A program made the translations under genes and the position numbers. From positions 1-32,347 of the forward strand of contig JADGNQ010000062.1 of NCBI GenBank assembly GCA_017883385.1: DNA of 32,347 nt. Direction: 5' to 3'. Below are positions 1 through 32,347 of the stretch, piece by piece; position 1 is the stretch's first letter; every line of letters begins with the position of its first letter. The notes below the pieces were generated by a model. The model ran no database searches and was not told where the DNA came from. It was given only the letters and a program-made list of their open reading frames with translations. The stretch is from Candidatus Sulfotelmatobacter sp. (lineage in GTDB: Bacteria > Acidobacteriota > Terriglobia > Terriglobales > Acidobacteriaceae).

Positions 1-141
1 CACGCTGAACACACTGAACTCACCTCTGCCCTTCGGCAACTTCGCCACGCGGTTTGGAGGAAGCTGGAACCTAGTTTGACTCATTTGCCAGCTGGCACGG
101 CATCAATCAGGCGAAAGGATGAACGAGGTTCAGTTCGATGA
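1..141 (+). CDS. C-terminal tail of an unidentified gene entering from the left (possible tyrosine recombinase)
   Basis: Frame 1 is open from the first base of the window to a TGA at 139-141, giving 46 codons with no start in the window. The translation begins HAEHTELTSALRQLRHAVWR. The opening resembles the stretch just after the catalytic tyrosine of tyrosine recombinases, where Y-x-H is followed by a short amphipathic helix, but the tyrosine itself would lie outside the window. A tRNA 3' fragment follows about 65 bases downstream, the usual setting of an integrase gene. The call is inference from a short tail plus context. It could equally be another gene's end or a chance open frame. Confidence 0.3.
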   Translation, partial: HAEHTELTSALRQLRHAVWRKLEPSLTHLPAGTASIRRKDERGSVR

Positions 142-206
142 GTACCCTAGTCTAGAGCGCTATCCGTGCCGTTTCATTTCAATAAGTTGCGAACCTAAGA
201 CGACTA

Positions 207-247
207 TCACGCCGGTGACACGGGTTCAAATCCCGTCGGGGACGCTA
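207..247 (+). other. tRNA 3'-end fragment, possible attachment-site remnant
   Basis: Positions 220-236 form a canonical T arm: stem ACGGG/CCCGT around the loop TTCAAAT. It is followed by a seven-base acceptor strand CGGGGAC, a G in the discriminator position and CTA where CCA would be. Just before it, TCAC-GCC-GGTGA can fold as a long variable arm, as in tRNA-Ser or tRNA-Leu. The matching 5' acceptor strand (GTCCCCG) is not found in the preceding 200 bases and no proper anticodon arm can be drawn. So this is a 3' fragment, not a working tRNA. Such fragments are typical of the distal end of elements integrated into tRNA genes. Confidence 0.42.
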
Positions 248-376
248 TAGCCTGGGCAACAACGCTGACCCTTGCTAACACGAAACTACCGGCAATTCCC
301 GTGAAGAAAGTTGACCTGATCTTCCCACGTTCCAGTGTGAACTCGTGCCGGATCGTGGAACGACACCGTCGACCCT

Positions 377-2968
377 CTACTCCCCCTTGGGTTTCTGCTG
401 TTCCTCCTGCCGCCGTTTCTCCTCTTGTTTTTTCTGCTCGGGTGTTTGCACCTTCGGTTGCTGGCGTTGGGGCGATGTCGCCGGTTTCGTCTCCGGAGCC
501 GGCGTGCGTGGTTGGGCGCTCGGCGGAGGAGTTTGTGGACGCGAGGAAGGCTGGTTCCGGTTCGGTTCAGGTCGATTCGTTGGCGGTGTCGGCGCCGGTT
601 GATGCGGCTGCGCCACCGGGGGACGCTCATTCCGCGCAGGTGGCTCGGTTGGACGGTTCGGCTCGGGCCGGTTCGTTGGCTGTGCGGGCACCGGTTGATG
701 CGGTTGTGCCACCGGGGGACGCTCATTCCGCGCAGGTGGCTCGGTTGGACGGTTCGGCTCGGGGCGATTGGTTGGCTGCGTCGGCACCGGCTGATGCGGC
801 TGCGCCACCGGGGGACGCTCATCCCGCGCAGGTGGCTCAGTTGGACGGTTCGGCTCGGGCCGATTCGTTGGCTGTGACGGCACCGGCTGATGCGGCTGTG
901 CTACCGGGGAACGCTCATTCCGCACGGGCGGCTCAGTTGGACGGTTCGGCTCGGGGCGATTGGTTGGCTGTGTCGGCACCGGCTGATGCGGCTGTGCTAC
1001 CGGGGGACGCTCATTCCGCACGGGCGGCTCAGTTGGACGGTTCGGCTCGGGGCGATTGGTTGGCTGCGTCGGTACTGGCTGATTCGGTTGCGCCGATGGT
1101 GGACGCTCATTCCGCACGGGCGGCTCGGTTGGACGATTCGGCTCGGCGCGATTGGCTGGTTGCGTTGGTACCGGCTGATTCGGTTGCGCCAATGATGGAC
1201 GGTTCGGCTGAGCAGGATTGGCCGCTCCCGGACGTTCATTCGCCGCCGGCTGGTTGCTCGGGCGGCTTGCTGGCTGGTTCGCAGGTGGCGGATTGCCGGG
1301 TTGCCCTGGTCTGGCAGCGCTGGGTTGGTTCGGCTGATTCCCTGGACGTCCCATGTTGGGCGTCGCTGCCTTGCCCGGAGGCGCCTGCCTCACCATTGGT
1401 TGCGTCGCGGGCGCATTGGCTGGACGCAAGCTCCGAACTTCATGGCTCGCCAGAGGCTGACCAGGATGTGCTGCCAGAGCCTGTTGTTGTCTTGCGAAAG
1501 CGACCGGAGGCGGTGGTGGTGTCGCCTTGGCGATCACTTGCCGGTTCGCCACTGCTGCTGGCGGCGCGGCTACACGGTTCGCAGTCGCAGCTCTGGCTCC
1601 AAGCACGCTCTCTCGCGTGGGAGCAACCGCAACCCTCGAACTGATGGGCGCACGGGCGATATCCCGCGCGTTCACAACAACCGCGGCTCTGCCTACAGGC
1701 TGAGCACTCATGAAAGCGCGTTGTGGAACCGCCGTTACACCTCCTCGCACATTCCTGTTCACGTACGTCACATTCGTGATGTTCGTGGTTTTGTTGACGA
1801 TGGTCGTGTTGTAGACGTTCGTAATCGTGACGTTATTGACGGTGGTATTGCTGACGTTGACCCGATTCACATACTCCCGACTGACGTGGTACGAGGGCAT
1901 ATAGACTTCGCGCGGGCCCAGCGGAAACCATCCCACATTGCCGCCGAAGCCAGCACCCCCGCCGCCAATAAAAACCACCAGCGCCGGCGCATAAACCGCC
2001 CGCACGGCTACAGGTCCGGCCACCCAGCCCCAGCGTCCGCCGACGGTCACCCAGCGTCCATAGTGAAATGGAGCGTAGCCCCACGAAGCGTCATCTACCC
2101 ACGTCCATCCCCAGGGAGAGATCCAATCCCAATGGCCATCGTGATAGGGCGCCCAACCCGCAGATACGCGATTGGGGTACCAGACATGCCCGTAGTTCGA
2201 ATCGTCGCGCCAGTCGCCATTGTCGTCCAGGTCGTCATAGCCGACCACGTCGTGCGACACGTATTGCGCCGAGCGCGAGTCGTCGTGCCGGTGCTCGCGG
2301 CTGTATGCCCAGTTGTCAAACTGATCGGGGCCGCCGATTTGAACCACGTCGGCCGTCAGCGAGTCGGTTCCGCTGAACGTGCCTTTCTGCCCCGCATGCA
2401 GCGTAAAGTTTTGGCCGTTGCCGGTCGACTCGCCCTCGCCTTGCCGCACGCTAACGACCGTGTAGGTTCCGTCTTCACTGGCCGTAACCCGATAGCTCCC
2501 GGGCTGGAGAATGGAGAACGCCTGGTTCGGCGTGTCGACTTCGAAGACGTCGTCGCTGTCCAGTTGCCGCACGCTGACATTCAGCGAACCTGACGTAAGC
2601 TGGATCTGAACCGAGCGGTCATCCAGATTGAGAAAAGAGAAACCGGTATTGGCGTCCAGTCGAATCACGGCCGAGCCGAATTGCAGTTCGGCGCGTGAGT
2701 CCTTGTCTGCCCAGAGTTTGTCGCCGGTCGTCATGGGCCGGTTTGCAACCGCCTGCACCCACTCCGATTCACCAGCCGGCTGCAATGAAACCGAGCCCTC
2801 CATGTAGCCGAGTCGAGCCACCCGGCTCGGGGGATCGTCTTGTTGGGCGCTCTGCTGAGTGTCTGGCCGGTCTTGAGCGGTTGCTCGAAGTGGTAGTACC
2901 GCAATTGCGAGCGACAGCAGCAGCACTGCGCTCACCCAACTCAGATTCTTTTGCAATGTCGTATGCAT
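377..2968 (-). CDS. secreted FecR/DUF6600-type protein with proline-rich tandem-repeat tail
   Basis: This 863-residue protein starts at the ATG complementary to 2966-2968. Residues 1-31 are a signal peptide (hydrophobic core, then LRATAQ). Residues about 48-190 resemble a FecR-like domain, with VARLGYMEGSVSLQPAGESEW and LQPGSYRV. Residues about 250-320 are very rich in Trp, Tyr and Gly (GHWDWISPWGWTWVDD, WGYAPFHYGRW), as in DUF6600 proteins. An Asn/Thr/Val-rich stretch follows at about 370-410. The last 340 residues are low-complexity Pro/Asn/Gln/Arg, including six 32-residue repeats built on PTQPTNRPEPNRPTEPP. The protein should be exported and perhaps cell-envelope associated; its role is unknown. 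It is transcribed divergently from the sortase locus. The domain calls are by eye. Confidence 0.85.
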   Translation of the reverse strand: MHTTLQKNLSWVSAVLLLSLAIAVLPLRATAQDRPDTQQSAQQDDPPSRVARLGYMEGSVSLQPAGESEWVQAVANRPMTTGDKLWADKDSRAELQFGSAVIRLDANTGFSFLNLDDRSVQIQLTSGSLNVSVRQLDSDDVFEVDTPNQAFSILQPGSYRVTASEDGTYTVVSVRQGEGESTGNGQNFTLHAGQKGTFSGTDSLTADVVQIGGPDQFDNWAYSREHRHDDSRSAQYVSHDVVGYDDLDDNGDWRDDSNYGHVWYPNRVSAGWAPYHDGHWDWISPWGWTWVDDASWGYAPFHYGRWVTVGGRWGWVAGPVAVRAVYAPALVVFIGGGGAGFGGNVGWFPLGPREVYMPSYHVSREYVNRVNVSNTTVNNVTITNVYNTTIVNKTTNITNVTYVNRNVRGGVTAVPQRAFMSAQPVGRAAVVVNARDIARAPISSRVAVAPTRESVLGARAATANRVAAPPAAVANRQVIAKATPPPPPVAFARQQQALAAHPGQPLASHEVRSLRPANAPATQPMVRQAPPGKAATPNMGRPGNQPNQPSAARPGQPGNPPPANQPASRPSNQPAANERPGAANPAQPNRPSLAQPNQPVPTQPANRAEPNRPTEPPVRNERPPSAQPNQPVPTQPTNRPEPNRPTEPPVRNERPPVAQPHQPVPTQPTNRPEPNRPTEPPVRNERSPVAQPHQPVPSQPTNRPEPNRPTEPPARDERPPVAQPHQPVPTQPTNRPEPNRPTEPPARNERPPVAQPHQPVPAQPTNRPEPNRPTEPPARNERPPVAQPHQPAPTPPTNRPEPNRNQPSSRPQTPPPSAQPRTPAPETKPATSPQRQQPKVQTPEQKKQEEKRRQEEQQKPKGE
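555..1230 (-). repeat. 96-bp in-frame tandem repeats in the DUF6600-type gene
   Basis: The plus-strand landmark GGACGCTCATTCC (with small variants) recurs at 621, 717, 813, 909, 1005 and 1101, exactly 96 bases apart, with degenerate partial copies on both sides. Each unit encodes 32 residues of the Pro/Arg/Asn/Glu-rich tail, so changes in copy number keep the frame. The units are similar but not identical, and the copies nearest the gene's 3' end differ most in the QPHQPVP part. The array is also stop-free in other frames, which produces long false open frames on the opposite strand. Confidence 0.93.
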
Positions 2969-3456
2969 ACCCTAACTGACCTCAGACTTTCTGCTCGCGG
3001 AACCGGATGTTTCTCGGGATTCGCGTCAAGTTTTGATGCTGGATGTATTCGCCTCGGTTGGGATTTCGTGCCACGCGCACGACAGCGACTTGGCGGCGAG
3101 AGCCACGAACACACGCTGGCGTTCGGCCGACACACTAAGCAGAATGAAGGATGACAGATGGGTAGGGGCGAAATCTGAGCAAGATAGCTCATGTGCCGAG
3201 ATTGGGATCAGGATGCCTGTCGGAGGCGAAAGCAGGGATTGCCTGCCGTGTCGTACGTTCGTGAAAGATGCGCGGTCAATATTGACCAGTAATCGAACCC
3301 TCAATGCCCGATACTTGCCCTCGAACAACTCTCCACGGTCTGAAGAACGGCCGGACTCTCCGGCTGCAGGCCTCTTGTGATGCCGACAGCATGAAAGAGG
3401 TCTTGTTACGCAACCACAACCGGGCGAGTTTGTCGGGAAGAAATATAGGAGAAATC
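2969..3456. other. 488-bp divergent intergenic region between the DUF6600-type gene and the sortase locus
   Basis: No convincing gene is present: the open frames here are short, lack ribosome-binding sites and resemble nothing I recognise. The region must hold the promoters for the leftward 863-residue protein and the rightward sortase locus, but I cannot pick a convincing -35/-10 pair on either strand. The one clear structure is a perfect 14-base palindrome at 3274-3287. The far right end carries a good Shine-Dalgarno site (AGGAG at 3447-3451), five bases from the ATG at 3457. Confidence 0.6.
3274..3287. promoter_or_regulatory. perfect palindrome GGTCAATATTGACC, candidate operator
   Basis: The 14 bases GGTCAATATTGACC are exactly self-complementary and lie about 170 bases before the first sortase-locus gene and 305 bases before the divergent DUF6600-type gene. 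Each half contains TTGACC, close to a -35 hexamer, but no good -10 lies at the right distance on either strand. A dimeric regulator site is a reasonable reading. A chance palindrome cannot be excluded. Confidence 0.35.
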
Positions 3457-4179
3457 ATGAAACTGCGTAAAGGGTTGGGAATCGTAATGTGCCTTACCGT
3501 GCTCTTTGTCCTCATTGTGCCAGCGGCGATGGCGGATGACTGGAACAGAAAGACTGTTATCACCTTCAGCGGGCCCGTCGAAGTTCCAGGCGTAGGCGCT
3601 CAAACGTTGCCGGCGGGTACGTATGTTTTCAAGATTCTGGATTCACAATCCGACCGCCATATCGTTCAGATCTTCAATCAAGAAGAGACCCACCTGTTTA
3701 CAACTATCCTCGCCATCCCAAACTACCGTTTGAAGACAACGGACAAGACGGTAATCACATTTCGCGAGCGTCCCGTTGGACAGCCAGAGGCTCTGAGAGC
3801 ATGGTTTTACCCTGGCCACGCATGGGGTGAAGAGTTTGTCTACGCGAAGTCGAGAGCCATCGAGTTGGCCAAGGAAACCAATGAGCCTGTGCTCGCGACT
3901 CCGATCGAGCTGGCGGCCTCTCCCATCGAGGCTTTGAAGACGGCGCCGGTCGAGGCCGTTGCCCCTACCGGGGAGCCAGTTGAATTGGCCCAGGTTGTTG
4001 AACCACCTCCAGTGGCTACCGCTGAACCAGTGGCCGTGCCTGCCACCGAATCAGTAACTGTGGCCGCCGCTCACCCCCTGCCGAAAACAGCAAGTCCGCT
4101 GCCCCTGATTGCATTGATCGGGTTGCTGACGATTGGCGTCGGCCTCGCTCTTTCGTTAATTTCGAAGCGAACCGTCTGA
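3457..4179 (+). CDS. small secreted protein with LPKTAS sortase sorting signal
   Basis: The start at 3457 is set by AGGAG five bases upstream and by the signal peptide it exposes (residues 1-26, MKLRKGLGIVMCLTV then PAAMA). The open frame extends further upstream, but that part lacks a signal sequence. The mature part (27-130) begins DDWNRKTVITFSGPVEVPG and contains the short beta-rich pattern LPAGTYVFKI, seen in small exported acidobacterial proteins. Residues 140-205 are a Pro/Ala/Val/Glu spacer. The C-terminus is a textbook sorting signal: LPKTAS at 208-213, a hydrophobic helix at 215-235 and a short KRTV tail. It is therefore the likely substrate of the sortase encoded two genes downstream. 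The molecular role of the mature domain is unknown. Confidence 0.85.
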   Translation: MKLRKGLGIVMCLTVLFVLIVPAAMADDWNRKTVITFSGPVEVPGVGAQTLPAGTYVFKILDSQSDRHIVQIFNQEETHLFTTILAIPNYRLKTTDKTVITFRERPVGQPEALRAWFYPGHAWGEEFVYAKSRAIELAKETNEPVLATPIELAASPIEALKTAPVEAVAPTGEPVELAQVVEPPPVATAEPVAVPATESVTVAAAHPLPKTASPLPLIALIGLLTIGVGLALSLISKRTV

Positions 4180-4309
4180 GCCAAGTAAAGAGATGGATCT
4201 GCGGGGGCGACCGATCCATGTGAGTTGATCGGATGCCGGACGGCGCGAAACATTGCGACCGTCCGGTTCCTCCCGGCACGGCTCAGGTTGCAACGAAAGA
4301 AAGCGACGG

Positions 4310-5347
4310 ATGACCGAGCCTTCTGTGTCCGCGCCATATCTGCAAAGAGTCCTGAGGCACGCCATGGAGCATTCCGCTAACTGGCTGGGTGTTCTTCTAG
4401 TGCTGATTACATTAGCTAGCTTGGCTCGGCCACAAGAACCCACTTTGTCGCACAATCGCTCGGGCGACGAATACACCATTCGAGTAGATGTTGACATGGT
4501 GGTTTTGCGTGCAACTGCCCAGGACCGCAAAAACATTCTTGTCTCCGGACTCGGTAAGGACGATTTCCAGGTTTACGAAAACGGAGTGCTGCAACCGATC
4601 AAGTACTTCAGTCACGAAGATATCCCGGTCACGGTGGGCCTGGTTGTCGATAACAGTGGAAGCATGGGTCCGAAGCTCCGGGACGTGGTTGCTGCCGCGT
4701 TGGTGTTTGCCCGCTCTAGCAATCCGCACGACCAGATGTTCGTGGTCAATTTCAACGAAGCAGTCTCGTTTGGCCTTCGCGGCAATGCGCCGTTCACAGA
4801 CCAAGCGACTCAATTGGAAGTTGCTCTGTCCAGCATCCGCGCCCGTGGTGAGACAGCACTGTACGATGCGGTTGCTGCCGCTCTCGAGCATCTAAAGAAG
4901 GGCAATCGCGACAAGAAGGTGCTGATCGTAATCAGTGATGGCGGCGACAACGCCAGCAAGCATAAGCTCGGCGAAATCATGGCCATGGCAGGGCAGCCCG
5001 ACGCGATCATCTACACTATCGGCATTTTCGATGATCAAGATGCCGATCGAAACCCTAAGGTACTCAAGCGGCTTGCCAAGGACACAGGCGGCGAGGCCTT
5101 CCTGCCGGAATCGTTAAAGGACGTTGCCCCCATCTGCGAACAGATCGCGCGCGACATCCGCAATCAGTACACCATTGCGTATGTCCCCACGAACAAAAAG
5201 CGGGACGGAAGCTATCGGGTCGTGCAAGTGAAGGCCAGCGCACCAGGTCGTGGACGTTTGTCGGTCCGCTCCCGGACCGGCTATTTCGCACCGTCCGCAC
5301 AGTCACCATCAGCGGCAAAGACGAATGATCATGCAGCTCAAAACTGA
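4310..5347 (+). CDS. secreted VWFA domain protein (acidobacterial type)
   Basis: The 345-residue protein has an N-terminal hydrophobic segment (residues 24-40, WLGVLLVLITLASLARPQ) that looks like a signal peptide. It is followed by the region typical of acidobacterial VWFA proteins (VDVDMVVLRATAQD, DDFQVYENGVLQPIKYF) and a full VWA fold. The metal-ion-dependent adhesion site is intact: D114-N-S116-G-S118, T182 and D210 of ISDGGDN. The C-terminus (YTIAYVPTNKK, RTGYFAP) also fits the family. The start is uncertain: 4310 gives a basic n-region, 4364 has a better Shine-Dalgarno (GAGG, six bases away), and a TTG at 4253 is less likely. It lies between a sorting-signal protein and a sortase, and overlaps the sortase start by 23 bases. 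It has no LPxTG-like signal itself. Its ligand is unknown. Confidence 0.9.
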   Translation: MTEPSVSAPYLQRVLRHAMEHSANWLGVLLVLITLASLARPQEPTLSHNRSGDEYTIRVDVDMVVLRATAQDRKNILVSGLGKDDFQVYENGVLQPIKYFSHEDIPVTVGLVVDNSGSMGPKLRDVVAAALVFARSSNPHDQMFVVNFNEAVSFGLRGNAPFTDQATQLEVALSSIRARGETALYDAVAAALEHLKKGNRDKKVLIVISDGGDNASKHKLGEIMAMAGQPDAIIYTIGIFDDQDADRNPKVLKRLAKDTGGEAFLPESLKDVAPICEQIARDIRNQYTIAYVPTNKKRDGSYRVVQVKASAPGRGRLSVRSRTGYFAPSAQSPSAAKTNDHAAQN

Positions 5348-5945
5348 ACGGGAGACACTCCCCACGAGAGTTCAGCGGTTTCTTAGTTGGAGTCAACGCC
5401 TCCTTTTCGTTACTGGTACTCTTGCCCTCTGCTACGTCGGTTTCAATCTGCTCGACGCCCGGCTCTACCAGGTGTCTGCAAAGCGGTCCCTGGAGAAGCA
5501 GATCCAACTGGAGAACAAGTACCACGACACCCAGCCTCGACCAACGCTCAAAACGGGCGACGTTCTGGGCCGCATCGATATCCCGAGGCTGGGAGTCTCC
5601 GTCGCAGTTCTGCAAGGGACCAATTCGCGAATATTGCGGCTGGGTGCAGGACATATCGAAGGCACTTCTCTTCCAGGAGAATCCGGGAACACTGGAATCG
5701 CTGGGCATCGCGACACGTTCTTCCGCGACTTGAAAGACATCCACCAAAACGATGAGATTCAGATTCAGACAACAACCGGATTATTTCGCTACGGGGTAGA
5801 CTGGGCAAAGGTCGTCGAACCCGATGACACCACGGTTCTCGAGCCTTCGGCACCGGGATCCACGCTCACGCTCGTGACCTGCTATCCATTCTATTTCGTC
5901 GGTCCGGCACCGAAGCGGTTTGTCGTGCGAGCGCACAAGTATTAA
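5325..5945 (+). CDS. class D-like sortase
   Basis: This 206-residue transpeptidase has an N-terminal membrane anchor at about 26-44 (LLFVTGTLALCYVGFNLL) and a sortase domain from about 77. The catalytic residues are all visible: His128 in GNTGIAGHRDTFF, Cys186 in TLTLVTCYPF and Arg198 in PKRFVV. Sortases cut LPxT-G/A signals and join the threonine carboxylate to an amine on the cell surface. The expected substrate is the LPKTAS protein at 3457-4179. The ATG at 5325, or the ATG two codons later at 5331, overlaps the end of the VWA gene, so the two are probably translationally coupled. The open frame upstream of 5325 lies inside the VWA gene and is ignored. The subclass is judged from the short length and the LPxTA-type partner. 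Confidence 0.92.
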   Translation: MIMQLKTERETLPTRVQRFLSWSQRLLFVTGTLALCYVGFNLLDARLYQVSAKRSLEKQIQLENKYHDTQPRPTLKTGDVLGRIDIPRLGVSVAVLQGTNSRILRLGAGHIEGTSLPGESGNTGIAGHRDTFFRDLKDIHQNDEIQIQTTTGLFRYGVDWAKVVEPDDTTVLEPSAPGSTLTLVTCYPFYFVGPAPKRFVVRAHKY

Positions 5946-6170
5946 CCGCAAGGGCATCCTGGAGTATGGCGTTTGACGTCATGGGAAATGTCGAGCGCTA
6001 AATCTGCCCATGGTTCCGATTGATCCTGTCTTTACTCCGCCGATTCCACGATTCAAGCACCCAAGGGCGATTGCCAGTTCAGACCTAGCGCTGCTTGACA
6101 CCGTATTCGGAGAGGTGCTACAAGGCGCAAGGCAACCACAAGCGGCAAGGCGTTGCACCAGGAGTCGCCG

Positions 6171-6842
6171 ATGGGCGGACAGGGAATAGAACGTCGGGAA
6201 ATCCTCCGCTTTATCGGCATCGCGTCTGTGGCGGCGAGCTTTCCCGGGTTCCATCAATGGGCGTTCGCATGTGCTCATCATCAGGAACCTGCCGCGACGG
6301 CGCCGATTGATGCTGGCCCCTACAACCCTCTTTTCTTCTCCCCGCAGCAATTCAGAATGGTCGAGCATTTGGCGGAGATGATCATTCCGGAAGACGATAC
6401 GCCCGGAGCAAAGAAAGCTGGCGTCGCGGAGTTCATCGATTTCATGGTGGCCAACAAGGTTCCGGTGAGCGCATCGCGCGACGTGCGTTCGACACAGGAC
6501 ACGATTGAAATGGGGAATGAGGCGCAAAGTCGGTTTCTCGCGGGGCTAGGCTGGATGAATACACGTAGCCATTCAGAATTTGAGCGGGAGTTCATGGACT
6601 GTACTCGCGAGCAACAGAATGCGCTGTTGGAAGAACTAGCGTACAAGGCGAAATTCAAACCGACGACGGAGAGTGGACGCGCATTTTTTCAAATGATGCG
6701 CGATTACACGGTTGTCGGTTACTACACAACCAAAGTCGGATTAGAGAGCCTGGGATATCCCGGGCTTCGGACGGTATGGCCAAAGATGCCGAGCTGTCCG
6801 CATCCTGACGATCCCGAACACACGCATCTGCGTGAACCATAG
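6171..6842 (+). CDS. gluconate 2-dehydrogenase subunit 3-like protein with Tat signal
   Basis: The ATG at 6171 is chosen because AGGAG ends six bases upstream; an earlier in-frame TTG at 6153 has no such site. The 223-residue product starts with a twin-arginine-like signal (ERREILRFIGIASVAASFPG), then has the family pattern FFSPQQFRMVEHLAEMIIPE, DTPGAKKAGVAEFIDFMV and, near the end, TTKVGLESLGYPG. Subunit 3 proteins are small partners of GMC-type dehydrogenases. In FAD-glucose and gluconate dehydrogenases they act as a chaperone or subunit and carry the Tat signal for the complex. The GMC gene follows after 65 bases, and that protein has no export signal of its own, so hitch-hiker export is likely. 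Confidence 0.88.
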   Translation: MGGQGIERREILRFIGIASVAASFPGFHQWAFACAHHQEPAATAPIDAGPYNPLFFSPQQFRMVEHLAEMIIPEDDTPGAKKAGVAEFIDFMVANKVPVSASRDVRSTQDTIEMGNEAQSRFLAGLGWMNTRSHSEFEREFMDCTREQQNALLEELAYKAKFKPTTESGRAFFQMMRDYTVVGYYTTKVGLESLGYPGLRTVWPKMPSCPHPDDPEHTHLREP

Positions 6843-6907
6843 CGTCCAGTTGCTTTCGCTCCAACGGCCTAGAACTAGACGGGCAAGAGTCAGCGAGGAT
6901 TGTTTCA

Positions 6908-8605
6908 TTGACAACCAAGATCTATGACGCAATTGTGGTAGGAACTGGCGCCGGCGGCGGAATGGCCATGAAGATCCTGTGCGAAGCAGGGTTGCAAGTG
7001 TGCGCCATCAACTCTGGGCCGCGCACGGATCCCACAGAGGATTTTCGGCAGCACCGGCAGGTTTACGACCTGAAGTTTCGGGGCTACGGCAATCCCCTGC
7101 GTTTCGAAGGCAAGGCGCACCAAGAGCCCTACTCCGTAGAAGAATCCGAATACAGCGAGGGAAGAGATCTTTTTGAACATGACATTGCCTATGCAAATGC
7201 GCCGGGCACTGATTGGTACTGGAAGCGTTGCAAGGCAACCGGCGGCAAGGCCAATTTTTGGGGGCGCTCTTCGGCCCGTTACGGAGACATCGATTTCAAG
7301 GCAGCAGATTTTGATGGGTTCGGTGAAAACTGGCCGGTCGACTACGCGGAGATTTCGCCATGGTTTTCGAAGGCCGAACGATATATGGGAGTGGCCAGCA
7401 CAATTCAAAACCGGCCGAGCAATCCTGATGGCGAGTATCTGCCGCCAATGCCCTGGCGTTGTATTGATCACATCATTCAGAAGGGCGCCGAAAAGATTGG
7501 TGTTCCGTATTTGCCGGACCGCTGCGCCCAACTCACGGTGGACCACTACGATCATCCAGCCTGTCACTATTGCGGGAACTGCAGCCGCGGCTGTGATGCC
7601 GGGTCTTTCTTCTCTCCGACGTGGTTCACGATTCCAGATGCCGAAGCCACCAAGAATCTGACCTTGCTCACAAATGCCCTGGTAAGAAGTGTAATTACCG
7701 ACGAGAACGGCTTGGCCAAGGGCGTCGCATATATCGACCGCGGTACCCGTCAGGAAGTAGAGGTCTACGCCAAGGTGGTTGTGCTTGCCGCTTCCTGCGT
7801 CGAGACGGCACACATCATGTTGAATTCGAAATCCCGCCACTGGCCAACCGGAATCGCGAATTCCAGCGGGCAGCTCGGTCGGAACCTATGCGATCACCTG
7901 TACGGTTCCCCTGGTTATGGATACCTGCCGCGGCTTCTTGGGCAGCCTGCGACTCCCGACAACATTGCCGACTCTACCGTCGCGTGGATGCCGCGCTGGC
8001 AGAACCTGAAGAACCCGCATGAAGAACAATTCATTCGAGGCTACTCGGTATACATGGGGGGCGGTTGTGGGGATTTCCCAGGATATTACGGACAAATAGA
8101 GGGATTCGGATTGCAATTCAAACACGATATCAAGCGATACTACCCGACTGGCATCGGCGCTCTCATCCAGGCGCCGTCGCTTCCTAGCCCGACTAATTAC
8201 GTCGACATTGATCCGGACAAGAAAGACATTTTCGGAATTCCACAGCTTCGATTTCATTTTCAGTGGGGCCAGAACGAACTCTTGATGTGGGAACACTCAA
8301 AACGAGTGATGGCGGATCTCTTCAAGGCCATGGGCGGAGAGATGTGGGGTATGGACGACGAACCTAACCGTCCAGGGACCAGTTTGCACGAAACCGGAGT
8401 CTGCCGGTTTGGAAATGACGCGAAGACGTCGGTTACGAACAAGTGGGCGCAGACCCACGACGTTCCCAATCTCTACATTTGCGACGCCAGCATTTTCCCG
8501 AGTCCTACCGACAAGACCACGACGATGCCAATCGTCGCCTTTACTATGCGGACCTGTGATCACATGCTCAGCAACTTCAAACAAGGCATTCACAAGCGTG
8601 TATGA
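6908..8605 (+). CDS. GMC family FAD-dependent oxidoreductase (gluconate/glucose dehydrogenase-like)
   Basis: The 565-residue flavoprotein starts at a TTG preceded by GAGGA eight bases upstream; no in-frame ATG lies close. The FAD-binding glycine motif is at residues 12-18 (GTGAGGG). The C-terminal GMC region has LHETGVCRFG with a conserved-type His, and VPNLYICDASIFPSP followed by TTTMPIVAFTMR. Residues 219-229 carry four cysteines in a C-x2-C-x2-C-x3-C pattern (CHYCGNCSRGC), as seen in dehydrogenases of this group that use an iron-sulfur cluster. It should oxidise a sugar or polyol in the periplasm together with subunit 3. No cytochrome c subunit follows: the next gene is convergent, so the electron acceptor is unknown. 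Confidence 0.92.
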   Translation: MTTKIYDAIVVGTGAGGGMAMKILCEAGLQVCAINSGPRTDPTEDFRQHRQVYDLKFRGYGNPLRFEGKAHQEPYSVEESEYSEGRDLFEHDIAYANAPGTDWYWKRCKATGGKANFWGRSSARYGDIDFKAADFDGFGENWPVDYAEISPWFSKAERYMGVASTIQNRPSNPDGEYLPPMPWRCIDHIIQKGAEKIGVPYLPDRCAQLTVDHYDHPACHYCGNCSRGCDAGSFFSPTWFTIPDAEATKNLTLLTNALVRSVITDENGLAKGVAYIDRGTRQEVEVYAKVVVLAASCVETAHIMLNSKSRHWPTGIANSSGQLGRNLCDHLYGSPGYGYLPRLLGQPATPDNIADSTVAWMPRWQNLKNPHEEQFIRGYSVYMGGGCGDFPGYYGQIEGFGLQFKHDIKRYYPTGIGALIQAPSLPSPTNYVDIDPDKKDIFGIPQLRFHFQWGQNELLMWEHSKRVMADLFKAMGGEMWGMDDEPNRPGTSLHETGVCRFGNDAKTSVTNKWAQTHDVPNLYICDASIFPSPTDKTTTMPIVAFTMRTCDHMLSNFKQGIHKRV

Positions 8606-8660
8606 ATAGAGGTGAGAATCGTTCGTACGGGATTTGAGGAGCTGGCCAGTAAGCCGGAAA

Positions 8661-8682
8661 GGCCGCCACATTCGGGGCGGCC
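8661..8682. terminator. GC-rich hairpin between convergent genes
   Basis: GGCCGCC at 8661-8667 pairs perfectly with GGCGGCC at 8676-8682 across an eight-base loop. It sits between the stop of the GMC gene (8605) and the convergent stop of the TonB receptor gene (8711). No real T-run follows on the plus strand and only TTTCC on the minus strand. It may be a weak or bidirectional terminator. Confidence 0.5.
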
Positions 8683-8710
8683 CTCAAGCTTGGGAGGATC
8701 GTTATACGGC

Positions 8711-11700
8711 CTAGAACTCGATTCTTAGCGCAAACTGCCCGACGCGGCTCCCTCCGGCGTCACCAGAGCGAGCGCTGGTAACCTGTCCGAAATGGCCGTC
8801 AGTCAGATTGTTGCCCGGATCATCGAAGTTTACGTGGTTGGGGACGTTGGTAAAGCTACTCTCGAAATTCAACGTAAATCGCTCGGTGAGCCGGAAGCTT
8901 TTGCCCAGTCCCAAGGAGAAGTTAAATGTTTTGGGGCCGATTAGCGTCCCCACATGAGCGTTGCCAAAGCGGCCAATTGGACCCACCGAGCAGTTCAGCT
9001 GATTTCCGGTCAGGTCCTGTCCTAGGGATTCGCCGGGGCAGGCGAATACGTTCGGATTGAACCACTGCTGGGGGGTAGGATGGGAAACGTTGGGCTGGCC
9101 GAACAAGTCGGGTCGATTAAAGCCAGAAAGGGCGTTCCCGGAGGAATCAAACTGAATAAAAGGAGTCAGGAAGGGTCCGGTTTGAGCTAAGAAAATGGTG
9201 CTCAGATGCCAGCCTCCGACGATTCCGTTCAGCACTCCATCGGCGTTGCCCAGAAGACGGTGCCCCTTGCCAATCGGAAGCTCGTCCACCATGGTCGTGA
9301 TCCAACGATGTTTGCGGGTGCCTCCGACATTCCCATAGTCCCCTCTCAGGTTGTATTGGTTCATCGCCCGGCCTGTGACTTCCCCGGAAAAGACAGAACC
9401 CGGCCACGATTCGGTGTCCGCCAGGTTGCGCGCCCAAGTCCATGTAGATTGGAACGTGAGCCCATTGGAATACTTGTGGATTAGCTCGGTCTGCATCGAT
9501 TCATAGGTGCTGACTGCTCCGCCGGAACGGCTGAAGACATTAGCAAAGTTTGGAAACGGTCGCGGATTCGGATTGGGGGAGATAGCGGAGGGAAGTGGCT
9601 GATTAAGATCCGGCCCCCAGGTGAGCTGAACCCCGCGGTTGGCGATATACGATACCCGCAGCGCGGTATTGCCGTGAAGAACCCGCTCGACTGTGAGGTT
9701 CCACTGGATGCTGTACGGGTCCTTCTTGTCGCGCTGATTCGCAGTCTCGAATCGTTGGGTACCTAAGGCTATTCCAAGTGGGTCGCCATTCTGGACGTTG
9801 GGGAATTGAAAGAACCCCGGCGTGCCAAACGAACCGTTGGCATACGAGGCCTGGAATCCGTCGTGGATGCCGGCAACAGAGTAGAACACCGACCCCAAGG
9901 TCGTAACATCGAAGATGCCGATGCCGCCCCGAACCACCGTCTTGTTGTCAGCAAATGGCCGATACGCAAAACCGAGGCGAGGAGCAAAGTCCGTGTAAGT
10001 GTTGCGCAAGCCTTTCGGCCACCCTGCCTGTGTGGAGGTCAAGAAGGGAGTGCAAACCGCCGGAGCTGGCGCGGGATTTGGATTGACGTTGTTTGGTGTG
10101 TTGCAGGCATCGATGTTCTGTGCGAACAGAGGCTGCGTCGCCGCGAGGGATCTGGGATCCGAAGAAATGATCACGCGCCCTGTGCCGGGAACCGTGGGAT
10201 CGAAGTTGGTGAGGTTAATGGGATCGATGAACGGAGGTAACCTCGAAATCCGTACTCCAAAATCCACCGTTAGCTTTTGAGTAGCGCGGAATGTGTCTTC
10301 GGCGTAACCGTAGTAGTGCTTCGTCCTGCCATCAATAAGAGCCGGGGTGTGGGTAACGTAGGAATAGTAGGGGACCCCCAGCAGGAACTCGGCAAAATCA
10401 TGATTAGTGTAACTACCATTAAAGAAGAAATCTCCGTAGTCATCTGCGCGAGTCGACGACCAGATATTGGTCAGGCGGAGCTGGCGAAAGTCAAAGCCAA
10501 ACTTCAGGGTGTGCTTTCGCTTGGTCCAGGTCAGATTCTCATTGATCTGGAAGTTATTGGAGAGCAGCGGGTTGATAAGGGAGTGGTAAATTCGCGAGAT
10601 TCCGGAGGACTCAAAGGCAAATTCAGGGAATCCACCGGGCGGGAAGTGGGGACCAAGGCCATTGAGACCCAGCTTTTGCATGAAAGCCGGTCCATCAAAC
10701 GGAAAGGTTCCGCCTGAATTTCCGCGGCTGATTCCGCCGCGCAACTCATTGATCAGGTTCGGAGTAATGGCATAGTTGTGAGCCAGCACGATCTGATTGT
10801 CATGTTCGAAATCGTTTTCCACAGGCATGAGCAGACCGAAAGGGCTCACACGCCTGATGTTCTTGTAGGTCCAGCGCCCGAACACGTTCTGCTTCGAATT
10901 AATTGTGTGGTCGATTCGAATATCGAACTGGTCGGAGAGGATAGGATCGGCAATGTTTTTGACGTAGTTGGAACCGTTCAGATTGTTAGCCCCTTGGACA
11001 AAAACGTTCGGGTCGCCCTTATTGGGGAGCGGATAATACTGGAGAATCAGGGCTGCGATCGGGTTCTGACTGAGCCGAGCGGAAGGGATCATGTTGTTCT
11101 GGAAGGGCGTTCCGTCGAGATCATTTATGTTCACCGGAGTAATGCCGTCACTGTGGAAGACATTGCTGAAGTCGCCGTTCCGCATGGCCTGGGTCGGAAC
11201 TGTGTCATGCTCGACCGTTTGAGCACGATACCGCATCCCTTCGTAGTCGACGAAAAAGAAGGTGTGCTCCTTAAAGATGGGCCCGCTGAGTGAACCGCCA
11301 AATGTATTTGCGCTCTTGGCCGGCTTGCCCGCGGTGGCACCGTATTGCAGAGCATCGAGTGCCGCATTCTGAAAATACTCAAATGCCGATCCGTGGAATA
11401 CGCTGGTGCCCGACTTGCTGGTAGTCGTGATGTCCGCTGCCCCGCCATACTCAGCGCCGCCTCCAGCACCTTGCACCTTCATTTCTGAAATACTCTCCGC
11501 AGAGGGGAACATGTCTGTTTGAGGGCCGGAATAGCGCACACTGGATGTATCAATACCGTCCACCGTATATTGGACTTGATTGACCCCTGTTCCCTGGACC
11601 GAGATCTGGCCAAAGTCGTCACCGGTCACGCCGGGCAGAAATGCCAACAGGTTATACGGGCTGGTGCTGCGCGCCCCGCGATAATTAGCCGGTAACCCCA

Positions 11701-12136
11701 GCACCTCGGTGCTGGTGATGCTGGTGGAAATGGACTCGGACTCGGTGTTGACGAGTTCGGCGTTCGCCTCTACGGTGACATTTTCTGTCGTGGCTCCGAC
11801 CACCAGTTTCAGGTCAGTTCGCACAATTTGGCGTGCCGTCAACCGAATGTCCTTTACCGTCACCTCGCGAAAACCCTCGGCCTGAACCGTGACCGTGTAG
11901 AGACCTTCCTTCATGTTTTCGGCCTGGTAATTTCCCTGGGAGTCGCTGCGCACTTCGCGCGAAATGTTTTCGCCCTGGTTTGTGATCTTGATGACGATGT
12001 TGGGCATGACCGCGCCGGAGGCGTCTGTCACCGTGCCCAGGATTGTTCCGAAGGTGGATTGCGCAAGGGCCGATCCGGCCAACAACACTGCGATCATGCC
12101 AATGCTGAATGCAATGACGAAAGGCGTAAATTTCAT
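8711..12136 (-). CDS. TonB-dependent receptor with N-terminal carboxypeptidase-regulatory-like domain (Oar-like)
   Basis: This 1141-residue outer-membrane protein has a signal peptide (1-25, ending SALAQ). A carboxypeptidase-regulatory-like beta domain follows at about 30-110 (ILGTVTDASGAVMPNIVIKI, GLYTVTVQAEGFREV). Next come a plug region at about 130-260 (LPGVTGDDFGQISVQGTG, YTVDGID) and a long beta-barrel ending in an aromatic residue (FALRIEF). This architecture is abundant in Acidobacteriota and resembles myxobacterial Oar. Substrates are rarely known, and there is no SusD-like partner here. The start has GGAAGGAT a few bases upstream and a good promoter about 70 bases upstream. The gene is divergent from the sulfatase-like/TPR gene and convergent with the GMC gene. 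Nothing points to truncation. Confidence 0.93.
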   Translation of the reverse strand: MKFTPFVIAFSIGMIAVLLAGSALAQSTFGTILGTVTDASGAVMPNIVIKITNQGENISREVRSDSQGNYQAENMKEGLYTVTVQAEGFREVTVKDIRLTARQIVRTDLKLVVGATTENVTVEANAELVNTESESISTSITSTEVLGLPANYRGARSTSPYNLLAFLPGVTGDDFGQISVQGTGVNQVQYTVDGIDTSSVRYSGPQTDMFPSAESISEMKVQGAGGGAEYGGAADITTTSKSGTSVFHGSAFEYFQNAALDALQYGATAGKPAKSANTFGGSLSGPIFKEHTFFFVDYEGMRYRAQTVEHDTVPTQAMRNGDFSNVFHSDGITPVNINDLDGTPFQNNMIPSARLSQNPIAALILQYYPLPNKGDPNVFVQGANNLNGSNYVKNIADPILSDQFDIRIDHTINSKQNVFGRWTYKNIRRVSPFGLLMPVENDFEHDNQIVLAHNYAITPNLINELRGGISRGNSGGTFPFDGPAFMQKLGLNGLGPHFPPGGFPEFAFESSGISRIYHSLINPLLSNNFQINENLTWTKRKHTLKFGFDFRQLRLTNIWSSTRADDYGDFFFNGSYTNHDFAEFLLGVPYYSYVTHTPALIDGRTKHYYGYAEDTFRATQKLTVDFGVRISRLPPFIDPINLTNFDPTVPGTGRVIISSDPRSLAATQPLFAQNIDACNTPNNVNPNPAPAPAVCTPFLTSTQAGWPKGLRNTYTDFAPRLGFAYRPFADNKTVVRGGIGIFDVTTLGSVFYSVAGIHDGFQASYANGSFGTPGFFQFPNVQNGDPLGIALGTQRFETANQRDKKDPYSIQWNLTVERVLHGNTALRVSYIANRGVQLTWGPDLNQPLPSAISPNPNPRPFPNFANVFSRSGGAVSTYESMQTELIHKYSNGLTFQSTWTWARNLADTESWPGSVFSGEVTGRAMNQYNLRGDYGNVGGTRKHRWITTMVDELPIGKGHRLLGNADGVLNGIVGGWHLSTIFLAQTGPFLTPFIQFDSSGNALSGFNRPDLFGQPNVSHPTPQQWFNPNVFACPGESLGQDLTGNQLNCSVGPIGRFGNAHVGTLIGPKTFNFSLGLGKSFRLTERFTLNFESSFTNVPNHVNFDDPGNNLTDGHFGQVTSARSGDAGGSRVGQFALRIEF

Positions 12137-12207
12137 TGAGATCCTTCCCCAATCGGTGCCCGCTCACCGTACGAAGGAAACCGCACTGCTCTCTGGCAAA
12201 CGGGCGA

Positions 12208-12237
12208 AGAATATGCCACGTGCAAATCAACAGTCAA
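12208..12237 (-). promoter_or_regulatory. sigma-70-like promoter for the TonB receptor gene
   Basis: Read on the minus strand, TTGACT (12237-12232) and TATTCT (12213-12208) are separated by 18 bases. Transcription would start near 12200, leaving a leader of about 65 bases before the ATG at 12136. It lies in the 148-base gap shared with the divergent sulfatase-like gene, for which I see no clear promoter. The match is good but judged by eye. Confidence 0.5.
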
Positions 12238-12284
12238 GACTAAAAGCGTCGCGCGCTTCTTCGGATGTAAACTGAACGCTCGTC

Positions 12285-14330
12285 ATGGAGCTTGGAGCGG
12301 TTCGAATATTACCGTGGGTCATGTTGCTGGCAACACCCGCATGGGCGACGGCGCAGGCTGTTCCCAAGAAAAATGCGGCGCCCCATCCCAACGTGATCCT
12401 TGTAACCTTGGACACGACCCGCGCCGACCGCATGGGATTCCTTGGTTCACAACGGGCTCTTACGCCTAATCTCGACGCGCTCGCACATGTTGCTACAGTT
12501 TTCTCTCGCGCCTATGCCCAGGTTCCGCTGACTACACCTTCTCACGCCGCTATCCTTACGGGGACCTACCCGCAGTTCAATCATGTCCGCTATATGGGAG
12601 ACCCGTTGGGCAAAGGGCTTCCGTTTCTACCCGAGATCCTTCACCGGAATGGGTACAAGACTGCTGCCTTTGTGGGCGCACTGGTTCTGGACCCAACGAA
12701 GTTGGCTCCTGGCTTTGAACGTGGTTTTGATGTTTACGAAGCCGGATTTCATCGGCGACGCCCCGGGGAAGACAATTACCACAGCTTGGAGCGCCGTGGG
12801 GAAGAGGTGTTGCGTCGTGCCTCCGCTTGGCTGAGCAAGCATCCAGGCGGACCTTTTTTCCTTTGGATTCATCTTTACGATCCGCATGATCCCTATGCTC
12901 CTCCGGAGCCCTATCGAACGCGCTATCAGGCAGAGCCCTACGATGGGGAAATTGCCTACACCGACTCGATCGTCGGAAAGTTGATCACCGATTTGCGCAC
13001 ACGGGGTCTTTTCGATGGGTCCCTGATTGCCATTGCGGCGGATCATGGTGAGGCATTTGGAGAGCACGGCGAAAAGCATCATGGCATTTTTCTCTATGAC
13101 GAGACGATCCACGTTCCGCTGCTGTTCAAGCTTCCTCAGCAACACAGTGCGACAAGGGTGGAGACTCGGGTGGGACTGGTAGACGTCGCGCCGTCTATTC
13201 TTCGGGCTCTGCATCTTCCGGTTCCGAACGCCATGCAAGGGCAATCGCTCTTGCCTTCCATGACACCAGAGAAACTGGCGCGATCTGGCCCACGAAGCGA
13301 TCTGGGTTCGCAGCGCGCGGTTTATTCGGAGAGTGGATACGGTCACCTTTCCTTCGGCTGGAGCATGCTGAAAGCATGGAGGGCGGGGAACTATTTGTAC
13401 GTCGACGCCCCGGAGCGGGAACTATACGATCAGACGGCCGATCCTGGGGCAACGCACAACTTGGGTCCCGACTCAAAGGCGGTCGTGGATACTGCTGCCG
13501 CCCAGTTGGCGGAGTTTCGTCGCAAGACCGCCGCTGAGAGCACGGAGAAGACGCAATTGACCGTGGAACAGACCGAGAGCCTGCACGCGATGGGCTACAT
13601 GGGATCGGATTCAGCGGCTGCGAACGAATCGACCGATGACGCTGGGGCTGACCCAAAGCAGAAGATAGCCATCGCCAACTTGCTCTACGACGCCATGGTT
13701 CACACCGAGAACGAAAGGTATCTGGAAGCAGTGCCGATCCTTGAGGACGTTGTGAAACAGGAGCCGCACACAGTCATGGCCTACCTGCTGCTGGGACGCG
13801 CCTATGTGTCGCTGAGGGAGTACCAGAAGGCCATTGCGCCCCTGCAGCATGTTGTCGAGGCGACACCTGACAATTCTCTCGCTCGCTACGAACTAGGCTG
13901 CGCGCTGGTGAAAACCGGACGCTGGAACGAAGCTGCGCCGCAGTTCGAAGCTGCCGTTTCCCAGATGAACAGTTCCGCCATGATGCATTTCTACCTCGCG
14001 TTGGTGTATCAGCAAACATCACGCAATGACGAAGCGCTCGCCGAATTCAAGGACGCGCTGCGCTGGGATCCGAAGAATTTTCCTGCCAATCTCTTGTTGG
14101 GGCGGATGTACATCAAACAACAGAAAGCAGCAGACGCTCTTCCCCTTCTCCGAGAGGCCGCCACGCTTCGCCCGGACGCGATCGACCCGCATCGGCTCCT
14201 CGCTGACGCCTATACCGAGTTAGGACGGGAAGAAGACGCGAGCCGGGAGCTTTCGGAAGCAGAACGCATACAAACCAATGGAGGGTCGAGACTTGGCACG
14301 CCGCCTGAAGATCATCCGGAAGACAAGTAG
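12285..14330 (+). CDS. sulfatase-like (alkaline phosphatase superfamily) protein fused to TPR repeats
   Basis: The 681-residue protein has a signal peptide-like start (ILPWVMLLATPAWATAQA). A sulfatase-type domain spans about 34-340, with metal-site motifs LVTLDTTRADR (D43) and ADHGEAFGEHGEKHHG (D253, H254). TPR repeats follow at about 450-665 (AYLLLGRAYVSLREYQKAIA, ANLLLGRMYIKQQKAADALP). At the place of the sulfatase Cys/Ser that becomes formylglycine, the sequence is T83-T-P-S-H-AAILTG. A formylglycine sulfatase mechanism is therefore unlikely. Threonine nucleophiles occur in related phosphotransferases of the superfamily, so a phosphodiesterase or phosphotransferase activity is possible. 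The stop is only six bases from the stop of the convergent isomerase gene. The substrate is unknown. Confidence 0.88.
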   Translation: MELGAVRILPWVMLLATPAWATAQAVPKKNAAPHPNVILVTLDTTRADRMGFLGSQRALTPNLDALAHVATVFSRAYAQVPLTTPSHAAILTGTYPQFNHVRYMGDPLGKGLPFLPEILHRNGYKTAAFVGALVLDPTKLAPGFERGFDVYEAGFHRRRPGEDNYHSLERRGEEVLRRASAWLSKHPGGPFFLWIHLYDPHDPYAPPEPYRTRYQAEPYDGEIAYTDSIVGKLITDLRTRGLFDGSLIAIAADHGEAFGEHGEKHHGIFLYDETIHVPLLFKLPQQHSATRVETRVGLVDVAPSILRALHLPVPNAMQGQSLLPSMTPEKLARSGPRSDLGSQRAVYSESGYGHLSFGWSMLKAWRAGNYLYVDAPERELYDQTADPGATHNLGPDSKAVVDTAAAQLAEFRRKTAAESTEKTQLTVEQTESLHAMGYMGSDSAAANESTDDAGADPKQKIAIANLLYDAMVHTENERYLEAVPILEDVVKQEPHTVMAYLLLGRAYVSLREYQKAIAPLQHVVEATPDNSLARYELGCALVKTGRWNEAAPQFEAAVSQMNSSAMMHFYLALVYQQTSRNDEALAEFKDALRWDPKNFPANLLLGRMYIKQQKAADALPLLREAATLRPDAIDPHRLLADAYTELGREEDASRELSEAERIQTNGGSRLGTPPEDHPEDK

Positions 14331-14336
14331 TGAATT

Positions 14337-15116
14337 TCAGGGTTCGAAGTGCTTCCAAACGTCTACACAAAGAGCTGGATCTGAAACCCACGCAAAGCGA
14401 TCGAGATTCCGAACCGCCTGTTCGTAGAGGGAACTGCCCGGCACAAAGCCGAGTTCGGCGTAGTCCCTGGGGCGCCGCACGTCAAGGCTGGTTTTTCGGT
14501 AGCGAGGATTCGGCACCCATTCGATCACGCCGTTTGGCGTGACGATGGGATACCATGCCAGGCCCTTGCGTCTCCTGATCGCGTCATAGTCGAAGTTGTA
14601 TTCGCGGTCGCAAAGAGCGCCTAGAGCCATGAATTCGGAAGGGTCGGCGCTGATTGCTGCGTGGGCCCATCCCGGAGGTACCACCACAACGTCGCCAGGC
14701 TTGGCAATTACCGCATAGCAACGCCCCGGATCGTCAGCCACACGCTCCTGCATAAGGACGAAGGCCGCTCCCTCCCAAATCTCGTACACTTCCGGCGGCG
14801 ACCACCCGCTGTGCGAGGAGACGCGGTGCACATGTCCCTGGCTGCGCACCGGTTCCGTCCCGAGTTTTCCCGATGCGTAGATCACCGCGCCGAAAAGCAG
14901 CATCCTTCTTTCGAGTGCGGCTCGAATTTCCCCACGACCTATGTCCATCACGATGGCATACACAGGGTCAGGCCCGTCGCAGGCGGGGTCTCGCAGGCTT
15001 GGCCGAATCGCGTCGAGCGAACGCCTTTCTGGTTGGGGGCCAAACGCGCCAGGTTCATAGCAGAATCCCAAAGGCTGGCGGACAGGAGCGACGCCGATAC
15101 CGGGATCGAATCTCAT
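14337..15116 (-). CDS. cupin-type glucose-6-phosphate isomerase
   Basis: The 259-residue protein matches the archaeal-type cupin phosphoglucose isomerases, which interconvert glucose 6-phosphate and fructose 6-phosphate with a metal ion. The metal ligands can be placed: H95 and H97 in SQGHVHR, E109 in PPEVYEIWEG and H152 in VPPGWAHAAI. The start at 15116 is chosen because its ATG overlaps the TGA of the upstream gene (ATGA) and GAGGA lies about eight bases before it; an ATG 36 bases earlier is less likely. It is the last gene of the minus-strand sugar operon. The C-terminal 100 residues (NFDYDAIRRRKG, GVIEWVPNPRY) extend beyond the core cupin. Confidence 0.85.
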   Translation of the reverse strand: MRFDPGIGVAPVRQPLGFCYEPGAFGPQPERRSLDAIRPSLRDPACDGPDPVYAIVMDIGRGEIRAALERRMLLFGAVIYASGKLGTEPVRSQGHVHRVSSHSGWSPPEVYEIWEGAAFVLMQERVADDPGRCYAVIAKPGDVVVVPPGWAHAAISADPSEFMALGALCDREYNFDYDAIRRRKGLAWYPIVTPNGVIEWVPNPRYRKTSLDVRRPRDYAELGFVPGSSLYEQAVRNLDRFAWVSDPALCVDVWKHFEP

Positions 15117-16864
15117 GCTTCCGTCCTCACTGCGGCCCGTATGGTTGCGCACTGGTGCACCCCATCTGCTGGCCGGACGCTGTACCTTCCGGTGTGCGCC
15201 GGCACGATGAACGTTTCGGCATAGTGGACGTGAAACGGCTCGAAAGCTGCGGACGGGCTTTCCACGATTGCCTCTTTTCCTTCGACGAGGTTGAGAACGT
15301 TCACACCAGCGGACGCATCGTGTTCCACAAGAGAAGTAAACCAGTGCCTTCTGGTCTCGATGAATTCCAGTTCATGCAATCCGGTTCTTTCTTCTATCCA
15401 GCCTTTCCCCTCACCTATCTTCTCGAAACGATTTAACAGATTCTTCCTCACCCATTCTGTATCCCGGTTCCATTGAATGTTGGCGGTGCCGTGTTCCAGG
15501 TGGATCGGGCGCGGGCGGCCGTCCAGTCCGGGGCGGCCCCAATCCCACAACTTAAAAGTGAAGATGTATGGCGTCGCACTGATCTCCAAAACCATGGTGT
15601 TCGCTCCGGAACAATGGATGGTACCGGCGGGGATGAGGAAGTGGTCATGCTTGCGAGCCGGCCACCTATTTACATAGTTCGACGCCTCAAACGGTGCGCC
15701 GTCCTCTTGCGAGTAGCGCAGTTCGCTGATCATGGCCTTGCGGTCGACGCCCGTCTTTAGTCCAAGGTACACGCATGCTTCCGGAGCCGCATCGAGCAAG
15801 TAATAGCTTTCGTCCTGGGTGTAGGCCATCCCGAAATGGTCGACGATGTACTGCTTGAGAGGATGTACCTGCAGCGACAGATTGCTGCCCTGCATGGTAT
15901 CGAGAAAATCGAAGCGAATTGGAAACTCGGCGCCGAATCTGGCGTACGGAGCGTCGCCGAGGAGTTCACGGGGACGGTGGAGCACCAGATCCATTGCTGG
16001 AATCTCGATATTCACACCGGCCATATTGAGAAGGAGGCTGTTTTCTTCCGGAACACAATCAAAGCACCACGCATAGTTCGGCGGGCCATCCGGCAAGTCG
16101 CACACTTCGCGCATCCACTGGCCGCCCCAGGGGCCGGGGTCGAAAAAGGGGACGACCCGAAAGGGTCGGTTCAGCGCGCCACGCAGACCGGCGCGAAAAG
16201 CTTCGCCGGTGGTCATCTTTGGCGCGACCGGATCGTTTGTGTCTAACAGATAGTCGACCCGGTCAAGCAGAGCCTGCTTGATCCGATCCGCTACGCGCCA
16301 GTCGACAAAGAAGGCACGCTTGTATTTCGTGGCAGGGGTTTCGTGGATGTCTCCCGTTGGGAAGCTTCCGATCTGGTTGGCACGTTGACGCCGCTGGATT
16401 TCCCAACGCGCGAGATCCGCCAGAATCAGTACATCGGGCTCAGGAGCCAAGAGTGCGGTTCCCGTGCCAAGTACCAGGGTCAGACCTTCCGCTGACCGGC
16501 AGGCCTCTTGAAGTTGCGCAGTACGGCGTGGATTAGCGAAGTCCTCGATGGTGAGTCGGCTGATGCGGCCAAATACCGGGTCATTGGTCAAGTCACTACT
16601 GACCATCGCCTCGATTTCCTGCGGGATCTTCCAGCAATCGCTGGTACGGAATACGTGCGAGGGATGCAAACCCTCCACGAACGCTCCGAGCACTTGCTCC
16701 TCGAACCCCCCCGGGTAGATTTCAATGGAAACTCTTTGAGCGCCGCGTGCGACGTCGCCACCGATGCGGGCAACAATCTCGCGCCATCCCTGCCACACAG
16801 ATTCCGGGCCAACTGGTACTCGAATGGAAGGGGATTTATCGTAGTTGGATTGCCTTCGCTTCAT
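15113..16864 (-). CDS. class I (zinc) mannose-6-phosphate isomerase with extra N-terminal domain
   Basis: Residues about 235-583 match class I phosphomannose isomerases, which interconvert mannose 6-phosphate and fructose 6-phosphate. The four zinc ligands are recognisable: Q332 and H334 in LSLQVHP, E352 in QDESYYLL and H417 in IPAGTIHCSG. The first 230 residues are not part of the usual enzyme of about 320-440 residues. They contain SIEIYPGGFEEQVLGAF and VLILADLARWEIQRRQRANQ, and may be a kinase-like fold that lost its P-loop, since no GxxxxGK is visible. It overlaps the downstream glucose-6-phosphate isomerase by four bases and lies 32 bases after the GH2 gene, so it is part of that operon. 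Confidence 0.88.
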   Translation of the reverse strand: MKRRQSNYDKSPSIRVPVGPESVWQGWREIVARIGGDVARGAQRVSIEIYPGGFEEQVLGAFVEGLHPSHVFRTSDCWKIPQEIEAMVSSDLTNDPVFGRISRLTIEDFANPRRTAQLQEACRSAEGLTLVLGTGTALLAPEPDVLILADLARWEIQRRQRANQIGSFPTGDIHETPATKYKRAFFVDWRVADRIKQALLDRVDYLLDTNDPVAPKMTTGEAFRAGLRGALNRPFRVVPFFDPGPWGGQWMREVCDLPDGPPNYAWCFDCVPEENSLLLNMAGVNIEIPAMDLVLHRPRELLGDAPYARFGAEFPIRFDFLDTMQGSNLSLQVHPLKQYIVDHFGMAYTQDESYYLLDAAPEACVYLGLKTGVDRKAMISELRYSQEDGAPFEASNYVNRWPARKHDHFLIPAGTIHCSGANTMVLEISATPYIFTFKLWDWGRPGLDGRPRPIHLEHGTANIQWNRDTEWVRKNLLNRFEKIGEGKGWIEERTGLHELEFIETRRHWFTSLVEHDASAGVNVLNLVEGKEAIVESPSAAFEPFHVHYAETFIVPAHTGRYSVRPADGVHQCATIRAAVRTEA

Positions 16865-16896
16865 GGCTCTTGAGGGAACAAGGGCCGCTACGATAC

Positions 16897-19095
16897 TCAG
16901 TGTGTAGCGGCAACTATCTTGACGTAACGCCGGCTTTGCGTCGACACGCCATCTCCGTATTCAATGATAGCGCGCAACAGGAAATCGCCGGTCGTGGGTG
17001 GGAACTGGAAGTCGCTGTAGAGAGTGCTCTGGCCCAGCGCACCAATCCGGAACTTCTTTGTCTGGCTGGCTACTCGTTCGCCCTTTGAATTTTCCAGCGC
17101 AAGAGTAAGCGTGCCCTCGACCTGCCGGTCTTCGTCATTGACCAGCATTGCCTGCAGAGACTGAAGGCTTGCCGCCTCCACGGATGGCTGCCAGAAGCTG
17201 AGGTAAACCCCCACCGGCGCAAACGCATTGCTCATGTAGTCACGAAACTCCGAATGGAGTTCGAGTTTTCTCACGTCACGGAAGTGGTCTGACGTGTAGC
17301 CTAAGGGATCGCTGCTGGTCAGATACACAAAGTGGAGCACACCGGCATACTGGCGGTATGCTCGCCAATACTCGGTCAGACCGGCCAGCAAATAGGCATT
17401 AAGGGCGAGTCGCTCTTCCGGAGTCGAGTCTTTGCCGAGCAGGGCTGGGTAGAGCTTCTTAGTGAGTTCGGTCGGATTCCCGTCCCGATTCAACCACAAC
17501 CAGCCATACTCATTCAGAATGAGAGCGTGAGCGCTCGGGGCGCCCGGAGCTTTCGCACTCGAACTCTCGAGCGTGGTCATGCTGAACGGCGGACCGCCAT
17601 CTGCCATGACCTGGTGTTCGTACGGATGATCTTCGACGGGATCGTCCGGGCCCTGCGGAGGGTTGTAGCTGTTCTCCCAAGGGCGGTTTGAAAGGTCGAG
17701 ACCACGAACTGCGGGAATGATCTTCTCGCCGAATGCTGGGTCCCAGGTTTCGTTGTTAGCATCCCAGATGGCGACGCTGGGATGGTTCCAGTTGTCCCGC
17801 ATCCATTCCGTGTATTCGCGAATCATTTCATCGGTATCAAAATGCACCTGATTCTCCGGGCCGTGCCAGTCGTGGCCGGTCCAGACAAAGTATTCGTTCT
17901 GAATCAGCAGACCAGCCTCATCCGCGATGTCGAGCCATTGATCCGGCACGGGACCGATGCAAAACCGAAAACTGTTCCAGTGCATCTCGCGCGGGATTTG
18001 GACCAGCAGTTTCCGCACCCACGCTTCATCCCACGGCACCGTGCCGGATAGAGGATCCTCAAAAAACCTGTGGAGCGTTATATTCGAACCGCGCATGAAG
18101 TAGACGTGACCGTTGAGGTATGCGCGCTTGGTGGCGGTGTCGAAGCGGAACTCCCTCATCCCGAAGCGAGTCGAAGCAGTATCGCCGCCGGTGTTCGTCT
18201 CCAGTACATATAAGTTCGGCGACTCGGGAGACCACAACAATGCTCCGGGTATTGCGATGGCTTGCAGAACTACTTTGCTTTCGCCGGGGGAGAGCAAGAC
18301 GCTCAACGGAGCGGAGGTGGCGACGACCGCGCTCTGCTTCCAGGCGTGTACCTGCTGCATAAGGCGAAACGAGACAGGATCGTTCCCGAAATTGCGCAGG
18401 GCTGTCTGCACCACGATCGAGCCGTCGGCAATCTTCGGCGCCACCTGAACAGTCTCAATCACAGGATTGTCACTGAGCGCGAGAGAAACATTGTCGTAAA
18501 TGCCAGGAGTCCAGCGAATCTTCTCGAAATCGGTGCCACCCGAAATTGAGGCTGGCAGGACGCCGGGGTGGGCCCCGACGCGCACGATCAACTCGTTCTC
18601 TCCCCGGCGAATTGCTTTGCTGACGTTAAATATTGCCGCAGTAAAACAAGGAAGGTGGTCGCCGATGTTGACGTTGTTGAGCCAAATAGCCACCCCGAAC
18701 TGCGCTTTATTGATGCGCAGAATGGCCACACTCTTCGTATCGGAGACGTCGAACGTGCGCCGGTACCAGAACCAGTTGCGGTCTTGTCGCGACACGCCTG
18801 CGTTATAGACAATAGCGCTCTTTGGAAGCTTGCCTTGGCCGACCCTATTCTGAATCAGCATCCTACTGTCAAACTGATCCACTTGCGGAAATGCAGGCGT
18901 GGCGGAATGCGCGAGTCCCGGAACCGCAACTTTGTGGTTCCATGCGGCAGGGATAGCCTCGACTTCCTTCGATTCTTCAATTTGCCAGGTTCCGTTCAGC
19001 GAGATCGTCGTTCTGCCGGTCGCGCATAAGGAAAGGGTCGGAGTTGCTACGGCCGTGAGGATGATGAACGACTTGAAAAGCAACTGTCTGCTCAT
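16897..19095 (-). CDS. glycoside hydrolase family 2 enzyme (beta-galactosidase/beta-mannosidase-like)
   Basis: The 732-residue exported protein has a signal peptide (1-25, FIILTAVATPTLSLCA). The GH2 sugar-binding jelly roll follows (ISLNGTWQIEESKE, WFWYRRTFDV, VAIWLNNVNIGDH), then an Ig-like sandwich and a TIM barrel. The two catalytic glutamates are visible: acid/base E449 in IWDANNETWDP and nucleophile E529 in ILNEYGWLW. It would release monosaccharides from beta-linked glycosides in the periplasm. The isomerase genes downstream make a mannoside plausible, but the sugar cannot be read from the sequence. It begins 11 bases after the MFS transporter gene, in the same operon. Confidence 0.9.
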   Translation of the reverse strand: MSRQLLFKSFIILTAVATPTLSLCATGRTTISLNGTWQIEESKEVEAIPAAWNHKVAVPGLAHSATPAFPQVDQFDSRMLIQNRVGQGKLPKSAIVYNAGVSRQDRNWFWYRRTFDVSDTKSVAILRINKAQFGVAIWLNNVNIGDHLPCFTAAIFNVSKAIRRGENELIVRVGAHPGVLPASISGGTDFEKIRWTPGIYDNVSLALSDNPVIETVQVAPKIADGSIVVQTALRNFGNDPVSFRLMQQVHAWKQSAVVATSAPLSVLLSPGESKVVLQAIAIPGALLWSPESPNLYVLETNTGGDTASTRFGMREFRFDTATKRAYLNGHVYFMRGSNITLHRFFEDPLSGTVPWDEAWVRKLLVQIPREMHWNSFRFCIGPVPDQWLDIADEAGLLIQNEYFVWTGHDWHGPENQVHFDTDEMIREYTEWMRDNWNHPSVAIWDANNETWDPAFGEKIIPAVRGLDLSNRPWENSYNPPQGPDDPVEDHPYEHQVMADGGPPFSMTTLESSSAKAPGAPSAHALILNEYGWLWLNRDGNPTELTKKLYPALLGKDSTPEERLALNAYLLAGLTEYWRAYRQYAGVLHFVYLTSSDPLGYTSDHFRDVRKLELHSEFRDYMSNAFAPVGVYLSFWQPSVEAASLQSLQAMLVNDEDRQVEGTLTLALENSKGERVASQTKKFRIGALGQSTLYSDFQFPPTTGDFLLRAIIEYGDGVSTQSRRYVKIVAATH

Positions 19096-19106
19096 GTCGG
19101 ACTATC

Positions 19107-20468
19107 CTAGTTGTGACCTTGACTCAACCAGAACTTTTCGATTTCCTCCAGCGTGCGGCCCTTGGTCTCAGGAACTCCGAGCCAGACAAAGAGCAACGCG
19201 GCGATGGAGACAACCGCGTAGAGCAGAAAAACTCCAGCGGCGGTAAACAGGGTCACAAGAGAAAGAAATGTTAGCGTAACCAAGAGCGTTCCGCACCAGA
19301 GGCAAACGGTTGCGACCGCCATCGCCCGTCCCCTTACTCTGGTAGGGCAGATTTCCGCCATCAGTACCCAGGTGCCCGTGCCCACACCGACTGCAAAACA
19401 TGCCACGTAGGTGAGGACAAAGATCAAAACGACCGCGCCCGAGGCTTGAAAATGAATAGCGGCTGAAACAGCAACGAGGGAGAGAGCCATTCCCGCGAAA
19501 GCTGATATCAGTAATGACTTTCGTCCGGAGCGGTCGATGAGCAGCATTCCCGCAACGGTGGCCACAAAATTGATCGCTCCAATGATGACGTTTGCCCACA
19601 GTGCAGTGCTGGCGGTTTGATGCGGTACATGTTCCAGGAAAACGAGCGAGCCGTAGTAGATGATGGTGTTGATGCCCGTGAACTGGCTGAAGAGAGCGAT
19701 TACGATAGCCACGACCAGCGCTTTTCGGAATGAGGGATCGAGCAAATCCCCGCTCTCGTCTGAGATAGACGAACGGATGGCCTCAATTTCGCCGGAGGCC
19801 GCGTGCGGGCCAACAATCTGCGCTAGAAAGTGTTCCGCTTCCTGCTGTCGTCCCTTCTGCATCAGCCACCGCGGACTCTCGGGAATAAAAAGCAGCGTAA
19901 AGAAGAAAGCAATCGAGGGCACGGCCGCCGAGGCGAACATCCATCTCCAGTTTGCCGGTCCCGCACCAGTCAGCAGGTAGTTCACGCTGTAGGACAGTAG
20001 AATTCCCGTCACAATTGCCAATTGATTCAGAGATACGAGCAGGCCGCGTTTATGTGCGGGTGAGATTTCTGCGATATACAGCGGTGATAGAGTTGACGCG
20101 ATTCCGATGGCGATGCCGCCAACAAGGCGGGCGACCGAAAACTCGAGCAAATCCCGAGGCAAGGCAGTACCTATCGACGACAGGGTGAATAGAGCCGCCG
20201 CCGCCAGCAAAATCCGCTTTCTTCCAAAGCGGTCACTGGTGAAGGCAGCCACGCTGGCGCCGATGACGCACCCCACAAGGAGACTGCTGGCGGCGATTTC
20301 AGTTTGCGAATCGCTCAGTGCGAACTGCTGCTTGATGAAGACGATCGCACCGTTAATCACCGCCGTGTCGAAACCGAATAGCAAACCACCAATGGCGGCT
20401 GCCATAGCCGGTAGATAAACGGAGCGAGTTGAACCCACTTGTGGCCCCGTGTTTGGAATCGGATTCAT
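19107..20468 (-). CDS. MFS sugar porter (XylE/GalP-like)
   Basis: The 453-residue, twelve-helix transporter shows the sugar porter signatures in order: GGLLFGFDTAVINGA in helix 1, DRFGRKR after helix 2, PESPRWLM before the central loop, QFTGINTIIYYG in helix 7, DRSGRKS after helix 8 and PETKGRTLEEIEKFW at the C-terminus. Such carriers bring monosaccharides across the inner membrane by proton symport without modifying them. That fits the ROK kinase gene 50 bases upstream, which could phosphorylate the incoming sugar. No Shine-Dalgarno is obvious before the ATG. Confidence 0.95.
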   Translation of the reverse strand: MNPIPNTGPQVGSTRSVYLPAMAAAIGGLLFGFDTAVINGAIVFIKQQFALSDSQTEIAASSLLVGCVIGASVAAFTSDRFGRKRILLAAAALFTLSSIGTALPRDLLEFSVARLVGGIAIGIASTLSPLYIAEISPAHKRGLLVSLNQLAIVTGILLSYSVNYLLTGAGPANWRWMFASAAVPSIAFFFTLLFIPESPRWLMQKGRQQEAEHFLAQIVGPHAASGEIEAIRSSISDESGDLLDPSFRKALVVAIVIALFSQFTGINTIIYYGSLVFLEHVPHQTASTALWANVIIGAINFVATVAGMLLIDRSGRKSLLISAFAGMALSLVAVSAAIHFQASGAVVLIFVLTYVACFAVGVGTGTWVLMAEICPTRVRGRAMAVATVCLWCGTLLVTLTFLSLVTLFTAAGVFLLYAVVSIAALLFVWLGVPETKGRTLEEIEKFWLSQGHN

Positions 20469-20518
20469 TTGGTGTTGCCGACTATCGGGTTAATTGACTC
20501 AAGAACAGCACCTTCACT

Positions 20519-21493
20519 TCAAATTGCCAACAGGTTCTGCTTCAGAAAGACCAGACCCGCCGCTCCGGCCACGCCGCCATAGCCGACAATCTTCTGAAAT
20601 ACGATTGGAACTTCCCGTCCCAGCAAGGTTCTTGTCCGGCGTGCGATCCTGTCCTGAATGGGAGCAATTAGCTGCGGCCCCGCAGCCACGATGTTGCCTC
20701 CCAAGATGAAGATCTCGGGATCGAAGGTGTGCAAAAAGCTCACTAAGGCAGCTCCCAGATAATCCAGCGCACGATCAACCACATAGCGTGCGCATTCGTC
20801 ACCCTCGGCAGCAGCACGAAAGATCGCTTCGGGATTTGGCACCTCGCCGGTACGACTTATCGACAATCTCGCCGGCGCCGCCCGGTGCATATGCGCCCAA
20901 TAATCGGACTCGATGGTACGCGACGAAAAGTGCGTCTCCAGGCAGCCGTAGTTGCCACAGATGCACAGCCCACCCCGCGGATCGATCGTCGTGTGCCCCA
21001 AGTGGCCGGCCGCCCCGGTAGCTCCGTGCAGGATTACACCATCAACCAACACAGCGCCGCCGACGCCGGTGCCCAGAGTCAGCATCACCACATTTCGCTT
21101 TCCACGGGCAGATCCCCAAAGAACTTCGCCAATGAGCGCAACGCGCGCGTCATTTTCAGCACAGACCTGGAGATCGCCAGCGCCGATGACTTCGCTCAAG
21201 AGCTGTCCTTCGAGGAAAGACAGGTCGCCCGGCGAGCTCTTCACGCGAGTGGAGTTGGCATCGATGATCCCTTTGCAGCCTATGCCAATCCCCCGCACCG
21301 GGGTCTTGGCGCGCTTCACAACCGAATGAACGAAGTCTTGCAAGCCGGAGATGGTTCGCGGCGAGGGCGCATGAACGCTATCGAGCAGTTCTCCGCTCAG
21401 GCCTACGATGGCGGCCTTGATTCCGGTTCCACCAATGTCAACTCCGATGGCCAGGGGCTCAAGCGCATCGGCGCTGGTAAACTTTTCGCTCAC
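20519..21493 (-). CDS. ROK family sugar kinase
   Basis: The protein has the phosphate-binding motif DIGGTGIK at residues 19-26, a second glycine motif (LTLGTGVGGAVLVDG) and the ROK zinc site C177-I-C179-G-N-Y-G-C184-L-E. The zinc site suggests a kinase rather than a degenerate regulator, and there is no N-terminal helix-turn-helix. It likely phosphorylates the hexose delivered by the MFS porter. I place the start at the GTG of 21493 (324 residues), because ROK enzymes normally begin shortly before DIGGT. An ATG at 21547 and a TTG at 21574 are in frame, but neither has a ribosome-binding site. It is the first gene of the minus-strand operon and divergent from the SIS gene. Confidence 0.9.
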   Translation of the reverse strand: MSEKFTSADALEPLAIGVDIGGTGIKAAIVGLSGELLDSVHAPSPRTISGLQDFVHSVVKRAKTPVRGIGIGCKGIIDANSTRVKSSPGDLSFLEGQLLSEVIGAGDLQVCAENDARVALIGEVLWGSARGKRNVVMLTLGTGVGGAVLVDGVILHGATGAAGHLGHTTIDPRGGLCICGNYGCLETHFSSRTIESDYWAHMHRAAPARLSISRTGEVPNPEAIFRAAAEGDECARYVVDRALDYLGAALVSFLHTFDPEIFILGGNIVAAGPQLIAPIQDRIARRTRTLLGREVPIVFQKIVGYGGVAGAAGLVFLKQNLLAI

Positions 21494-21497
21494 AATG

Positions 21498-21524
21498 GTT
21501 TGTGCATTATACCGAGTTTGTGCA
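21498..21524. promoter_or_regulatory. direct repeats GTTTGTGCA (x2), candidate operator of the divergent sugar operons
   Basis: GTTTGTGCA occurs at 21498-21506 and again at 21516-21524, an exact 18-base spacing, or nearly two helical turns. Both copies lie between the divergent ROK and SIS operons, next to the proposed ROK start. A TATAAT hexamer (minus strand, 21511-21506) lies between them but lacks a good -35. The arrangement would suit a regulator controlling both operons, although no regulator gene is visible in the cluster. Confidence 0.4.
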
Positions 21525-21625
21525 ATTCTACTGGGTAATATGGCCATGGCCGAAGACCACACCGCGCGAGCCAACCGGCCTCTTGGTGTTCCTGCTTTTC
21601 GCGGCGAAGGAGCAAGAAACTATCC

Positions 21626-22429
21626 GTGAGTGATCCCGCCCTTAACAAAACCGTCAGCCGGCAAGCGGGCCTGGCCTTCTATGACCATGCCATGAACTTG
21701 CTGGAAGAGTTGAAAACCACGCAATCAGAGGTAATTCAGAAAGCGGCTGAACTTTGCGCGGAGCGCATCGCTAGCGGAGGGCTGGTCTTTCTCTTCGGCA
21801 ACGGTCATTCGCGCATGATGTGCGAAGAAATGACGCCGCGCCAGGGTGGTTTCCCCGGTTTTGTAGCGCTGGTGGAAACGGCGCTCTCGAACCATGCGGC
21901 AATCATCGGAACGAACGGCTTGCGCTCCTCCCTCTATCTCGAAAACTATGAGGGTTACGCAGAGCACATTCTAAGCAGCTTCCACTTTGGCCGGCATGAC
22001 GCTTTTATCGTCATCTCGACCAGCGGGATCCGGCCCGTTGTCGTCGAAATGGCGATGGGAGCTCGCTCCCGCGGACTGCCGGTAATCGCGATTGTTTCCA
22101 AGGCCCATTCGGAAGTAGCGCAAGCGGTCCATTCGTCAGGGAAGAAGCTGGTGCATTGCGCCGACCTCGTGATCGATAATCTTTGCCCGCCAGGGGATTG
22201 TGTCCTCAAGTTGGAGGGACTGGAGTGGAATACCGGGCCAGTATCGACAATCACGGGCGCCATGATCATCAACATGATCCGTTGCGGAGCAGCCGAAGCG
22301 CTGCTGGCCAAGGGAATGAAGCCGGTCATCTTGCCCAGCCATCAGTTCCTTGGCAACACCAGCGCCGCCGAGCAACTCGACGCTTTTTACGAGGCCTACC
22401 GGCAGAGTCTGAAACATTTGTTTGAATAG
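21626..22429 (+). CDS. SIS domain sugar isomerase-like protein
   Basis: The 267-residue protein carries an SIS phosphosugar-binding fold: LVFLFGNGHSRMMCEEM at the first phosphate loop and DAFIVISTSGIRPVVVEMA at the second, with VIAIVSK following. It resembles the UPF0309/SIS_2 group (phosphoheptose isomerase-like) rather than MurQ or AgaS. Its reaction is unknown; isomerisation or binding of a phosphosugar is expected. Translation starts at a GTG, with AAGGAG a rather long 13 bases upstream. It opens the plus-strand operon and is followed after six bases by the SDR gene. In context it should act on a sugar phosphate formed by the ROK kinase or a related intermediate. Confidence 0.85.
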   Translation: MSDPALNKTVSRQAGLAFYDHAMNLLEELKTTQSEVIQKAAELCAERIASGGLVFLFGNGHSRMMCEEMTPRQGGFPGFVALVETALSNHAAIIGTNGLRSSLYLENYEGYAEHILSSFHFGRHDAFIVISTSGIRPVVVEMAMGARSRGLPVIAIVSKAHSEVAQAVHSSGKKLVHCADLVIDNLCPPGDCVLKLEGLEWNTGPVSTITGAMIINMIRCGAAEALLAKGMKPVILPSHQFLGNTSAAEQLDAFYEAYRQSLKHLFE

Positions 22430-22435
22430 GGCACA

Positions 22436-23188
22436 GTGAAGGAAGTTCTCCTGGTCACCGGCTCATCGGGAATCGCGGCTGCTACGGCGCGGCTGTGGGC
22501 GGCCGACAATCCGGTGTTTGTTGTCGGCATCAACACAGACGAATGCAAGGGTCTGGCGACAGCGCTTGGGGAGTCAAGTTTCGCGACCGCCGACATCCGC
22601 GACGAGCTTGCAGTACGAAACGCAGTTGCCGCATGCCTGGATCGATTCGGGAGAATTGACGCCGTTTTTAATGTCGCGGGGATTAGCGCGCGCTCGGCCG
22701 GTGACGGCCCGCTTCACGAGTGCAATCCTGCGGCCTGGGACCTGGTCATGGACGTGAATGCGAAAGGGACATTCCTGATGTGCCGTGAGGTTCTCGGCGC
22801 GTGGACAAGAAATGCGCAAGCGGGCGTCATTCTCAATTGTGGAAGTGTGCTGGCGCGACGGCCGCAACATGACCACTTCGCGACTGTGGGCTATGCAGCC
22901 AGTAAAGGAGCGATCGAAGCGATGAGCACGTCGGCAGCAGCCTACTATGCCCCAGCCGGCATCCGCATCAATGTAATCGCTCCGGGCCTGGTGCGCACTC
23001 CAATGAGCGCCCGGGCTCAAGCGGATCCCTGCATCACCGAATACATGGCGCACAAACAGCCGCTGACCAAAGGTATGCTGAGCGCAGAGGACGTGGCCAA
23101 GACGGCCTGCTTCCTTCTGCACAAAGATTCAAGCCCAATGACAGGCCAGGTTGTCACCGTGGACGGCGGCTGGACGGTGAGCGAATGA
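22436..23188 (+). CDS. short-chain dehydrogenase/reductase with shortened nucleotide loop
   Basis: The 250-residue SDR has an intact catalytic tetrad: N108 in DVNAKG, S137 in LNCGSV, and Y153 and K157 in GYAASKG. It also has the C-terminal family ending GQVVTVDGGW. The cofactor loop is unusual: VTGSSGIAAATA is one residue shorter than TGxxxGxG, and the last glycine is alanine. D53 in ATADIRDE matches the conserved Asp near the adenine. It most likely oxidises or reduces a hydroxyl of a sugar or sugar acid using NAD(P). The start is a GTG with TAGGG five bases before it. The stop overlaps the next gene's ATG (ATGA). Confidence 0.9.
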   Translation: MKEVLLVTGSSGIAAATARLWAADNPVFVVGINTDECKGLATALGESSFATADIRDELAVRNAVAACLDRFGRIDAVFNVAGISARSAGDGPLHECNPAAWDLVMDVNAKGTFLMCREVLGAWTRNAQAGVILNCGSVLARRPQHDHFATVGYAASKGAIEAMSTSAAAYYAPAGIRINVIAPGLVRTPMSARAQADPCITEYMAHKQPLTKGMLSAEDVAKTACFLLHKDSSPMTGQVVTVDGGWTVSE

Positions 23189-24282
23189 AGAAGGCCGCGA
23201 TCACCGCAAACAAATCCGGTCCCATGCCCCAGCATCAAAAGCGGTTGCGTCGTCCTCTGCAAACCACTGTCGTTGGAAGCTATCCGTTTCCGGGATGGCT
23301 TGAATTCGCTTCGGCCCACCTGGAACAGTTTGGCCAGGCCGACATCGAGGAACTTCGCACCGACGCCGTGATCGCCGCGGTTCACGATCAGATTGCTGCA
23401 GGGTTGGACATCATTACAGATGGCGAGCAGACTCGCTATGACTTCAATCTCTCCTTCTACGGCCGGCTGGAGGGGCTTGATCCAAGGCCGTCGTCCACTC
23501 GTCTGTTCGGGCCTCCCGCCCACGATCAACGCGGTAAATATGAAGTCACCGGCCAGTTGCGTTCTCAATATGGACTTGGAGCAGTTGCGGAGTTCAAGCT
23601 TCTGCAAAGGATCGCGCCCGGGGGTCCGATCCTGAAGGCCAGTGTGCCGGGTCCTTACACATTAAGCGGCCGAATTAAACCCAGCGGTATTTACAAAGAC
23701 CGCTGGGACGTAACCGAGGCCTTGATTCCGATTGTGCGAGAGGAGCTCAAACAACTGGTGGATTGCGGCTGCCAAGAGATCACTCTGGATGAGCCCTCGA
23801 TGAGTTGTTATGCTCATCGCGAAGATCCGCGCCGCTTCGTCAAGATTTTCGCCGAAACGGTCAAACCGGTCTTAGGACGCTGCCGCCTTTCCACGCATCT
23901 TTGTTTCGGTAATTACAAAGGCCACGCCGTCGGTCCACGCCGGTATGGCCCGTTGTTTCCCGCATTTCTCGATCTGCCGGTGGATGAAATGCACCTGGAG
24001 ATGGCCAGCCGCGAGTTCTCGGAGATCGAAAGGATTCGCGAGATTGCCGAACGGGGAATTGACGTGGCTGTCGGAGTCATCGACGTGAAGAGCTATTACA
24101 TCGAGAGCCCCAGCGACGTCGCCCAACGCGTGCGCCTATGCCTGAAATATGGTCCGGCGGAAAAGCTCTCCTTTGCTCCCGACTGCGGACTTAGTCAGAC
24201 CGCTCGTTGGGCGGCAAGACAGAAACTGGCCAACCTGGTGAGCGGTGTAACCATCGTGCGGAAAGAACTTGGAATCGCGTGA
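23185..24282 (+). CDS. MetE C-terminal domain-like (cobalamin-independent methyltransferase) protein
   Basis: The 365-residue protein corresponds to the catalytic C-terminal half of cobalamin-independent methionine synthase. It lacks the N-terminal half of full-length MetE, which is roughly twice as long. Family motifs are TTVVGSYPFPGWL, DIITDGEQTRYDF and EITLDEPSMS. The zinc-site residues can be matched: H238 and C240 in STHLCFGNY, E272 in MHLEMA and C334 in FAPDCGLS. In full MetE, this site activates the homocysteine thiol for methyl transfer. Core-MetE proteins can use other methyl donors, and the sugar-gene context makes classical methionine synthesis doubtful. It overlaps the genes on both sides (ATGA before, GTGA after). 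Confidence 0.87.
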   Translation: MKKAAITANKSGPMPQHQKRLRRPLQTTVVGSYPFPGWLEFASAHLEQFGQADIEELRTDAVIAAVHDQIAAGLDIITDGEQTRYDFNLSFYGRLEGLDPRPSSTRLFGPPAHDQRGKYEVTGQLRSQYGLGAVAEFKLLQRIAPGGPILKASVPGPYTLSGRIKPSGIYKDRWDVTEALIPIVREELKQLVDCGCQEITLDEPSMSCYAHREDPRRFVKIFAETVKPVLGRCRLSTHLCFGNYKGHAVGPRRYGPLFPAFLDLPVDEMHLEMASREFSEIERIREIAERGIDVAVGVIDVKSYYIESPSDVAQRVRLCLKYGPAEKLSFAPDCGLSQTARWAARQKLANLVSGVTIVRKELGIA

Positions 24283-25115
24283 TCCGGCCGGTGCAGTCTC
24301 ACAATGCTCTCCTAGCGGACATTCACGCCTCCGACCGGCACGACGGTGGCTTTCGCCTGTGGTGGCTGGGACAGAGCGGCTTCCTGCTGCAATGGCAGGG
24401 CGTCCACGTACTGCTCGACCCCTATCTCTCAGACTCTCTCACCAAGAAATACAGCCAAACTGATAAGCCTCACGTGCGCATGACGCAGTTGGTGATCGAT
24501 CCCGACAGGCTTTCATTTGCAGATATAGTCACCTCCACTCATAACCACACCGATCATCTCGATGCCGAGACGCTTTGCCCGATTCTTACGGCAAACCGAC
24601 GCGTAAAGCTTGTGATCGCCGAAGCCAATCGTGCTTTTGTGGCGGATCGTCTGTCGATTGATGTCGACGCCGCGATAGGCCTTGACGACGGAACAGCGGT
24701 CGAGATTTCAGGGATCAAAGTTTCTGGCATCGCGTCGGCGCACGAAACGGTAGAACACGACATGCACGGTCGTGCGAAATTTCTGGGATACGTTCTCCAA
24801 TTCGGCGATTGGACGCTTTACCACAGCGGTGACACAGTCCGGTACGAAGGGATGTCCGAGAAACTGTTGCCTTTCAAAATAGATGTCACGCTTCTTCCCA
24901 TCAATGGGCGGGCTCCGGAACGGCGCGTTCCGGGTAATTTATTCGGGCGCGAGGCAGCCCAGTTGGCAAGGGACATTGAGGCGAAACTGGTTATTCCGTG
25001 TCATTTCGATATGTTCGAATTCAATACGGCCTCGCCGGACGAATTCATCCGCCAATGCCGGAAGTTGGAACAGCCATTCAAAGTGCTGCGCTGCGGCGAA
25101 CGATGGCACAACTAG
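24279..25115 (+). CDS. UlaG-like metallo-beta-lactamase fold hydrolase
   Basis: The GTG at 24279 overlaps the TGA of the previous gene (GTGA), and upstream in-frame sequence lies inside that gene, so I start here (278 residues). The metal motif H88-N-H90-T-D92-H93 is followed by further ligand candidates in SAHETVEHD, YHSGDT and IPCHFDMFEF. Residues 26-50 (RLWWLGQSGFLLQ, VHVLLDPYLSD) match the L-ascorbate-6-phosphate lactonase (UlaG) type. A lactonase working after the SDR would open a sugar lactone phosphate. That is inference from the family and operon. It is the last gene of the plus-strand operon and convergent with the DinB gene. Confidence 0.87.
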   Translation: MIRPVQSHNALLADIHASDRHDGGFRLWWLGQSGFLLQWQGVHVLLDPYLSDSLTKKYSQTDKPHVRMTQLVIDPDRLSFADIVTSTHNHTDHLDAETLCPILTANRRVKLVIAEANRAFVADRLSIDVDAAIGLDDGTAVEISGIKVSGIASAHETVEHDMHGRAKFLGYVLQFGDWTLYHSGDTVRYEGMSEKLLPFKIDVTLLPINGRAPERRVPGNLFGREAAQLARDIEAKLVIPCHFDMFEFNTASPDEFIRQCRKLEQPFKVLRCGERWHN

Positions 25116-25188
25116 TCTTGGATAAACCCAGAGAATCTGGTGAGCTATCGGCCTGACAGGAAAAAGAGAACCTTGGACTCATCGGAAC

Positions 25189-25737
25189 TTAGCGCGCGGG
25201 CCCGCTCGACACAGCGGCCATGCGCTCCTGCATTTGGCGTGTCAGGTGCGGCGCAATGCCCAGCATCCGCTCGATCAGCATCAGTTGGCCGCGATGATGC
25301 ATCTCGTGTTCCTTTGTGCCCAGCAGCATCTCGAAGCGGGTTTTGGTCGGCGGCGTCATGCCAGACGGAAACTTGACACGCTCTGCGAGAAAGTCGTCGG
25401 ACTGGCTCTCCAGCCATTTTGCCCAGCGCTGCCCTTCGTCGCGCAGAAGCGCGACGATCTGTTCCTTGCTGCGAGGCGTCTGCTCCTCGGCCATGATGCT
25501 CCGCATCAATCCCGAAAAGTCGAATCCCTCAAGCGAAGTCCGCCGTTCGATGGCGTGGATCTGTTCCGGCACCCTCTGTACAACGGCGATGTGAGTGAGA
25601 AGTTGAGCTACGGTTCGTGTTTCCGGTGCAGCTCGGAAGGAGTAAGCATCCGCCGGGATTTCCTCAGCAATGATGAGCGTGTTCTTTCGCACAGTGCGCA
25701 TGCTGTCCGCCAAATCCTTGGCGCCGTAGTACGTCAT
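25189..25737 (-). CDS. DinB family protein
   Basis: The 182-residue four-helix-bundle protein has the DinB/YfiT metal triad: H49 in QLLTHIAVV, and H144 and H148 in KEHEMHHRGQ. The start is well supported by AGGAG six bases upstream of the ATG. DinB-superfamily proteins include thiol-dependent transferases (mycothiol, bacillithiol, glutathione) and many of unknown function. Terriglobia often carry several. It is a single gene, convergent with the sugar operon; its substrate is unknown. Confidence 0.9.
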   Translation of the reverse strand: MTYYGAKDLADSMRTVRKNTLIIAEEIPADAYSFRAAPETRTVAQLLTHIAVVQRVPEQIHAIERRTSLEGFDFSGLMRSIMAEEQTPRSKEQIVALLRDEGQRWAKWLESQSDDFLAERVKFPSGMTPPTKTRFEMLLGTKEHEMHHRGQLMLIERMLGIAPHLTRQMQERMAAVSSGPAR

Positions 25738-25933
25738 GGGGGTCTCCTCTTTAAATCGTAATTTGAGCCGTTCCAGTGTATACGCTCCGGTTGACTACCG
25801 CCTTCCCTGCGAGTGGGGCTCAGGTCAGCTCGAATCCTCACAACCGCTTATAACCAGTCGGTACTCGGGGTTTGCGCTTCAAGGATACCTGCGTGCTCAC
25901 GTTCGGACCGATAAGATAAGTAGAATGGTGTGA

Positions 25934-26206
25934 ATGGGCGTATCAGTCGAGTTGCAAAATACTGGGGATCCAAGCATCGGGCCTGAGGTGCGGGCATTCG
26001 TCGAACACCATCTAAGCGACAGGCCGGGAGATTGGCGGGTGTCAATTGTCGGCTCGCGCGAGAACGACAGTTGGGAAATGCAGATCCTCGGACCGAACGG
26101 GTTTGAACGGTCATACACCTTGGTAGGAAGTGCGGGAGAGCACCAGCCTCTGGTTATCGGGAATCTGCTTCTGAGATTGCTGCCTGCAAAGGCGCCGCAG
26201 GGATGA
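25934..26206 (+). CDS. small protein of unknown function, 90 residues
   Basis: The protein begins MGVSVELQNTGDPSIGPEVR and contains DWRVSIVGSRENDSWEMQI and FERSYTL, an alternating pattern that suggests a small alpha/beta fold. There is no signal peptide or membrane segment. The upstream ribosome-binding site is weak. I recall similar 90-residue hypothetical proteins in acidobacterial genomes, but cannot name a domain. Its TGA (26204-26206) directly abuts the remnant of an efflux gene, so the downstream neighbourhood has been rearranged. Confidence 0.6.
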   Translation: MGVSVELQNTGDPSIGPEVRAFVEHHLSDRPGDWRVSIVGSRENDSWEMQILGPNGFERSYTLVGSAGEHQPLVIGNLLLRLLPAKAPQG

Positions 26207-26423
26207 AAAGAGCGCGCCGACCGCCTTGCCGTCACTCAACAACTGCTGGACCAACCTAGCTCTGAATCTCGCGCAGTCAGGGTACAACCTGGTATTGGGC
26301 TCGATTATCGAACTCAGTCAGGCGCAGTGGCAGCAAACGCAAGACGAGATCGCAAAGGCGGAGGCCGGTTACGGCTATCGACTCTCCGTTGCGGTACTGC
26401 AGTACGAAACGACCGGCATCTAG
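26207..26423 (+). pseudogene. frameshifted C-terminal remnant of a TolC-family outer membrane efflux protein
   Basis: Two adjoining frames together read like the last 70 residues of a TolC-type efflux channel. From 26207 one frame gives KERADRLAVTQQLLDQ. A frame change near 26250 then gives LALNLAQSGYNLVLGSIIEL, followed by SQAQWQQTQDEIAKAEAGYG and YRLSVAVLQYETTGI to the TAG at 26421-26423. This is the characteristic helix and LGxxSxxELxxAQ region of these proteins. The remaining 350 or more residues are missing, replaced by the 90-residue gene immediately upstream. It is a decayed fragment with a frameshift and no start, and is not expected to be functional. Confidence 0.75.
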
Positions 26424-26469
26424 AAGAGTGGGGGATTCTGCCTGGGCTTCTTGATTCCGACCCGAAGGC

Positions 26470-26488
26470 CTGATCTGGCGCAGATCAG
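26470..26488. other. small perfect inverted repeat downstream of the TolC remnant
   Basis: CTGATCTG and CAGATCAG pair perfectly around a GCG loop. It lies between the efflux-gene remnant and the stronger terminator hairpin. No T-run follows on either strand, so it is not a standard terminator; it could be a relic of the old gene's 3' end. Confidence 0.4.
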
Positions 26489-26510
26489 TGGTGAGACCGG
26501 TCTGGCTGGA

Positions 26511-26554
26511 CAAAGAAAGGGTGGCGTTGTGCGGCACAAGCCGCACCGCCACCC
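26511..26554 (-). terminator. rho-independent terminator of the subtilase/membrane protein operon
   Basis: On the minus strand, GGGTGGCG-GTGCGGC pairs with GCCGCAC-(AA)-CGCCACCC around a short loop (26519-26554). This is a 15-base-pair GC-rich stem with one two-base bulge. TTTCTTTG follows directly (26518-26511). It lies 30 bases after the stop of the membrane protein gene at 26585. Stem, tract and position all fit a terminator for that leftward operon. Confidence 0.8.
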
Positions 26555-26584
26555 CTTCAGTGAAGCAACTCAGGTCCGATTCGT

Positions 26585-27313
26585 TTAGGCCCCCGCACCT
26601 GCCGCTCTGACCATCACTTCCTGTCGCAGAGTCTCCGCCATCTTTCCGAAATACAAACGGTAGGATCGATGGATTCCGTACATCACCGGGAACACTGCGA
26701 GCGCCAGTCCCCATCCCATGTGAGAACTCACGGTCTGGACGATCGTGGTTACTCCCGCGCTGACCACGTAGTACGGGAACGAGAGATGTGCCAAGCTCCA
26801 CCAGATATGCCCAGCTGCCTTCCCCTCACTCAGAGCTACGATCGTTGCTACCGGAGCGGTCTGTCCCAGGAACAGGGCCGACGTCGCCAGCACCAATCCT
26901 AGCGTACTGGACCTCCACTGCATCCCGTGCAGCCACTCCGCGTGGAACATCAAGCTTGCCAGGCAACTGGCGAACGCCATCATGCTGACGTTGAAAGCCA
27001 TCTGCTCCGCCTTGAATTTTCCGTTCTTCTGCGGCCAGCACTGCGCCACGGTAGAAACGCATGTGATTGCCACTGCTTCGGCGGCGCTTAGATTCACCAC
27101 CGCTGTGAGCAGGAAGGGCAAGTTGACCGACATGTTGCCGTTGATTCCCGGCAGCTTGACCTTCATCCGCGACGTCACTGCCGCCAGCGCTAAGACTGCC
27201 AAAGCGTAGTACGTATGCAGCGTGTGGCTCGCAAATCCGGCATATCCAGTGGCGCTTACCGCAGCCAGCATCATAGCGCCGATGAACATCTTAATTCGCC
27301 GTGTGTTGTCCAT
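26585..27313 (-). CDS. multi-pass inner membrane protein of unknown function
   Basis: The 242-residue protein is mostly hydrophobic, with about six or seven predicted transmembrane segments by eye (for example FIGAMMLAAVSATGYAGF, YYALAVLALAAVTS, MAFNVSMMAFASCLASLMF, LGLVLATSALFLG). It has polar loops with PGINGNMSVNLPF and a C-terminal segment YRLYFGKMAETLRQEV. It resembles the membrane-sensor part of acidobacterial signalling proteins, but no kinase, GGDEF or HD domain follows. The start has a strong AAGGAGAGG site. It lies 36 bases after the subtilase gene and shares its terminator, so the two are probably co-transcribed. The function is unknown. Confidence 0.82.
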   Translation of the reverse strand: MDNTRRIKMFIGAMMLAAVSATGYAGFASHTLHTYYALAVLALAAVTSRMKVKLPGINGNMSVNLPFLLTAVVNLSAAEAVAITCVSTVAQCWPQKNGKFKAEQMAFNVSMMAFASCLASLMFHAEWLHGMQWRSSTLGLVLATSALFLGQTAPVATIVALSEGKAAGHIWWSLAHLSFPYYVVSAGVTTIVQTVSSHMGWGLALAVFPVMYGIHRSYRLYFGKMAETLRQEVMVRAAGAGA

Positions 27314-27349
27314 GGATCCTCTCCTTTCTTTGCAAATCTACACGGCTAA

Positions 27350-29185
27350 CTATTGCTCATCGTCGCCCGCATCAGTGAACGCACCGTTGGCAGTCGACAC
27401 CGACGAACCCCAGACCACACTGGAGGCCGAAGTGCCAGTGCCCGTGCTCGAACCCCAAACCACGCTGAAGGCGCTCGATGTATTGTCGCTCCAGGGCATC
27501 GAGCTTCCCCAGACCACTGACGAACCCCAGACCACTGATGTGCCCCAAACCACCGACGTGCCCCAAACCACCGACGTGCCCCAAACCACGGAGCCCGGCA
27601 GAATAGTCGAGTTCCCGTTCACGAGGGATACCGTCCCGGTCGTCGGGTTGTAGACCACTGAGGGTGACAACGCAGAACCAGTCGTGGCGGTAGCAACATC
27701 GGTATTTGCCAGGGCTGCCTGCACGTCCAAGTAACCGGAACCGATGGAGAACAGATCGGAGAACTCGGTGTAGTTTCTCGAAAGATGTGGAACCCAGGCG
27801 ACGGAGGACGTGGGGAGCGCCTTGTAGGCGGTCTTCATCAGGCGCGCCTTCACCTGGTCCGGGGACAGAGAATTGCTCTGCTGCAACAGCAAGGCAACTG
27901 CTCCGCTAACGACCGGTGTTGCCATGCTGGTGCCGCTCAGCCTGAAGTAATCGCTGCTCCCGCTGTTTCCTGCCACAAGGTCACCTGGGTATGCAGCTTC
28001 CAGCGTCGCACCCGGAGCCGATAACGAAAGCACCGCGTTGCCATCAGCCATGATGTCGGGCTTTACCACGTGATCATAGGTTGTGGGCCCCTTGGAACTG
28101 TAGCTGGCTTTCTGATCATCGGTGCGGGAGTAGGTGTTCATGCTCTTCATGGCACCCACGGTCAGCACATAGGGATCGTTGCCCGGCGCAGTGATCGTTC
28201 CAAAGCCGTTGCTCCCGTTGACGCTCAGGCGTCCGTAGTTGCCCGCGGCCACGACTACCACAATTCCGCTTCTCCACGCTGCTTCCACGGCTTGGCACAG
28301 AGGATCCTGCGTGTAGCTCACAGGAATGCCGCGTCCCAGTGACAGGTTGATGACGCGAATGTTGTAGGTATGCTGCAGGGCAATGGCACTCTGGATGGCG
28401 GCGATTACAGTGCTATCGCTGCCGGCTCCGTTTGCATCCAGGGCGCGAAGGTCTACAAGACTGACCCCTGGCGCCACGCCAGCAAGCCGGCCCGCTGAAA
28501 GGTAACCGTTGCCCCCGATGATTCCGGCAACGTGCGTACCATGGCCATACAGGTCATACCGTCCACCGCTCGTGTTCGTGGTGGACGTACCCGTGAAGTC
28601 CTGGTGATAGACCACACGCGAGTGGGTCCGCGTGGAATCCCACAAGTCGGGATGATTGTCGTTGATGCCGCTGTCAATCACGGCGACGCCAACTCCTGCT
28701 CCGTTGTAGCCGGCGTTCAACGCCGCGCTTACGTTGGAGGCAGCGTCCGCATAGTCATCCATGAGTTGCATCGGATGATCGATGGTCACAGACGCGATCT
28801 CGGGATCAGCTTCTAAGGCAGCCAGGGCGCTGACCGGAATCGTAAACGCCGCACCATTAATCATGTGCAACTTCGATTGCAGTCGTCCACCGCGGCCTTG
28901 CATCGTGGCATAGTGTGCCGTTGAGGGCACCTGTTTGTATTGCACGATGACCTTCACGGTCTGGCCCTTTGCGGAGCCTTGATGGGCTTTCGCAAGAAGT
29001 CCGGAGAGTTCGGGAGCGATCCTGAAGAACCTGCCGCTTGCTCCGCTGGCCGTTGGGTTATTCGAGCGCTGCCCGAATGCCATCCCGGTGGCCAGGAACA
29101 GCACCATGGTCAAGCGCTTGCCCCAGGCGGCGCTGTGACGTTCCTCGCGCCCCGCAGGTCTTTGGGATTTTCGTGTTCGCACCAT
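27350..29185 (-). CDS. exported subtilisin-like serine peptidase (S8) with C-terminal VVWGTS repeats
   Basis: The 611-residue protein starts at 29185, with AAAGGGTG a few bases upstream. The open frame extends further upstream but lacks sense there. Residues 22-39 (WGKRLTMVLFLATGMAFG) form a signal sequence after a basic n-region. An I9-like propeptide follows at about 76-140 (VKVIVQYKQVP, EIASVTIDHP). The catalytic triad is complete: D171 in AVIDSGIND, H215 in YGHGTHVAG and S420 in SGTSMATP, with VVVAAGNYG supplying the oxyanion Asn. The tail carries hexapeptide repeats SVVWGT/SVVWGS, then scattered copies, and ends in an acidic DAGDDEQ. Some acidobacterial subtilases have such tails; their role is unknown to me. 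It is followed by a co-transcribed membrane protein. Confidence 0.92.
   Translation of the reverse strand: MVRTRKSQRPAGREERHSAAWGKRLTMVLFLATGMAFGQRSNNPTASGASGRFFRIAPELSGLLAKAHQGSAKGQTVKVIVQYKQVPSTAHYATMQGRGGRLQSKLHMINGAAFTIPVSALAALEADPEIASVTIDHPMQLMDDYADAASNVSAALNAGYNGAGVGVAVIDSGINDNHPDLWDSTRTHSRVVYHQDFTGTSTTNTSGGRYDLYGHGTHVAGIIGGNGYLSAGRLAGVAPGVSLVDLRALDANGAGSDSTVIAAIQSAIALQHTYNIRVINLSLGRGIPVSYTQDPLCQAVEAAWRSGIVVVVAAGNYGRLSVNGSNGFGTITAPGNDPYVLTVGAMKSMNTYSRTDDQKASYSSKGPTTYDHVVKPDIMADGNAVLSLSAPGATLEAAYPGDLVAGNSGSSDYFRLSGTSMATPVVSGAVALLLQQSNSLSPDQVKARLMKTAYKALPTSSVAWVPHLSRNYTEFSDLFSIGSGYLDVQAALANTDVATATTGSALSPSVVYNPTTGTVSLVNGNSTILPGSVVWGTSVVWGTSVVWGTSVVWGSSVVWGSSMPWSDNTSSAFSVVWGSSTGTGTSASSVVWGSSVSTANGAFTDAGDDEQ
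27501..27592 (-). repeat. 18-bp tandem repeats encoding VVWGTS
   Basis: Near-identical 18-base units (plus strand GACGTGCCCCAAACCACC) lie at 27537-27554, 27555-27572 and 27573-27590. Two diverged units precede them at 27501-27536, and isolated copies of VVWGSS are encoded further left, down to about 27400. The units keep the reading frame of the subtilase and give a tryptophan every six residues, as expected for a beta-strand or solenoid-like tail. Confidence 0.9.
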
Positions 29186-29517
29186 AAAATCGCACCCTTT
29201 CTTTCTCAATGGGGGAAAGATCGAGCTTGTACCCACTCCCTCTGTTGCACGGGAGCAGCCAATCGAAGCCACGTAAGTGATTGATGTTATTGGAGATTGT
29301 GAGTGCAAAAACGTTCGGCGCGGGACACTCTGTCCCTCCCACGCGGGCACGGGACACTTTGTCCCACCAACCGCTCGCCGGGTGAATGTGACTTGAGTCC
29401 CTCAGACTTAGGTACCGGAGCGCTATTTGGAGAGTCTGGATCACAGCCGGGCCGTGGTGGACGGAATCGGAGAAGGGCTCAAACCGAGGGAATAACCGCG
29501 GAAGCGGAAGCAGTTGT
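29186..29517. other. 332-bp intergenic region between ABC transporter and subtilase genes
   Basis: No gene is supported here. It contains the leader of the subtilase gene (right to left), including a small hairpin CTCCC/GGGAG at 29236-29255, and a pair of palindromic GGGACAC-type elements at 29322-29365. TTGCAC at 29309-29304 on the minus strand could serve as a -35, but the -10 would be poor. I see no clear terminator for the ABC operon, which ends at 29518. Confidence 0.55.
29322..29365. repeat. two copies of the palindrome GGGACAC(T/C)TGTCCC-type element
   Basis: GGGACA-CTC-TGTCCC (29322-29336) and GGGACA-CTT-TGTCCC (29351-29365) are both perfect six-base stems with three-base loops, 29 bases apart. 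Each is embedded in a similar context (GCGGGACAC and GCACGGGACAC). They look like a small dispersed intergenic repeat or a paired binding site. I cannot test their copy number from one window. Confidence 0.55.
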
Positions 29518-30342
29518 CTAAACCGCCGCTGCCTTGCCCGCTGCCTGCTGTGGCATCTTCGGCATGGCCGCCATCAGGCGTTGCGTGTATTCGTGCCGAG
29601 GATTGGTCAAGACCTGGTCGGTCGTTCCCAGCTCGACGATCTGTCCTTCGTGGAGGATCGCGATCCGATCGCAGATTCCTGCCACCGACGCCAGGTCATG
29701 AGAAATGTAGAGAATCGCCATGCCCGTGCTGCGGTTCAGTTCGCGAAACAGTGCAAGAATCTCCGACTGTGTAATCACGTCAAGCGCGCTGGTCGCCTCA
29801 TCCGCGATGAGAAGCGCCGGCCGATGCATCACCGCCATCGCGATCAGAACCCGCTGTGCCTGTCCTACGCTCATCTGCGATGGGTACTTCCGCAAGAATT
29901 CATCGCTTGACGGCAGACTTACGCTCTCCAGGGCCGACCGGATCGCCGCTTCGCAATCCACATTCGAGCCAGAGGCATGCGCCCGCCACGCTTCTTTCAA
30001 TTGGGTCCGAATCTTTAGCGCTGGATTCAGCGACGACAGCGGACTCTGCAGTACGAGTGCAACCTTGCGTCCGCGCAGCCCACGCAACTCCCTCTCGCGC
30101 AGGTTCAACAGATCACAACCGTCTAACTCGATCGCACCGTCCGTCTGAGCCTTCTTGCGATCGAGCAAACCGAGAATCGCCATCGCTAGCGTGCTCTTTC
30201 CCGCTCCGCTCTGTCCAACTAGTCCGAGCACTTCACCGCGCCGGATCTGAAGCTCCACGTCGCGCAGCACAGGAGGCTTCTCCCCAAACCGTACGGAAAT
30301 GCATGCAGCCAGAAGAACGTCGGGTTGGGTACCGTGCTGCAT
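29518..30342 (-). CDS. oligopeptide/dipeptide-type ABC transporter ATP-binding protein
   Basis: The 274-residue ATPase has a Walker A motif GQSGAGKST (residues 43-51), a Q-loop in ALVLQSPLSSLNP, a signature motif MSVGQAQRVLIAMAV and a Walker B motif ALLIADEATSALD. The H-loop is YISHDLASVAG. QSPLSSLNP and the C-terminal EYTQRLMAAMP are typical of the Dpp/Opp family. The signature reads SVGQ instead of SGGQ. It hydrolyses ATP to drive import through the permeases, one of which is partly visible at the right edge. It follows the solute-binding protein gene by 47 bases. Only one ATPase gene is visible; a second may lie outside the window. Confidence 0.92.
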   Translation of the reverse strand: MQHGTQPDVLLAACISVRFGEKPPVLRDVELQIRRGEVLGLVGQSGAGKSTLAMAILGLLDRKKAQTDGAIELDGCDLLNLRERELRGLRGRKVALVLQSPLSSLNPALKIRTQLKEAWRAHASGSNVDCEAAIRSALESVSLPSSDEFLRKYPSQMSVGQAQRVLIAMAVMHRPALLIADEATSALDVITQSEILALFRELNRSTGMAILYISHDLASVAGICDRIAILHEGQIVELGTTDQVLTNPRHEYTQRLMAAMPKMPQQAAGKAAAV

Positions 30343-30373
30343 CCTTTGTGTCCTCAGTGCCCTCTGTGGTTAA
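30343..30373. repeat. purine-rich ACCACAGAGG-type intergenic sequence
   Basis: On the minus strand this reads AACCACAGAGGGCACTGAGG followed by ACACAAAGG. It is an imperfect tandem of (C)ACAGAGG-like units that runs into the ATPase start codon. Similar CACAGAGGACACAGAGG-type stretches recur between genes in several soil bacterial phyla, as far as I recall. Here it also supplies the GAGG ribosome-binding site of the ATPase gene. Its repetitive nature in this genome is not testable from the window. Confidence 0.35.
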
Positions 30374-30389
30374 GCCTTGTAATGTTGCG

Positions 30390-32000
30390 CTACTTTACGG
30401 AAAGCCGCTCCACATTCCAGTAAGTCTGCGGCACCAGAATCACCGGGCTGGCCCCCTGAACCGTGGCAGCGACGGCCGACAGTGCATTCCGGTTTACCAG
30501 AAAGATAAACGGCGCCTGCTCCACCGCAATCTCCTGTACGCGGTCGAAGCTCTCCTTCCGCTTCTTCGCGTCGGACGAGGAAGCCTGTGCCCGCATCAGC
30601 CGGTCAATCTCCGCTTCCCATGCGGTTTCCGGAGTCTTTTCCTGCGGATTCCACTGATGATTCTCCGACGAACTCAGCCAGACGTTCATTTGGTCGTTCG
30701 GATCGAGCCCCACATTCGTCAGCCCCAGCAGAATCGCCTCATAGTCGAAGGTCTGTGTTATCCGCTCGATCAGGGAAGGGAAGTCGAGTGTGACCACATT
30801 CACGTGGATGCCGATCTTCTGCAGGTCTTCCTGGATCATCGTGGCCATGCGCTCGCGATACTTGTTCCCGGAGTTGGTGATAATCGAAAACACGACCTCG
30901 TTTCCGTCTTTGTCTTTCAACGCCCCATTTTCCAGACGGAAACCATCATTCTGCAGCGACTTGAGCGCCGCGTCCGGCGAATAGGTATCCGGCTTCAGCC
31001 GCGCGTTGAACCAGAATTTGTTTGCCGGAGAGATCGGACCCGCCGCCGCCTGCGCGTGCCCTCGAAACACAACCCGGGCCAGGTCCGCGCGATTGATCGC
31101 CTCGGAAATCGCCCGCCGGAAAGTTGTCGAGCGGAACCAATTCTTCTTGTACGCGGGCAAAGGAGACTTCGCCACTTCGTTGAACCACATCTGCTCGCTG
31201 TCGAGCGACGGCCCGGCATCATGCACGGCCTGCGGCGAAGCTGTCGCCAGCTTATCGAAGTACTCGCTGTCCAGCGTATTGATCAGGTCGATCTCCCCGC
31301 GCTTGAGGCGCAGCATTTCCACATCACGGTTCGGCTGTATGTCCAGCCGGATCGAATCCAGGTAAGGCAGTCTCCGTCCCTGCGCATCCGATTTCCAGTA
31401 ATTTGGATTCCGCTTCAGCAGAACAGTTGCCCCGGGCTTGTAATCTGCCACCATAAACGGGCCAAGCACGGCCATTTCCTTTTTTGCCGAATGTGCCGAG
31501 AGAATCGCTACCTGGTCGAACTGCCGGTCGAGTCCCGCCACCGCCGCCGGAAACGTAATCGAAATCTGGGTGGGCGAAATGACTTTCGTCTCCACATTGC
31601 CCGGACCTGAGCGGAACGCATCTCCCGTCGGGGAATGCAACGCCGAATCCATCAACTGCCGCACCGTGTAGGCCACATCCTCGGCCGAAAATGGCGTGCC
31701 GTCGGAAAACGAGATCCCACTGCGCAGTTTGAACGTGATCTGCTTCCCATCTTTCGACACTTTCCACGACTGCGCCAGTTCCGGCTCCAGAGCCTGGGTC
31801 TGGCGGTTCATGCGCACGAGCACCCCCCCCGTCAAATACCGAATTGCCACTGACGCGTCGTCTTCCACCTTCAACGGATCAAACGTCTTGGGTTCGGAAC
31901 GTAGACAAAACCGCAACTCGCCCTGCGCGAGCGCCGACCCCGCCAGAATCCCCAGGCAGGCCATCGATATCAAGATTGCTTTCCTGCACGTCGTTTCCAT
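30390..32000 (-). CDS. ABC transporter solute-binding protein, family 5 (peptide-type)
   Basis: The start at 32000 exposes a clean signal peptide (METTCRKAILISMACLGI then SALAQG); the open frame upstream overlaps the preceding permease gene and is not used. The 536-residue protein has the family 5 features: FCLRSEPKTFDPL at the N-terminus, LEPELAQSWKVSKDGKQITF, FSDGTPFSAEDVAYT, the YWK block (LLKRNPNYWKSD), and LRLKRGEIDLI. It would capture peptides or similar solutes in the periplasm and hand them to the permeases. There is no lipobox cysteine, so it is a soluble periplasmic protein. It lies between the permease gene (26-base gap) and the ATPase gene. Confidence 0.93.
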   Translation of the reverse strand: METTCRKAILISMACLGILAGSALAQGELRFCLRSEPKTFDPLKVEDDASVAIRYLTGGVLVRMNRQTQALEPELAQSWKVSKDGKQITFKLRSGISFSDGTPFSAEDVAYTVRQLMDSALHSPTGDAFRSGPGNVETKVISPTQISITFPAAVAGLDRQFDQVAILSAHSAKKEMAVLGPFMVADYKPGATVLLKRNPNYWKSDAQGRRLPYLDSIRLDIQPNRDVEMLRLKRGEIDLINTLDSEYFDKLATASPQAVHDAGPSLDSEQMWFNEVAKSPLPAYKKNWFRSTTFRRAISEAINRADLARVVFRGHAQAAAGPISPANKFWFNARLKPDTYSPDAALKSLQNDGFRLENGALKDKDGNEVVFSIITNSGNKYRERMATMIQEDLQKIGIHVNVVTLDFPSLIERITQTFDYEAILLGLTNVGLDPNDQMNVWLSSSENHQWNPQEKTPETAWEAEIDRLMRAQASSSDAKKRKESFDRVQEIAVEQAPFIFLVNRNALSAVAATVQGASPVILVPQTYWNVERLSVK

Positions 32001-32026
32001 TACTGCCAACTCTCCCCGGAGGTCGG

Positions 32027-32347
32027 TCACGCGGCCACCTCGTCCTGCTTCGAAAGCACAAGTTGAAACGATGTCACCACTACTACCAGCAATACTAACG
32101 GCACAAACTTCCACGGCTCCTCGCCCACCGATACCAGCCCTTCCAGTTCCTTCAACAGACTTCCCCAGGATGGCATCGGCTCGGCCACGCCGAGCCCCAG
32201 AATCCCTAGATTCGCCTCACTAAGAATGAAGACTGGAATCGAGATCCAGAACTGGGCAAACAGCACTGGCTTCAGGTTCGGGAGCACGTGAACCCAGAAC
32301 AGCCTGACCCCGCGAATCCCCGAAGCCCGCGCCTGCCGCACAAAGTC
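32027..32347 (-). CDS. ABC transporter permease, DppC/OppC-like (C-terminal part, runs off the window)
   Basis: The frame is open to the last base of the window, so the gene begins beyond it; only about 106 C-terminal residues are present. DFVRQARASGIRGVRLFWVH followed by VLPNLKPVLFAQ is the EAA-type loop that contacts the ATPase. After it come a transmembrane helix and the family hallmark LGILGLGVAEPMPSWGSLL, then a last helix (FVPLVLLVVVVTSFQLVL). It forms the membrane channel with a second permease. It is the most upstream visible gene of the leftward ABC operon, 26 bases before the solute-binding protein. Confidence 0.93.
   Translation of the reverse strand, partial: DFVRQARASGIRGVRLFWVHVLPNLKPVLFAQFWISIPVFILSEANLGILGLGVAEPMPSWGSLLKELEGLVSVGEEPWKFVPLVLLVVVVTSFQLVLSKQDEVAA

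Follow-up and report, generated by a model that had tools for sequence, protein, structure and literature searches.

Sortase cassette in a double-membrane acidobacterium

Covalent anchoring of exported proteins by sortases is known mainly from Gram-positive bacteria, and what these enzymes do in outer-membrane bacteria is a wider question, on which the acidobacterial cassette described here bears. A passage of a 2023 article (PMC10581121) calls the role of Gram-negative sortases unknown and their distribution limited to halotolerant proteobacteria, an excerpt of a 2020 article (PMC7203096) calls sortase unknown in strictly negibacterial phyla, and one table of PMC3174227 enters six Sortase genes for Solibacter. 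Among the titles and abstracts listed in searches of open-licence PMC literature, we found no description of this dedicated sortase cassette in Acidobacteriota. The gene types themselves are already known, as family models cover both the sortase and the VWA protein.

Open reading frame translations of the window (the whole 32,347-nucleotide stretch of DNA analysed) place a three-gene cassette at 3457-5945, head to tail on the plus strand: a target gene encoding a 240-residue secreted protein (3457-4179), a gene for a 345-residue VWA protein (4310-5347), and a gene for a 206-residue class D-like sortase (5325-5945). The sortase frame has two possible ATG starts, which give it an overlap of 17 or 23 bases with the VWA frame. 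The first-pass annotation had described three same-strand genes here—a sorting-signal protein, a VWA protein and a sortase with His128, Cys186 and Arg198—and the translations and a residue check confirmed this layout. No dedicated export gene was seen within the three-gene unit of the window.

The host genome (6.8 Mb in 446 contigs, 97% complete) encodes LptD (43.6 bits; cut-off 22.4), in support of the earlier premise of a diderm host. Its MurE has the motif DNPR (DNPRGE), which we take to mark meso-DAP addition; together, these two features suggest an LPS diderm with a meso-DAP wall. Many soil acidobacteria, with their double-membrane envelope, carry such a cassette, whose enzyme very probably cuts one dedicated exported partner and anchors it covalently in the envelope. 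We further consider it reasonably likely that in this dedicated class D-type cassette the sortase cuts the target after Thr211 and joins it to periplasmic peptidoglycan. Because the pair is a simple one, of one enzyme and one substrate, the question is testable in cultured soil strains.

A class D-like sortase with an invariant active site

The sortase comprises an N-terminal membrane helix and a catalytic domain at about residues 80-205. The codons of the catalytic residues lie on the plus strand at 5706-5708 (His128), 5880-5882 (Cys186) and 5916-5918 (Arg198), and by comparison all three residues are invariant among 43 aligned sortases, namely the window enzyme and 42 from the best 80 of 181 sortase relatives. 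Among its nearest named relatives, which share 77-80% identity with it, is a Candidatus Sulfotelmatobacter MAG (Terriglobia, Acidobacteriota).

In profile searches, the window sortase exceeded the cut-offs of PF04203 (110.1 bits; cut-off 26.6) and of NF058671, the class D model specific for LPxTATN (152.7 bits; cut-off 140). The general class D model NF033746 was second-best overall at 134.7 bits, below its cut-off of 165, while the class GN model TIGR03784 (97.7 bits) remained far below its cut-off of 158.25, and the class E and class C models were likewise below theirs. Every one of the 43 scanned sortases matched both NF058671 and class D with E-values no higher than 1e-10; other class models were matched as well, with NF058671 giving the best E-value. 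The closest solved relative by sequence is 4d70 (6.1e-24), followed by 2ln7 (2.4e-18), and the predicted structural model (mean pLDDT 93.6) has as its best fold match the same 4d70, sortase D of Clostridium perfringens (Foldseek E 1.3e-15; target-normalised TM 0.82). By family score, solved relatives and motif, the window sortase is class D-like. The link to class D/SrtC-type enzymes drawn by the first-pass annotation is borne out by the NF058671 score, the relation to 4d70 and the likeness of the signal to LPNTAS.

Target protein and its sorting signal

The target consists of a signal peptide (about residues 1-26, by eye), a conserved domain (about 27-135), a linker rich in Pro, Ala, Val and Glu, and a C-terminal sorting signal. 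This signal occupies residues 208-240 (4078-4176, plus strand) and joins LPKTAS (208-213) to a hydrophobic stretch and a KR tail, the protein ending in ISKRTV; the codon of Thr211, after which the cut is predicted from known sortases, lies at 4087-4089 on the plus strand. Against DUF2911 (PF11138), the N-terminal domain scored 11.8 bits, below the Pfam cut-off of 27. The LPxTATN signal model NF058670 gave 16.2 bits for the whole protein and 21.1 bits for the tail alone, both below its cut-off of 32. The LPXTG model TIGR01167 gave 16.3 bits (cut-off 15.9) for the tail scanned alone and no reported match for the whole protein; 42 of 49 tails scanned alone matched the latter model at E up to 1.

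A signal profile was compiled from 49 related signals, including both tails of this genome. Across the whole genome it recovered the window tail at E 2.9e-15 and the second tail at 1.7e-14, the third-best match standing at 0.048; as both tails are rows of the profile, independent support comes from other genomes. At the best 80 of the 181 sortase relatives, all from named genomes, profiles of the window proteins found the sortase at 80 loci, the target domain at 58 and the VWA protein at 50. The tail singled out by the first-pass annotation is conserved at these relatives: by pattern, an LPxT[AGS]-type tail was present as 72 signals at 71 of the 80 loci, and by profile at 70, the tail of L119 being seen by pattern and missed by profile. 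Among the nine loci lacking it by pattern, five have less than 3 kb upstream; at the other four (L083, L114, L115 and L118) it is absent despite at least 3 kb.

Across the 72 signals, Pro2 and Thr4 are invariant, Leu1 is kept in 64 and Ser6 in 63, and position 5 is Ala in 58, Gly in 10 and Ser in 4. Conservation extends downstream to Pro9 (66 of 72), Leu10 (64) and Gly15 (70), and Lys or Arg occurs beyond residue 24 in every signal.

The linker preceding the signal has a median length of 72 residues over 58 targets, one value being inflated by an odd domain end; fully extended, it could by arithmetic reach tens of nanometres, a figure that says nothing on exposure. Within the linker (window about 3880-4077), a stretch resembling APxxAVxPTGEEVxLAxVVxxPP is conserved in many relatives, so that the linker is more than a spacer. 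Binding of the VWA protein by its PTGExV-like motif was considered and found no clear link: the motif occurs in 30 of 47 targets with a VWA gene at the locus versus 5 of 11 without, by a pattern that overlooked near variants and with the L088 linker mis-bounded.

Of 20 genomes with neither sortase nor signal, all from the window's own family, none contained the target domain. That tail and domain are inseparable is refuted by tail-less domain relatives in G158, in G122 (two) and at G073:C127; a domain relative in G222 ran into another kind of protein. Such tail-less relatives are small exported proteins, so an anchor is not essential for the domain to function, and this would suit a sortase that is mainly a protease, with water as the acceptor and the target freed as a soluble periplasmic or secreted protein. 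Studied sortases are, however, transpeptidases, and a linker of this length is better suited to a tether than to a released protein, so that we regard release as improbable next to anchoring on the wall.

Co-occurrence of sortase and signal

We surveyed two genome samples for the sortase and the signal. In the first, 299 genomes of one acidobacterial class, the window sortase was searched at E up to 1e-5 and the signal profile at E up to 0.01; in the second, 396 genomes of the phylum, a sortase alignment was used at E up to 1e-15. Sortase was recovered in 109 of the 299 class genomes and in 81 of the 396 phylum genomes, nearly always with a matching signal. The class sample contained the signal in 106 genomes, with both in 97, sortase only in 12, signal only in 9 and neither in 181 (Fisher p 1.8e-53, kinship ignored). 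Co-occurrence of the sortase and the small protein, checked here via the signal, is therefore upheld. Within the window's genus, the host (G000) and G245 carry both, whereas G054 and G298 carry neither.

All discordant genomes were retained in these counts. Among the class genomes with a signal only, G076, G109, G134, G211 and G271 have weak matches, whereas G073, G161, G238 and G270 have strong tails and no sortase match; since the latter assemblies are in 410 to 640 contigs, sortase loss and an assembly gap are both possible. Six genomes with a sortase only (G122, G158, G236, G247, G259 and G262) have distant sortases at about 76-80 bits, and G197, placed in the same category, does have a tail, LPHTASWLP, which scored beneath the threshold.

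The phylum sample contained the signal in 67 genomes, with both in 62, sortase only in 19, signal only in 5 (weak matches inside long frames) and neither in 310. Fifteen of the 62 shared genomes belong to the class and overlap the first sample; outside the class, sortase was found in 65 genomes, the signal in 52 and both in 47. The signal model was built mostly from the class, so it may miss more outside it, or other signals may be used there.

Of the 150 signals listed for the class sample, 114 have a sortase no more than 8 kb away: 111 share its strand, with 93 of them upstream of it and 18 downstream, and 3 are on the opposite strand. The other 36 lie away from any sortase, some being weak matches or on contigs of their own, and 30 of the sortase matches listed have no nearby signal. 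Taken together, the pairing of sortase and signal is well supported by comparison.

A search of the host genome for further LPxTA signals, proposed by the first-pass annotation, returned one more: the whole-genome profile scan placed a second strong signal on contig C191, beside a broken sortase. This second cassette (L007 704-2236) consists of a sortase followed by a target with an LPKTAS tail, the target (L007 704-1555, minus strand) ending in ELPKTASLVPLIGLLGFLSLAMGAGLRIVGRKTRHDS. The C191 sortase is split over two frames, with the His, Cys and Arg regions still encoded, as either a decayed gene or an assembly fault. In the same-genus genome G245, a second sortase (C3) is unbroken, with a signal close by. 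Since the C191 enzyme is broken, one could guess that both targets are handled by the sortase of the window.

These counts bear on whether the sortase is a housekeeping enzyme that serves many LPxTA proteins, its neighbour being merely one of them. Several signals do occur in some genomes (up to five listed), as housekeeping would have it. Against this, the host has two strong signals, each adjoining a sortase, and a single signal is found among the matches listed in 71 of the 97 genomes with both, a count from which the profile may miss divergent tails. We consider housekeeping very improbable indeed, and a dedicated pair the better reading.

Gene order and the VWA protein

Comparison among the best 80 of 181 loci places target, VWA protein and sortase in this order on one strand at 46 of the 47 loci with both the target domain and a VWA gene; the triad is thus recovered in relatives, where the first-pass annotation had suggested looking for it. 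The VWA gene directly precedes the sortase at 49 of the 50 loci that have one, its stop lying at most 54 bases ahead of the first profiled sortase residue. At other loci the sortase comes first, followed by a different target (for example, L116, L120, L123, L125 and L127); that the same tail occurs on unrelated targets points to the tail as what the enzyme reads.

The VWA protein belongs to the acidobacterial VWA family TIGR03436 (224 bits; cut-off 81.25), a family common in the host genome, with 20 matches above the cut-off. As the first-pass annotation had stated, its adhesion site is intact and a sorting signal is absent: DNSGS lies at residue 114 and SDGGD at 209, no signal was found at the C-terminus of the translation, and the N-terminus has a hydrophobic export segment. 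We take the DxSxS and SDGGD motifs to be metal-binding. Among 50 sortase-linked VWA proteins, D.SGS is kept in 44, a TALYDA-like pattern in 46 and SDG.D in all 50. In a quick tree, one branch (support 81) separates 50 sortase-linked rows, comprising 49 loci and the window, from 18 paralogue rows, of which two pairs are the same frame twice and five are short; the L119 match (below 300 bits) was left out. This separate branch fits long co-inheritance with the sortase. The VWA gene is missing at 11 of the 58 target-domain loci among the best 80 of 181 relatives, so the protein is not strictly needed. In function, it is probably a partner of either the target or the sortase.

Three further observations concern individual loci. 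In the Bryobacterales L073 (2243-4096), L076 (2154-3968) and L101 (2066-3997), a gene resembling malic enzyme by eye lies between target and VWA gene. Cassettes at L106, L122 and L126 lie on contigs labelled Deltaproteobacteria, Myxococcaceae and Steroidobacteraceae, which may reflect wrong bins or spread beyond Acidobacteriota. L171, L170, L175 and L178 hold target-domain relatives with neither linker nor sorting tail.

Comparison with known sortase systems

The class D sortase of Bacillus anthracis (SrtC or SrtD, with BasI/BasH) belongs to the same profile family, with LPNTAS/LPNTA in place of the LPKTAS found here; the part of PMC4498605 dealing with this enzyme gives LPNTAS as its preferred motif. 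B. anthracis is a monoderm spore former with other substrates, whereas the window host is an LPS diderm, and unlike in the SrtC/SrtD system a VWA gene here stands between target and enzyme. Sortase D of C. perfringens (4d70), the best solved relative by both sequence and fold, shares about 30% identity; it comes from a Gram-positive bacterium and, according to the same part of PMC4498605, prefers LPQTGS and has an LPQTGS substrate encoded nearby.

The window sortase passes the NF058671 cut-off of the LPXTA/LPxTATN system of B. cellulosilyticus, whose tails, as given in a portion of PMC3617157, likewise place Gly 15 residues in. That article reports 23 (abstract) or 27 (text) LPXTA proteins, many of them polysaccharide enzymes, as against two signals in the host genome, and Thr-Asn after LPxTA where the present signals have Ser; Ser6 and Pro9-Leu10 of the window-type signals are not shared. 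The window tail also falls below the cut-off of NF058670, the signal model of the B. cellulosilyticus type.

A VWA protein is involved both in the class GN pair and in the window cassette. The class GN sortase target carries VIT. The window VWA protein has no sorting signal, unlike the class GN target, and its sortase is far from reaching the TIGR03784 cut-off. An excerpt of PMC3237569 describes class GN sortase and VWA target (TIGR03784 and TIGR03788) as a dedicated Gram-negative pair, side by side.

Proposed anchoring and its acceptor

From these comparisons and from studied relatives, we infer a cut, an acceptor and a periplasmic location for the target. After export, its C-terminal helix would keep it in the inner membrane, whereupon the sortase would cut between Thr211 and Ala212 and the target would pass from Cys186 to an amino group. 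A section of PMC3297441 describes SrtC of B. anthracis cutting LPNTA between Thr and Ala with m-Dpm as the nucleophile; if the window sortase behaves alike, it would cleave the target behind Thr211 and link it to meso-DAP. The likeliest acceptor would be meso-diaminopimelate, through its side-chain amine, either in lipid II or in peptidoglycan, at the outer face of the inner membrane. With that acceptor, the mature target would be a wall-bound periplasmic protein whose domain is kept at a distance by a linker of about 70 residues.

An outer membrane, indicated by LptD, would leave such a wall anchor unexposed, and the sortase may instead link the target to an amine outside peptidoglycan—a lipid, a glycan or a lysine of the VWA protein—for outer-membrane or surface display. 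The position of the VWA gene directly ahead of the sortase would fit this. Against it, 11 of 58 target loci have no VWA gene, the three-gene unit shows no export gene of its own, and wall amines are what the class D enzymes use that are nearest to the window sortase among those solved or studied. We judge a non-wall acceptor unlikely, and continue to favour peptidoglycan.

Beyond wall anchoring itself, we tentatively suggest, as a less likely possibility, a widespread acidobacterial system in which one dedicated class D-type sortase plants a single long-stalked protein on the periplasmic wall of LPS diderms. The co-encoded VWA protein would recognise this stalked protein, and the two might form a covalent tether or scaffold that links the wall with the outer membrane, or else an exposed fibre.

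Genes flanking the cassette

On the minus strand at window 377-2968 lies a gene for an 863-residue exported protein with DUF6600 (9.5e-27) and a long near-repeat tail rich in Pro, Asn and Glu. Just 3' of the cassette, window 6171-8605 (plus strand) encodes a Gluconate 2-dehydrogenase subunit 3-like protein (PF13618) and, after it, a GMC-type FAD oxidoreductase.
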